Virus record (IMG/VR): IMGVR_UViG_3300043773_000923
Coordinates: 1 to 41,136 of that record
Source of the DNA: a virus
Length of the DNA stretch: 41,136 nucleotides
Strand: one strand, 5' to 3'
Each line of letters opens with the position of its first letter. The first letter of the stretch is position 1. Of this stretch, positions 1 to 41,136 are shown in pieces. Under the pieces are notes generated by a model. The model was not told where the DNA came from, made no database searches, and saw nothing but the letters and a program-made list of their open reading frames with translations. The position numbers and the translations under genes are program-made.

Positions 1-185
1 GTAATGATATTCTAAGAAAAGAAAATATTAATGTGTTTAATTATGCGTTTACTTTAGTCAACAAAGTCAATAAAAATATACACAAAGAAATAAGAACCAG
101 AACAGATATGTATTTGCCTGAAAATATAAAAATGTTATATCTTTTTGATTTAGATGATTTTAATTTGTATAACCCCTCACACTAA
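1..185 (+). CDS. C-terminal end of an unrecognised protein (partial)
   Basis: An open frame enters from the left edge (codons in phase with base 3) and stops at TAA 183-185, giving the last 60 residues of a protein that ends ...DFNLYNPSH. The visible part is Lys/Asn-rich with a hydrophobic patch near the end (KMLYLFDLDD). It does not resemble the C-terminus of NrdA, which often precedes nrdB, because there is no terminal Cys-x-x-Cys. I do not recognise the family. The stop lies 16 bases before nrdB, so the two are probably co-transcribed. Confidence 0.55.
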   Translation, partial: NDILRKENINVFNYAFTLVNKVNKNIHKEIRTRTDMYLPENIKMLYLFDLDDFNLYNPSH

Positions 186-201
186 ACTTAGAAGAATAAA
201 A

Positions 202-1194
202 ATGATCAAAAAAACAAAATTAAAATTAACCGATGAACGTAGTTCGTTTAAACCATTTCAATATCCATGGGCATACGATGCTTGGTTAAAACATGAACAA
301 GCACATTGGTTACATACAGAAGTGCCAATGTTGGAGGATGTAAAAGATTGGAAAAAGAAACTAACAAAAGAAGAAAAACATTTTCTTACAAACATCCTGC
401 GCTTCTTTGTTCAAGGAGATGTGGATGTTGCGGGAGGTTACGTAACAAACTATCTTCCTTACTTCAAACAACCAGAAGTGAGAATGATGTTGCTGGGATT
501 CGCAGCAAGAGAAGCACTACACGTTGCTGGTTACTCACATTTAATCGAAACTCTGGGAATGCCAGAGGGAATCTATAATGAGTTTCTAGAATATTCAGAG
601 ATGAGAGACAAGCATGATTATTTTATTGATCTCTCAAACAAAAATGGAACAGTAGAATCTGTTGCTGCAAATATCGCAGCGTTTTCTGCATTTACTGAGG
701 GTATGCAGTTATTTTCATCATTTATCATGTTATTAAATTTTCCAAGACATGGTAAAATGAAAGGTATGGGGCAGATTATTACGTGGTCTATTGTTGATGA
801 AACAATGCATGCTGAGTCAATGATAAAATTGTTCCGCACATATGTCGAAGAAAATAAAGAAATTTGGAATGATGAATTGAAATCATCAATTTACACTATT
901 GCAGAAAAAATGGTTCAGTTGGAAGATAAATTTATTGACCTAGCATTTTCAAAAGGAACTATGGAGAATTTGACAGCAGAAGATGTTAAGAAATACATTC
1001 GTTATATTGCTGATAGACGTTTGATTTCTTTAGGTTTGAAGGGAATTTATAAGATAAAGAAAAATCCTTTACTTTGGGTAGAGGAAATGATCAATGCGCC
1101 AACTCACACGAACTTCTTTGAAAATCGTGCTACTGATTACGCAAAGGGTGCTTTGACTGGTGATTGGCAAGATGTTTGGGGCAAAGCAGCATAA
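202..1194 (+). CDS. nrdB: Ribonucleotide reductase class I small (beta, R2) subunit
   Basis: Radical-generating subunit of ribonucleotide reductase, which supplies dNTPs for phage replication together with an NrdA that is not in this window. The 330-residue protein has the ferritin-like di-iron site: D73 (QGD), E104 and H107 (REALH), E166 (FTEG), E200 and H203 (DETMH). Y111 sits four residues after H107, where the radical tyrosine of class Ia enzymes lies, so this looks like a tyrosyl-radical enzyme rather than a Tyr-less R2. An in-frame ATG at 154 lies inside the upstream gene; the ATG at 202 gives the normal R2 N-terminus. The length matches phage NrdB proteins. A Bax-inhibitor-like gene follows after 15 bases. 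Confidence 0.96.
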   Translation: MIKKTKLKLTDERSSFKPFQYPWAYDAWLKHEQAHWLHTEVPMLEDVKDWKKKLTKEEKHFLTNILRFFVQGDVDVAGGYVTNYLPYFKQPEVRMMLLGFAAREALHVAGYSHLIETLGMPEGIYNEFLEYSEMRDKHDYFIDLSNKNGTVESVAANIAAFSAFTEGMQLFSSFIMLLNFPRHGKMKGMGQIITWSIVDETMHAESMIKLFRTYVEENKEIWNDELKSSIYTIAEKMVQLEDKFIDLAFSKGTMENLTAEDVKKYIRYIADRRLISLGLKGIYKIKKNPLLWVEEMINAPTHTNFFENRATDYAKGALTGDWQDVWGKAA

Positions 1195-1209
1195 TTGAAA
1201 GGAAAAACT

Positions 1210-1881
1210 ATGAATTTAAATGTTTCAGCAGTAGAAAGTTTAAACACAGCAGTAGCAGGTGTTCTTGGTAGAATGTCTGTTGGCATATTTGCTACAATGA
1301 TTTTCGCTTCTATTGTAGTTGGTCTTGGAATAGTTCCGCTGTTATTTTCTGGTATACTTGGATATGTTATTATATTTGCACCATTAGTTATGAGTTTGTT
1401 TTTAGCATGGAAAGGTTCTGAGATGTCAGAATCTACTATTAAACTTTGGTTCTTCGCTTTCGCAGCAGCAATGGGTCTTAGTTTAAGTTTATTATTCTAT
1501 GCATATACTAGTGCAAGTATCGTTACTGCTTTACTTGGAACAACTGTTTCTTTCGGCGCATTAGCTGGATGGGGTTATTTTACCAAACGTGACATTTCGG
1601 GGTGGGGTCCATTTTTGTTTGCTGGTGTAATCGGTTTAATCGTTGTTGGTATCATAAACATTTTTGTAGCATCAACAGCATTACAGATGACATTAAATGT
1701 ATTAACAATTCTCATTTTCTTAGGTCTTACTGCATATGACATGAATCGTATTCGTGATATGTTTTGGGGTGCTTCACAAGATGAAGTCGCACGCATGCAG
1801 TGGTTTGGTGCGTTAAGTCTCTACATTAATTTTATTAACATTTTTATTAGCATACTGCAGCTGTTTGGAAATAAGGAATAA
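1210..1881 (+). CDS. Bax inhibitor-1 / YccA-YbhL family seven-helix membrane protein
   Basis: A 223-residue, almost wholly hydrophobic protein with seven likely membrane helices (about 25-45, 47-67, 79-97, 103-121, 134-152, 160-177, 198-218). The C-terminal signature is that of the Bax-inhibitor-1 (TMBIM) family: LTAYDMNRIRDMF near 174-185 and ALSLYINFINIFISILQLFG at 201-220. Bacterial members sit in the inner membrane; BsYetJ is a pH-dependent calcium leak channel and E. coli YccA modulates FtsH. In a phage it could protect the membrane or restrain FtsH, but that is inference. I chose ATG 1210 because AAAGGA lies just upstream; the TTG at 1195 has no such site. Confidence 0.85.
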   Translation: MNLNVSAVESLNTAVAGVLGRMSVGIFATMIFASIVVGLGIVPLLFSGILGYVIIFAPLVMSLFLAWKGSEMSESTIKLWFFAFAAAMGLSLSLLFYAYTSASIVTALLGTTVSFGALAGWGYFTKRDISGWGPFLFAGVIGLIVVGIINIFVASTALQMTLNVLTILIFLGLTAYDMNRIRDMFWGASQDEVARMQWFGALSLYINFINIFISILQLFGNKE

Positions 1882-2519
1882 TGGCGCATATAGTAGCGAA
1901 TTTACCACCAATTAAATGTTATGTGAGAAGAGAGTTTCTTTATGATTTTGAAAAGGGATATGGAGAACTAGAACCATGCTGGTGGATAAGTATAAAGTCA
2001 CTGAGAGGACAAGCATTTCGTATTGAATCATATCTTAATCATTATGGCGCACTATATGATAAGTTGCCACTGCATGCTTATTGTTGGAAACCAATTGATG
2101 GAGAACCACTCCCATTAGATTATTTACAGTTATGGGACTGCCTTTCTTATGATATAACAGTTATCAAGAAAGCACAGTTGCAGTCGATGAAGTGTAAATT
2201 TAAACTTAAAAATGGGAGTTGGATGTATGGTACTTATCTATTCACTGTTGACTCTGCTTCTCCTGATTTTAATATTCTTGATACTGGATTTGCTGAAGAT
2301 ACCGAAGATCATAAATCTTATAATTTTATTATGTGTGACAATGGTCAGTTCGCTGCTCAACCAAATAATCGTCTTATTATCCTTGAGCCTTCGTCTAATC
2401 CTCGGGAATTAAAAATACCTGACTTTAAAGTAGCAACTAAACGCTGGTCTGTCGAAAATGAATCCAAGTGGGCACTTGGTGATACAGATACAGTTATGTA
2501 CGAAAGAAAAAATGATTGA
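1881..2519 (+). CDS. Conserved phage protein, function unknown
   Basis: 212 residues, soluble, rich in aromatic residues (ELEPCWWISIKS near 30-41, and a KNGSWMYGTYLFTVD stretch near 110-124). No signal peptide or membrane helix is apparent. The composition and the repeated beta-like segments suggest a compact beta fold. I recall similar proteins as conserved hypotheticals in cyanophage-type T4 relatives, but no function is known to me. The start ATG shares one base with the stop of the Bax-inhibitor-like gene (TAATG), so translation is probably coupled. It ends eight bases after the ATG of the downstream desaturase. Confidence 0.75.
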   Translation: MAHIVANLPPIKCYVRREFLYDFEKGYGELEPCWWISIKSLRGQAFRIESYLNHYGALYDKLPLHAYCWKPIDGEPLPLDYLQLWDCLSYDITVIKKAQLQSMKCKFKLKNGSWMYGTYLFTVDSASPDFNILDTGFAEDTEDHKSYNFIMCDNGQFAAQPNNRLIILEPSSNPRELKIPDFKVATKRWSVENESKWALGDTDTVMYERKND

Positions 2520-3222
2520 ACTAATATATGTTTTGGTGATGACACACATCACCATCGTTTGTGTAACTCTATACTTACATAGAGGACAAACACATAGAGG
2601 TATAGAGTTTCATCCAATTGTCTCACATTTTATGAGATTTTGGTTGTGGTTAACAACAGGAATGGTTACAAAACAGTGGGTTGCTGTTCATCGTAAACAT
2701 CATCAAAATTCAGATAAAGATGGTGATCCACATTCACCACATGTTTATGGAATATGGCATGTGTTGTTTAAAGGAGCATTATTGTACCATGAAACATCAA
2801 AAAATAAAGATATGGTCAATTCATATGGTGTTGGCACTCCTGATGATTGGTTGGAGCGCAACTTATACACTCCTCACTCCAGACTTGGCATTAGCATTCT
2901 CTTTGTGCTCAACATAATTATATTTGGTTGGATTGGTATACTACTTTGGATAATACAAATGATTTGGATTCCATTCTGGGCAGCAGGTGTTATAAATGGT
3001 ATAGGACACTATTGGGGATATAGAAATGGCGAAACAAAAGATAGATCTAGAAATATTTTTCCTATCGGGATTATCATTGGTGGCGAATGCCTTCACAATA
3101 ATCATCATCTTGACCCTGCTAATCCAAAGCTGAGTAGAAAATGGTTTGAATTCGATATTGGATGGATGTGGTTTAAAGTTTTAGAGAGATTTAACTTAGC
3201 AAAGGTAAAGGATGGCAACTAA
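2512..3222 (+). CDS. Membrane fatty-acid desaturase (delta-9 / DesC type)
   Basis: Di-iron membrane desaturase that would put a double bond into acyl chains of membrane lipids or acyl carriers. All three histidine boxes are present: H23-RGQT-H28, H60-RK-H63-H64 and H195-NN-H198-H199; H166 in a GHYWGYRN motif is a further likely ligand. Hydrophobic pairs around 1-20, 36-52, 127-145 and 147-165 fit the four-helix topology. At 236 residues it is short, as phage desaturases are. ATG 2512 is preferred to an upstream ATG at 2458 that would put hydrophilic residues before the first helix. It overlaps the preceding stop by 8 bases. Confidence 0.9.
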   Translation: MIELIYVLVMTHITIVCVTLYLHRGQTHRGIEFHPIVSHFMRFWLWLTTGMVTKQWVAVHRKHHQNSDKDGDPHSPHVYGIWHVLFKGALLYHETSKNKDMVNSYGVGTPDDWLERNLYTPHSRLGISILFVLNIIIFGWIGILLWIIQMIWIPFWAAGVINGIGHYWGYRNGETKDRSRNIFPIGIIIGGECLHNNHHLDPANPKLSRKWFEFDIGWMWFKVLERFNLAKVKDGN

Positions 3223-3361
3223 ACATTTTGATTGCGAAAATTGTGGGGCGCATGGAAAGATAACATTTAAAGAAGGCGACTATCAAATAAGCGATGTCGT
3301 CTATTGTCCATTCTGTGGTGCAGATATATATGAGGAAGAAGAGTTGGAGGATGAGGAATGA
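3212..3361 (+). CDS. Small zinc-ribbon protein
   Basis: A 49-residue protein starting MATKHFDCENCGAHG and ending in a very acidic tail. Two Cys pairs (CENC at 8-11 and CPFC at about 33-36), about 22 residues apart, make a typical four-Cys zinc ribbon. Its start lies inside the last codons of the desaturase and its stop overlaps the next ATG (ATGA), so it is embedded in a tightly coupled operon. Partner unknown; proteins of this size and layout are often transcription or nuclease adaptors. Confidence 0.7.
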   Translation: MATKHFDCENCGAHGKITFKEGDYQISDVVYCPFCGADIYEEEELEDEE

Positions 3362-4035
3362 ATAATATAATTCCACGTCAAGGTTCAGGACTACATGTTG
3401 TTGTTGATTATGAAACAAATGCTATTTTGTGTATAGCAAGAACAGCAGCAACTGCTAGTTATGTTAGTTTAGGGATTCAAAACACATATAGTACAAACAT
3501 TCCATTAGATTTGAAAGATATAAAGCAAAAAATTGATGACAAGTTTAATATTCATAAAGATCAATTATGTCTTTCGTATGATAAAGATGAGAATGGTAAA
3601 ACTAAATTTCTTGAATTATTATCTGATAATTTAAAAACAGAAAATTTAAAAAACAAATGCGATTTAGCAAAATTGAGAGCAAAACACATATATTATCAAG
3701 AATCATATTATAGAGTATTTTTAGCAAGAATAGTAATTGCTCCATTAGAAAACCGATTATTATCCTCTCTACAGTATGAGTTAATAAATTCAGACCCAAA
3801 TACATCAACATATTCTCCAGGATTACTTGAATATGCAGAAATACTTGAGCAAGAACCAGAATTTGCATACAAAGATTTAAAATTGTTGTTAGATAGTGCT
3901 TCACTTGTTCACATGAAATATTTTGCATGGTATAGAAGAAATGTTGAGGAAATTAACAAACTACATACTGAACAAGAAATGACTGAATATTCTAGATCTG
4001 TTTGGGAAAAATTAAGAGAAGCATCAATTATATGA
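3358..4035 (+). CDS. Cassette partner protein A (unknown), precedes PP-loop enzyme 1
   Basis: 225-residue mostly helical protein without membrane segments. It belongs to a family with three members in this window, each directly upstream of and overlapping or nearly touching a PP-loop ATPase gene (paralogues at 5153 and 19661). Shared features with the 5153 copy are LRAxxI near the middle, then YSxGxxEYA, a long helix with SFAW/YFAWYR and a terminal VWEK/VWKE motif. The N-terminus (HVVVDYETNAILC) resembles the third copy (HAVLCKETGRIVC). I do not recognise a known family. The constant pairing suggests it acts with the PP-loop enzyme, as substrate, adaptor or carrier; that is inference. Confidence 0.75.
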   Translation: MNNIIPRQGSGLHVVVDYETNAILCIARTAATASYVSLGIQNTYSTNIPLDLKDIKQKIDDKFNIHKDQLCLSYDKDENGKTKFLELLSDNLKTENLKNKCDLAKLRAKHIYYQESYYRVFLARIVIAPLENRLLSSLQYELINSDPNTSTYSPGLLEYAEILEQEPEFAYKDLKLLLDSASLVHMKYFAWYRRNVEEINKLHTEQEMTEYSRSVWEKLREASII

Positions 4036-5156
4036 GTAACCAAGAATTATATATGGCGAGCACATTGACTTTGCAGAGATATAACATGCCATCTATACAC
4101 GAATGGTCTGGAATATACAAGGTTATTGCTAATAGTGTTTCTTTGGTTGACAGAACAGAGAAAATTCAAATACCATTTAATGTTAAATTGTATAACAAGT
4201 ATAAAATGCCAACTGATTTGTCCGATGACACCACTACTTATGAAGAATGTTGCGCAAGAAGGGCAAACGAACTTTATGAGTTATCTAAAGAACTAAACAC
4301 ACCATTACTAATTTGCTATTCTGGCGGTATTGATTCAACATTAATGTTGATAAATTTTTTAAAAACTATTCCAGAAAATGATAAAGATAGAATTCACTTA
4401 TTGATGGATTTTGATAGCATAAAAGAATATCCAGAATTTTATAAAAAATATATTTTACCAAGTAATATGAAAATCATACCAAGTCATTCCTTTGATAGAT
4501 TTTTTGATAAATCACATATTATTGTTGGTGGTGAGCATAATGATCAATTATTTGGATCAGATATTGTGATTAAGTTTTCTAATATTTTTGGATTTGATCA
4601 AGTAATAGAAAGATATACTAGGAATAATATAACAGAGTTTTTTATCGCCTTTGGTATGAATCAAGAACAAGCAAATATATGGTTTGATGTTATTGATGAG
4701 AGTTGTAAAACATCACCACTTCCATTATATACTGTTTTTGATTTTTTGTGGTGGTTAAATTTTAATTTTAAATGGCAATCGGTGTTTTTCAGAATGCTAT
4801 TACGTTGTCGTTCAGATATGCAAGTAAACATTAATCAAAATTTTATCGATAACTATTATCATCATTTTTATAGTGAAGATTATTTTCAGATTTGGAGCAT
4901 GAATAATCATGATAAAAAAATTAAAGATGAGTGGAAAACATATAAGTATCACGCTAAAGAATTGATTTATGAGTTTACTAAAGATGATGATTATAGAGAT
5001 AACAAATTGAAACAACCAAGTTTATACAAATTGTTTACATTAAGAAGAACACCAAAGGCATTGACAACTGATTATAAATTTTTATATGAGTTGGAGCCTG
5101 AAAAATTGTATGTTCCAGATAATAGTTTTGTGCCGTTACCATTAAATAAACGATGA
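4032..5156 (+). CDS. PP-loop ATPase, asparagine-synthase-C-domain-like (enzyme 1)
   Basis: 374 residues with an N-type ATP-pyrophosphatase core. The PP-loop SGGIDS at 97-102 binds the ATP pyrophosphate, and GGEHNDQLFG at 166-175 occupies the place of the GxGxDExFGG motif of asparagine synthetase and beta-lactam synthetase. Such domains adenylate a carboxylate for amide formation. No N-terminal glutaminase (Ntn) domain with Cys-2 is present; the first 95 residues are family-specific. Conserved C-terminal blocks shared with the 5787 copy are FxWWLNFNFKWQ and HHFYSEDYFQ. ATG 4032 overlaps the upstream stop as ATGA. A TilS-like tRNA enzyme is a weaker alternative. Confidence 0.8.
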   Translation: MSNQELYMASTLTLQRYNMPSIHEWSGIYKVIANSVSLVDRTEKIQIPFNVKLYNKYKMPTDLSDDTTTYEECCARRANELYELSKELNTPLLICYSGGIDSTLMLINFLKTIPENDKDRIHLLMDFDSIKEYPEFYKKYILPSNMKIIPSHSFDRFFDKSHIIVGGEHNDQLFGSDIVIKFSNIFGFDQVIERYTRNNITEFFIAFGMNQEQANIWFDVIDESCKTSPLPLYTVFDFLWWLNFNFKWQSVFFRMLLRCRSDMQVNINQNFIDNYYHHFYSEDYFQIWSMNNHDKKIKDEWKTYKYHAKELIYEFTKDDDYRDNKLKQPSLYKLFTLRRTPKALTTDYKFLYELEPEKLYVPDNSFVPLPLNKR

Positions 5157-5779
5157 AGAATTTAAATTGTGTTGTAGATATATCATCAAGAGCAATATTA
5201 ACATTTACCAAATCATATAGTTCTGCTGTAGCTGTATCGCAAGGATTAATTAACACTGAACCATTAATTATTCCTACTGCTTTACCAAAAGTAACAACCA
5301 TGGCAAAACAGTTTGATTTGATAAACGATCATTTGGCATCTATGCCAGATGCTTGGTTGACTTCTCTACCAAAAAAACTAATCACACCAGAATATCTAAC
5401 ACGAAGAAAGTTAGCAAATCTTCGTGCGACTTATATTTTTTCACTAGAAACTCATTTAGGATCTGTTACTCAAAGAGGTAATATAAACTTTGATGATTCT
5501 GTAATGATGCATCTTATTCGAGCACATTCTATTTGCAGACCAGAAGAAAACTTTTACTCATATGGTGTTGTTGAATACGCCAACATTCAAAATATTGACC
5601 CAAAAACAGCATATCAAGAAATTGGTTTAATGATTGAATCGTGTGGTTTAATTAAAATACGTTCTTTTGCATGGATGCAGACTTGCATTAATAAAATAAA
5701 TGCTGTAACAAACACAAATGATTTTGGACCAGTATGGAAAGAATGCTGGGAAGTAGTAAAGCGTTCCGCTTACACTTGA
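5153..5779 (+). CDS. Cassette partner protein B (unknown), precedes PP-loop enzyme 2
   Basis: 208-residue paralogue of the protein encoded at 3358. Matching blocks are LRATYIFSLE (LRAKHIYYQE in copy A), YSYGVVEYA (YSPGLLEYA), an I/LxLMIESCGLIKIRSFAWMQ helix (LLLDSASLVHMKYFAWYR) and the terminal VWKE/VWEK block. The middle region differs and is shorter. It starts in an ATGA overlap with PP-loop enzyme 1 and ends seven bases before PP-loop enzyme 2, so partner and enzyme were duplicated as a two-gene unit. Divergence between A and B is substantial, arguing for an old duplication with different specificity. Confidence 0.75.
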   Translation: MKNLNCVVDISSRAILTFTKSYSSAVAVSQGLINTEPLIIPTALPKVTTMAKQFDLINDHLASMPDAWLTSLPKKLITPEYLTRRKLANLRATYIFSLETHLGSVTQRGNINFDDSVMMHLIRAHSICRPEENFYSYGVVEYANIQNIDPKTAYQEIGLMIESCGLIKIRSFAWMQTCINKINAVTNTNDFGPVWKECWEVVKRSAYT

Positions 5780-5786
5780 GGTTATT

Positions 5787-6884
5787 ATGACAGAACTATA
5801 TCTCGCAAATGCTCAGAAATTAAAAAACGAATCAAACGCTGGCGCAGCAGAATGGCTAGACATACACAACTTTATTAATGTGAATGTTTGTCTTGTTGAT
5901 CGTTCTCAAAACTTGAAATTACCATACAAATTTAAATTGTATGACAAGTTTAAAATGCCAACAGATTTATCTTCGCCACTAACCTATGAACAATGTTGTG
6001 AGCGTAGAGCATTAGAATTATATGAAAAATCTAAATTACTCAATCTACCATTATATGTTTTTTATTCTGGTGGCATTGATTCTACACTTGTTTTAATTTC
6101 TCTGCTGAAAGTTATACCTGAACACGATTGGATGAGAATTATTGTTGTTATGTCTTTAGATAGTATCCGAGAATTTCCAGAGTTTTATTACAAACATATT
6201 CGTGGTAAACTAGAAATAGTTTCTAGCGAAAATATGTCTGCGTTTTTTAATAAACAATGTTTGATTATTGGTGGCGAACATAATGATCAGCTGTTTGGCA
6301 CAGATGTAATTTCAAATTTACAAAGTAAAATACCATTCGAAACTGTGTTTAAGAAATATGACAAAGATACTATCATGAAGTATTTTATTGAACACAAAAT
6401 GACAGAAAAGAGTTCATCAATTTGGTATGACATTGTTCATAATAATGCGTCAAAAGCACCATGCGAAATACAAACAGTTCATGATTTCTTTTGGTGGTTG
6501 AATTTTAATTTCAAATGGCAAGCTGTTTTCTTTAGAATGTTGTTACGTGTTGATAAACAATATCGCCATTTAATCAATCAAGAGTTTGTTGATACATATT
6601 TTCATCATTTCTACAGTGAAGATTATTTTCAAGTTTGGGCAATGACAAATAAACACTTAAAGATAAGAGATAGTTGGGATTCGTACAAGTTTCACGCAAA
6701 AGATATTATATATGAGTACACTGGTCATAAAGAATATCGTGACCATAAACAAAAGGCAAACAGTTTACACAAATTGTTTATCGCCAAAGACACCCCTGTT
6801 GCATTAACATCTAATTATGAATACCTATATAAAGTGGACACGAACGAGTTATATGTTCCTGACAATGACTTTATAAAGGATTAG
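5787..6884 (+). CDS. PP-loop ATPase, asparagine-synthase-C-domain-like (enzyme 2)
   Basis: 365-residue close paralogue of the 4032 product. It keeps SGGIDS (94-99) and GGEHNDQLFG (162-171) and shares long blocks such as KxKMPTDLS, TYEQCCERRA, DSIREFPEFY, FFWWLNFNFKWQ and FHHFYSEDYFQ. As with enzyme 1 there is no glutaminase domain, so ammonia or another amine would have to come from solution or a partner. GAGG at 5777-5780 lies six bases before the ATG. It is the last gene of the first double cassette; a GIY-YIG gene follows after one base. Confidence 0.8.
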   Translation: MTELYLANAQKLKNESNAGAAEWLDIHNFINVNVCLVDRSQNLKLPYKFKLYDKFKMPTDLSSPLTYEQCCERRALELYEKSKLLNLPLYVFYSGGIDSTLVLISLLKVIPEHDWMRIIVVMSLDSIREFPEFYYKHIRGKLEIVSSENMSAFFNKQCLIIGGEHNDQLFGTDVISNLQSKIPFETVFKKYDKDTIMKYFIEHKMTEKSSSIWYDIVHNNASKAPCEIQTVHDFFWWLNFNFKWQAVFFRMLLRVDKQYRHLINQEFVDTYFHHFYSEDYFQVWAMTNKHLKIRDSWDSYKFHAKDIIYEYTGHKEYRDHKQKANSLHKLFIAKDTPVALTSNYEYLYKVDTNELYVPDNDFIKD

Positions 6885-6885
6885 A

Positions 6886-7284
6886 ATGGCAGAAATATGG
6901 GTCCACAACAATAAAGAATTTACGGATCCTGAAGATTGGTACGGTTTTATCTATGAAATTACGAATAATATAACAGGAAAGAAATATATTGGTCGTAAAT
7001 ACTTTACTCAGTCAAAAACAAGACAAGTAAAGGGAAAGAAAAAACGATCAAGAGTCGAAAGCGACTGGCGTAATTACTGGGGTTCCAACAAAGAGCTACT
7101 TGCCGATATTGATAAATATGGTAAAGAACATTTCACACGCAATATTTTGATGTTGTGTAAGTCTAGAGGAAATACCAATTATTGGGAAGCCAAATTACAA
7201 TTTGACAATAATGTCCTTTTAGACGATAATTATTATAATGACTGGATTATGATTAAAACACACAGGAAACATATAAAGAAATGA
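6886..7284 (+). CDS. GIY-YIG nuclease-domain protein (Seg/Mob-like)
   Basis: 132 residues. The GIY-YIG signature is visible as GFIY at 20-23 and YIG at 34-36, followed by R37 in the position of the catalytic arginine; E102 in NYWEAK fits the metal-binding glutamate. YWGSNKELLADI and KYGKEHFTRNIL are typical of the SegE-like free-standing endonucleases of T4-type phages. It lacks a long C-terminal DNA-binding module, so it is either a minimal homing endonuclease or a domesticated repair/recombination nuclease. It sits between the PP-loop cassettes and a membrane protein and could be linked to the duplication of the cassettes, which is speculation. Confidence 0.78.
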   Translation: MAEIWVHNNKEFTDPEDWYGFIYEITNNITGKKYIGRKYFTQSKTRQVKGKKKRSRVESDWRNYWGSNKELLADIDKYGKEHFTRNILMLCKSRGNTNYWEAKLQFDNNVLLDDNYYNDWIMIKTHRKHIKK

Positions 7285-8504
7285 CGTATCTATTATTTGG
7301 TTGTGGATTCTTACTATCTGCAATCGCAGCATATTATGCTGTAATGGGACTCATTGCCATTTTCTCTACTGCTGTCATTCCGATTGCAATTATGGGTGCA
7401 GCGTTGGAAGCAAGTAAACTTGTTTCTGCCTCATGGTTGTATAGAAACTGGAAAACAGCCCCAAAACTTTTATTAACTTATTTCACAACAGCTGTTGTTG
7501 TGTTAATGGTGCTCACATCAATGGGCATCTTTGGCTATTTGTCAAAAGCACATTTAGACCAAGCAGTGCCAACAGGTGATATTGTATCTAAATTATCTCT
7601 TATTGATGAAAAAATTAAAACACAAAAGGAGAACATAGATGCAGCACGTAAAGCACTTAATCAATTGGATGCTCAAGTCGATCAAACACTTGCTAGATCT
7701 TCTGACGAAAAAGGCGCAGCCAACGCAGTCGCAATCAGACAGCGTCAAGCAAGAGAGCGAACAAACCTCACAAACGAAATCTCGAAATCGCAAGAAGAAA
7801 TCGCAAAATTAAATCAGGAGAGAGCACCAATTGCTGCAGAAGTTAGAAAGGTAGAAGCAGAAGTTGGTCCAATAAAATACATTGCAGCATTAATATATGG
7901 CGATACGATGGATGACTCTTTGCTTGAGTCTGCTGTTCGTATCGTCATTCTTATGATTGTTTTTGTATTTGATCCACTTGCAGTTTTGTTACTAATTGCA
8001 GCAAACAGAGAAATTTTGTTAAGAAAACCTGAAGATGTAAACACTCCGTCTGATCCACTAGAAGATCCCTCAGTAAAATCATTTTTTGATAGGGCGAAAC
8101 AAACAGCGATAAAACTTGATAAAGAACGTGATGAACAAGAAAAAGCAAAATGGAAAAGTATAATTTCTTCTTTAACAAAAAATGATAAAACGGAGACAGA
8201 ATCTTCTAATTTAAATTATGATCCATACACTGGTATGACTGTTGAGATGATAAAAGAAAAACCTGAAGAAGTTAAATGGGAAATTCCTGAACCACCAGCT
8301 GAACCACCAGAAGAATTTAAAAAAGTAGTCAAAGACTATTTTCACCCAGAAAATAAAACTAATGAGACAATGCTGTATGTTAACGAAGAACCAGAATTAA
8401 AATTTATATTGAATCCTGATTTTGATGAAAAGGATGCATTCGCAGAAAAGAAAAAACTCATTCCAGTTCGTCCAAACTCTCGAAGAGTTCCTCCAAAAGA
8501 ATAA
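7281..8504 (+). CDS. Membrane protein with a central coiled coil
   Basis: 407 residues. Three hydrophobic segments at the N-terminus (about 3-24, 25-48, 63-87) are followed by a long charged coiled coil (about 103-190, DEKIKTQKENIDAARKAL onward), a fourth membrane segment near 217-241 and a hydrophilic, Pro/Glu-rich tail rich in PEPPAEPPEE-like runs. This layout recurs in T4-like aquatic phages as a conserved protein of unknown function. The start overlaps the upstream stop as ATGA. A strong terminator follows 35 bases after the stop, so this is the last gene of the first long operon. Confidence 0.75.
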   Translation: MTYLLFGCGFLLSAIAAYYAVMGLIAIFSTAVIPIAIMGAALEASKLVSASWLYRNWKTAPKLLLTYFTTAVVVLMVLTSMGIFGYLSKAHLDQAVPTGDIVSKLSLIDEKIKTQKENIDAARKALNQLDAQVDQTLARSSDEKGAANAVAIRQRQARERTNLTNEISKSQEEIAKLNQERAPIAAEVRKVEAEVGPIKYIAALIYGDTMDDSLLESAVRIVILMIVFVFDPLAVLLLIAANREILLRKPEDVNTPSDPLEDPSVKSFFDRAKQTAIKLDKERDEQEKAKWKSIISSLTKNDKTETESSNLNYDPYTGMTVEMIKEKPEEVKWEIPEPPAEPPEEFKKVVKDYFHPENKTNETMLYVNEEPELKFILNPDFDEKDAFAEKKKLIPVRPNSRRVPPKE

Positions 8505-8539
8505 CCCTAGCAACAAACCCCAGTAAAATAAGGATTTGC

Positions 8540-8570
8540 ATACCCCTACCAGCAGTAGGGGTATTTTTAT
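8540..8570 (+). terminator. Rho-independent terminator after the coiled-coil membrane gene
   Basis: A perfect 10-bp inverted repeat, ATACCCCTAC at 8540-8549 and GTAGGGGTAT at 8555-8564, with a five-base loop CAGCA, runs straight into TTTTTA. It separates the first operon (ending 8504) from the promoter at 8579. Confidence 0.88.
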
Positions 8571-8578
8571 TGGGGGTA

Positions 8579-8607
8579 TTGACATTTATTCGGTTTTAAT
8601 GTATAAT
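8579..8607 (+). promoter_or_regulatory. Consensus sigma70-type promoter
   Basis: TTGACA at 8579-8584, a 17-bp spacer and TATAAT at 8602-8607, a perfect match to the bacterial housekeeping consensus. It drives the genes from 8637. An ATG lies six bases after the -10 (8614) and opens an eight-codon leader frame. Confidence 0.85.
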
Positions 8608-8613
8608 TACTCT

Positions 8614-8640
8614 ATGATAATTGAAAAGGAAATCGAATGA
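8614..8640 (+). CDS. Possible eight-codon leader peptide
   Basis: ATG at 8614 lies exactly six bases past the -10 box, at or next to the expected transcription start, and encodes MIIEKEIE before TGA 8638-8640. That stop overlaps the ATG of the next gene (ATGA at 8637). The AAAAGGA inside it serves as Shine-Dalgarno for the 8637 gene. It may be a leaderless coupling peptide, or a chance frame. Confidence 0.35.
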   Translation: MIIEKEIE

Positions 8641-8873
8641 AAGTCTTATATACCAGCCCTGTCTTCAAAGATGCCGATGGCTCTGCTCGTCAAGTGATGA
8701 TTCCTCTGCATGCTGTCGAAACCTATGCCAAACGTGATGCTGCTCTTTTGGCTATGATTGCTCTTGGTGGTATCAATGCTGATCCCACTCCCGAGTTTAT
8801 GACTTTTCGCAAAACGATGATGTCTGCGAAACGCAAGATTGAACGCAATGGTTGGTACTCTCGCGAAGTTTGA
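8637..8873 (+). CDS. Small phage protein, function unknown
   Basis: 78 residues, soluble and basic at the C-terminus (MSAKRKIERNGWYSREV). No Cys pairs, membrane segment or known motif. AAAAGGA lies about six bases before the ATG, and a perfect promoter stands upstream, so it should be well expressed and early. Codon use is more GC-rich than in the cassettes upstream, a trait shared with the following gene. It ends nine bases before that gene. Family not recognised. Confidence 0.65.
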   Translation: MKVLYTSPVFKDADGSARQVMIPLHAVETYAKRDAALLAMIALGGINADPTPEFMTFRKTMMSAKRKIERNGWYSREV

Positions 8874-8882
8874 GGTGATAAC

Positions 8883-9560
8883 ATGAAACTACTTTCAACT
8901 GGTAATCCAAAACTTCTCAAAGGCGAAAAGAAAGGCTACATGTCTTTCGTCCTTCACCTGTCACCTGCGAATGTGTCTGGCTATGAAACCTGCCCCAAAC
9001 GCACTGCTGGTTGCACTGCTGCTTGTCTGAACACAGCTGGTCGTGGTGGTATGTTCAAGAAAGGGGAAACTACTAACATGATTCAGGAAGCACGCAAGCG
9101 TAAGACACGCATGTTCTTTGAATCTCGCGAACAGTTTCTAGTCGATCTTGAAGCAGATATCCGTCTCGGTATCAAGCAAGCTGAGAAGAAAGGATTGATT
9201 CCTTGTTTCCGTCTGAATGGCACCAGCGACATCGCTTGGGAAAAGTATGATATCATCGAGAAATTTCCGAACGTCCAGTTCTATGACTACACGAAGATGC
9301 GCAATCGTAAGGTTTCTCACCTGAAGAACTACCACCTGACTTTCTCTAAGGCAGATGGTAACGACATGGACGTGCGTCTTGCTGCTCAAGCAGGCATGAA
9401 TGTTGCAGCTGTTTTTAAGTCTATGCCTGAGACTTATATCGGTCGTCCTGTGATCGATGGTGATGAAACGGATCTTCGTTTTCTAGATCCGAAAGGTGTT
9501 ATCGTTGGTCTCAAAGCCAAAGGTAAAGCCAAGAAAGATACAACTGGATTCGTGGTGTAA
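8883..9560 (+). CDS. gp88/DUF7227-like phage protein
   Basis: 225 residues. The first third has a Cys cluster, ETCPKRTAGCTAACLN at about 35-50, followed by a GRGGMFKKGET segment and then (about 75-190) alternating helices and strands including FRLNGTSDIAWEKYDI and NVQFYDYTKM. This arrangement resembles the gp88 / DUF7227 family of phage proteins, which have a TIM-barrel-like predicted fold and a Cys cluster that could hold metal; I recall the family only from memory and its activity is not established. GAGGTGATAAC precedes the ATG as Shine-Dalgarno. Local GC is about 45-50% in the lines I counted (9181, 9301) against about 28% at 4621. Confidence 0.65.
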   Translation: MKLLSTGNPKLLKGEKKGYMSFVLHLSPANVSGYETCPKRTAGCTAACLNTAGRGGMFKKGETTNMIQEARKRKTRMFFESREQFLVDLEADIRLGIKQAEKKGLIPCFRLNGTSDIAWEKYDIIEKFPNVQFYDYTKMRNRKVSHLKNYHLTFSKADGNDMDVRLAAQAGMNVAAVFKSMPETYIGRPVIDGDETDLRFLDPKGVIVGLKAKGKAKKDTTGFVV

Positions 9561-9561
9561 T

Positions 9562-9774
9562 ATGTGGGCACTTCTCTTTATCGTAGCAGCACCATCTGAT
9601 TACACAATACATTCAACTTATGCTACTTACGAACAGTGCTTCAAAGCCGAACAAAGATATGTTAGCATATTCGAACAAACTGGTTCAAAATTGAAAACTA
9701 GATGCGTGCTAAAGAGTCGTGTTCCGCCAAACAAAGAGTCGACGCTAGTAATTAAAAAATACGTGCTACCCTGA
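9562..9774 (+). CDS. Small protein with hydrophobic N-terminus, unknown
   Basis: 70 residues starting MWALLFIVAAPSDYTIHS. The short hydrophobic start could be a weak signal or anchor sequence; two cysteines (about 20 and 42) could form a disulphide if exported. Start ATG 9562 directly follows the previous stop (TAA at 9558-9560). An upstream ATG at 9496 lies inside the gp88-like gene and is not preferred. No family recognised. Confidence 0.55.
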   Translation: MWALLFIVAAPSDYTIHSTYATYEQCFKAEQRYVSIFEQTGSKLKTRCVLKSRVPPNKESTLVIKKYVLP

Positions 9775-9775
9775 C

Positions 9776-9804
9776 TTGACATTTAATCATAACTGAGGTA
9801 AAAT
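9776..9804 (+). promoter_or_regulatory. Sigma70-type promoter giving a leaderless mRNA
   Basis: TTGACA 9776-9781, 17-bp spacer ending GAGG, TAAAAT 9799-9804. The ATG of the next gene is six bases further on at 9811, about where transcription should begin, and no Shine-Dalgarno exists. Confidence 0.75.
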
Positions 9805-9810
9805 ATTCTT

Positions 9811-10191
9811 ATGGGATTAATGCCATCATTTTTTACAACAACGAATACGAAAAAGCGAAAGCAGAAATTTAAATCTGCTGAAGAAAAGCGTAAGCACATT
9901 CAACTCGAACAATCTTGGAATGAATTGAAAAGGAGACATCATGTTGAACCAAGTAAAAAATCTATCTCAAATGACACTCTTTCAGGTTACAAACTTACAA
10001 ATCCTCCTGGGAGAGAATCTGTCAACTATCCTAGTCTCGATACTGGGCATGGTAATGCTACTAAACCAATAGAGGGAAAGCGTTACACTGGTAATAATAT
10101 AATCGGTATTGGAACTTTGCATAAATCCAATGCCGTTCCTATCTTTTCCGATCAGGAAGCGAAGGATATTTCAAAAATGCGTAGAGGTTAA
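9811..10191 (+). CDS. Conserved basic phage protein, unknown; probably leaderless
   Basis: 126 residues, strongly basic N-terminal half (KKRKQKFKSAEEKRKH near 15-30) followed by a Gly/Pro/Asn-rich, probably disordered region with several short motifs (NPPGRESVNYPSLDTGHG, KRYTGNNIIGIGTLHKSNAVP). The C-terminal block up to DQEAKDISKMRRG looks conserved-type. No enzyme motif is seen. The ATG is at the predicted +1 of its own promoter. The stop TAA is one base before the metallophosphoesterase ATG. Confidence 0.65.
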   Translation: MGLMPSFFTTTNTKKRKQKFKSAEEKRKHIQLEQSWNELKRRHHVEPSKKSISNDTLSGYKLTNPPGRESVNYPSLDTGHGNATKPIEGKRYTGNNIIGIGTLHKSNAVPIFSDQEAKDISKMRRG

Positions 10192-10192
10192 A

Positions 10193-11107
10193 ATGAAAAT
10201 TGCGGTTTGTTCAGATGTTCATCTTGAGTTTGCTCCAATTGTCCTTGAAAACAAAGACAATGTGGAAGTTCTCATTCTTTCAGGCGACATCTGTGTAGCA
10301 AAAGATTTAATGGCTCATGACGATCCTTTTCCGACAAAAAAGTCGAAAACATTACATGAGTTCTTTTATAATTGTTGCAATGTATTTCCACATGTGGTTT
10401 ATGTTGCTGGTAATCATGAACACTATCATGGCGACTTTAAGTATACTCTTAAAAATCTAAAGAAGCATCTAAAATATCTACCAAATCTACAAATTCTTGA
10501 TAAGAAACACTGGGATTATAAAGAAGAGTATCGCTTTATTGGTGGTACTTTTTGGACTGACATGAATAAAGAAGACCCAGTGACACTTTATCAGATTAAA
10601 GGTTACATGAATGATTTTCGTTGTGTAAAAAATTCTAATCGCATGGTGACCTTCAAGCATGTAAACTATAAGACTGATGAGAATGGTAAATTTGTGTTTG
10701 ATGAAAATAATAAAATGATTGAGATTGGTACGTCTCACTCGAAAAGAGTTTCAACTTTCTCTCCAGAGGATGCAGTAGAAGATCATAAGAAGATGCTTGC
10801 TTATCTCAAGAAAACTCTTGCAGATACGCCAGAATCAATAAAAGTAGTTGTGGTTGGTCACCACGCACCAAGCAAATTATCTACTCATCCTCGTTATGCG
10901 GATGAATTTGTTACTAATGGCGCATACTCTTCGGATCTTTCAGAATTAATGTTGGATAATCCAAAAATTAAACTTTGGACACATGGTCACACGCATGAAG
11001 TCTTTGACTATATGGTTGGTTCAACTCGTATCGTTTGTAATCCACGTGGTTATGATGGATATGAAGAAACAGCAGATCGTTTTGAACTGAAAGTTGTTGA
11101 GGTATAA
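10193..11107 (+). CDS. Calcineurin-like metallophosphoesterase
   Basis: 304 residues with the full set of metallophosphoesterase motifs: D8-x-H10 (CSDVH), G31-D32, GNHEHY at 73-78, GHH at 222-224 and HGHTH at 264-268. These hold the two metal ions that hydrolyse phosphomono- or diesters. An insert of about 70 residues between motifs three and four (near 125-195) is less conserved and may set substrate choice. The real start is ATG 10193, after AGAGG; the open frame upstream overlaps the previous gene. Similar single-domain enzymes are common in T4-like phages; substrate (nucleotide, RNA end or cyclic nucleotide) cannot be told. Confidence 0.88.
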   Translation: MKIAVCSDVHLEFAPIVLENKDNVEVLILSGDICVAKDLMAHDDPFPTKKSKTLHEFFYNCCNVFPHVVYVAGNHEHYHGDFKYTLKNLKKHLKYLPNLQILDKKHWDYKEEYRFIGGTFWTDMNKEDPVTLYQIKGYMNDFRCVKNSNRMVTFKHVNYKTDENGKFVFDENNKMIEIGTSHSKRVSTFSPEDAVEDHKKMLAYLKKTLADTPESIKVVVVGHHAPSKLSTHPRYADEFVTNGAYSSDLSELMLDNPKIKLWTHGHTHEVFDYMVGSTRIVCNPRGYDGYEETADRFELKVVEV

Positions 11108-11108
11108 T

Positions 11109-11393
11109 GTGAATGATATATTGCTAAATATTTTTGCATGGATAAAAGATGATTGGAAAAGCAATAAATTTCGTTTCCTCATTGAGGTTTTGGCTTGGGC
11201 GATTAGTATTGGGTGTTCTATCACAATGGCACTTACAGTTCCCAATCCTCCCTTACTTATTCTATATCCTATCTGGATTGCTGGTTGTGCTATGTATGCT
11301 TGGGCTTCTTATACTCGGAAATCGTTTGGCATGCTTGCTAACTATCTGCTATTAGTAACGATTGATATGATCGGTTTGTTTAGAATGCTTTAA
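11109..11393 (+). CDS. Small membrane protein, unknown
   Basis: 94 residues with an amphipathic start followed by three hydrophobic segments (about 25-45, 48-66 and 74-92) separated by only a few polar residues. I chose GTG 11109 because GAGG at 11099-11102 is correctly spaced and there is no in-frame ATG before the first membrane segment. It lies one base after the metallophosphoesterase stop, so it is coupled. No family recognised; the topology would fit a small inner-membrane protein. Confidence 0.55.
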   Translation: MNDILLNIFAWIKDDWKSNKFRFLIEVLAWAISIGCSITMALTVPNPPLLILYPIWIAGCAMYAWASYTRKSFGMLANYLLLVTIDMIGLFRML

Positions 11394-11402
11394 GGAGAAA
11401 TT

Positions 11403-11642
11403 ATGGCAAAACAAAAACAGAAACAAAAAAAAGAAGTAGTAATAGACTACATTCCATTTCAATTAAAACCAGATAAAAATTTTAAAATGCATAAGCAAAC
11501 TAAGCGCATATTAGCACTTAGTAATTTTAAAACTGAAGAAGATCGAAATGCTTGGAAACGTGCAATGATTAATGCACAACTTCATGAAGAATCTGCTAAG
11601 CGAAGTTCGTTAAAGAGGGAAAAAGAAGATGTATCCTCATGA
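11403..11642 (+). CDS. Small basic phage protein, unknown
   Basis: 79 residues beginning MAKQKQKQKKEVV, very Lys-rich, otherwise helical and charged to the end. AAGGAG six bases before the ATG gives a strong ribosome site. It overlaps the next gene by 14 bases. High charge suggests nucleic-acid or ribosome binding; no motif supports a more specific call. Confidence 0.6.
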   Translation: MAKQKQKQKKEVVIDYIPFQLKPDKNFKMHKQTKRILALSNFKTEEDRNAWKRAMINAQLHEESAKRSSLKREKEDVSS

Positions 11643-11814
11643 AATCGAACATGCAACTTCTAAAATTCTGCAAATATTAGATATTGACATTAATTCACTT
11701 TCCGAGGTAAAATATAAAGAGTTGGGAGAGTTCGTAACAGCTCTCTCAGCTGTTCATTATTCAAAAGGACATGATGATGGTTACACGTTATGCGCTGGTT
11801 ATTCAAGAAAGTAA
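11629..11814 (+). CDS. Small phage protein, unknown
   Basis: 61 residues, MYPHEIEHATSKILQILDID..., acidic and helical, ending in HDDGYTLCAGYSRK. The reading frame carries, between 11684 and 11713, a sequence closely resembling the phage promoters (TTGACA, 18 bp, TAAAAT preceded by CCGAGG). The end overlaps the start of another small gene in a second frame. Confidence 0.5.
   Translation: MYPHEIEHATSKILQILDIDINSLSEVKYKELGEFVTALSAVHYSKGHDDGYTLCAGYSRK
11684..11713 (+). promoter_or_regulatory. Possible promoter inside a small gene
   Basis: TTGACA 11684-11689, then 18 bp ending CCGAGG, then TAAAAT 11708-11713. It has the same ATT-rich start of spacer and GAGG before the -10 as the intergenic promoters but one extra base. 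It would serve 11777 and downstream genes. Confidence 0.4.
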
Positions 11815-11929
11815 GCCAAGAAATTGGATTGCTAAAGATCTTCGCACACCAAAATATCGTCAGCGTGTAGAATTAAGTAAAAAGAAATATACTCGTAAGG
11901 AGAAACATCGTGGTAATGAACCGATTTGA
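11777..11929 (+). CDS. Small basic phage protein (50 aa)
   Basis: Starts MVTRYALVIQESKPRNW and continues as a short, very basic protein with a KDLRTPKYRQRV segment and a KKKYTRKEKHR tail. Three ATGs in a row (11771, 11774, 11777) follow AAAGGA at about 11764-11769; the third has the best spacing. It overlaps 38 bases with the gene before and 20 with the gene after. The regular basic pattern (PRNWIAKDLRTPKYRQR) looks selected rather than random and I associate it with small conserved T4-like phage proteins. Likely nucleic-acid binding, by composition only. Confidence 0.6.
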   Translation: MVTRYALVIQESKPRNWIAKDLRTPKYRQRVELSKKKYTRKEKHRGNEPI

Positions 11930-12593
11930 TATATCTATGGATGAGGAAATACATAAACACCTAGAAATCGATAAAGGTGATACTACACTTACTTTCAGTG
12001 TTTTCGATACTCCATCTACTGGAGATATTGAGATTGATATTTGTCGCAATGATAAACAAGAAAAGTTGAAGTTCAACTCTTGCAAAATGTTTTTAACGGA
12101 AGAGCAATTTAAAGAACTCTCTTATTTCTTCGATGAAATTCAACGCAAAATTTCTATTCGCAACAGTCATAATATTGTTGAAGATATAAGAATAGATTTT
12201 ATGACAGAAAAAGAAAAACAAATTGACTTCGTTGAAGTTGACGATGACCATGTTAATCTAAACACACCAAATCTTTTTCGTGATGTGATTGACAGTCAGA
12301 ATATTAAAACCAAAATGCGTGCAAGTAAAGATTATTGTAAGCGTTTCTATGCTGCTATGTGTAATACTGACTTATACAAAATTGGTTCTACTGGTGAATA
12401 CGGTTACAGTTGGAGGTCTGCTGGAGCATTAGTTGCTGACATTCTTGGAGAGGGCGATTATCTAAATTGGTACTGTTCTGGTAATGAGGGTTTCGTTGAT
12501 GATGAAATAGCAGATGATCTTAATCAAATCGGATGGGTTGCCATTCCAATGGAAGTAGATAGTTTTGACGAAAAACAAAAAGAGATGTTTTAA
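11910..12593 (+). CDS. Phage protein, unknown, acidic
   Basis: 227 residues, acidic and soluble, with no transmembrane segment. The N-terminal half has beta-rich stretches (TTLTFSVFDTPSTGDIEIDI); the C-terminal half includes KDYCKRFYAAMCN and a Gly/Ser/Trp-rich TGEYGYSWRSAGALVADI segment followed by a very acidic tail. I do not recognise a family. GTG 11910 is preferred over ATG 11916 because AAGGAG at 11897-11902 is seven bases away from the GTG. The last base of the stop is the first base of the next ATG (TAATG). Confidence 0.6.
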   Translation: MVMNRFDISMDEEIHKHLEIDKGDTTLTFSVFDTPSTGDIEIDICRNDKQEKLKFNSCKMFLTEEQFKELSYFFDEIQRKISIRNSHNIVEDIRIDFMTEKEKQIDFVEVDDDHVNLNTPNLFRDVIDSQNIKTKMRASKDYCKRFYAAMCNTDLYKIGSTGEYGYSWRSAGALVADILGEGDYLNWYCSGNEGFVDDEIADDLNQIGWVAIPMEVDSFDEKQKEMF

Positions 12594-12922
12594 TGTTTGA
12601 CGTAATTCTATTTGTAGTATTTTTTTATTTTTTGTTGCAAGGAATATTTGTTTTTGTAAGAATTAAAAAAAATAATGAAGTTCGTGAAGAGATTGGAGAT
12701 CTTATCGCGAAAGCACAAGAAGAATTAAAAAAAGTTCTTGTTGTTCGTGTTGAAAAACATGGAGAAATGTTTTATTTGTATAATCAAACCAGCAACGAAT
12801 TTATTTGTCAGGGTAAGGATTTACAAGAAGTAAGAAAAGCGTATTTACTTCGTTATCCAAACAAACGTGCTTTGGTAGATGACGGAAAAGATTTGTTGTT
12901 TAAGGAGAAATCTCATGTCTAA
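12593..12922 (+). CDS. Single-pass membrane protein, unknown
   Basis: 109 residues. One strongly hydrophobic N-terminal helix (about 3-24, DVILFVVFFYFLLQGIFVFV) is followed by a charged helix and a soluble domain with beta character (VVRVEKHGEMFYLYNQTSNEF) resembling a small ligand- or protein-binding fold. It overlaps both neighbours by a few bases, so it belongs to the same operon. Function unknown. Confidence 0.6.
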   Translation: MFDVILFVVFFYFLLQGIFVFVRIKKNNEVREEIGDLIAKAQEELKKVLVVRVEKHGEMFYLYNQTSNEFICQGKDLQEVRKAYLLRYPNKRALVDDGKDLLFKEKSHV

Positions 12923-13337
12923 TGATATTATTGATGTTGAAGTAAATGAAGTTCCAGATGAGGAACAAATTAAGAAAGAGTTAAATCATCCAAATTTTAA
13001 AAAATGGTTTGCTGGTTTGCTCAAAGAAACTGAAGTAAATCTTAAATTTTTAAAAGCCAATGGCGAAATGAGGGAGATGAGGTGTTCATTAAATGAAGAT
13101 TTTATTCCAGAAGATAAGAGACCAAAAGATTCTGGCAGAAAACAGCCAGAAGATTCTATTGCTGTTTTCGACATTGAGAAACAAGATTGGCGTTCTTTTA
13201 GATTCGATTCTATCAAAGAATTTGATTGGGAGTTACCTGACGATTCTGAGTACCCAAGTGCGCCAATGCCTGTGTTCTTTGACGAAAACGGAAACGAAAT
13301 CAACGAAATTGAAGAGGAGCAAAATGATGGAAGGTAA
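12915..13337 (+). CDS. WYL_2 (DUF2693)-like, Sm-fold phage protein
   Basis: 140 residues. The central part, VNLKFLKANGEMREMRCSL, NEDFIPEDKRP and SIAVFDIEKQDWRSFRFDS (about 41-105), follows the pattern of a family of T4-like phage proteins with a small Sm/SH3-like beta barrel (WYL_2, formerly DUF2693; recalled, not searched). Such barrels are thought to bind ligands or nucleic acid. Both ends are acidic. ATG 12915 is chosen over an upstream ATG at 12879 because AAGGAG precedes it. Overlaps on both sides indicate translational coupling. Confidence 0.65.
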   Translation: MSNDIIDVEVNEVPDEEQIKKELNHPNFKKWFAGLLKETEVNLKFLKANGEMREMRCSLNEDFIPEDKRPKDSGRKQPEDSIAVFDIEKQDWRSFRFDSIKEFDWELPDDSEYPSAPMPVFFDENGNEINEIEEEQNDGR

Positions 13338-13557
13338 TAATGTGTTAGTAACAGCAGCAGCAATTGTAATTATTTCAGTTGCTGGTTGTTTAACCTACTT
13401 AAATGTTGTTGACAGCAACAATAATAAAGAAATAGTATCACGTGCTATCGAAAGAGGTATGGATCCATTACAAGCATCTTGTGCAGCGAACATATCTACG
13501 AACAGTAAAGATATTCGTACTACTTGTGAGAAGCTGGCAATTATAAAAGGAAAGTAA
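13324..13557 (+). CDS. Small single-pass membrane protein
   Basis: 77 residues with one membrane helix near the N-terminus (about 8-28, VLVTAAAIVIISVAGCLTYL) and a soluble tail with three cysteines (two of them, in ASCAANIS and RTTCEKL, could pair). The positive-outside or -inside rule is unclear. GAGGAGC lies just before the ATG. It is followed after one base by another membrane protein, suggesting a pair. Confidence 0.6.
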   Translation: MMEGNNVLVTAAAIVIISVAGCLTYLNVVDSNNNKEIVSRAIERGMDPLQASCAANISTNSKDIRTTCEKLAIIKGK

Positions 13558-13558
13558 T

Positions 13559-13744
13559 ATGACCAAGATTGTTGCTTTACTTCTTCTTGTAATCGCTCTT
13601 ATCATTATTGGACCGATTATAACCATTTGGTCGCTTAATACCCTATTTCCTATTGTTGGGATTCCATACACGCTGGAAACATGGTTGGCAGCATTTATAC
13701 TCTTTGCAGGGGTCACTGGACTTGGGCTTTCGAACAAAAAATAA
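13559..13744 (+). CDS. Two-helix membrane protein
   Basis: 61 residues, almost all hydrophobic: helix one about 3-25 (KIVALLLLVIALIIIGPIITIW), an NTLFPIVGIPYTLETW turn, helix two about 40-56. I recall similar short proteins with IPYT-x-x-TWLAA in T4-like aquatic phages, always of unknown function. AAAGGA precedes the ATG. It is the last gene before the promoter at 13748. Confidence 0.65.
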   Translation: MTKIVALLLLVIALIIIGPIITIWSLNTLFPIVGIPYTLETWLAAFILFAGVTGLGLSNKK

Positions 13745-13747
13745 TGC

Positions 13748-13776
13748 TTGACATTTATTCCTTTTCGAGGTATAAT
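13748..13776 (+). promoter_or_regulatory. Consensus sigma70-type promoter
   Basis: TTGACA 13748-13753, 17-bp spacer ending TTTTCGAGG, TATAAT 13771-13776. Almost identical in the spacer to the promoter at 36591. It drives the 13800 gene and the RNase H operon. A TTG codon sits six bases after the -10 (13783) and opens a six-codon frame that ends overlapping the GTG start at 13800. Confidence 0.85.
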
Positions 13777-13799
13777 ATATACTTGAAAGGAGTCAAAAA

Positions 13800-14909
13800 G
13801 TGACTAAAACAAACGAAGCAAAAGCACGTAAGCGTCAAGAACTCATTGATCGTGTTTCTGGTAAATCTGATGAACCAGTGATCGGTCTTGATCCAGACAA
13901 ATCATATGAGATTGAACTTAATACTGCGTTGAATTGGTTTGCTAATAATGCCGATTCAAAACAGCGTAAGTCATGGGTCTTGTCTTATTACAAAAAACTT
14001 AAGAACAATGACTATGTAGAACATTTTTCTGAGTTGCCTGATTTTGATTTTCATTCACTCGGTGCGTTGCTGCGATTGAAGAGTCGTGGTTCGAATCTGT
14101 CTGTGAAAGAAGAACAGTTTATTGCAGAGAAAGTTTCCGAACTCTTGCAGAAACAGGTTACTAAGAAATTAGTAGTCACATCTAAACCAACCACAGCTGT
14201 TGTTATCAACATCCAAGATCGTATTCTAGAAAAAGCCAAAGAGGTTGCTGGCGAACTAGATGGTCAACTTGATGACTTTATGCTTGCTGGTAAACCTGCT
14301 GGCTTCAAACTCAACTTCACTAATTTAAATTCTGCCATCGCAAAGCAAGTTGCTCCGATGTATAAGACACAACTCGCAGAAATTGAAGAAGCAATTTTGG
14401 GCGAAGATGAACAGCTGGTTGAGGGATATTCAAACTTTACGAAACCACAGCTAAAACGATATCGTGATTTGCTACAGTCAATCATTGACCAGTGCGAACA
14501 AGCGAAGAAGATCGTGCGTAAGCCACGCATTCGTAAAGCAAAACCTGCTGGTGAAGTTGTCAAGCGTCTTAAGTTTAAGAAAGAAGATACTGAACTTGGT
14601 CTTAAGTCTGTCTCTGCTCCGACCATTGTTGGTGCTACAGAGTTGTGGGTTTATAATACAAAGTATCGTAAACTTCAAGTATATCGTGCCATTGAGAACA
14701 GTTCTTTGACTGTTAAGGGAACATCTATCTTGAATTATGACACTAGCACTTCTGGTTCTAAGACTTTGCGTAAACCAAAAGAACAACTGACAGCTATGTT
14801 GTCGATGACAAAACGACCACTGGGTGCTGCGTATAAAGCCATCAAAGGCAAAGAAGCAACACCGAATGGTCGTATTAATGAAGAATGTATCCTGTTGAAA
14901 GTATTTTAA
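13800..14909 (+). CDS. Conserved phage protein, unknown (369 aa)
   Basis: 369 residues, soluble, predicted largely helical up to about 240, with a basic linker (KKIVRKPRIRKAKPAGEVVKRLKFKK near 236-265) and a beta-rich C-terminal domain (ELWVYNTKYRKLQVYRAI onward). GTG start with AAAGGAG at 13786-13792. The basic linker and position just upstream of RNase H suggest a nucleic-acid-associated role; I do not recognise it as a named T4 gene. It comes directly behind one of the strongest promoters in the window, so it should be abundant. Confidence 0.65.
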   Translation: MTKTNEAKARKRQELIDRVSGKSDEPVIGLDPDKSYEIELNTALNWFANNADSKQRKSWVLSYYKKLKNNDYVEHFSELPDFDFHSLGALLRLKSRGSNLSVKEEQFIAEKVSELLQKQVTKKLVVTSKPTTAVVINIQDRILEKAKEVAGELDGQLDDFMLAGKPAGFKLNFTNLNSAIAKQVAPMYKTQLAEIEEAILGEDEQLVEGYSNFTKPQLKRYRDLLQSIIDQCEQAKKIVRKPRIRKAKPAGEVVKRLKFKKEDTELGLKSVSAPTIVGATELWVYNTKYRKLQVYRAIENSSLTVKGTSILNYDTSTSGSKTLRKPKEQLTAMLSMTKRPLGAAYKAIKGKEATPNGRINEECILLKVF

Positions 14910-14910
14910 A

Positions 14911-15804
14911 ATGATTCTAATTGATTATTCGCAAGTAGCACTTGCATCTATCCTGACTTTCCAGGCAGACTTGAAGAGTGGCGATCCAGAAAAAGTTATC
15001 AATCTGATTCGTCACGTTACATTGTCATCAATCAAGTCTTTTAAAAAGAAATATGGAAAAGAGTATGGCGAGATTATTCTTTGTTGCGATGGTCGTAAGT
15101 ACTGGCGTCGCGATGTGTTCCCACACTATAAAGCCAATAGAAAAAAGGCAAGAGATGCCAGCGATCTACCTTGGACACTAATCTTTGATACACTCAATCA
15201 GATGCGCCAAGATGTTGCTGAACATTTCCCATATCGTGTTCTTCATATTGATGAAGCAGAAGCTGATGATATAATTGCTGTTCTTTCCAAATATACACAA
15301 GAGAACGAACTTCTTGACATTGGTTTGGTTTCTGAGCCACAGAAAGTTTTAATTCTTTCTTCTGACCATGACTTCATTCAACTTCAGAAATATGATAATG
15401 TAACACAGTGGTCGCCGAATACTAAAAAATTTGTGAAAGCAACTCAAAGAGATATTCATGAAAAGCGTATTACACATATCGTAAAAGCAGGTGACGATGG
15501 TATTCCAAACATCTTCAGCAAAGACGATGTGTTTGTTAATAACGAACGCCAAAAACCTGTCAGCGCAAAACGTCTTCAGGAATTTATTGAAAATGGTTTT
15601 ATTGCTTGTAAGAATGATGAGGAACGACGTAACTGGCAACGCAACATCGTGTTGGTTGACTTTGATTATATTCCTGAGCAAATTACAAATAAAATTATTG
15701 ATGCGTATCTAAATAATAAACCAAAAGGCGATAAGATGACTGCCATGAAATATTTGATGGAACATCGTTGTCGATTACTACTTGAAGAAATTGAGGAGTT
15801 TTAA
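14911..15804 (+). CDS. rnh: T4-type RNase H (5' to 3' exonuclease / flap endonuclease)
   Basis: 297 residues. Removes RNA primers and 5' flaps during lagging-strand synthesis. The acidic metal sites of the FEN family are in place: D5 (LIDYSQ), D60 (CCDGRKYWRRDVFPHYKANR), E115/E117/D119/D120 (DEAEADD), D152 and D154 (SSDHDF) and D195/D196 (AGDDGIPN). The YWRRDxxxxYKxNR arch motif is diagnostic of the T4 protein group. Length is close to T4 RNase H (305). It starts one base after the previous stop and is followed directly by the 15805 gene. Confidence 0.93.
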   Translation: MILIDYSQVALASILTFQADLKSGDPEKVINLIRHVTLSSIKSFKKKYGKEYGEIILCCDGRKYWRRDVFPHYKANRKKARDASDLPWTLIFDTLNQMRQDVAEHFPYRVLHIDEAEADDIIAVLSKYTQENELLDIGLVSEPQKVLILSSDHDFIQLQKYDNVTQWSPNTKKFVKATQRDIHEKRITHIVKAGDDGIPNIFSKDDVFVNNERQKPVSAKRLQEFIENGFIACKNDEERRNWQRNIVLVDFDYIPEQITNKIIDAYLNNKPKGDKMTAMKYLMEHRCRLLLEEIEEF

Positions 15805-16281
15805 ATGAAACAAACTAAGCATATTCCAGAAGTTCTAGAAGAACTTTCAAAAGATCCTAGCAAAGCAGTTGAATACAAAGACGATTTCGCTTTTAAGACT
15901 ATTTTAAAATGCGCATTTGATGCTGAGTATAAGTTCAATCTTCCTGCTGGTGACCCACCATTTAAACCTGCACCACAACCAATCGGAATGACAAGCTCTA
16001 ATTTCCGTCAAGAAATGCGCAGAATGTATATTTTTACAAAATTTAGTGATGTTAAATCTAAAATGAGACGCGAACAACTATATGTTCAACTACTCGAAAC
16101 TGTGCATCCATCAGAAGCAAAAATTTTAAATGCAACTAAAGATCAAAAATTAGATTCTCTTTATCCAAAAATTACGGCAGAGTTTGTCAAGAAGAACTTT
16201 CCTGATGTTTTGCCAGAAGGAGTGGTGGTAGCAGAACCAACAAAAAAATTGAAGGCGAAAAGTGCAGCAAAAGTGGATTGA
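15805..16281 (+). CDS. Conserved phage protein (DUF6433-like)
   Basis: 158 residues; helical with basic C-terminus (TKKLKAKSAAKVD). A FKPAPQPIGMTSSNFRQEMRRMYIFTKFSD block sits centrally, and LLETVHPSEAKILNATKDQKLDSLYPKIT after it. I associate this pattern with the DUF6433 proteins that accompany replication genes in T4-like phages, from memory and without a search. The start directly abuts the RNase H stop, and the last 20 bases overlap the dCMP deaminase GTG start. Confidence 0.65.
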   Translation: MKQTKHIPEVLEELSKDPSKAVEYKDDFAFKTILKCAFDAEYKFNLPAGDPPFKPAPQPIGMTSSNFRQEMRRMYIFTKFSDVKSKMRREQLYVQLLETVHPSEAKILNATKDQKLDSLYPKITAEFVKKNFPDVLPEGVVVAEPTKKLKAKSAAKVD

Positions 16282-16720
16282 TGCATATCTTGACATGGCT
16301 GAAAGATTCGCAGAACTCAGCCACGCCAAAAGACTCAAAGTTGGTGCCATCGTGGTCAGAGACAATCGTGTCATATCCATCGGTTACAATGGAACACCAG
16401 CAGGTTGGGACAATAGTTGTGAGAAAAAAGTTTACACAATTACTGGAAAATATGATGGCTTGGATGAAGATGGCACTTCGTATCAATGGGTCACGAAAGA
16501 TGAAGTAATACATGCAGAAGCAAACGCAATTAGTAAACTCGCTAGAGATGGTGAAGCAGGTTTGGGTTCATCTATGTTTTTAACCCACGCACCTTGTGTT
16601 CAATGTGCGAAAATGATTTATGGGGCAGGCATTAACACTGTTTATTACAGAAACAGTTATCGAGATGAAGCTGGTGTTGATTTTTTGAAGAAGTGTAACT
16701 TGGAGGTTATTAAATCATGA
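16262..16720 (+). CDS. cd: Deoxycytidylate (dCMP) deaminase
   Basis: 152 residues. Converts dCMP to dUMP, feeding dTMP synthesis. The zinc deaminase motifs are intact: H84-A-E86 (HAEANA) and P111-C112-V-Q-C115 (PCVQCAKM). GYNGTPAGWDN at 41-51 and the insert around 56-80 match phage dCMP deaminases such as T4 Cd. GTG 16262 is the only start that keeps the conserved N-terminal helix; GAAGGCG precedes it. An ATGA overlap follows. Confidence 0.92.
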   Translation: MQQKWIDAYLDMAERFAELSHAKRLKVGAIVVRDNRVISIGYNGTPAGWDNSCEKKVYTITGKYDGLDEDGTSYQWVTKDEVIHAEANAISKLARDGEAGLGSSMFLTHAPCVQCAKMIYGAGINTVYYRNSYRDEAGVDFLKKCNLEVIKS

Positions 16721-16965
16721 TTCTTGAAACATTAATTCGACAGAAAAGATATTTTAATGAGAAGTCTAAAAAAGATATAGATGTTGCTAGAACTTTTTTT
16801 GCCAGACATAGTTGGGGTTCTGAAGGATGTCCATTTATTTTGGAGTATCCATATATAACAATTCCAGATATGATTAAAGACAAGATGATTCATAGATCTC
16901 TTGGGATTGAATTCGATAGGAGACATCATTTTCTTGGGATGATAGAGGAGAATAATTGTGGATGA
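16717..16965 (+). CDS. Small phage protein, unknown
   Basis: 82 residues, with a basic N-terminal half and HSWGSEGCPFILEYPYITIPDMI in the middle. One Cys pair far apart, no clear motif. ATG overlaps the deaminase stop (ATGA) and its own end overlaps the next GTG start, so it is translated as part of a coupled string of small genes. Confidence 0.55.
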   Translation: MILETLIRQKRYFNEKSKKDIDVARTFFARHSWGSEGCPFILEYPYITIPDMIKDKMIHRSLGIEFDRRHHFLGMIEENNCG

Positions 16966-17170
16966 ACAACAGTTTAACGAATTATATACAAGAATTCGTA
17001 AAGAATATGATTCAATGGTATATAAAGAAGGCACATCGCCAATGAGTGTGTTCGGTGTTTACCTTGGAATTATTGCTCAAGAATTTAAAGAAAACTCTAG
17101 CAAAGAAGAATTTGAAAGATTCCTCAATCAAATGATGCAAGTTGAATGGACAGAAAAGGTTGTAAATTGA
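16958..17170 (+). CDS. Small helical phage protein, unknown
   Basis: 70 residues, MDEQQFNELYTRIRKEYDSM... an amphipathic helical protein. GTG start with GAGGAG at 16945-16950, seven bases away. No motif seen. Overlaps the previous gene by eight bases. Confidence 0.55.
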   Translation: MDEQQFNELYTRIRKEYDSMVYKEGTSPMSVFGVYLGIIAQEFKENSSKEEFERFLNQMMQVEWTEKVVN

Positions 17171-17171
17171 T

Positions 17172-17612
17172 ATGAATACTTGGACAATGCATGTTGAAGA
17201 AGACGAATACGGCAATCTTGTTCTTCCACTCAATCAAGATATTCTTGACTTGACAAAATGGAAAGAAGGAGATATAATTGAATGGGTAGACAATAAAGAT
17301 GGGAGTTGGACTTTGAAAAAGAAAGAAGAAACAGAATGGGTTCTTGTTGAAACTCTTTCCCAGTATCGTATGCGTTACATGGTTGAAGTTCCTGTTGGGA
17401 AAAAAGAATGGGCACTTGATACTGTGACAATGGAAGAAGCAAAAGATTTTTCACAGAATTGGCTTGGCGAAACAATCGTAAGTCATCGTGTTGTCACTGA
17501 AGAAGAAGCACTAAACATTTGCGATGAAGATAATGATTACGGCAAAACATGGAATGATGAACATAAGATAAATGTGTTCTTCACAAAACAAGGTGAGAAA
17601 CGTGAGGACTAG
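17172..17612 (+). CDS. AbrB/MazE-like N-terminal domain protein
   Basis: 146 residues. Residues about 5-50 (HVEEDEYGNLVLPLNQDIL followed by WKEGDIIEWVDNKDGSWTLKKK) have the swapped-hairpin look of AbrB/MazE/SpoVT DNA-binding domains: a VLPLNQDIL strand, then the W-x-x-GD-x-I/L-E-W turn. The C-terminal part (WVLVETLSQYRMRYMVEVP onward) is a second small domain with a MEEAKDFSQNW helix. It could be a phage transcription regulator. The DNA encoding the WKEGD turn contains a perfect promoter (17250-17278). Confidence 0.55.
   Translation: MNTWTMHVEEDEYGNLVLPLNQDILDLTKWKEGDIIEWVDNKDGSWTLKKKEETEWVLVETLSQYRMRYMVEVPVGKKEWALDTVTMEEAKDFSQNWLGETIVSHRVVTEEEALNICDEDNDYGKTWNDEHKINVFFTKQGEKRED
17250..17278 (+). 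promoter_or_regulatory. Perfect promoter sequence inside a coding region
   Basis: TTGACA 17250-17255, 17 bp, TATAAT 17273-17278, inside the AbrB-like gene. It could drive the genes from 17602 onward. The spacer lacks the GAGG found at the intergenic promoters, so function is less certain. Confidence 0.45.
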
Positions 17613-17811
17613 AGGAACAGAAACAACTTCTGTTTGGTTGTATGTTTCTGCTATGTTGTTATCAATATGCTTTTTGCTTGTGATCTTAATGTTTGCAGAC
17701 AAAATTGACGGAATACAAAAAGTAGTTTATAATTGTGAACTAGCAGAGATTAGTCCAGATTTCCCAATAGAAGTTAAAAATGAATGCAGAAAACTTAGGA
17801 GCAAGAAATGA
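17602..17811 (+). CDS. Single-pass membrane protein, unknown
   Basis: 69 residues with one membrane helix (about 10-32, SVWLYVSAMLLSICFLLVILMFA), positive charges before it and a soluble tail with two Cys (VYNCELAEI and KNECRKL) that could be periplasmic and disulphide-linked. GTG 17602 is favoured because AAGGTGAG is spaced well before it; an in-frame ATG at 17572 would add hydrophilic residues inside the previous gene. The stop overlaps the next start (ATGA). Confidence 0.5.
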   Translation: MRTRGTETTSVWLYVSAMLLSICFLLVILMFADKIDGIQKVVYNCELAEISPDFPIEVKNECRKLRSKK

Positions 17812-18203
17812 ACTTTATTTTTAAATCAAAATCCGTAGGATTCGGTAGTCCAGAAACAACAATGGAATTTGAGGCAGATGATATTAATGATGTCATGATG
17901 TATTTTACAGACTTTCTTCGTGGGGCAGGATACACATTTGATGGTGTTGTTGATATTGTTGATTCAAATTATGAAGATGATTATTCAGATCCTGTTGATG
18001 AAGATTGTGAATCGCATCAAGAAGCATCTTCAACAACTTGGCCATTCCCACTTGGCAGACCAAAAGAAAACACTACAGAAGATGAACTACCATTCGCGAA
18101 TTGGGGTGGTGAGAAATGTTCACTTTGTGGAATGACACGTGAGGAGATGGGTCAAAGTATTTGTTATGATGTTCGTTGTGGATTGGGTCTTAATCGTGTC
18201 TAA
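17808..18203 (+). CDS. Phage protein with C-terminal Cys cluster
   Basis: 131 residues. The N-terminal part (FIFKSKSVGFGSPETTMEFEADDINDVMMYFTDFLRGAGYTFDGVVDIV) looks like a small alpha/beta domain, then an acidic, probably disordered linker, then a Cys cluster CSLCGMTREEMGQSICYDVRCG with four cysteines that could bind zinc. Similar proteins occur in T4-like aquatic phages. Its tail overlaps the next gene's GTG start by eight bases. Confidence 0.6.
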   Translation: MNFIFKSKSVGFGSPETTMEFEADDINDVMMYFTDFLRGAGYTFDGVVDIVDSNYEDDYSDPVDEDCESHQEASSTTWPFPLGRPKENTTEDELPFANWGGEKCSLCGMTREEMGQSICYDVRCGLGLNRV

Positions 18204-18570
18204 AGTATTTACAGATGTAGAACTTTTCTTGCGTGCGGTTGGTCAAACACCCCCACCATTCAACGCAAACCCATCTGCTCAATCTAACTTATATTTCGAA
18301 CTTATTAAAGAAGAGTATCGTGAATTGATGGACGCCAATCTTGATAAAAATGATACGGAAATTTGCGATGCTTGTTTTGATTTGATTTGGGTGATTGTTG
18401 GATATATGAGATCACGTGGATGGGACTGCGAACGAATTTGGGATGAGGGTGCTAAGTCAAATCTTTCTAAAATTGATCCAGTAACTGGATTAGTTCGTCG
18501 TCGTGAAGATGGTAAAATTTTAAAACCAGAAGGTTGGCAGCCACCGAATTTTCAAAAGTTTATCAAATGA
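18196..18570 (+). CDS. MazG-like nucleotide pyrophosphohydrolase
   Basis: 124 residues. The all-alpha NTP pyrophosphohydrolase motif EExxE(11)ExxD is visible: E39-E40-x-x-E43 and E55-x-x-D58 (KEEYRELMD, then TEICDACFD). The C-terminal GWDCERIWDEGAKSNLSKID and REDGKILKPEGWQPPN segments match MazG-like/phosphoribosyl-ATP-pyrophosphatase-like phage proteins. It would remove unwanted NTPs or ppGpp-like nucleotides. GTG 18196 is chosen because the frame upstream is the previous gene in another phase. Confidence 0.8.
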   Translation: MSKVFTDVELFLRAVGQTPPPFNANPSAQSNLYFELIKEEYRELMDANLDKNDTEICDACFDLIWVIVGYMRSRGWDCERIWDEGAKSNLSKIDPVTGLVRRREDGKILKPEGWQPPNFQKFIK

Positions 18571-18571
18571 T

Positions 18572-18600
18572 TTTACAAAAATAAAAAATTGAGGTATACT
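18572..18600 (+). promoter_or_regulatory. Sigma70-type promoter giving a leaderless mRNA
   Basis: TTTACA 18572-18577, 17 bp ending TTGAGG, TATACT 18595-18600. The ATG at 18607 is six bases further on. The -35 overlaps the end of the MazG-like gene. Confidence 0.68.
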
Positions 18601-18606
18601 ATTGAT

Positions 18607-19107
18607 ATGATTACTCTATATCTTGACATGGATGGTGTTGTTGCGAATTTTGATAAAGCGTATCGTGAATACGATCCGTTAAAAGAAGATCGTAAGAAAT
18701 TTAAAAGCGCAGTTATGACTGGTAAAATTTTTGAAGATCTAGAGCCAATGCCAAATGCTAATGTTCTGCTTTCGCATGTATCAAATCTTCGTGATGTTAA
18801 AATTGAAATGTTGACATCCATGGGAACATATGATGTTTCTCAAGGAGCAGAAGCCAAGAGACAAAAACTTTTTTGGTTACGTAAACATAATATTAAATAC
18901 AAAGCAAATTTTGTTAGAAGTAAACAAGAAAAAGCAAATTATGCAACACAAGAATCAATCTTAATTGATGATTCAGTTGGTTGTGTTGAACCATTCACTC
19001 GTGCTGGTGGGCATGGTATTTTACATAATGATTCCATAATTCGTCATACTCTCATGACACTTGATACTATTATTTTGCAACTTCGTGCAATTAAAGCATT
19101 AAGATAA
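18607..19107 (+). CDS. HAD-family 5'(3')-deoxyribonucleotidase-like phosphatase
   Basis: 166 residues. HAD motif I is D7-M-D9-G (YLDMDGVVANFD), motif II T70-S71 (EMLTSMG), motif III lysine around 106-109 (RSKQEKANYA) and motif IV D121-D122 (ILIDDSVGCVEPFTRAGGHGILH). The small cap and DGVVANFD start are typical of the NT5C-type deoxyribonucleotidases found in phages. The likely role is dephosphorylating dNMPs or trimming the nucleotide pool, alongside the MazG-like and dCMP deaminase genes. The ATG sits at the predicted transcription start. Confidence 0.85.
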   Translation: MITLYLDMDGVVANFDKAYREYDPLKEDRKKFKSAVMTGKIFEDLEPMPNANVLLSHVSNLRDVKIEMLTSMGTYDVSQGAEAKRQKLFWLRKHNIKYKANFVRSKQEKANYATQESILIDDSVGCVEPFTRAGGHGILHNDSIIRHTLMTLDTIILQLRAIKALR

Positions 19108-19664
19108 TGAATATTTTCTTTCTAGACACATGCACCAAAAGTTGCGCTGAACAACATGTAGATAAGCATGTTGTTAAAATGATATTGGAGTATGCGCAAC
19201 TTCTATCAACAGCACATCGAATTCTAGATGGTTCAGAGTATCTAGATAAAACTGCTAATGGTAGAAATATTAAACGCTGGAAATTACAAGATTCTAAATT
19301 AGATTCAATTCTATTTAAAGCATCTCATATAAATCATCCTTCTGCTAAATGGGTCCGTGAAAGTAGATCTAATTATCGTTGGCTTGCCTTGTTGTTAGAA
19401 AATCTTTGTGCAGAATACACACATCGATATGGTAAGGTTCACTCTGTTCAGCGTAGTGGTCTTGCTTCTTTACTGAGAAATAGTTTTCCTAAAAATTTTC
19501 CAGATAGTGATATTATTACAAGAACTGACCCACCACCTGCTATGCCAGATGAATGTAAAGTTCCAGGCAATTCTATTCAGTCATATCACAATTACTATAT
19601 AATGAAGAAGAATCACTTTGCGAAGTGGACTAAACGTGATGTTCCTGAATGGTATACTGTATGA
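19107..19664 (+). CDS. Conserved T4-like phage protein, unknown (His-rich start)
   Basis: 185 residues beginning MNIFFLDTCTKSCAEQHVDKHVVKMILEY. The combination of FLD, CAxxHxDKHVVKM and LLSTAHR is a conserved block I recall from many T4-like phages, with no function known to me. Several histidines, cysteines and acidic residues early in the protein could be catalytic or metal-binding. Further blocks are HINHPSAKWVRESRSNYRWL and a C-terminal GNSIQSYHNYYIMKKNHFAKW. TAATG overlap with the HAD gene indicates coupling; the stop overlaps the next ATG. Confidence 0.7.
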   Translation: MNIFFLDTCTKSCAEQHVDKHVVKMILEYAQLLSTAHRILDGSEYLDKTANGRNIKRWKLQDSKLDSILFKASHINHPSAKWVRESRSNYRWLALLLENLCAEYTHRYGKVHSVQRSGLASLLRNSFPKNFPDSDIITRTDPPPAMPDECKVPGNSIQSYHNYYIMKKNHFAKWTKRDVPEWYTV

Positions 19665-20347
19665 GCGATGAAGCGAATCTACTTGATAATTATCGTGTAA
19701 TATTCAATTTAATTTCTTTAAAAGCAAAAAATCTTCATGCTGTTTTGTGTAAAGAAACAGGTAGGATTGTTTGCTTTACTAATTGGATGCAGACAGCGAA
19801 AGCGATAGAATCTGATCCATCATTAAGGGTTTGGTACTTTATCAATCATGCCAAACTTATTCCAAGTAATGTGAATTTAAACACACCATATGAGGTTGTG
19901 TTTGATGCCATCACTGGTGCATTTTTTGTAAAAGAAATAACACAAGAAGAAGTTGATAGGTTTATCGTAATAAGCGAAAAAGCAGCAGTGTTTGATATAA
20001 TTCACAGAACAATAAATCAAGAACGTGACCACATTAGAGCAAATCTTGCTTTACAAGAATATGTTTACAAGAAAAAATATGAAGAAGCATTAGAAGTTAT
20101 TGAAACTGGATTTGATAGAGAGAAACATATTTACATTCATTCTGAATCAAATGAGAAAAATGTTAATCCAGTAAAATTGGCAAAAGCAATTATCGACAAA
20201 AAAAATTTCGCAGAGTCTAGATTATTTCACACAGAACAGATGCGTGTCAAATATACAAATATGCTAAAACAATGTAATGATTTATTAAAGGTAAATCAGA
20301 TTCTAGATGAGTTTAACAGAGAGTCAAGTATATATGGCAGATTCTAA
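19661..20347 (+). CDS. Cassette partner protein C (unknown), precedes PP-loop enzyme 3
   Basis: 228 residues, helical. Third and most divergent member of the partner family found at 3358 and 5153. The N-terminal LHAVLCKETGRIVCF resembles LHVVVDYETNAILCI of copy A, and RANLALQEYVYKKKY resembles the LRAKHIYYQES segment. It extends 41 bases into the following PP-loop gene. The start ATG overlaps the previous stop as ATGA. Its position repeats the partner-then-enzyme order exactly, which supports the relation despite low identity. Confidence 0.65.
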   Translation: MSDEANLLDNYRVIFNLISLKAKNLHAVLCKETGRIVCFTNWMQTAKAIESDPSLRVWYFINHAKLIPSNVNLNTPYEVVFDAITGAFFVKEITQEEVDRFIVISEKAAVFDIIHRTINQERDHIRANLALQEYVYKKKYEEALEVIETGFDREKHIYIHSESNEKNVNPVKLAKAIIDKKNFAESRLFHTEQMRVKYTNMLKQCNDLLKVNQILDEFNRESSIYGRF

Positions 20348-21494
20348 ATTCATTTATGTTAACACTAGTAAATTGTATGTTGATAAAACATACAAAGAGA
20401 TTCCATCATTCAAACCTGTAAGAAAAACTAGATTGTTTACAGATGAGAAGTATGATGAAATTCCAGGAATTGGTTTATACAAGAAGTTCTCATATTATTT
20501 TGGGAACAATATTGTTTCCATTGATAGAACAAACACAATCATAACTCCATTTAAAACAACATTAGCACCTTTCCTTTCTATGCCAGAATATGAGAAACAA
20601 GATCTTTCTTATTCTGAATGCTGCGATAACAGAGCAAAGGAACTGTTGTCATTTGATAAGACATTATATGTTATGTATAGTGGTGGAATTGACAGTACGA
20701 CAATGCTTTCGGCATTACTAAACAATTCAACAAAGAATCAACAAAAGAAAATAAATGTTTTGTTGTCTAGTGAAAGCATAACCAATAATCAAAAATTTTA
20801 TGATGATATTATCTGTGGTAATTTAAACACAATCCCTTCTTACGACTTTGATAATTATATTGGTGTGGATCAAGATAGCATTTTTGTAACAGCTGAGAAT
20901 AATGACGAACTCTTTGGCACAAATTTAGTTTCCTTTTTTATTTACAGATATGATTGTGATATATTATTTGAAGAGCCAACAGTATCTAATTTGTTTAAAG
21001 TTTTAGAAAAGAAAAGAATTATTTCTTCTGAAGAGGATAAAGAAGAAATGAGGAAATGTATTGACTTAATGCTTTTGTTGGCTGAGAAATCTCCAGTAAA
21101 ACTTGATACAATTTACAAATTATTTTGGTGGTTAAATTTCAGTTTAATGTGGAATGTTTCTTACACAAGATTGCTTGGATTTGTTAAATACAAGACATAT
21201 CCAGAGTGTAACTTTCATTCCTTCTTCTCAACAAAAGAATTTCAATTATGGTCAATGAATAATGTTGATAATCTAATTGGTTCTGATTGGAAGACAGCAA
21301 AACAACATGCAAAAGACTATATAAATGAGTATTACAAAAATGATCATTACAGAGTTTCTGCTGTACCAGGAAGTAATCTTAGTAATATTTGTTACAACAA
21401 ACCTGCACCATTTGCTATTGGAACTGATATGATCAAGTGGAACATTGGAGATAGCATTGACCATTTTATTGAACCAAATAATTCATTTCTATGA
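20307..21494 (+). CDS. PP-loop ATPase, asparagine-synthase-C-domain-like (enzyme 3)
   Basis: 395 residues. SGGIDS at 125-130 and AENNDELFGT at 196-205; the second motif is closer to the GxGxDELFGG of true asparagine synthetases than in enzymes 1 and 2. Shared C-terminal blocks: LFWWLNFSLMW, FFSTKEFQLWSMNN and DWKTAKQHAKDYI. The N-terminal extension before the PP-loop is about 28 residues longer than in the others. ATG 20307 is chosen because MSLTESQVYMADS aligns with MSNQELYMAS of enzyme 1; the next ATG is 20334. The end overlaps the bicupin ATG (ATGA). Confidence 0.78.
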   Translation: MSLTESQVYMADSKFIYVNTSKLYVDKTYKEIPSFKPVRKTRLFTDEKYDEIPGIGLYKKFSYYFGNNIVSIDRTNTIITPFKTTLAPFLSMPEYEKQDLSYSECCDNRAKELLSFDKTLYVMYSGGIDSTTMLSALLNNSTKNQQKKINVLLSSESITNNQKFYDDIICGNLNTIPSYDFDNYIGVDQDSIFVTAENNDELFGTNLVSFFIYRYDCDILFEEPTVSNLFKVLEKKRIISSEEDKEEMRKCIDLMLLLAEKSPVKLDTIYKLFWWLNFSLMWNVSYTRLLGFVKYKTYPECNFHSFFSTKEFQLWSMNNVDNLIGSDWKTAKQHAKDYINEYYKNDHYRVSAVPGSNLSNICYNKPAPFAIGTDMIKWNIGDSIDHFIEPNNSFL

Positions 21495-22153
21495 TTAAAA
21501 GTAAATTCTTAATAGACAAGATGGAAACAATGTATCCATCAATCGGACACTACGCAGACGTAAATGAGTTGGGAGATCTTGGGTATTTGTATACGCAAGC
21601 ACTTTCTACAACCTATGGTTATGTGTTAGAGGGCGAGGCAAATTTCGAAGGTGAGGAATCAATCACAGCTGGTAAGTATTTCTGCAGATGGACAAAAGAA
21701 CAAACAAGAATAAACTATACAGGAAAACTTGTTTTGTTTATTAGAGTTGGATTTAAGGGACAAAATTTAATTGGTGGACCAATTGAGGAAGGTGGACGTT
21801 TATCGTATATTGATGGTTGTTCAGATACTATTCTTGTGTATCCTCCAAGACTTGGTGACCCATCTCTAAATGTTTTATATTTTCCAAAGGGAGTCGACCA
21901 AACATTTCACACACATCCCTCGATCCGCATGGGTGTGGTCGTATCTGGTGCTGGATTTGCGTCACTAGGCGATAACGAAGAAAGTGATGTTGTGCTTACA
22001 GTTGGTGACATGTTTTGTTTAGAGCAAAACGAAAGACACAGGTTTAGAACAACTGGAAATACAATGATTATAGTTGTTTATCATCCAGATGGAGATTGGG
22101 GTCCAACAGATCACGACCATATTATGAAAAACAGAACTTACTTAACTAAATAA
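21491..22153 (+). CDS. Bicupin (double-stranded beta-helix) protein
   Basis: 220 residues forming two cupin-like barrels. The C-terminal barrel carries a metal site: H140-T-H142 (QTFHTHPSIRMGVVVSG) and H183 (GDMFCLEQNERHRF); the usual Glu of motif one is not in place. It ends HPDGDWGPTDHDHIMKNRTY, a tail I associate with cupins of the oxygenase/isomerase type. The N-terminal barrel (YGYVLEGEANFEGEESITAGKYF) lacks His ligands. It is translationally coupled to PP-loop enzyme 3, so it probably acts on the same substrate or product. Confidence 0.75.
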   Translation: MIKSKFLIDKMETMYPSIGHYADVNELGDLGYLYTQALSTTYGYVLEGEANFEGEESITAGKYFCRWTKEQTRINYTGKLVLFIRVGFKGQNLIGGPIEEGGRLSYIDGCSDTILVYPPRLGDPSLNVLYFPKGVDQTFHTHPSIRMGVVVSGAGFASLGDNEESDVVLTVGDMFCLEQNERHRFRTTGNTMIIVVYHPDGDWGPTDHDHIMKNRTYLTK

Positions 22154-22158
22154 AAAAT

Positions 22159-22401
22159 ATGCCTACATACACTTTTAAGAATAAAGAAACAGGGGAAGTT
22201 TTTGAGAAATTCATGGGCATTGCTGCTCGCGATGAATATCTTAAAGAAAATCCAAATTTGGAACCAATGATTAGTGGTGCTCCGACTCTTGGCGATCCAG
22301 TTCGCCTTGGGATTCGTAAAGTGCCAGACGGATTTAAGGAGGTGCTAAACAAAATACACGAGAGGATGCCAGGAAGTACACTAAAAGACAACATAAGATA
22401 A
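22159..22401 (+). CDS. Conserved small T4-like phage protein
   Basis: 80 residues beginning MPTYTFKNKETGEVFEKFMGIAARDEYLKENP, a pattern seen in many T4-like phages and resembling the start of FmdB-type zinc-ribbon proteins but without the cysteines. The C-terminal half (VPDGFKEVLNKIHERMPGSTLKDNI) is a basic helix. No Shine-Dalgarno is obvious. A CTAAATA element (late-promoter-like) overlaps the end of the bicupin a few bases upstream, which I do not count as proven. Confidence 0.7.
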   Translation: MPTYTFKNKETGEVFEKFMGIAARDEYLKENPNLEPMISGAPTLGDPVRLGIRKVPDGFKEVLNKIHERMPGSTLKDNIR

Positions 22402-22416
22402 AAGGAAAAACCTCTA

Positions 22417-23169
22417 ATGGCAAAAAGGGCAGCTGTAGTAAAGATTGATAATGCTGTGACTGAAGATAGAAAAACAAATGTTTTAAAACTTAGAATTGAT
22501 GACTTAAAAACATTTCAACCATTAACACAAAACCAAAAGTCTTTTTATGACGCATACAAAAGGGGAGATTATTTCGTTGCGTTGCACGGTGTAGCAGGTA
22601 CAGGAAAATCATTCATCGCTGTATATAAAGCACTAGAAGAAGTATTAGATAAAGGAAATACATTTAATAAGATTGTCATTGTTAGGTCTGCAGTTCAATC
22701 TCGCGAGATTGGCCATCTTCCAGGCGACATTGATGAAAAGATGGAAATTTATCAACAACCATACAGACAGATTTGTGAAACATTGTTTGGTCGTAAAGAT
22801 GCTTACCAAAGATTAAATGAGCAAGGGCATATAGAGTTTGTTTCTACCTCGTTTATTCGAGGAATGAGTTTTGATGATTGTATTATTATCGTTGATGAAA
22901 TGCAGAACATGTCGTTTGAAGAACTTGATACAGTTATGACACGTGTTGGTTATCGTTCAAAAATTATTTTTTGCGGTGACTATCGTCAAACTGATCTTAA
23001 AAAAGGTAATGACAAATCTGGTTTGTTCAAATTTTTTGACATTGCACATCACATGGGTGCTTTTACAAGAATTGAATTTACTCCAGATGACATTGTTCGT
23101 AGTTCATTAGTTAAAGACTACATCCTCGCTAAATTAAAATATGAGGATAAAATAGAGAAGGGAAATTAA
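22417..23169 (+). CDS. phoH: PhoH-like P-loop ATPase
   Basis: 250 residues. Walker A GVAGTGKS at 58-65 and Walker B IIIVDE at 156-161, with VIVRSAVQSREIGHLPGDIDEKM and IFCGDYRQTDL, place it in the PhoH group (helicase/RNase-associated ATPases), very common in marine phages. No PIN domain is attached. AAAGGA lies about ten bases before the ATG. The gene is followed without a gap by the endolysin. Confidence 0.92.
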   Translation: MAKRAAVVKIDNAVTEDRKTNVLKLRIDDLKTFQPLTQNQKSFYDAYKRGDYFVALHGVAGTGKSFIAVYKALEEVLDKGNTFNKIVIVRSAVQSREIGHLPGDIDEKMEIYQQPYRQICETLFGRKDAYQRLNEQGHIEFVSTSFIRGMSFDDCIIIVDEMQNMSFEELDTVMTRVGYRSKIIFCGDYRQTDLKKGNDKSGLFKFFDIAHHMGAFTRIEFTPDDIVRSSLVKDYILAKLKYEDKIEKGN

Positions 23170-23799
23170 ATGGCACAAGTAACATTAGAATTACTGCAAA
23201 GAATTGCGCCTCAAACTAAAGTTGAAAAACTTGAAGGATTCGTAGAGGGATTACAAACTGCTTGCGAAAAATTTGAAATAAATACCATTTCACGTATGGC
23301 TTGTTTTCTAGCACAAGTTGGACACGAATCTGGTGGGTTCAATGCTGTCAAAGAAAATTTAAATTATGGGGCAAAGGGTTTGCGTGGCACATTCCCAAAA
23401 TATTTTCCAACAGATGAACTTGCTCTTGAATACGAAAGACAACCAGAAAAGATTGCTAATCGTGTTTATGCAAATCGTATGGGAAATGGAGATGAGACAT
23501 CTGGAGACGGATTCAAATATCGTGGTCGTGGTTTGATTCAATTGACAGGTTGTAATAATTACACATCATTCGCGAATGATATCGGACTTTCTATTGATGA
23601 GACAATCGAATATCTAGAAACATATGAAGGTGCTGCTATGTCTGCTGGTTGGTTCTGGTGGAAAAACAATTTAAATGTTTTAGCAGATAAAGAAGATATG
23701 TTAAACTTAACAAAGAAAATCAATGGTGGTACTATTGGTTTACAAGATCGTATTCATCACTTCGAGATGGCAAAAGGAGCGTTAGAAACGCAAATTTAA
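23170..23799 (+). CDS. GH19-family endolysin (chitinase-like muramidase)
   Basis: 209 residues. GH19 fold with catalytic glutamates E53 (AQVGHESGGF) and E62 (KENLNYGAKGL) and the signature GDGFKYRGRGLIQLTGCNNY near 116-135. Phage members hydrolyse peptidoglycan glycan strands for host lysis. No signal peptide is present, so export would need a holin. It starts directly after the phoH stop. A second wall hydrolase (SleB type) with an N-terminal anchor lies at 27023. Confidence 0.9.
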   Translation: MAQVTLELLQRIAPQTKVEKLEGFVEGLQTACEKFEINTISRMACFLAQVGHESGGFNAVKENLNYGAKGLRGTFPKYFPTDELALEYERQPEKIANRVYANRMGNGDETSGDGFKYRGRGLIQLTGCNNYTSFANDIGLSIDETIEYLETYEGAAMSAGWFWWKNNLNVLADKEDMLNLTKKINGGTIGLQDRIHHFEMAKGALETQI

Positions 23800-23802
23800 T
23801 AA

Positions 23803-24456
23803 ATGATTACGCACATACATCATGATTTACAGCGATTACAACGTGTTACAACAGAGGAGGGTAGGTTCTATCAAACGCCAAGTGGTAGAGCCTATCCTTC
23901 AGTCACAACCATTACAGGATTGCTTAACAAACAGGCAATCATTGATTGGCGCAATAGAGTCGGAGCAGAAGAAGCCAACCGAATCTCAACAAGAGCAGCC
24001 AATCGAGGAACCAAAATTCACTCCCTCTGTGAATCATATCTCAATAATGTCGATGTTGAACCAGATATATTTCACAAAGAGATGTGGGATTCATTACTAC
24101 CAGAACTTAGAAAAATAAACAATGTTCATTGTTTAGAATCACCATTGTATTCTGACCATTTAGAAGTTGCAGGAACTGTTGATTGTATTGCTGAGTATGA
24201 TGGTAAACTTTCTGTCGTTGATTTTAAAACATCGAAACGAATAAAAGATAGAGAAGATATATCAAACTATTTTATGCAGTGTTCGGCATATGCCGTAGCA
24301 TTCGAGGAACGAACAGGAATTCCTGTTAATCGTTTAGTAATTATTATGGGAGTCGACGACGAACAGCATCCACTTGTCTTCAAAGAGAAACGTGATGATT
24401 GGATTGGTAAGTTTATTGAATTGAGGAACGAATATCGTTATTTAAAAAATCACTGA
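23803..24456 (+). CDS. PD-(D/E)XK exonuclease (Cas4/RecB-like)
   Basis: 217 residues. The nuclease core is visible as H73 (GTKIHSLCESYL), D127 (VAGTVDCIAEYDG), D140-F-K142 (LSVVDFKTSKR) and Q159 (NYFMQCSAYAVAF), the RecB-type order H...D...DxK...Q. No iron-sulphur cysteine pattern like that of Cas4 is present. The likely role is DNA end processing in recombination or host DNA breakdown. It lies three bases after the endolysin gene. Confidence 0.85.
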   Translation: MITHIHHDLQRLQRVTTEEGRFYQTPSGRAYPSVTTITGLLNKQAIIDWRNRVGAEEANRISTRAANRGTKIHSLCESYLNNVDVEPDIFHKEMWDSLLPELRKINNVHCLESPLYSDHLEVAGTVDCIAEYDGKLSVVDFKTSKRIKDREDISNYFMQCSAYAVAFEERTGIPVNRLVIIMGVDDEQHPLVFKEKRDDWIGKFIELRNEYRYLKNH

Positions 24457-24479
24457 TTGTCATTAAAAAATTAAATGAA

Positions 24480-24505
24480 AAAAAACTTGCTAATTAAAGT
24501 TTTTT
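24480..24505 (+). terminator. A/T-rich hairpin, possible bidirectional terminator
   Basis: AAAAAACTT at 24480-24488 and AAGTTTTTT at 24497-24505 are exact inverted repeats around an eight-base loop. The A-run and T-run would end transcription in either direction, though the stem is weak. Confidence 0.5.
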
Positions 24506-24523
24506 ATTATAAAATATATGTGT

Positions 24524-24551
24524 GAGGTTGAAAGATACCTCTTTATTTTTT
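24524..24551 (+). terminator. Hairpin plus T-run in the ahpC leader
   Basis: GAGGT at 24524-24528 pairs with ACCTC at 24537-24541, followed by TTTATTTTTT. It lies 20 bases before the ahpC ATG, so it is either a terminator of upstream transcription or an attenuator-like element in the leader. Confidence 0.4.
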
Positions 24552-24571
24552 ACACTTTATTGGAGACATAA

Positions 24572-25147
24572 ATGAAAACTGTTGGAGAAAGACTTGAACC
24601 ATTTGTGGTGACTGGTGTCAAACCAGGAGCACTAACACCTGACGATGCCTTTGAATCAATTAATGAAGGATCTTTTGGTGGTAAATGGAAAGTGATTGTA
24701 TTTTATCCTAAAGATTTTACTTTTGTATGTCCGACTGAAATTGTTGCATATGACAAGTTAAATCAGGATTTCGCTGATCGTGATGCTGTTCTTTTAATTG
24801 GTAGCACAGATAATGAGTTTTGTAAATTGGCTTGGCGTGCTGCGCATGAAGATCTAAAGAAAACAAACAGCTGGATGTTTGCAGATACAATTCGTGGTGG
24901 GTTGTGGGATGAACATAATGATAAGTATCGTAGTGGTCTTGCTGAACAACTTGGCATTTTCTACGAACCAGCAGGTGCTGCTTTGCGTGCAACATTTATT
25001 GTTGACCCAGCTAATGAGATTCAACATGTTACTGTTAATAATTTGAATGTTGGTCGTAATCCAGAAGAAACTCTACGTATTCTTGACGCACTTCAAACTG
25101 GAGAGCTCTGCGCATGTAATCGTAAAGTTGGTGGCGAGACACTCTAA
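24572..25147 (+). CDS. ahpC: Peroxiredoxin, AhpC type (2-Cys, actinobacterial-like C-terminus)
   Basis: 191 residues. Reduces hydrogen peroxide and alkyl peroxides. The peroxidatic site is FTFVCPTEI with C53. The resolving end reads GELCACNRK with C180 and C182, the two-Cys arrangement of mycobacterial AhpC (C174/C176), whose partner is AhpD; an AhpD homologue is encoded two genes downstream, so the pair makes biochemical sense. GGAG precedes the ATG. The operon ahpC-SGNH-ahpD has one-base and ATGA overlaps throughout. Confidence 0.92.
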   Translation: MKTVGERLEPFVVTGVKPGALTPDDAFESINEGSFGGKWKVIVFYPKDFTFVCPTEIVAYDKLNQDFADRDAVLLIGSTDNEFCKLAWRAAHEDLKKTNSWMFADTIRGGLWDEHNDKYRSGLAEQLGIFYEPAGAALRATFIVDPANEIQHVTVNNLNVGRNPEETLRILDALQTGELCACNRKVGGETL

Positions 25148-25545
25148 TGATTGAGTGTTTAGTAATGGGTGATTCTATTGCTGTTGGTACTGCGTACTTT
25201 CGAAAAGAGTGCGCAGTAGTTGCCAAGTCTGGAATTAATTCGACAGATTGGAGAAAGAAACATTTATCTTCAATGCCAGAATCTAAAACAACAATCATTT
25301 CTTTGGGTAGCAACGATTGGGATAAGATGACATCTAAGAACTTACACGAGATTCGTAGTAAGATTCAAGGCAAAGTCTATTGGATATTACCATCAGCAAC
25401 TCGTAAACCACAAGAACGACAAGTGGTTATTGAGATTGCTAATGAATTTAAAGATTCTATTGTTGATCGACCAAAAGAAATATCAGCTGATGGTATTCAT
25501 CCAACATTCAATGGATATAAAGAACTAGCGGAAAAAACAAAATGA
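25147..25545 (+). CDS. SGNH/GDSL-type hydrolase (small)
   Basis: 132 residues. The four SGNH blocks are recognisable: G8-D9-S10 (VMGDSIAVG), a Gly near 29 (KSGINS), G54-S55-N56-D57 (SLGSNDW) and D115-G-I-H118 (ADGIHPT). Such enzymes cleave esters or acyl groups of lipids, sugars or peptidoglycan. The protein is short for the family (usually about 180-200), so it is a minimal version. Sandwiched between ahpC and ahpD with overlapping ends, it may act on peroxidised or acylated envelope molecules; that is inference. Confidence 0.78.
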   Translation: MIECLVMGDSIAVGTAYFRKECAVVAKSGINSTDWRKKHLSSMPESKTTIISLGSNDWDKMTSKNLHEIRSKIQGKVYWILPSATRKPQERQVVIEIANEFKDSIVDRPKEISADGIHPTFNGYKELAEKTK

Positions 25546-26048
25546 GTTTCATAGAATCAGTAAAACAAGCATTACCAGATTATGCTAAGGACACAAAACT
25601 TAATCTAGATGCAGTTCTTTTACGTAGCACTCTAGATGTTGATGAAGCAATTGGTTGTGCCGTAGCAGCATTGGCTGCAACTGGTAATGGTAAACTATTA
25701 AGTGTTTTGCTGGCAGACGCACCTGCTGATGCAAACGCAGCAATGACTGCTGCAAGTTTGATGGCACAAAACAATATATGGTATCCATATATTGAGATGG
25801 TTGACGACCCTTCGTTGGCTGGACTACCTGCACAATTGCGTATGAATGCGATTGCGACACATGGTGGAACTACGAAAGAGAGATTCGAATCGTATTCTCT
25901 TGCTGCAAGTATTGTTGGTAAGTGTCACTTCTGCGTAAAGGCACACTACGATGGGTTGAAGAAAATGGGTTACTCTGTAGAACAACTTCGTGATATTGGT
26001 CGTATTGCTGCAGTTATGAATGCGTGCGCTAAAGTGCTAAATAGTTAA
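25542..26048 (+). CDS. ahpD: AhpD-family alkylhydroperoxidase / AhpC reductase
   Basis: 168 residues, all-helical. The core GKCHFCVKAHYDGLKKMGYS holds C128-x-x-C131 and H135; E116 lies 12 residues before C128, as E118 does in the mycobacterial enzyme. The His of the C-S-H-C motif is replaced (here C-H-F-C). In mycobacteria AhpD receives electrons from dihydrolipoamide and reduces AhpC. The stop is preceded by a CTAAATA element. It is the last gene before the tmRNA acceptor piece. Confidence 0.88.
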   Translation: MSFIESVKQALPDYAKDTKLNLDAVLLRSTLDVDEAIGCAVAALAATGNGKLLSVLLADAPADANAAMTAASLMAQNNIWYPYIEMVDDPSLAGLPAQLRMNAIATHGGTTKERFESYSLAASIVGKCHFCVKAHYDGLKKMGYSVEQLRDIGRIAAVMNACAKVLNS

Positions 26049-26149
26049 TATGGATGAAACAGAATTAAAACTTAGAGAACTGTATATACAGACTGCGAAG
26101 TCTATTGTTGCGTTTATACGAGCAAGACACTTCGGGCACTGTTAAGAAA

Positions 26150-26213
26150 TTGTTGTAATCCCTTCAAAACGAAGGCATGTTGGACGGGAGTTCGATTCTC
26201 CCCACCTCCACCA
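26150..26213 (+). ncRNA. ssrA: Permuted tmRNA, acceptor (3') piece; 5' end approximate
   Basis: The end reads as a tRNA-like 3' half: T-stem GGGAG (26186-26190), T-loop TTCGATT, CTCCC (26198-26202), acceptor strand CACCTCC (26203-26209) and ACCA (26210-26213). CACCTCC pairs with GGGGGTG at the start of the coding piece (26422-26428), including the G-U third pair typical of tmRNA. A hairpin CCTTC/GAAGG (26161-26175) and a TGTTG that can pair with CAACA at 26463 precede it. No anticodon arm or tRNA 5' half lies upstream, so it is not a tRNA. Confidence 0.75.
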
Positions 26214-26225
26214 TAAGGAAATTTA

Positions 26226-26420
26226 ATGAATATTGAACAACATTTTAAAGGTCAACTAGATAGTGGTGCTACTACTATGTTTTTTTACGGACTCGAAAAT
26301 CAAGACCAAAGTAAGGTCGAAATTAAAAGTCACAAAGGAACATTGTTAGAGTTTCCTGCTACACTAGAATACATTAGACATTTGAGTGAAAGTATACCGT
26401 TGTTCAAAGTTTCTTTATGA
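26226..26420 (+). CDS. 64-aa protein encoded between the two tmRNA pieces
   Basis: Starts MNIEQHFKGQLDSGATTMFF and ends at TGA 26418-26420, one base before the tmRNA coding piece. AAGGA at 26215-26219, just after the CCA of the acceptor piece, is six bases from the ATG. The protein is soluble, about half polar, with a TLEYIRHLSESIPLFKVSL tail. Family not recognised. It fills nearly all of the segment normally cut out of a permuted pre-tmRNA, so the excised spacer could also serve as its mRNA. Confidence 0.65.
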   Translation: MNIEQHFKGQLDSGATTMFFYGLENQDQSKVEIKSHKGTLLEFPATLEYIRHLSESIPLFKVSL

Positions 26421-26421
26421 T

Positions 26422-26660
26422 GGGGGTGACTAGGTTTCGACAGCGTGAGATAGTAGAGACGGCAACACGAGAGTTGACTGACGTAATCAGCAAAAATCAA
26501 AGTAAACGCAAACGATGAAGTTTACGCATTGGCAGCTTAATTGCTGACTAGGGTTCGCTGGGTTTCCTCGTAACAGAATACCCAGCAATTATAAATAAAG
26601 ATATCCAGAGTAAATGGATCATGGTGATAGTAACCATGTAAAAAACTATCAACACTTACA
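26422..26660 (+). ncRNA. ssrA: Permuted tmRNA, coding (5') piece with tag ANDEVYALAA
   Basis: Begins GGGGGTGACTAGGTTTCGAC, the classic tmRNA 5' end. A CTGA/TCAG hairpin with TTGA...TCAA pairing stands where PK1 is expected. The tag frame runs GCA 26508 to TAA 26538-26540 and encodes ANDEVYALAA, close to the ANDENYALAA tag of E. coli. After it GCTGGGT/ACCCAGC form a hairpin, and ATGGT/ACCAT with GATAGT/ACTATC (26621-26650) form an H-type pseudoknot. The 3' end is approximate. Order in the gene is acceptor piece, spacer gene, coding piece: circularly permuted. Confidence 0.85.
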
Positions 26661-26684
26661 CACAACACAGAAAGGAAGTAAATT

Positions 26685-26966
26685 ATGTCGAATATGACTC
26701 CGTTCGAGATTCGCCTTGAACTTTTAAAAATGGCGAAAGATATGCTTACTGAAGATTACTACGGTAAGCGAGAGCAAGTTTCTAACGACTGGCAAGTCAA
26801 AGTAGAAGTTGCTAAACTCAATGGTGGTGCGATTCCAGAACATCCTGGATTTCCTACCTATCCTACTGAAGCCGAAATTGTCGCAAAAGCAAATGCGCTT
26901 AATGGCTTCGTAAGTCAAATCCCCCAAACTACACAAGAAAAGACTACTATCAAAAAGTCCACCTGA
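26685..26966 (+). CDS. Conserved T4-like phage protein, unknown
   Basis: 93 residues, MSNMTPFEIRLELLKMAKDMLTEDYYGKRE..., an N-terminal helix pair followed by EHPGFPTYPTEAEIVAKANALNGFVSQ. I recall this TPFEIR...AEIVAKANALN pattern from a small conserved protein of T4-like phages, function unknown. AAGGAAG precedes the ATG. It directly follows the tmRNA and is closed by a terminator at 26977, so it is probably the last gene of the tmRNA transcript. Confidence 0.7.
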   Translation: MSNMTPFEIRLELLKMAKDMLTEDYYGKREQVSNDWQVKVEVAKLNGGAIPEHPGFPTYPTEAEIVAKANALNGFVSQIPQTTQEKTTIKKST

Positions 26967-26976
26967 TATGGGATTG

Positions 26977-27003
26977 GAGAGTGCAGTCACATGCACTCTC
27001 TTT
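26977..27003 (+). terminator. Terminator-like hairpin
   Basis: GAGAGTGCA (26977-26985) and TGCACTCTC (26992-27000) form a perfect nine-pair stem with loop GTCACA. Only three T follow directly, so it may need extra factors or act as a processing stem. Confidence 0.65.
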
Positions 27004-27022
27004 AACTAATTAAGGAGATTAG

Positions 27023-27580
27023 ATGAAACACTTAATAGCAATTATACTAACATTAATTCTTATTGTATATCTGCTAATACATGGAACATCGAGAGCATTT
27101 CAAGTTTCAACAACAGTAAATGTTCCGTATAAATTTTTAAATGCCTCTGAAAGAAAAGAAATTGATTGTCTCGCAGACAACATTTACTATGAGGCTGGGT
27201 ACGAACCAAAAGAAGGAATGGTAGCTGTAGCTACTGTAACATTAAATCGTGTAAAAACAAATTTATTTGCAGATACTGTTTGTGGTGTTGTAAAGCAAAA
27301 GACACAAGGAACCTGTCAATTTACATGGTTGTGTGATGGTTCTCACAAACGCAACCCAAATCCTGACATGTATGAACAAGCAAGGCAAATTGCATTATAT
27401 GTATACTTCAACCACACAGTAATAGAAGACATAACAAAGGGTGCTATATATTATCATGCCGATTATGTTTCTCCTGGATGGAATCATCTAAAGAAAACAA
27501 TTAAAATCGGTCGTCATATTTTTTACACTGATCCGAAAGTGAGAAATGATTATGCTACAAAAACTCAATATAAAACTTGA
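27023..27580 (+). CDS. SleB/CwlJ-type cell-wall hydrolase with N-terminal anchor
   Basis: 185 residues. An N-terminal hydrophobic helix (about 3-20) acts as signal anchor. The Hydrolase_2 (SleB) domain follows: LADNIYYEAGYEPKEGMVAVATVTLNRV, CQFTW, YYHADYVSPGW and IGRHIFY. The E of YYEAG is the expected catalytic residue. Family members are peptidoglycan amidases or transglycosylases. With the signal anchor it could act from the periplasm, unlike the GH19 endolysin. AAGGAG precedes the ATG; the end overlaps the ClpP-like gene by 35 bases. Confidence 0.85.
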   Translation: MKHLIAIILTLILIVYLLIHGTSRAFQVSTTVNVPYKFLNASERKEIDCLADNIYYEAGYEPKEGMVAVATVTLNRVKTNLFADTVCGVVKQKTQGTCQFTWLCDGSHKRNPNPDMYEQARQIALYVYFNHTVIEDITKGAIYYHADYVSPGWNHLKKTIKIGRHIFYTDPKVRNDYATKTQYKT

Positions 27581-28112
27581 TTCGAAAGAAAATTCTAATC
27601 AAAATTTTTTGCTATTTATGGATGAAGTAACTACTTCTTCTTGCAAGAATATAGTTGAATGGATTTTTACTTGTAATTTTGATGAGCATAATTATGAAAT
27701 GCTTAATTTAATTATATGTTCTCCAGGTGGAGATTTAAATGCTGCATTTGCAGTAATTGACACAATGAAAGGAAGTCATGTTCCAGTAAGAACAATTGGT
27801 CTCGGTCAAATTGCTTCCGCTGGTTTATTGATGTTTATTGCTGGTGAGCCAGGACATAGAATTTTAACACCAAACACATCAATACTTTCTCATCAATATT
27901 CATGGGGATCATATGGCAAAGAACATGAATTGTTTGCACAAGTTAAAGAATTTGATTTAACAACCAAAAGAATGATTAACCACTATAAAAAGTGCACTGG
28001 ATTAAAAGAAGAACAAATTCGTGAAGTGTTGCTGCCACCGCAAGATATATGGTTGTCGGCACAAGAAGCAAAAAAATTAAATTTATGTGATCAAGTAAAG
28101 GACTTATACTAA
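27546..28112 (+). CDS. ClpP-like serine protease
   Basis: 188 residues (186 if the second ATG at 27552 is used). The ClpP fold motifs are present: CSPGGDLNAAFAVIDTM, nucleophile S91 (GQIASAGLLMF), H116 (SILSHQYSWG) and D167 (PPQDIWLSAQEAKKLNLCDQV), a complete Ser-His-Asp triad. Phage ClpP-like enzymes are often prohead proteases, but here no capsid gene is near, so degradation of host or phage proteins, perhaps of tmRNA-tagged ones, is possible. The last base of the stop overlaps the next ATG. Confidence 0.88.
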   Translation: MIMLQKLNIKLDSKENSNQNFLLFMDEVTTSSCKNIVEWIFTCNFDEHNYEMLNLIICSPGGDLNAAFAVIDTMKGSHVPVRTIGLGQIASAGLLMFIAGEPGHRILTPNTSILSHQYSWGSYGKEHELFAQVKEFDLTTKRMINHYKKCTGLKEEQIREVLLPPQDIWLSAQEAKKLNLCDQVKDLY

Positions 28113-28276
28113 TGAAATGGCTAAAATATTCAGGTGTGTTTCTTACATTAGCAGTAAATCCATTTCACTGGAGAATTGGATTAGATTGGGGAAAAGATGA
28201 ATTGAATGGATGGACGCTCAAGTTGAATTTTCTTCCACTTGGCGTCCACGTTGTTATTGACAATGGCGATTGGTAA
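28112..28276 (+). CDS. Small conserved phage protein (54 aa)
   Basis: Reads MKWLKYSGVFLTLAVNPFHW then RIGLDWGKDELNGWTLKLNF, ending in GVHVVIDNGDW. The first 20 residues could be a membrane-associated helix; the rest alternates in a beta pattern. Coupled to the ClpP-like gene by TAATG. It ends at 28276, exactly abutting the stop of the convergent minus-strand gene at 28277. Confidence 0.65.
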   Translation: MKWLKYSGVFLTLAVNPFHWRIGLDWGKDELNGWTLKLNFLPLGVHVVIDNGDW

Positions 28277-28795
28277 TTACAAAGTAAAGAACAACCAATG
28301 AGCATTAGCCAAAAGCAATGCTCCAACTGCGCCAGCTGCAGCACCAGCCCAGAACAATGACATAGTAACTGCTAAAATAGAAGCAGTTGTTAAAACAATA
28401 CCAATCTGTAATAATGAACCAGCATATGTGAAGAATGGCGATTTCTTCTTAGCTGCATCACGTTCGTCCTCAAGAACTTTTGCTTTACCAGCAATTTCTT
28501 TCTTATCTGCTTCCATGCGTTTTGCTTCTGCTTCTAATTTACCTTTAGCAGAACCATTTGCTTGAAGAGCAGATGTTTCATATAATACTTGACGCACATT
28601 CTTTGCTTGATACCAAGACCAAAGATTGTTTGCAGAAATTGTGTTATTTAAAATTTTACTAGAGTTAGATCCACCAACAAGGGTGTTTATTGCTAATAGA
28701 GCAGCCATAATAGAAATAGTAATGGCTGCTTTTCCTTTGATAATTGCTTCACGTTCGCTGCGTGATAATGGTTTTTTTTCTTGTGTATCAGACAT
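28277..28795 (-). CDS. DUF4337-like membrane protein
   Basis: 172 residues: one membrane helix near 25-42, the motif NNLWSWYQAKNVRQVLYETSA (about 56-76), a charged helical stretch (85-115, EAEAKRMEADKKEIAGKAKVLEDE) and two C-terminal helices (about 120-140 and 143-170). NxWxxYQAKxxR followed by a coiled region and TM pair is the pattern of DUF4337 proteins, recalled from memory. AGGAAGG precedes the start on the minus strand. First (last-transcribed) gene of the minus-strand envelope block. Confidence 0.7.
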   Translation of the reverse strand: MSDTQEKKPLSRSEREAIIKGKAAITISIMAALLAINTLVGGSNSSKILNNTISANNLWSWYQAKNVRQVLYETSALQANGSAKGKLEAEAKRMEADKKEIAGKAKVLEDERDAAKKKSPFFTYAGSLLQIGIVLTTASILAVTMSLFWAGAAAGAVGALLLANAHWLFFTL

Positions 28796-28882
28796 TGTTT
28801 GTCCTTCCTAAGTATTCAAATGGCATGTAATGTAACTGGAGAATCCAGTATACATATATATCAAATATAAAATATGGATTAA

Positions 28883-29383
28883 TCATTTTCCAGCAAGTGG
28901 ATTATCAAGAGCACGTTGAATTTTCTTATCAACAGCTTGATCAACTTGCTTTAATTCTTTACGTAAGTCATTAACATCTTGACCAACTTCACGTTGTGAT
29001 TGTTTTGCGCTACGCTCAACTTGTTCAACTGTATTTTCTAAACGACGAATGTCGTTCTTTAAATCGTTTTTAATATCCTGCGTATATTGAACTGACTTTT
29101 CGGATTGAACTGTAACCACATCTAATTTTTTATGGATTTCAGATAAATCTGGTGAAACGTATTTAGCAATTTTTTCTTTCATACTTTGATAGTCTTTATA
29201 AACTTCAAAGGCACCATACAAACCACCAAGAATTGAAGATACGATAGTAAATGCGACCATCAATTTCGCTGGTGTAAATTCATATCCTCCAATGCTGATT
29301 ACAGTATCTTTACTAGCATACTTTTTTACTGCTGCTTCTGCTTCGTCAATTTTTTTATTGACGTCTTTGATTTCTTCTGACAT
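28883..29383 (-). CDS. Membrane-anchored coiled-coil protein
   Basis: 166 residues. A short charged N-terminus, one hydrophobic segment (about 39-60, PAKLMVAFTIVSSILGGLYGAF) and then a 90-residue coiled coil with regular Leu/Val heptads (DIKNDLKNDIRRLENTVEQVERS). Such a protein could form a spanin-like or scaffold structure across the envelope. AAGGAAAAAAG precedes the start. Family not recognised. Confidence 0.65.
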   Translation of the reverse strand: MSEEIKDVNKKIDEAEAAVKKYASKDTVISIGGYEFTPAKLMVAFTIVSSILGGLYGAFEVYKDYQSMKEKIAKYVSPDLSEIHKKLDVVTVQSEKSVQYTQDIKNDLKNDIRRLENTVEQVERSAKQSQREVGQDVNDLRKELKQVDQAVDKKIQRALDNPLAGK

Positions 29384-29392
29384 CTTTTTTCC

Positions 29393-29596
29393 TTATTTTT
29401 GTCTTTCTAATTCTTTTACCATACTGCGCATTTTTATCAACTCAGAGGCAGATGGACCTGTTGGTTTTTGTGTATTAACTTCTGTTGTTACTGTTATTGG
29501 TTTTTCTCTATTATACCAATATGCAGCAATTACAAGAACCAAAACTTGCATTAAATAATAAACCATAAATGATTCAAATAAAATTGTTATTTCCAT
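29393..29596 (-). CDS. Small single-pass membrane protein
   Basis: 67 residues with a hydrophobic helix (about 10-27, FMVYYLMQVLVLVIAAYWY) and a soluble tail with a Thr/Pro-rich stretch and a short helix ending KELERQK. The start overlaps the end of the 800-residue gene by ten bases. The size and the polar tail would fit a spanin- or holin-like helper, without real evidence. Confidence 0.55.
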   Translation of the reverse strand: MEITILFESFMVYYLMQVLVLVIAAYWYNREKPITVTTEVNTQKPTGPSASELIKMRSMVKELERQK

Positions 29597-31989
29597 TGTA
29601 ATTCTACTAATTCATTATGTAAACGCTCTGATGCGCCAGACAAACCTCTTAGCGTTCTTGCGTTATCTACATTTTTCTGATTGTTATATACTGTAAATGG
29701 TTGATAACCACGACCATCAGGTATAAAAGATTTTCCGTAAGTATCAAACCCTGGAACAAATCCCATAGCAGAAATTACTACAGTTTGCACTTGTTTTTGT
29801 TGCTCAAAGTTTTGAGCATTAGAAACTTCTTTTTGTGCTTCTTTTCCTTTTGATATCTCTTGTTGTTTTGCTACTTCGGCTCTTCTTTCATTAATTTCTT
29901 GTCTTGCTGTTTTTTGACCTCCAACACTTTGAGAATCTGTTTTAGTAGATGTGTTCTGCGCACTTTGAGCAGTGCTTCCGCTAGTAGACCCATCTTGTTT
30001 TTTCTCCTCTTGTTTTCTATCCTCTTGCTTTTCCTGTTTTCTTTCTGAAGCAACGACAACAGCAGTAGGTGTTGGTCCAGTATTACTTTCTCCGCTCTGT
30101 TTAGATAATTGAACTGGAGCAGCTGGTTCTGCAGCAGAGTTAGTCGTTACAGTTGTTGTTGCAATTACTCTATCAGCGTTACTGTCGCCAGTCTTAGAAA
30201 CACCTGCTTCTACTTTACCATCTGCTGCTACAGCAATTGTTGTTTCTGTTGTTGACCTTGTGGAAGATGATGGATTGTTAGAGTTTGTTGCTGTTGTATT
30301 TGTTGAGTTTACATTGTATCCTGGACACATTGTATTAGATTGCGGATTTGATCCACAAGAAGCAAGTGTTGTAGTGTAACTTGGGCAATAAGAATATGTT
30401 AATTGATTACTAGAACAAGCAGTATTCGCAGCTGCATATCCAGAGCAGAGTGTATTGCTTAATGGATTAGTTGAACATGTTGCTTGTGCTGTTGAATATC
30501 CTGGACAATATGAAGCATATAGTGCATTCGAACTACATTGTGTTGTAGCATTTTGATAACTTGGACAGTAAGATGCATAAAGTGGATTTGATGCGCATTG
30601 AGTTGAAGCAGTATTATATCCTGGGCAAGCAGAATCATACAATGGATTCGCTGTGCATTGTTGGTTAAGATATGCTTGAGCATACCCTGGACACTGCGGT
30701 GCATATAGAGGATTTAAAGAACATTGTTGAGTTAAATAAGCAGCAGCATATCCTGGACAAGAAGGATTGTATAATTGATTAAGTGTGCATTGTTGATTGA
30801 AATATGCAGCAGCATATCCTGGACATTGTGGATCAAACAAAGCATTAGATGAACACTGTTGATTGAAATATGCTTGGGCATATCCAGCACAAGATGGTGA
30901 TGATAGAGGATTCGCTAAGCATGGATCTGGTGTATAAACTGCGTTACTATACATATTACTAATTGTAGCAGCACCAATTGTCCAAGGTGACATTGCGAAT
31001 GCTCCAAGAGTTGACATTGGAACAGAAGAGTTTAATCTGTATTGTTTTGAATACGAACCAGATACTCCGTTGTTTCCACCATTGTGTGTATTTGATTCGC
31101 TGAATATTGTTGCATTGTTAGCATCAGTTATAACTGTAGCAACACCTGCGTCTGAATAATTCCAACCAGTTAAACAAAATCCAAACAAATCAAAAATGGC
31201 ACATTGTCTACCAGCAACACTGTAATTATATCCATAATCAAATCCATGAATAGTAGCACCTGCGCCTGCTAAAGCCAGTGCTTGATTGATAGCATATGCT
31301 TGGGTTCCTGTAGTTCCAGGTAAAAGATTATTACTTATTTGTACTGTATTATATCCTGGACATGATGGAGAGTATGCTGGATTAGTTACACAAGGATCAA
31401 CTGTATACTGCAATGTTAAAGAGGGGTTGCGAACTTGTGGTCCATAGTAGCCTGCCCAAAATCTTGCGTCTTTGCCAGTGAAAGAAAGTTCCAAGTTGGA
31501 TAGATTGGCCAATGTATAATCTTGGGGGAACCACTGTGTGCCAGAGAAGTTTATAAATCCTCCACTCTGTTGTGGATAGTTGTAGTTATATGTTTGAAGA
31601 GCATTTCCTACAGAATCTTTCAATACAACTTGACCAGTAAGTGTTCCATATTGCATGGTGGCGGGGTCATTATTAATACTCCACGAATAATTGTAACCAC
31701 CAACTTGTATTCCTGTTCCAGACAATGCTTGATTGATAGCAATTGTCTGCATAGCAGTGGCTTGTGTATATCCAAATATAATTGTGTTTGTGCTAGGATT
31801 AAATGCTGGAGTATTTCCTCCTATAAAACCACCATTTTGACCTTGAACAGTTCCAGTCCATGCATTTACTGTTGGGTTTAATAGATTAGAAGTTGCTGTG
31901 TATGTTGCGGTAGGTGATGGCTGTGTTCCTACTACTTGAGCAAACAAGTTACTTGATGTTAATAACAATAACAATAAAATTTTTTTCAT
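29587..31989 (-). CDS. Large secreted protein with eleven CPGY Cys-repeats
   Basis: 800 residues with a clear Sec signal (MKKILLLLLLTSSNLFA, cleavage near 17). Residues 20-350 form two related beta-rich domains, each with an AINQAL...G/Y-rich block. From about 200 and then continuously from 355 to 560 come eleven repeats of about 20 residues, consensus CxxNPLYxPxCPGYxxAY, each with two cysteines. Then follow a Ser/Thr/Lys/Gln-rich disordered part (560-720) and a helical C-terminus. The two Cys per repeat suggest disulphides in the periplasm or outside. No known phage tail family is recognised. Confidence 0.75.
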   Translation of the reverse strand: MKKILLLLLLTSSNLFAQVVGTQPSPTATYTATSNLLNPTVNAWTGTVQGQNGGFIGGNTPAFNPSTNTIIFGYTQATAMQTIAINQALSGTGIQVGGYNYSWSINNDPATMQYGTLTGQVVLKDSVGNALQTYNYNYPQQSGGFINFSGTQWFPQDYTLANLSNLELSFTGKDARFWAGYYGPQVRNPSLTLQYTVDPCVTNPAYSPSCPGYNTVQISNNLLPGTTGTQAYAINQALALAGAGATIHGFDYGYNYSVAGRQCAIFDLFGFCLTGWNYSDAGVATVITDANNATIFSESNTHNGGNNGVSGSYSKQYRLNSSVPMSTLGAFAMSPWTIGAATISNMYSNAVYTPDPCLANPLSSPSCAGYAQAYFNQQCSSNALFDPQCPGYAAAYFNQQCTLNQLYNPSCPGYAAAYLTQQCSLNPLYAPQCPGYAQAYLNQQCTANPLYDSACPGYNTASTQCASNPLYASYCPSYQNATTQCSSNALYASYCPGYSTAQATCSTNPLSNTLCSGYAAANTACSSNQLTYSYCPSYTTTLASCGSNPQSNTMCPGYNVNSTNTTATNSNNPSSSTRSTTETTIAVAADGKVEAGVSKTGDSNADRVIATTTVTTNSAAEPAAPVQLSKQSGESNTGPTPTAVVVASERKQEKQEDRKQEEKKQDGSTSGSTAQSAQNTSTKTDSQSVGGQKTARQEINERRAEVAKQQEISKGKEAQKEVSNAQNFEQQKQVQTVVISAMGFVPGFDTYGKSFIPDGRGYQPFTVYNNQKNVDNARTLRGLSGASERLHNELVELQWK

Positions 31990-32324
31990 AATTTATCTTT
32001 TTGTTGTGAATCTTTTATTGTGTCTTGCATTTCTTTTGGCACAGGCTGAAAGTTAGTTCCTACTGCAAGAATACAATACAAATCTTTACTTTGCCTTTGA
32101 GTAATAGTAAAAGTTCCCGTTTTACCATTAGCAAAGACAACTACAGGAAAAGAACTTCCGTCTACTAAAGAGTTACCAGTTCCACGAACAAGTGGTAACT
32201 CTTCATATTCATCAAGTGTCTTTGCTAAGTCGCTTATAGTAATGCAGACTGTGGGCAAAGAAGATGTTTCATTTGCAAACACAAAAGTTGGAATCAATAA
32301 ACATAACATTAATAGGGGTTTCAT
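31986..32324 (-). CDS. Small exported protein, unknown
   Basis: 112 residues with a Sec signal (MKPLLMLCLLIPTFVFA, cleavage near 17). The mature part of about 95 residues has a beta pattern (FPVVVFANGKTGTFTITQ) and two cysteines (TVCITIS, DLYCILAVG) likely joined by a disulphide. ATG of the 800-residue gene overlaps its stop. It could be a partner or chaperone of that large protein. Confidence 0.6.
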   Translation of the reverse strand: MKPLLMLCLLIPTFVFANETSSLPTVCITISDLAKTLDEYEELPLVRGTGNSLVDGSSFPVVVFANGKTGTFTITQRQSKDLYCILAVGTNFQPVPKEMQDTIKDSQQKDKL

Positions 32325-32327
32325 AGT

Positions 32328-32432
32328 TTATCTCTTTGTTGTTATACCTTGCTTTATTGCTAAACTCTGATGATCTAGCCAAATGCCAACCAAGCCAATC
32401 ACTACACATACTCCTGCGAATATTTTGGCCAT
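32328..32432 (-). CDS. Tiny membrane protein (34 aa)
   Basis: Begins MAKIFAGVCVVIGLVGIWLD, then ends HQSLAIKQGITTKR. One hydrophobic helix of about 17 residues and a basic tail. It fills the gap between the 32435 and 31986 genes exactly, which supports it being real. Its position in a run of envelope genes suggests a small membrane helper. Confidence 0.45.
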   Translation of the reverse strand: MAKIFAGVCVVIGLVGIWLDHQSLAIKQGITTKR

Positions 32433-32434
32433 AT

Positions 32435-32872
32435 CTATAACTTGTAAAATTTAAAGAAATATGTAATTAATGCAGCCACACCAATGCAATACCAAAGTAA
32501 ATCTTGAACTTTTTTACGATCTCTGTCAATAAATTTCATATCTTTAGCATTTTGTTCTTGTATCTCACCTTTGTATTTTTGCACTTGGTTCCATGCGTCT
32601 TTACCATGTTTTGCGGTTAAATCTGTTTTTAATTTTTCAACTAATTCTTTCCTTTTAAGTTCTTCTTCAAACTTTCGTATTGCTTCTAGTTCTGAATTGA
32701 TTAGTAGTTGTTCTTGATGACGTCTTTCTTGAACACGTTTTTTCTGTTCATCTCGAATGGTTTTCTCCATATCAGTCTGAATCTCATTAACAAATTTGCT
32801 GGTGTCATCGCCAAGTTTTTTCGCTTGTTTGATTACACTTAAACCATCAGAAACATTTTTTGGAATTTCCAT
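32435..32872 (-). CDS. Coiled-coil protein with C-terminal membrane anchor
   Basis: 145 residues. A long, highly charged helical body (about 25-120, with DEQKKRVQERRHQEQLL and EEELKRKELVEKLKT) ends in one hydrophobic helix (about 126-142, LLWYCIGVAALITYFFKF). The tail-anchored layout mirrors the 28883 gene. Function unknown. Confidence 0.6.
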   Translation of the reverse strand: MEIPKNVSDGLSVIKQAKKLGDDTSKFVNEIQTDMEKTIRDEQKKRVQERRHQEQLLINSELEAIRKFEEELKRKELVEKLKTDLTAKHGKDAWNQVQKYKGEIQEQNAKDMKFIDRDRKKVQDLLWYCIGVAALITYFFKFYKL

Positions 32873-32877
32873 TTATG

Positions 32878-33405
32878 TTATTCTTTATCTGCTGGTTTGC
32901 TCATGTCAACTACTGGAGGTTTTACCGCATAATTACCAATTGTTTTCTTGTCAACATTATCTAATGCGCCACGCTTCTTCCATTCTTCTTTTGCTGCTTC
33001 ACCAATTTTTCCTTCTATTGGACATGGTGTTCCAGCAGCAAGCATTGATGCGAAAACACGCTCGTCTTGACATAGTGTTGCAACTGCAGCAACTTTCATT
33101 CCCATGTCATATAAATTTTTTGCTAATTTGATTCTTTCGCAATTCATATCTCTCATTGTACCACCCATAGAGATACCAAGAATTTGAGTTTGCACTGCGC
33201 CAGATGCTGCTACTGCACAGACATCGTTATTGATAGTTGTGATTGCTGGAGCCACTGCAGTGGGAGGTGGCGATTTAATTGTTGTAGTGCTATTTGATGT
33301 TGAGTCTGTTGTACTTCTTGAAGTCGAGTCGGTAACGATTGGTTGAGCAATCGAAAGAGATGAAACCATGACCAAAAGACTCGCCAAAGCGAATTTTTTA
33401 ATCAT
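32878..33405 (-). CDS. Exported protein with Ser/Thr-rich linker
   Basis: 175 residues. Sec signal MIKKFALASLLVMVSSLSIA, cleavage near 20, then a Ser/Thr/Asp linker (DSTSRSTTDSTSNSTTT), a Pro-rich turn and a helical domain with several cysteines (NDVCAVAAS, DMNCERIKL, VATLCQDER, GTPCPIEGK), probably in disulphides. First gene of the minus-strand operon. AAAGG precedes the start. A CTAAATA element on the minus strand about 65 bases upstream could be a late promoter. Confidence 0.65.
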   Translation of the reverse strand: MIKKFALASLLVMVSSLSIAQPIVTDSTSRSTTDSTSNSTTTIKSPPPTAVAPAITTINNDVCAVAASGAVQTQILGISMGGTMRDMNCERIKLAKNLYDMGMKVAAVATLCQDERVFASMLAAGTPCPIEGKIGEAAKEEWKKRGALDNVDKKTIGNYAVKPPVVDMSKPADKE

Positions 33406-33610
33406 TTTAATGCCTTTGCTTTTCTTAGTTTTCTATAATTCTCATTGTATAAGGTATTCACACTTCTCTACTATTTAGTGCTGTTCGGAAATAGATTTGA
33501 CATTATTTATTGCAAGTTGTAAAATACCAGTGTAGGGGTTGATGTAAAAGACCTTACAAACTGTAGGGTTATCGCTTGACAAATATTCAGAACTAGAGTA
33601 TAATTGAAGT
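33406..33610 (+). promoter_or_regulatory. Divergent control region with tandem promoters and repeats
   Basis: Two promoter-like sites point right: TTGACA 33497-33502 with TAAAAT 33520-33525, and TTGACA 33576-33581 with TATAAT 33599-33604, both with 17-bp spacers. Between them lie two direct repeats, TGTAGGGGTT (33531) and TGTAGGGTT (33562), and a small hairpin TGTAA/TTACA (33543-33558). This looks like an operator region. Towards the left gene only the CTAAATA element near 33472 is seen. Confidence 0.6.
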
Positions 33611-33940
33611 ATGAAAGGAAATATGATGAATAAATTTGCAGCAATAAAACGAAAGAATGCTATTGACAGTGAAATCCTACTCATTACTCAGGAAGAATGT
33701 GCTGAAGTAACGCAAGCAATCAGCAAGGTATTTCGGTTTGGTATGGATGATGAATATAATGGTGTGTCAAACCGAGAACACCTTGAGGAAGAGATCGGCG
33801 ACCTTATGTGTATGATTGATCTTTTGATTGATAATGGTGTTGTCAGTGAAGCAGCAGTAATGACTGCGAAGAATGAGAAGTTGAACAAACTTATGACATG
33901 GTCAAAAATTTTTTCCGAAATGAATGAAAAAACTGCTTGA
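33611..33940 (+). CDS. MazG-like nucleotide pyrophosphohydrolase (short)
   Basis: 109 residues. EExxE...ExxD motif: E28-E29-x-x-E32 (TQEECAEVTQ) and E61-x-x-D64 (EEEIGDLMCMIDLL), typical of single-domain MazG-like enzymes. ATG 33611 lies six bases after the -10 box, hence a leaderless start; alternatively ATG 33626 would use AAAGGA at 33614-33619, giving 104 residues. It is the second MazG-like gene of the window and is not closely similar to the one at 18196. Confidence 0.78.
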   Translation: MKGNMMNKFAAIKRKNAIDSEILLITQEECAEVTQAISKVFRFGMDDEYNGVSNREHLEEEIGDLMCMIDLLIDNGVVSEAAVMTAKNEKLNKLMTWSKIFSEMNEKTA

Positions 33941-33965
33941 CATATATAAATAAAAAAGGTATACT
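33937..33965 (+). promoter_or_regulatory. Sigma70-type promoter
   Basis: TTGACA 33937-33942, 17 bp, TATACT 33960-33965, overlapping the end of the MazG-like gene. It starts a short unit closed by the terminator at 34153. Confidence 0.75.
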
Positions 33966-34002
33966 TAATACCTCGACGATTGATAAAAGGATTTTATTTC
34001 AA

Positions 34003-34125
34003 ATGATACAAATGTGTTTACATCAGCAAAGTTTAAGAGCCATCAAAGGATGGTCGCTAGATGCACGCACATCAACATTTGCATATGGCAATCCAGAGAT
34101 TGATTGTGGGGGTACGGTAAGGTAA
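34003..34125 (+). CDS. Possible 40-aa protein of a short transcription unit
   Basis: MIQMCLHQQSLRAIKGWSLD is the first half; it continues with a TSTFAYGNPEIDCGGTVR-type end before the stop. AAAAGGA lies eleven bases upstream, a little far. The compositionally ordinary sequence and the promoter/terminator on both sides favour a gene, but a small RNA of about 185 bases is equally possible. Confidence 0.4.
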   Translation: MIQMCLHQQSLRAIKGWSLDARTSTFAYGNPEIDCGGTVR

Positions 34126-34152
34126 ACAACCAAAAGTTTCCAAACCAAAATG

Positions 34153-34183
34153 CCCCAAGAGATGTGAATCCTTGGGGTTTTTT
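34153..34183 (+). terminator. Strong Rho-independent terminator
   Basis: CCCCAAG (34153-34159) and CTTGGGG (34171-34177) with an eleven-base loop, followed by TTTTTTG. It isolates the short unit from the tRNA promoter at 34208. Confidence 0.85.
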
Positions 34184-34207
34184 GTTTTGTGAGCTACTAA
34201 AAAATGC

Positions 34208-34236
34208 TTGACAAAAATAAAGAGTTAAGATATAAT
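34208..34236 (+). promoter_or_regulatory. Promoter of the tRNA array
   Basis: TTGACA 34208-34213, 17 bp, TATAAT 34231-34236, 38 bases before the first tRNA. No other terminator is seen until the array's internal promoter at 36591. Confidence 0.85.
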
Positions 34237-34274
34237 TCTTACTCTACTGTTCTTTAACAATTTGTTCACCTTGT

Positions 34275-34350
34275 GCTCCGTTCGTCTATCGGTTAGGACA
34301 CTGCCCTTTCACGGCAGTAAGGAGGGGTTCGATTCCCCCACGGAGTACCA
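34275..34350 (+). tRNA. tRNA-Glu (UUC)
   Basis: Acceptor GCTCCGT/ACGGAGT, anticodon arm CTGCC CTTTCAC GGCAG (anticodon TTC), T-arm GGGGG TTCGATT CCCCC, encoded CCA. First gene of the array. Confidence 0.93.
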
Positions 34351-34353
34351 TTA

Positions 34354-34461
34354 GTTCTGTTGATGTAAGCGATGGGCTTGATCATGCCTGACTAACTATG
34401 ATGATAAGATGTAATTCTAGATAAAGCATATGAGTCATAGCAAACAGTGCGTCAACAGAAC
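34354..34461 (+). ncRNA. Structured non-tRNA element 1 in the tRNA array
   Basis: Closed by a perfect ten-pair stem GTTCTGTTGA (34354-34363) / TCAACAGAAC (34452-34461), extendable by four pairs including two G-U. Inside, CTATGA (34396) pairs with TCATAG (34435). No T-loop or anticodon arm and no open frame with a ribosome site. Looks like a small folded RNA processed with the tRNAs. Confidence 0.5.
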
Positions 34462-34464
34462 CAA

Positions 34465-34500
34465 TGGTAGTAGACTCGTCGGGAGACGCTCAGGCTACCA
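34465..34500 (+). ncRNA. Two-tier hairpin next to element 1
   Basis: TGGTAG (34465-34470) / CTACCA (34495-34500) enclose a second stem CGTC-GGGA-GACG (34477-34488) with two symmetrical six-base internal strands. It ends in CCACCA like a tRNA but lacks all tRNA arms. Confidence 0.4.
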
Positions 34501-34509
34501 CCAAATTTT

Positions 34510-34583
34510 GCGGGATTAGTTTAATGGTAAAACGGCAGTCTTCCAAACTTCAGTCGTGAGTTCGATTCTCACATTCCGCTCCA
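34510..34583 (+). tRNA. tRNA-Gly (UCC)
   Basis: Acceptor GCGGGAT/ATTCCGC, loop CTTCCAA (anticodon TCC) on a stem with one C-T mismatch, T-arm GTGAG TTCGATT CTCAC, encoded CCA. Confidence 0.9.
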
Positions 34584-34590
34584 CTTATAT

Positions 34591-34683
34591 GGGTGTGTTG
34601 ATGCTATGGCGTGTGCATCCTCGGACTGTAAATCCGATCCCTCTGGGTAAACATTGTTGGTTCGACTCCAACCACACCCACCA
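34591..34683 (+). tRNA. tRNA-Tyr (GUA)
   Basis: Acceptor GGGTGTG/CACACCC, anticodon arm TCGGA CTGTAAA TCCGA (GTA), long variable arm as in bacterial tRNA-Tyr, T-arm GTTGG TTCGACT CCAAC, encoded CCA. Confidence 0.92.
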
Positions 34684-34688
34684 TATAA

Positions 34689-34763
34689 GGTTCCAAAGTG
34701 TTCATGGACGCACATATGCCTGTCACGCATAAAGAAGGGGATCGTTACCCCTTGGGACCGCCA
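34689..34763 (+). tRNA. tRNA-Asp (GUC), unusual T-loop
   Basis: Acceptor GGTTCCA/TGGGACC, anticodon arm TATGC CTGTCAC GCATA (GTC), discriminator G, encoded CCA. The T-arm is AGGGG ATCGTTA CCCCT: positions 54 and 58 are A and T instead of the near-invariant T and A. Confidence 0.85.
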
Positions 34764-34769
34764 AGTTTT

Positions 34770-34842
34770 GCGGAGTAGAGAAATGGTATCTCGAGAGTTT
34801 CATATGCTCTAGTTGTTGGTTCGATTCCATCCTCCGCTACCA
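34770..34842 (+). tRNA. tRNA with CAU anticodon (Met, fMet or Ile2)
   Basis: Anticodon arm AGAGT TTCATAT GCTCT (CAT). GCGGAG pairs with CTCCGC; the base before (T34769) faces T72, so a 1-72 mismatch like that of initiator tRNA is possible, but the three G-C pairs of initiator anticodon stems are missing. Encoded ACCA. Confidence 0.75.
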
Positions 34843-34849
34843 GTTTTGT

Positions 34850-34925
34850 TGTCTAGTAGCTCAGTCGGTAGAGTAGGTGACTGTTAATCACTTGGTCGGT
34901 GGTTCGAGCCCACCCTAGACAGCCA
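34850..34925 (+). tRNA. tRNA-Asn (GUU)
   Basis: Acceptor TGTCTAG/CTAGACA, discriminator G, anticodon arm GGTGA CTGTTAA TCACT (GTT), T-arm GGTGG TTCGAGC CCACC, encoded CCA. Confidence 0.93.
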
Positions 34926-34929
34926 ATTT

Positions 34930-35005
34930 GCCCTAGTAACTCAGTTGGTAGAGTAACTGCCTTGTAAGCAGTAAGTCGGGAGTTCGAGTCTCTCCTGGGG
35001 CACCA
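34930..35005 (+). tRNA. tRNA-Thr (UGU)
   Basis: Acceptor GCCCTAG/CTGGGGC, anticodon arm ACTGC CTTGTAA GCAGT (TGT), T-arm with TTCGAGT loop, encoded CCA. Confidence 0.92.
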
Positions 35006-35011
35006 GTTTAT

Positions 35012-35088
35012 CGGAGTATAGCGCAGTCTGGTAGCGCATCTGCTTTGGGAGCAGAGGGTCGCAGGTTCGAACCCTGCTACTCCGACCA
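35012..35088 (+). tRNA. tRNA-Pro (UGG)
   Basis: Acceptor CGGAGTA/TACTCCG, anticodon arm TCTGC TTTGGGA GCAGA (TGG), T-arm GCAGG TTCGAAC CCTGC, encoded CCA. Confidence 0.93.
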
Positions 35089-35095
35089 TCGATAT

Positions 35096-35169
35096 GGGGA
35101 ATTAGTTAAATGGGATAACATCGGCTTTGCAAGCCGAGATTGAGAGTTCGATTCTCTCATTCTCCACCA
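35096..35169 (+). tRNA. tRNA-Ala (UGC)
   Basis: Acceptor GGGGAAT/ATTCTCC, anticodon arm TCGGC TTTGCAA GCCGA (TGC), T-arm GAGAG TTCGATT CTCTC, encoded CCA. The G3-T70 wobble pair that marks tRNA-Ala is present. Confidence 0.92.
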
Positions 35170-35380
35170 AACCTGCAGCTAACCACTGCTAGTGTGATCC
35201 GCACGAGAGAAACTGATTGGCGATCAGTAGGATGGTTCTCCCTTTGAATAGGGTATGAGTAAAATCATAGGTCTACCTAACCAGCGTTGGCGACACGAGA
35301 GTTCTTTCTGGTCGGGAAGTGGGTGGAAGGTGTAAGTGATGAGTTGCAACTCTGATACACTATAATTACCACCGCAGAAA
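35170..35380 (+). other. Gene-free, hairpin-rich stretch in the tRNA array
   Basis: About 210 bases with no convincing frame. Hairpins include ACTGAT-TGGCG-ATCAGT (35212-35228), CCCT-TTGAAT-AGGG (about 35240) and a GTGTA...TACAC arm that encloses the palindrome GAGTTGCAACTC (35341-35352). It probably belongs with the following structured element as one transcribed RNA. Confidence 0.45.
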
Positions 35381-35564
35381 GAAAGCATTTTTGAACGTGA
35401 ATGCAAAAGAAAAGGCAACCCCAACTGATAGGGGAGAACATCGCTACTGTCTACGTTGTCCAGTATATGGAGGTGATTACTGATGCCAAAGGTAATCTTA
35501 AAGCCCAGATGTAGTGAGCACAGGATGCTCTTAAAATCATATCAGTACGTTCAAAAATGTTTTT
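35381..35564 (+). ncRNA. Structured non-tRNA element 2 in the tRNA array
   Basis: Closed by a long-range stem: CATTTTTGAACGT (35386-35398) is exactly complementary to ACGTTCAAAAATG (35547-35559), and the pairing extends to 35381/35564 with two G-U pairs, 18 pairs in all. Inside are CCCC-AACTGATA-GGGG and GAGCA-CAGGA-TGCTC hairpins. It ends five bases before tRNA-Leu. I cannot match it to RNase P RNA, 6S or tmRNA. Confidence 0.5.
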
Positions 35565-35568
35565 GCAT

Positions 35569-35651
35569 GCCCCGATGGTGGAATTGGTAGACACGCTGGT
35601 CTTAGAAGCCAGTACTTCGGTGTGAGAGTTCGAGTCTCTCTTGGGGCACCA
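35569..35651 (+). tRNA. tRNA-Leu (UAG)
   Basis: Acceptor GCCCCGA/TTGGGGC, anticodon arm CTGGT CTTAGAA GCCAG (TAG), medium variable arm, T-arm GAGAG TTCGAGT CTCTC, encoded CCA. Confidence 0.92.
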
Positions 35652-35658
35652 TAATTTT

Positions 35659-35733
35659 GCTCAGTTAATTCAGCGGTAGAAGGTCTCCTTTACACGGAGA
35701 AGGTCGGGAGTTCGATCCTCTCACTGAGCACCA
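35659..35733 (+). tRNA. tRNA-Val (UAC)
   Basis: Acceptor GCTCAGT/ACTGAGC, anticodon arm TCTCC TTTACAC GGAGA (TAC), T-loop TTCGATC, encoded CCA. Confidence 0.93.
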
Positions 35734-35737
35734 ACAT

Positions 35738-35812
35738 ACGACTTTAGTAAAATGAATATTACACCACGCTACGAACGTGGAAGTGGGAGTTTGATTCTCT
35801 CAGGTCGTGCCA
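35738..35812 (+). tRNA. tRNA-Arg (ACG)
   Basis: Acceptor ACGACTT/AGGTCGT, anticodon arm CCACG CTACGAA CGTGG (ACG, read as ICG after deamination), T-loop TTTGATT with T instead of C at position 56, discriminator G, encoded CCA. AT-rich D-arm. Confidence 0.87.
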
Positions 35813-35816
35813 ATTT

Positions 35817-35908
35817 GGAAGTGTGGCTGAGCTGGTTTAAGGCAGCAGTCTTGAAAACTGTCGTACGTTAATAGCGTGCCGTGAGTTCGAATCTCACCAC
35901 TTCCGCCA
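35817..35908 (+). tRNA. tRNA-Ser (UGA)
   Basis: Acceptor GGAAGTG/CACTTCC, anticodon arm GCAGT CTTGAAA ACTGT (TGA), long variable arm, T-arm GTGAG TTCGAAT CTCAC, discriminator G, encoded CCA. Confidence 0.93.
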
Positions 35909-35917
35909 ACATAATTC

Positions 35918-35992
35918 AGCCGTGTAGCTCAGAGGAAGAGCATCGTCTTGATAAGGCGAGGGTCGACATTTCGAAATTGTCCATGGCTACCA
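35918..35992 (+). tRNA. tRNA-Ile (GAU)
   Basis: Acceptor AGCCGTG/CATGGCT, anticodon arm TCGTC TTGATAA GGCGA (GAT), T-loop TTCGAAA on a stem with a T-T mismatch, encoded CCA. Confidence 0.9.
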
Positions 35993-35997
35993 AATAT

Positions 35998-36071
35998 ATC
36001 TCGATAGTGTAACGGCAGCATACCAGTCTCCAAAACTGTTGGTGGGGGTTCAAATCCCTCTCGGGATGCCA
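35998..36071 (+). tRNA. tRNA-Trp (CCA)
   Basis: Acceptor ATCTCGA/TCGGGAT, anticodon loop CTCCAAA (anticodon CCA) on stem CCAGT/ACTGT, discriminator G as in bacterial tRNA-Trp, encoded CCA. Confidence 0.88.
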
Positions 36072-36076
36072 TATGT

Positions 36077-36151
36077 GGTGATGTAGCACAGTGGTAGTGC
36101 AACTGCTTCATACGCAGTAGGTCGTTGGCTCGAATCCAACCATCACCACCA
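36077..36151 (+). tRNA. tRNA with CAU anticodon (probably elongator Met)
   Basis: Acceptor GGTGATG/CATCACC, anticodon arm ACTGC TTCATAC GCAGT (CAT), T-loop CTCGAAT (C at 54), encoded ACCA. Confidence 0.85.
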
Positions 36152-36156
36152 TTTAT

Positions 36157-36231
36157 TGGGGATTCGCCAAGTTGGTAAGGCATCGGATTTTGATTCCGAC
36201 ATCGGTGGTTCGAGTCCATCATCCCCAGCCA
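36157..36231 (+). tRNA. tRNA-Gln (UUG)
   Basis: Acceptor TGGGGAT/ATCCCCA, anticodon arm TCGGA TTTTGAT TCCGA (TTG), T-loop TTCGAGT, discriminator G, encoded CCA. Confidence 0.93.
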
Positions 36232-36238
36232 ATCATTT

Positions 36239-36312
36239 GGGTGTATAACTTAGTGGCAAAGTAACTGGCTTTTAACCAGTAAACCAGAGTTCGATTCTCT
36301 GTGCGCCCACCA
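36239..36312 (+). tRNA. tRNA-Lys (UUU)
   Basis: GGG...CCC acceptor, anticodon arm ACTGG CTTTTAA CCAGT (TTT), T-arm CAGAG TTCGATT CTCTG, encoded CCA. Confidence 0.92.
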
Positions 36313-36325
36313 AAGTTTTCTTTGG

Positions 36326-36401
36326 GTTGTTCTTAGTGTAGTGGTCTGCACCTCTCGTTGTGACCGAGATAGTATGAGTTCGATCCTCATAGAACAACCC
36401 A
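36326..36401 (+). tRNA. tRNA-His (GUG) inside an extended inverted repeat
   Basis: G-1 (36326) faces C73; acceptor TTGTTCT/AGAACAA; anticodon arm TCTCG TTGTGAC CGAGA (GTG); encoded CCA at 36399-36401. The flanks continue to pair outside the gene, giving an 18-bp inverted repeat (36317-36334 with 36391-36408). Confidence 0.9.
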
Positions 36402-36413
36402 AAGAAAATTTAT

Positions 36414-36489
36414 GCAACTCTAGCTGATGTGGTCATAGCGATGGTCTGAAGAGCCATTGAAACAGGTTCGATTCCTGTGGGTTGCACCA
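36414..36489 (+). tRNA. tRNA-Phe (GAA)
   Basis: Acceptor GCAACTC/GGGTTGC, anticodon arm ATGGT CTGAAGA GCCAT (GAA), T-arm ACAGG TTCGATT CCTGT, encoded CCA. Confidence 0.92.
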
Positions 36490-36494
36490 AATAT

Positions 36495-36570
36495 GCGGAA
36501 GTAATTCAGTTGGTAGAATGTCTGCTTGCCAAGCAGAATGTCGCGAGTTCGAGCCTCGTCTTCCGCTCCA
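36495..36570 (+). tRNA. tRNA-Gly (GCC)
   Basis: GCGGAAG acceptor with CTTCCGC, anticodon arm TCTGC TTGCCAA GCAGA (GCC), T-loop TTCGAGC, encoded CCA. Second Gly isoacceptor beside UCC. Confidence 0.93.
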
Positions 36571-36590
36571 CTCTTAGGTCTTGTGGGGTA

Positions 36591-36619
36591 TTGACATTTA
36601 TTCGTTTTCGAGGTATAAT
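36591..36619 (+). promoter_or_regulatory. Consensus promoter inside the tRNA array
   Basis: TTGACA 36591-36596, 17 bp ending TTTTCGAGG, TATAAT 36614-36619. The spacer is nearly the same as at 13748. It drives the 53-aa gene and the distal tRNAs. Confidence 0.85.
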
Positions 36620-36639
36620 ATACCTTTAAGGAGAAATAA

Positions 36640-36801
36640 ATGAAAGTCTATATTCTTTTTTCTAATAAAAATGTTATCGGTGTCGCTAAAGATGAACCCG
36701 AAGCGAATCTTATGCTGTCTGAATATGAAATGGCTTTAGGTGCTGTTGATGCTGGTGATTTGTCTTTTATGGTTTGTGAGGTCGGCGAATATTGTGATTA
36801 G
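36640..36801 (+). CDS. 53-aa protein within the tRNA array
   Basis: Begins MKVYILFSNKNVIGVAKDEP, then EANLMLSEYEMALGAVDAG and an acidic end. AAGGAG at 36628-36633 is six bases before the ATG, and a perfect promoter stands upstream, so it should be strongly expressed. The start MKV-x-I-LFSN and the spacing of acidic residues suggest a compact alpha/beta fold. It has the same MKV start as the 8637 gene, otherwise no similarity. No family recognised. Confidence 0.7.
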   Translation: MKVYILFSNKNVIGVAKDEPEANLMLSEYEMALGAVDAGDLSFMVCEVGEYCD

Positions 36802-36806
36802 TTAAG

Positions 36807-36893
36807 GGAGAGTTGCCAGAGTGGTAATGGAGCGGATTGCTAATCCGTCATCGAGAAATCGGTGCATAGGTTCGAGTCCTATACTCTCCGCCA
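36807..36893 (+). tRNA. tRNA-Ser (GCU)
   Basis: Acceptor GGAGAGT/ACTCTCC, anticodon arm GCGGA TTGCTAA TCCGT (GCT), long variable arm, T-loop TTCGAGT, discriminator G, encoded CCA. Confidence 0.92.
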
Positions 36894-36898
36894 ATTTT

Positions 36899-36975
36899 GT
36901 CGCCATAGTTCAGCTGGATAGAACAACAGCCTTCTAAGCTGTGGGTCGCAGGTTCGAGTCCTGCTGGCGACGCCA
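36899..36975 (+). tRNA. tRNA-Arg (UCU)
   Basis: Acceptor GTCGCCA/TGGCGAC, anticodon arm ACAGC CTTCTAA GCTGT (TCT), T-arm GCAGG TTCGAGT CCTGC, encoded CCA. Reads AGA, the favoured Arg codon of an AT-rich phage. Confidence 0.93.
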
Positions 36976-36986
36976 TATATAATTAT

Positions 36987-37065
36987 ACCCCTGTGGACAA
37001 ATTGGTAAAGTCGTCTCTCTCAAAAGGAGAAGTTGTTCTCAGTTCGAATCTGAGCAGGGGTACCA
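36987..37065 (+). tRNA. tRNA-Leu (CAA), short variable arm
   Basis: Acceptor ACCCCTG/CAGGGGT, anticodon arm TCTCT CTCAAAA GGAGA (CAA), T-arm CTCAG TTCGAAT CTGAG, encoded CCA. The variable region is only about seven bases, short for a Leu tRNA. Confidence 0.82.
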
Positions 37066-37070
37066 AATTT

Positions 37071-37145
37071 GGGCTGGTAGCTTAATGGTAAAGCAGCCGA
37101 CTCATAATCGGTTGAGTGAGAGTTCAATTCTCTCCCAGCCCACCA
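37071..37145 (+). tRNA. tRNA with CAU anticodon (Met or Ile2)
   Basis: Acceptor GGGCTGG/CCAGCCC, anticodon arm GCCGA CTCATAA TCGGT (CAT), T-loop TTCAATT, encoded ACCA. Third CAU tRNA of the array; one of the three is likely to need lysidine to read ATA. Confidence 0.85.
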
Positions 37146-37159
37146 TTAATGGAGATAAC

Positions 37160-37693
37160 ATGCAACTAAAAGATTATGTAAAAGTATATAACGTAGTGCC
37201 AAAAGATGTATGTGATTCGGTGATATTGTTATACGAAAACGATGAAGAATGGAAAACTCACAATTGGTATAACAATGTTTCTGATGAAAAGAAAGCACAC
37301 CACACAAAAGAACTTGATGTTCTTTATAATAAAAATTTAGATATTCTAAAAAATTTTTTACAAAGTGCTTTACATAAATACTATGATGAGTTAAAAATAA
37401 GTAACTTAGTTAGTAATCATAGTAACATAAGATTAAACAAGTATAAGACAGGAACTGTAATGTCAGAACATTTTGATTTGATAAGAAGAAATAAACAAGA
37501 TGGAATACCTGTTCTTACATTTCTTGGTAGTTTAAATGATAATTTTAAAGGTGGACAATTTGTTATAAACAACGAGGTATTAAAATTAAAGCAAGGAGAT
37601 ATTGTTGTGTTTCCTTCTACATTTTTATATCCGCATAGTGTTAAAGAGGTAACTGAGGGAACAAGATATACATTTGTTGCTTGGGCATATTAA
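37160..37693 (+). CDS. 2-oxoglutarate/Fe(II) oxygenase (prolyl-4-hydroxylase-like)
   Basis: 177 residues. Fe(II) ligands H104-x-D106 (MSEHFDLI) and H159 (YPHSV), with R169 (GTRYTFVAW) to bind 2-oxoglutarate, in the usual P4Hc spacing; FLGSLNDNFKGGQFVINNE is typical of this family. GGAG lies eight bases before ATG 37160; the open frame upstream is tRNA sequence. The gene is inserted between two tRNAs, so it shares their transcript. The target could be a protein, a nucleic acid or a small molecule. Confidence 0.82.
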   Translation: MQLKDYVKVYNVVPKDVCDSVILLYENDEEWKTHNWYNNVSDEKKAHHTKELDVLYNKNLDILKNFLQSALHKYYDELKISNLVSNHSNIRLNKYKTGTVMSEHFDLIRRNKQDGIPVLTFLGSLNDNFKGGQFVINNEVLKLKQGDIVVFPSTFLYPHSVKEVTEGTRYTFVAWAY

Positions 37694-37694
37694 T

Positions 37695-37772
37695 GTTGGG
37701 GTGCCAGAGAGGTTTAATGGCGCAGTCTGCAAAACTGTCGATTCGTGGGTTCGAATCCCACCCTCAACTCCA
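37695..37772 (+). tRNA. tRNA-Cys (GCA)
   Basis: Acceptor GTTGGGG/CCTCAAC region, anticodon arm GCAGT CTGCAAA ACTGT (GCA), T-arm GTGGG TTCGAAT CCCAC, encoded CCA. Confidence 0.88.
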
Positions 37773-37778
37773 AACAAT

Positions 37779-37861
37779 GCGGATGTGGTGAAATAGGTAA
37801 ACACAAGGGACTTAAAATCCCTCGCTTCGGCTTGTCGGTTCGATTCCGACCATCCGCACCA
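37779..37861 (+). tRNA. tRNA-Leu (UAA)
   Basis: Acceptor GCGGATG/CATCCGC, anticodon arm AGGGA CTTAAAA TCCCT (TAA), variable arm with a TTCG tetraloop, T-arm GTCGG TTCGATT CCGAC, encoded CCA. Last tRNA of the array. Confidence 0.93.
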
Positions 37862-37883
37862 GTTTTTAGTGGAGATTGATGAT

Positions 37884-38372
37884 ATGAGGTATAAAGAAAA
37901 AGTTAACATTCAAGAAGTAAAAGAGTTCGTTGATAATTGCGATCCAACAACAAAAATTTACATTGGTTGTGACTCTGAAAGATATAAGATTGGCAAACAA
38001 TGGTATGCTGATTACATTCTTGCTGTTGTTGTTCATATCAATGGTAATAATGGATGTAAAATTTTTGGGGCAGTTAAAAAAGAAATGGATTTCGATCAGA
38101 AACAAGATCGTCCACGCATGCGATTAATGAATGAAGTATATAAAGTTGCAGAATTATACTTAGAACTTGCTCAAGAAATACCTAATGATATTGAGGTGCA
38201 TTTGGATATTAATCCAGATGAAAAATATGGATCTTCATGTGTAATAAATGAAGCTGTTGGATATATTCGTGGAATGTGTAATGTTGTTCCTCTAGTAAAA
38301 CCAAATGCATTTGCTGCTTCTTATGCAGCAGATCGAATGAAACATGTTGTTGAATTTAGAAAAATTGCTTGA
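37884..38372 (+). CDS. YkuK-type RNase H-fold protein
   Basis: 162 residues. Pattern of the YkuK (RNaseH_like) family: KIYIGCDSERYKIGKQWYADYILAVVVH at the start with D30, EVHLDINPDEKYGSS in the middle and KPNAFAASYAADRM near the end. The acidic residues D30 and the two in LDINPDE could bind metal for nucleic-acid cleavage. The role in phage is unknown. GGAG nine bases before ATG 37884; earlier GTG/ATG codons are less well placed. Confidence 0.8.
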   Translation: MRYKEKVNIQEVKEFVDNCDPTTKIYIGCDSERYKIGKQWYADYILAVVVHINGNNGCKIFGAVKKEMDFDQKQDRPRMRLMNEVYKVAELYLELAQEIPNDIEVHLDINPDEKYGSSCVINEAVGYIRGMCNVVPLVKPNAFAASYAADRMKHVVEFRKIA

Positions 38373-38398
38373 CATTTTTTGAAATGTTAAGTATAATA
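38370..38398 (+). promoter_or_regulatory. Consensus promoter before the oxygenase/PP-loop operon
   Basis: TTGACA 38370-38375, 17 bp, TATAAT 38393-38398; the -35 overlaps the end of the YkuK-like gene. Confidence 0.85.
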
Positions 38399-38419
38399 TG
38401 AATATTCATTGGAGATTTA

Positions 38420-39232
38420 ATGGCTGAAAGAACAGTAAAAGAAATATTTGATGAGCAAGGGTATTATGGACCTGTTCGTTTTTTAGCAACACATAAAATT
38501 CAAGAATATCAAAACGAAGTATATCGTTTGATGCGTGAGATGAATTGGATGAATACTGATTATCGCTGTAAAGCGAATGTTCTTTTTCCATTCATTAATG
38601 AAATTTCAAAGAGCATTGTGATTGTTGATTATGTAAAACAAATTCTTGGACCAAATTTTTCTTGTTGGGATACACTGGTTTGGATAAAATATCCACAAAG
38701 CGATAATTATGTTTCTTGGCATCAAGATGCTACATATTGGAATTTTTTACCAAAAGAAAAAGGATTAACTGTTTGGGCAACTTTATCTGGCGCAACAAAA
38801 GAAATGGGATGTCTTCAATACGTTCCTGGATCCCATAAACAAGGTCAGTCAAAACATTCAGATATTAAAACTGATGAAAATTTATTAATGCGTGGACAAA
38901 CAATAGATGAGTATAGTAAAGATAATATTGTTCATGTTGAGGCAAGACCTGGAACATTTATAATGCACAGTCCATTTACTGTTCATGGATCAGATGTTAA
39001 TCGTTCTGAAACACCAAGAGTTGCTATTGGTTTTATTTATGTTGCTACTGATGCTAAACCTATTGCTACATTTTCACCAGAGTCAACAGTAATGGTTTCT
39101 GGAGTCGATGAGTATAATTACATGTTACATGATCCAGAACCAACAGGAAATTGGGAACAAGATATTAAAGTTTGGAAACAAGCATATGATAGGCAGCACG
39201 ACAATTACTACAAGATGGAACAAGTTTTCTGA
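38420..39232 (+). CDS. Phytanoyl-CoA dioxygenase-family (PhyH) oxygenase
   Basis: 270 residues. H101-Q-D103 (SWHQDATYW) and H189 (FTVHGSDVNRS) bind Fe(II), with R200 (ETPRVAIGF) for 2-oxoglutarate. The intact Asp of HxD rules out the chlorinating subgroup, so hydroxylation is expected. Y-P-Q-S-D-N-Y-V-S and YVPGSHK are family hallmarks. TTGGAG precedes the ATG. First gene of a three-gene operon with a DUF3750-like protein and a PP-loop enzyme, suggesting that a hydroxylated small molecule or side chain is used or made there. Confidence 0.85.
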   Translation: MAERTVKEIFDEQGYYGPVRFLATHKIQEYQNEVYRLMREMNWMNTDYRCKANVLFPFINEISKSIVIVDYVKQILGPNFSCWDTLVWIKYPQSDNYVSWHQDATYWNFLPKEKGLTVWATLSGATKEMGCLQYVPGSHKQGQSKHSDIKTDENLLMRGQTIDEYSKDNIVHVEARPGTFIMHSPFTVHGSDVNRSETPRVAIGFIYVATDAKPIATFSPESTVMVSGVDEYNYMLHDPEPTGNWEQDIKVWKQAYDRQHDNYYKMEQVF

Positions 39233-39713
39233 TTGGCGTGATGCTGATATAAGTAAAACTGATGTTCTTAAATCCATAAAACTACCAGCGACTTGTTTTC
39301 TCTCCGCTAATGCTTGGGGATTAAAGGGAAAACTACCAGGAGGTAAACACTCTTGGATTGCTGAGTATAATGGATATGCTTGGAAAACCTTTGAGATCAC
39401 GGATCGTGAAACATTAGAAGTTCAGCAAGCAAATATTTTCTTCTGCGAAAGAGATAATTATACTGAGAGACAGCTGATAGTTTCCGATCGTGATCCATCT
39501 ACTCTTTGGTTTGGAAATTCTCCCAGATTGGATGCAATATTCAACTGGAAAGGTATAGAAGAACATTATCCTCTCAACACAAACATCAATCTGGCGTTCA
39601 ATAATTGTAACACATACCTGAGTTACATTGCTTGGCGTTATCATTTTAATTTGAAACTTCCATATATCGGTTTCAGAGACAAGTCATTTTGGGAAAAGTA
39701 TGAAATTAGATGA
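39186..39713 (+). CDS. DUF3750-like protein, start uncertain
   Basis: 175 residues from ATG 39186, which overlaps the PhyH gene by 47 bases; there is no better in-frame start. KHSWIAEYNGYAWKTFEIT, then PSTLWFG, IEEHYPLNTNINLAFNNCNTYLSYIAWR and LPYIGFRDK follow the order of the DUF3750 family (HxWI..., YP....... PG-N-SNTF-AW, LP-AIGKD); recognised by pattern only. The NCNT motif holds the position of the conserved NSNT. DUF3750 has no known activity. The end overlaps the PP-loop gene by 14 bases. Confidence 0.6.
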   Translation: MIGSTTITTRWNKFSDWRDADISKTDVLKSIKLPATCFLSANAWGLKGKLPGGKHSWIAEYNGYAWKTFEITDRETLEVQQANIFFCERDNYTERQLIVSDRDPSTLWFGNSPRLDAIFNWKGIEEHYPLNTNINLAFNNCNTYLSYIAWRYHFNLKLPYIGFRDKSFWEKYEIR

Positions 39714-40881
39714 ATTGAATTTTCAATATTCTAAAGACAATCATTATCGCTGGGGTTGGGGCGAAGATGACACTGAGTGGTTTAATGAGCCAAATTATGA
39801 ACAACCATTTAAGATGACGATTGGTAGATGCACAAGAAAACCAAAATCGTTTCGCGAAGAATGCATTCTAGCAACAGAACATTTATGTACTCAATATGAT
39901 AAGCCAATCTATGTTGGTTTGTCTGGTGGTCTTGATTCTCAGATTGTTTGTTTGACTCTACTAGAACTCAAGATGCCATTTATACCATGTATTATTGTTA
40001 TGGAAGATAACTATAATCTACATGATGTTCTAAACGCAAAAGAATTTTGTGAGAAATACAATTTAAAGTATAAAGTATTTAACATTAACATGGGTGAGTT
40101 CTATTCCAAATACTGCCCAGAGATTGTTAAGAAATATAAAATTACAAACGCAAGAACGACAATGCAGTTGTGGCTTGAGCAGTTTACTAAAGATGGAATT
40201 TTTATTATGGCTGGTGGTGATTTACAACTTACCAGATATAAACTTGGGGAACCATCATATAACACAACAGATGGATTGTTAATCAATCCTCTTTCATCAA
40301 CAGCTCCAATGACAAAATGCACATGGGGTTCTCATCCAACACCAATTTTACAACATCTTATTTCGCAAGGTGGAATGGGAACGACAAAGTATTTTATGTA
40401 TAGTCCCGAACTAATTGCTTCTGTTGTTCTCAGTAAAGAAGTCGAATCATTCGTAAATATACAAGATGTATTATACAGCACAGCATTAGTGCCACGTTCC
40501 AAGTTTTGGTTGTTATATAACTACGTTGCTAAATCTCAACTATATGCGAACAATTGGCCAGAATTAATTCTTCGACCAAAATATCATGGTTTCGAATTTG
40601 TTGAAAAGAATGCTGAATATTCGAAATTGAAAAGACAAGCCATTAAGGAATACAGCGCAGAGAACGACAAGAAGGGTATTTACATAGAGTACACAGAACT
40701 GAAGGAATATTTTTCTTCGGATGGACCACAGAAGATATGGTATAGCAATCCATTGGTTAAACAAAATTCTTCGATTAAAGGATTTATCAAAAGCATATCT
40801 CTTAGAGAACAAACGAAGAATGACTTGTTCGAAGACGAAGATCTATTGGATGAATATGAGGGTGGGGGTATTGACATTTAA
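39700..40881 (+). CDS. PP-loop ATPase, asparagine-synthase-like (enzyme 4)
   Basis: 393 residues. SGGLDS at 75-80 (PIYVGLSGGLDSQIVCLTLLEL), a central NAKEFCEKYNLKYKVFNI strand-helix typical of ATP pyrophosphatases, and IMAGGDLQLTRY where asparagine synthetases carry GxGxDE. It is only distantly related to enzymes 1-3 and has no partner-family gene; instead it is coupled to PhyH and DUF3750-like genes. A C-terminal acidic tail (DLFEDEDLLDEYEGGG) ends at the next promoter. Amide- or thio-forming activity is inferred from fold, substrate unknown. Confidence 0.75.
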   Translation: MKLDELNFQYSKDNHYRWGWGEDDTEWFNEPNYEQPFKMTIGRCTRKPKSFREECILATEHLCTQYDKPIYVGLSGGLDSQIVCLTLLELKMPFIPCIIVMEDNYNLHDVLNAKEFCEKYNLKYKVFNINMGEFYSKYCPEIVKKYKITNARTTMQLWLEQFTKDGIFIMAGGDLQLTRYKLGEPSYNTTDGLLINPLSSTAPMTKCTWGSHPTPILQHLISQGGMGTTKYFMYSPELIASVVLSKEVESFVNIQDVLYSTALVPRSKFWLLYNYVAKSQLYANNWPELILRPKYHGFEFVEKNAEYSKLKRQAIKEYSAENDKKGIYIEYTELKEYFSSDGPQKIWYSNPLVKQNSSIKGFIKSISLREQTKNDLFEDEDLLDEYEGGGIDI

Positions 40882-40899
40882 TCAATATTCAGGTATAAT
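40871..40899 (+). promoter_or_regulatory. Consensus promoter before a lipoprotein gene
   Basis: TTGACA 40871-40876, 17 bp ending CAGG, TATAAT 40894-40899. The -35 lies inside the last codons of the PP-loop gene. Confidence 0.85.
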
Positions 40900-40932
40900 A
40901 TAATTACCTAAACTTGAAAAGGGAATTTTAAA

Positions 40933-41136
40933 ATGAAACGAAGTATAGTTGTTATGGCTGTTGTTGCGTTATTTGCTACTGGTTGTTCTTCAACCAAAAC
41001 TGTATCGCAACTGCCACCCGAGGCACCTGCTCCAGTTGCTAAACTAGAAAAAAGAGAAGCACAATTTCTAAAATCAAATGGACTCATTAAAGTTGAGTTT
41101 GACGAACAAGGAAATTTCTATGGTCTTACTGCAACA
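40933..41136 (+). CDS. Lipoprotein, start of gene (partial)
   Basis: The first 68 residues are visible, running off the right edge. MKRSIVVMAVVALFATGCSS is a lipoprotein signal with lipobox L-F-A-T-G-C; C18 would be lipidated after cleavage. The following SSTKTVSQLPPEAPAPV is a Pro-rich tether, then a helix (KLEKREAQFLKSNGLI). An outer-membrane or inner-membrane lipoprotein in a phage may be a spanin or a superinfection-exclusion factor; too little is visible to decide. GAAAAGGG precedes the ATG by about ten bases. Confidence 0.75.
   Translation, partial: MKRSIVVMAVVALFATGCSSTKTVSQLPPEAPAPVAKLEKREAQFLKSNGLIKVEFDEQGNFYGLTAT

Follow-up and report, generated by a model that had tools for sequence, protein, structure and literature searches.

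The window, the whole 41,136-nt stretch of phage DNA analyzed here, encodes a circularly permuted two-piece tmRNA in which the intervening segment (IVS) between the two pieces is filled by a conserved protein gene. Our preferred interpretation, to which we assign a probability of about 0.85 on the evidence of sequence comparison, is that this would be a functional permuted tmRNA of a tailed phage whose excised IVS serves as a slot for exchangeable small-protein genes. The comparisons establish that the tmRNA is permuted, that its passenger is coding and conserved, that a helix closing the IVS covaries and that passengers are replaced between near-identical tmRNAs. The tmRNA is of a known kind; the nested gene slot in the IVS appears to be new. 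That gene is the most interesting part of the locus and was overlooked in an earlier note on this DNA.

The tmRNA of the window and the gene inside it

ARAGORN places a permuted tmRNA with the tag ANDEVYALAA at 26121-26631, and two Rfam covariance models match the region over their full length and far above their cut-offs: RF01850 (beta_tmRNA) at 26110-26594 with 144.4 bits (cut-off 84, E = 2e-44) and RF04321 (tmRNA_permuted) at 26151-26540 with 136.4 bits (cut-off 47). The earlier note had proposed a phage-encoded, circularly permuted, two-piece tmRNA from the letters alone and had named a covariance-model search as a check; with hits to both models, and with the same arrangement kept in related phage contigs, the proposal is well supported. 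The roles it suggested for the RNA, rescuing ribosomes stalled on degraded host mRNA or redirecting tagging, are conjectural. On direct reading, the T-arm, acceptor strands, CCA, 208-nt gap, 5′-end at 26422 and tag frame that it described all lie where it placed them, and the acceptor pairing it had recognized, CACCTCC with GGGGGTG over seven positions and a G-U at pair three, holds at 7/7, the G-U recurring in 49/49 relatives. The length it gave for the gap is likewise correct, but the gap is more than the spacer it was taken for, since a protein gene runs from 26226 to 26420. The features of the locus are as follows.

26151..26213 (+): tmRNA acceptor piece, from the start of the RF04321 match and the sequence; the 5′ limit is model-derived
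26186-26202 (+): T-arm GGGAG-TTCGATT-CTCCC, read from the sequence
26203-26209 (+): acceptor 3′ strand CACCTCC, followed by A and the encoded CCA (26211-26213)
26213..26221 (+): 5′ arm of the IVS stem, AUAAGGAAA, beginning at the A of CCA and holding UAAGGA; from the covarying helix and the predicted fold
26214..26421 (+): IVS, 208 nt, between the encoded CCA and the 7/7-paired GGGGGTG; not in the mature tmRNA
26226..26420 (+): nested protein gene, 64 aa (MNIEQHFKGQ...PLFKVSL), from the ORF, homologues, purifying selection and AlphaFold
26410..26418 (+): 3′ arm of the IVS stem, UUUCUUUAU, from the same covarying helix; shared with the final codons and the stop of the nested gene
26419..26421 (+): conserved GAU linker, immediately 5′ of the mature 5′-end; present in 44/49 tmRNAs
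26422..26594 (+): tmRNA coding piece, with the acceptor 5′ strand, tag frame and structured region; 3′ limit from RF01850, whereas ARAGORN reaches 26631
26422-26428 (+): acceptor 5′ strand GGGGGTG, pairing 7/7 with CACCTCC, G-U at pair 3
26508..26540 (+): tag frame GCA...TAA, ANDEVYALAA and stop, from ARAGORN and translation

The G-U at acceptor pair 3 is the alanine identity element, and across relatives pairs 4-6 of the same stem covary. The RF01850 alignment spans the pseudoknot region of the coding piece with 3′ deletions, the model itself being without pseudoknots. RF04321 also matches above its cut-off and at full length in all 50 related records tested, and the two-piece arrangement is conserved in related phage contigs. 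No SmpB was found in any of 50 related phage records, many of them fragments and several longer than 200 kb, and host SmpB would therefore be needed. An assembly artefact was considered and excluded, because a contig independent of the window is 100% identical over 4.8 kb and because the arrangement recurs in unrelated contigs.

The window IVS is almost wholly a single 64-codon ORF. A Shine-Dalgarno-like UAAGGA (26214-26219) follows CCA without a gap, and the UGA stop (26418-26420) ends one base before the mature 5′-end. Close homologues of the encoded protein occur in 10 IMG/VR contigs, and a profile scan extends the family to 45. A homologue is nested at the same place of a tmRNA in L006, L007, L008, L010 and the first of two tmRNA copies in L009, and the tags of L007, L008 and L010 differ from that of the window. 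Elsewhere the gene stands free: in L053 and L054 its end falls shortly before a tmRNA whose IVS is short, in L034 and in L013 and L023 it is ~1-1.5 kb upstream of the tmRNA, and in the remaining contigs it mostly has no tmRNA nearby. This distribution, nested in some phages and free-standing in others, identifies on sequence grounds a genuine phage gene family that has entered a tmRNA. Comparison of the window protein to the nested copy in L076 gives a dS of 0.74 and a dN of 0.05 (dN/dS ~0.07; 17 synonymous and 7 nonsynonymous changes), and the AlphaFold model is a small alpha/beta fold of high confidence (pLDDT 93). Searches of Pfam, PHROGs, PDB (by sequence and profile) and Foldseek returned nothing significant as to its function.

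Several neighboring genes were recorded alongside the tmRNA. A ClpP-like serine protease (27546-28112, + strand; PF00574, E = 2e-30; GQIASAG and SH motifs) lies ~1 kb downstream; its closest PDB chains are ClpP, and PHROGs also matches it to head maturation proteases. The phage thus carries a degradation tag RNA and a ClpP homologue together. Directly upstream (24572-26048, + strand) are genes for an AhpC-type peroxiredoxin, a GDSL-like hydrolase and an AhpD-like (CMD) protein, a trio that recurs in a different order near the tmRNA of L023, and further downstream 27 clustered tRNA genes (34275-37861, + strand) cover nearly all amino acids. Phage tRNAs with a CUA anticodon, named tRNA-Pyl by ARAGORN, lie near the window-family gene in L013, L014, L015 and L029 and are probable amber suppressors.

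Passengers across phage intervening segments

Pattern scans of IMG/VR for permuted tmRNAs with an IVS of 159-282 nt yielded 144 candidates, 90 with a perfect acceptor stem and 82 called permuted by ARAGORN; once near-duplicates were removed, 60 distinct permuted tmRNAs of phages remained, their IVSs 160-280 nt long. A sense ORF covers at least 80% of the IVS in 45 of these 60, against 2.07 predicted from dinucleotide shuffles, and the antisense control gives none of that extent. BLAST divides the 45 nested ORFs into 33 unrelated families. One passenger, in L194, is a thioredoxin (PF00085, E = 4e-21; also phrog_22), a further one matches PGDYG/phrog_419, several resemble membrane proteins and the majority have no assigned identity; among the passengers scanned against Pfam or PHROGs, none matched an endonuclease. 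Purifying selection acts on most reading frames within passenger families, pN/pS being mostly 0.1-0.6 in nested pairs besides the window and L076. The same pattern applied to IVSs of 283-313 nt returned chance matches only and no further nested gene, so that the slot seems limited to ~85 codons at the sensitivity of the pattern. Some long phage IVSs are without an ORF, and every nested-gene example comes from a metagenomic contig.

Two IVSs have an unusual internal organization. That of L202 (257 nt) holds, by eye, two consecutive short membrane-protein-like ORFs. That of L117 (238 nt) includes a second, inner acceptor-like segment, GGTGGTG...CTCCACCA, with hairpin arms of its own, which looks as if a duplicated tmRNA junction had collapsed.

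Pairs of related tmRNAs with different cargo reveal how the slot is used. Over 95 nt of acceptor piece with its flank, a single base separates L090 from L187, and identity in the coding piece is 84%; their nested genes are nevertheless unrelated. L088 and L105, with coding pieces 90% and acceptor pieces 82% identical, also carry unrelated genes. L018 and L020 match the window at ~81% over the acceptor piece, the nested gene and the start of the coding piece; the match extends little further, and almost none of their flanks resembles that of the window. The local match in L018 and L020, together with unrelated cargo in near-identical tmRNAs, indicates a cassette that is mobile between phages and whose contents are replaced within related tmRNAs.

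Rearranged loci and possible mobility genes were also seen. Two tandem permuted tmRNAs occupy L009 (1-1320), the second with a short IVS; the first, which holds the nested gene, has its coding piece broken by an insertion with a reverse-strand frame. ORFs that by eye look like HNH endonucleases (KHHIIPKHMGGTDDPSNLIELT) adjoin both tmRNAs and window-family genes in L034 (3390-4019) and L053 (2826-3377), and these are possible drivers of cassette mobility.

Bacterial genomes and isolated phages served for comparison. A pattern scan of bacterial genome contigs was set aside, almost all among the matches listed being due to chance, and an RF04321 survey was used instead. It found a permuted tmRNA over the cut-off in 131 of 142 alphaproteobacterial genomes, with matched spans mostly of 180-270 nt and few above 320 nt. 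Four of the long IVSs were read: three contain no ORF over 30% of their length, and the fourth, of 106 nt, has an open frame of 33 codons that begins at a TTG and terminates within the coding piece, a frame we attribute to chance. Isolated phages with a permuted tmRNA (Menderavirus, Xanthomonas Rb1 and X1, Samunavirus and Acinetobacter BUCT628) have IVSs of 25-127 nt, mostly hairpins, in which no nested gene was found, from which it follows that the tmRNA can do without a passenger. A search of 50,697 phage records for the window passenger and for three more passenger families gave no match. Permuted tmRNAs unannotated in public records were encountered in L001-L004 (Samunavirus), L469 (Xanthomonas Rb1), L470 (Stenotrophomonas QDWS359), L471 (Xanthomonas X1) and L473 (Acinetobacter BUCT628).

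The helix around the passenger gene

The start of the IVS, counted from the A of CCA, pairs with the nine bases preceding the GAU linker to form a 9-bp helix that extends the acceptor stem. Its pairs are standard at 95.9% in the 49 tmRNAs with nested genes, compared to a mean of 80.5% and a maximum of 85.0% when 3′ arms are swapped among sequences (0/2000 shuffles reach the observed value), and pairing drops to 51-64% when the register is slid. Two-sided pair changes occur at positions 1 and 5-8, and a single-sequence fold of the window recovers the helix (z = -3.3). This stem also recurs, in unchanged register and 87% paired, in short phage IVSs that are non-coding, so the stem probably predates the cargo, with the gene occupying its loop.

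The ends of the passenger genes are tied to this helix. Of the 49 IVSs with an ORF, 43 have a Shine-Dalgarno-like motif, strong in 35 and weak in 8, and six have no clear one; among 12 other IVSs the motif is found in 3. In the window the motif is part of a helix that runs on into the acceptor stem; in most cases it falls within the conserved helix, and because of this position the helix may limit or time passenger translation. At the other end, several unrelated passengers finish in Val-Ser-Leu-stop because GUUUCUUUAUGA is the 3′ arm of the helix. We considered this ending as a shared protein motif, either a degron or an anchor, and rejected it as the coding reading of an RNA stem.

The 45 passengers fall into three classes by their stops: in 21 the frame closes 1 nt short of the predicted cleavage site, in 15 it closes 9-13 nt short, and 9 reach the site without a stop. 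The last (L062, L065, L071, L152, L154, L157, L174, L175 and L190) run 27-60 nt into the tmRNA coding piece, where the same bases are both protein-coding and tmRNA. Thirty frames reach the linker, and the use of the last possible stop by 21 of them exceeds the expected one third (p = 4e-5); with kinship allowed for, the enrichment persists on 23 independent cases (p ~4e-4).

These positions suggest how the locus may work. In the primary transcript, the acceptor stem would lead through a short ACC/GAU junction into the 9-bp stem at the IVS ends, with the passenger gene as the loop. Host RNase P would cut after the GAU linker to give the 5′-end of the coding piece, host 3′-end processing would expose the CCA end, and the two tmRNA pieces would remain paired and presumably act with host SmpB. 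Either the precursor or the excised IVS RNA would serve as the message for the passenger, whose translation would start from a Shine-Dalgarno that abuts CCA and, in the window, stop one base before the predicted RNase P site. With the Shine-Dalgarno in the helix, initiation should be infrequent as long as the stem is closed, and a ribosome that terminates on the passenger stop would cover the acceptor strand, so that translation and maturation should interfere. We infer such coupling of cargo translation to tmRNA maturation from the layout of the RNA.

Alternative explanations, known systems and meaning

At only slightly less than even odds, the passenger is a plain hitch-hiker, parked like other small genes of dense phage genomes in RNA that is processed out and having no regulatory link to the tmRNA. 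That the 33 unrelated families have no common function and consist mostly of unassigned proteins is consistent with such parking, as are the occurrence of the window family outside tmRNAs and the exchange of cargo. The placement of the Shine-Dalgarno within the conserved helix in most cases argues for something more, and so does the enrichment of last-possible stops, which fits a constraint imposed by the RNA boundary, although that constraint could be purely architectural.

We offer as a tentative proposal, with considerably lower odds, that the locus may be a compact expression cassette in which the hairpin loop of a pre-tmRNA takes interchangeable small proteins. Translation and maturation would compete on one RNA because the Shine-Dalgarno and the stop lie in the stem beside the RNase P site, and, as processed messages would end at or before the stop, the tmRNA could regulate its own passenger by trans-translation. 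A specific form of this regulation is an ArfA-like feedback, in which the message cut by RNase P would end at or before the stop and trans-translation would tag the passenger. Non-stop messages are the natural substrate of tmRNA, and ArfA provides the analogy. The existence of three stop classes, with 9 passengers that would become true non-stop messages after cleavage, is compatible with such feedback, but most passengers retain their stop inside the IVS, and we consider it unlikely.

That the window tmRNA has decayed, or acts as a decoy by, for example, competing with the host tmRNA, is improbable. A precedent is the tmRNA of phage DS6A, which lacks a CDS and is reported to inhibit host tmRNA (PMC11915505), and the phage records here are without SmpB; however, the window RNA retains a tag frame with an ALAA end, a full acceptor stem with the G-U at pair 3, an encoded CCA and covariation. 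Least credible is the view that the nested frames are not real genes and arose from long AT-rich spacers and from selection on the hairpin: the RNA helix does explain the Val-Ser-Leu-stop common to several unrelated passengers, and the usual IVS of phages and bacteria is short or does not code for protein, but the count of 45/60 against 2.07 expected with no antisense counterpart, the purifying selection, the thioredoxin domain, the free-standing phage homologues and the confident predicted fold leave this possibility strongly disfavored, given the conservation at the level of codons.

A functional permuted tmRNA with an exchangeable gene slot, our preferred interpretation, differs from the systems already described mainly in its IVS. 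Permuted tmRNAs are already documented in phages: the passages of PMC9004378 consulted give 53 two-piece tmRNA structures among phage genomes and describe virus-encoded permuted ssrA, mostly from aquatic phages, with Methylophilales phage Melnitz and Pelagibacter phage Mosig among them; these passages mention no protein gene in the IVSs, unlike in the window. The RF01850 and RF04321 tmRNAs have the same order of acceptor piece, IVS and coding piece, the same 7-bp acceptor stem, tag frame and tRNA-like domain as the window; those of the 131 alphaproteobacteria have a short IVS, the few longer ones read being without a clear gene, whereas the 208-nt IVS of the window is a gene. A second element inside the IVS is also known from permuted tmRNAs containing a tRNA-Ala or a repetitive element, but these are single reported non-coding cases, in contrast to the 33 protein families and recurring architecture seen here (PMC11915505). 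Group I introns of tmRNA with LAGLIDADG homing endonuclease genes likewise place a protein gene in a segment absent from the mature RNA; there, however, the intron interrupts the T-loop region, whereas here the segment is the IVS of the permuted form, with no intron and no endonuclease match (PMC11915505). We found no earlier description of a protein gene in the IVS of a permuted tmRNA among open-access papers.

Apart from the tag, tmRNA genes are usually regarded as non-coding; for permuted genes, annotation pipelines may enter nothing in the spacer or discard one of two overlapping features. The recurrent slot implies that small phage proteins have gone unnoticed there, and a protein gene within a split RNA gene is a new nested-gene architecture. 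Translation, RNase P processing and ribosome rescue would all converge on a single short RNA, a case open to direct test, and the hairpin of the precursor would represent a natural design for co-expressing a small protein and a stable RNA.
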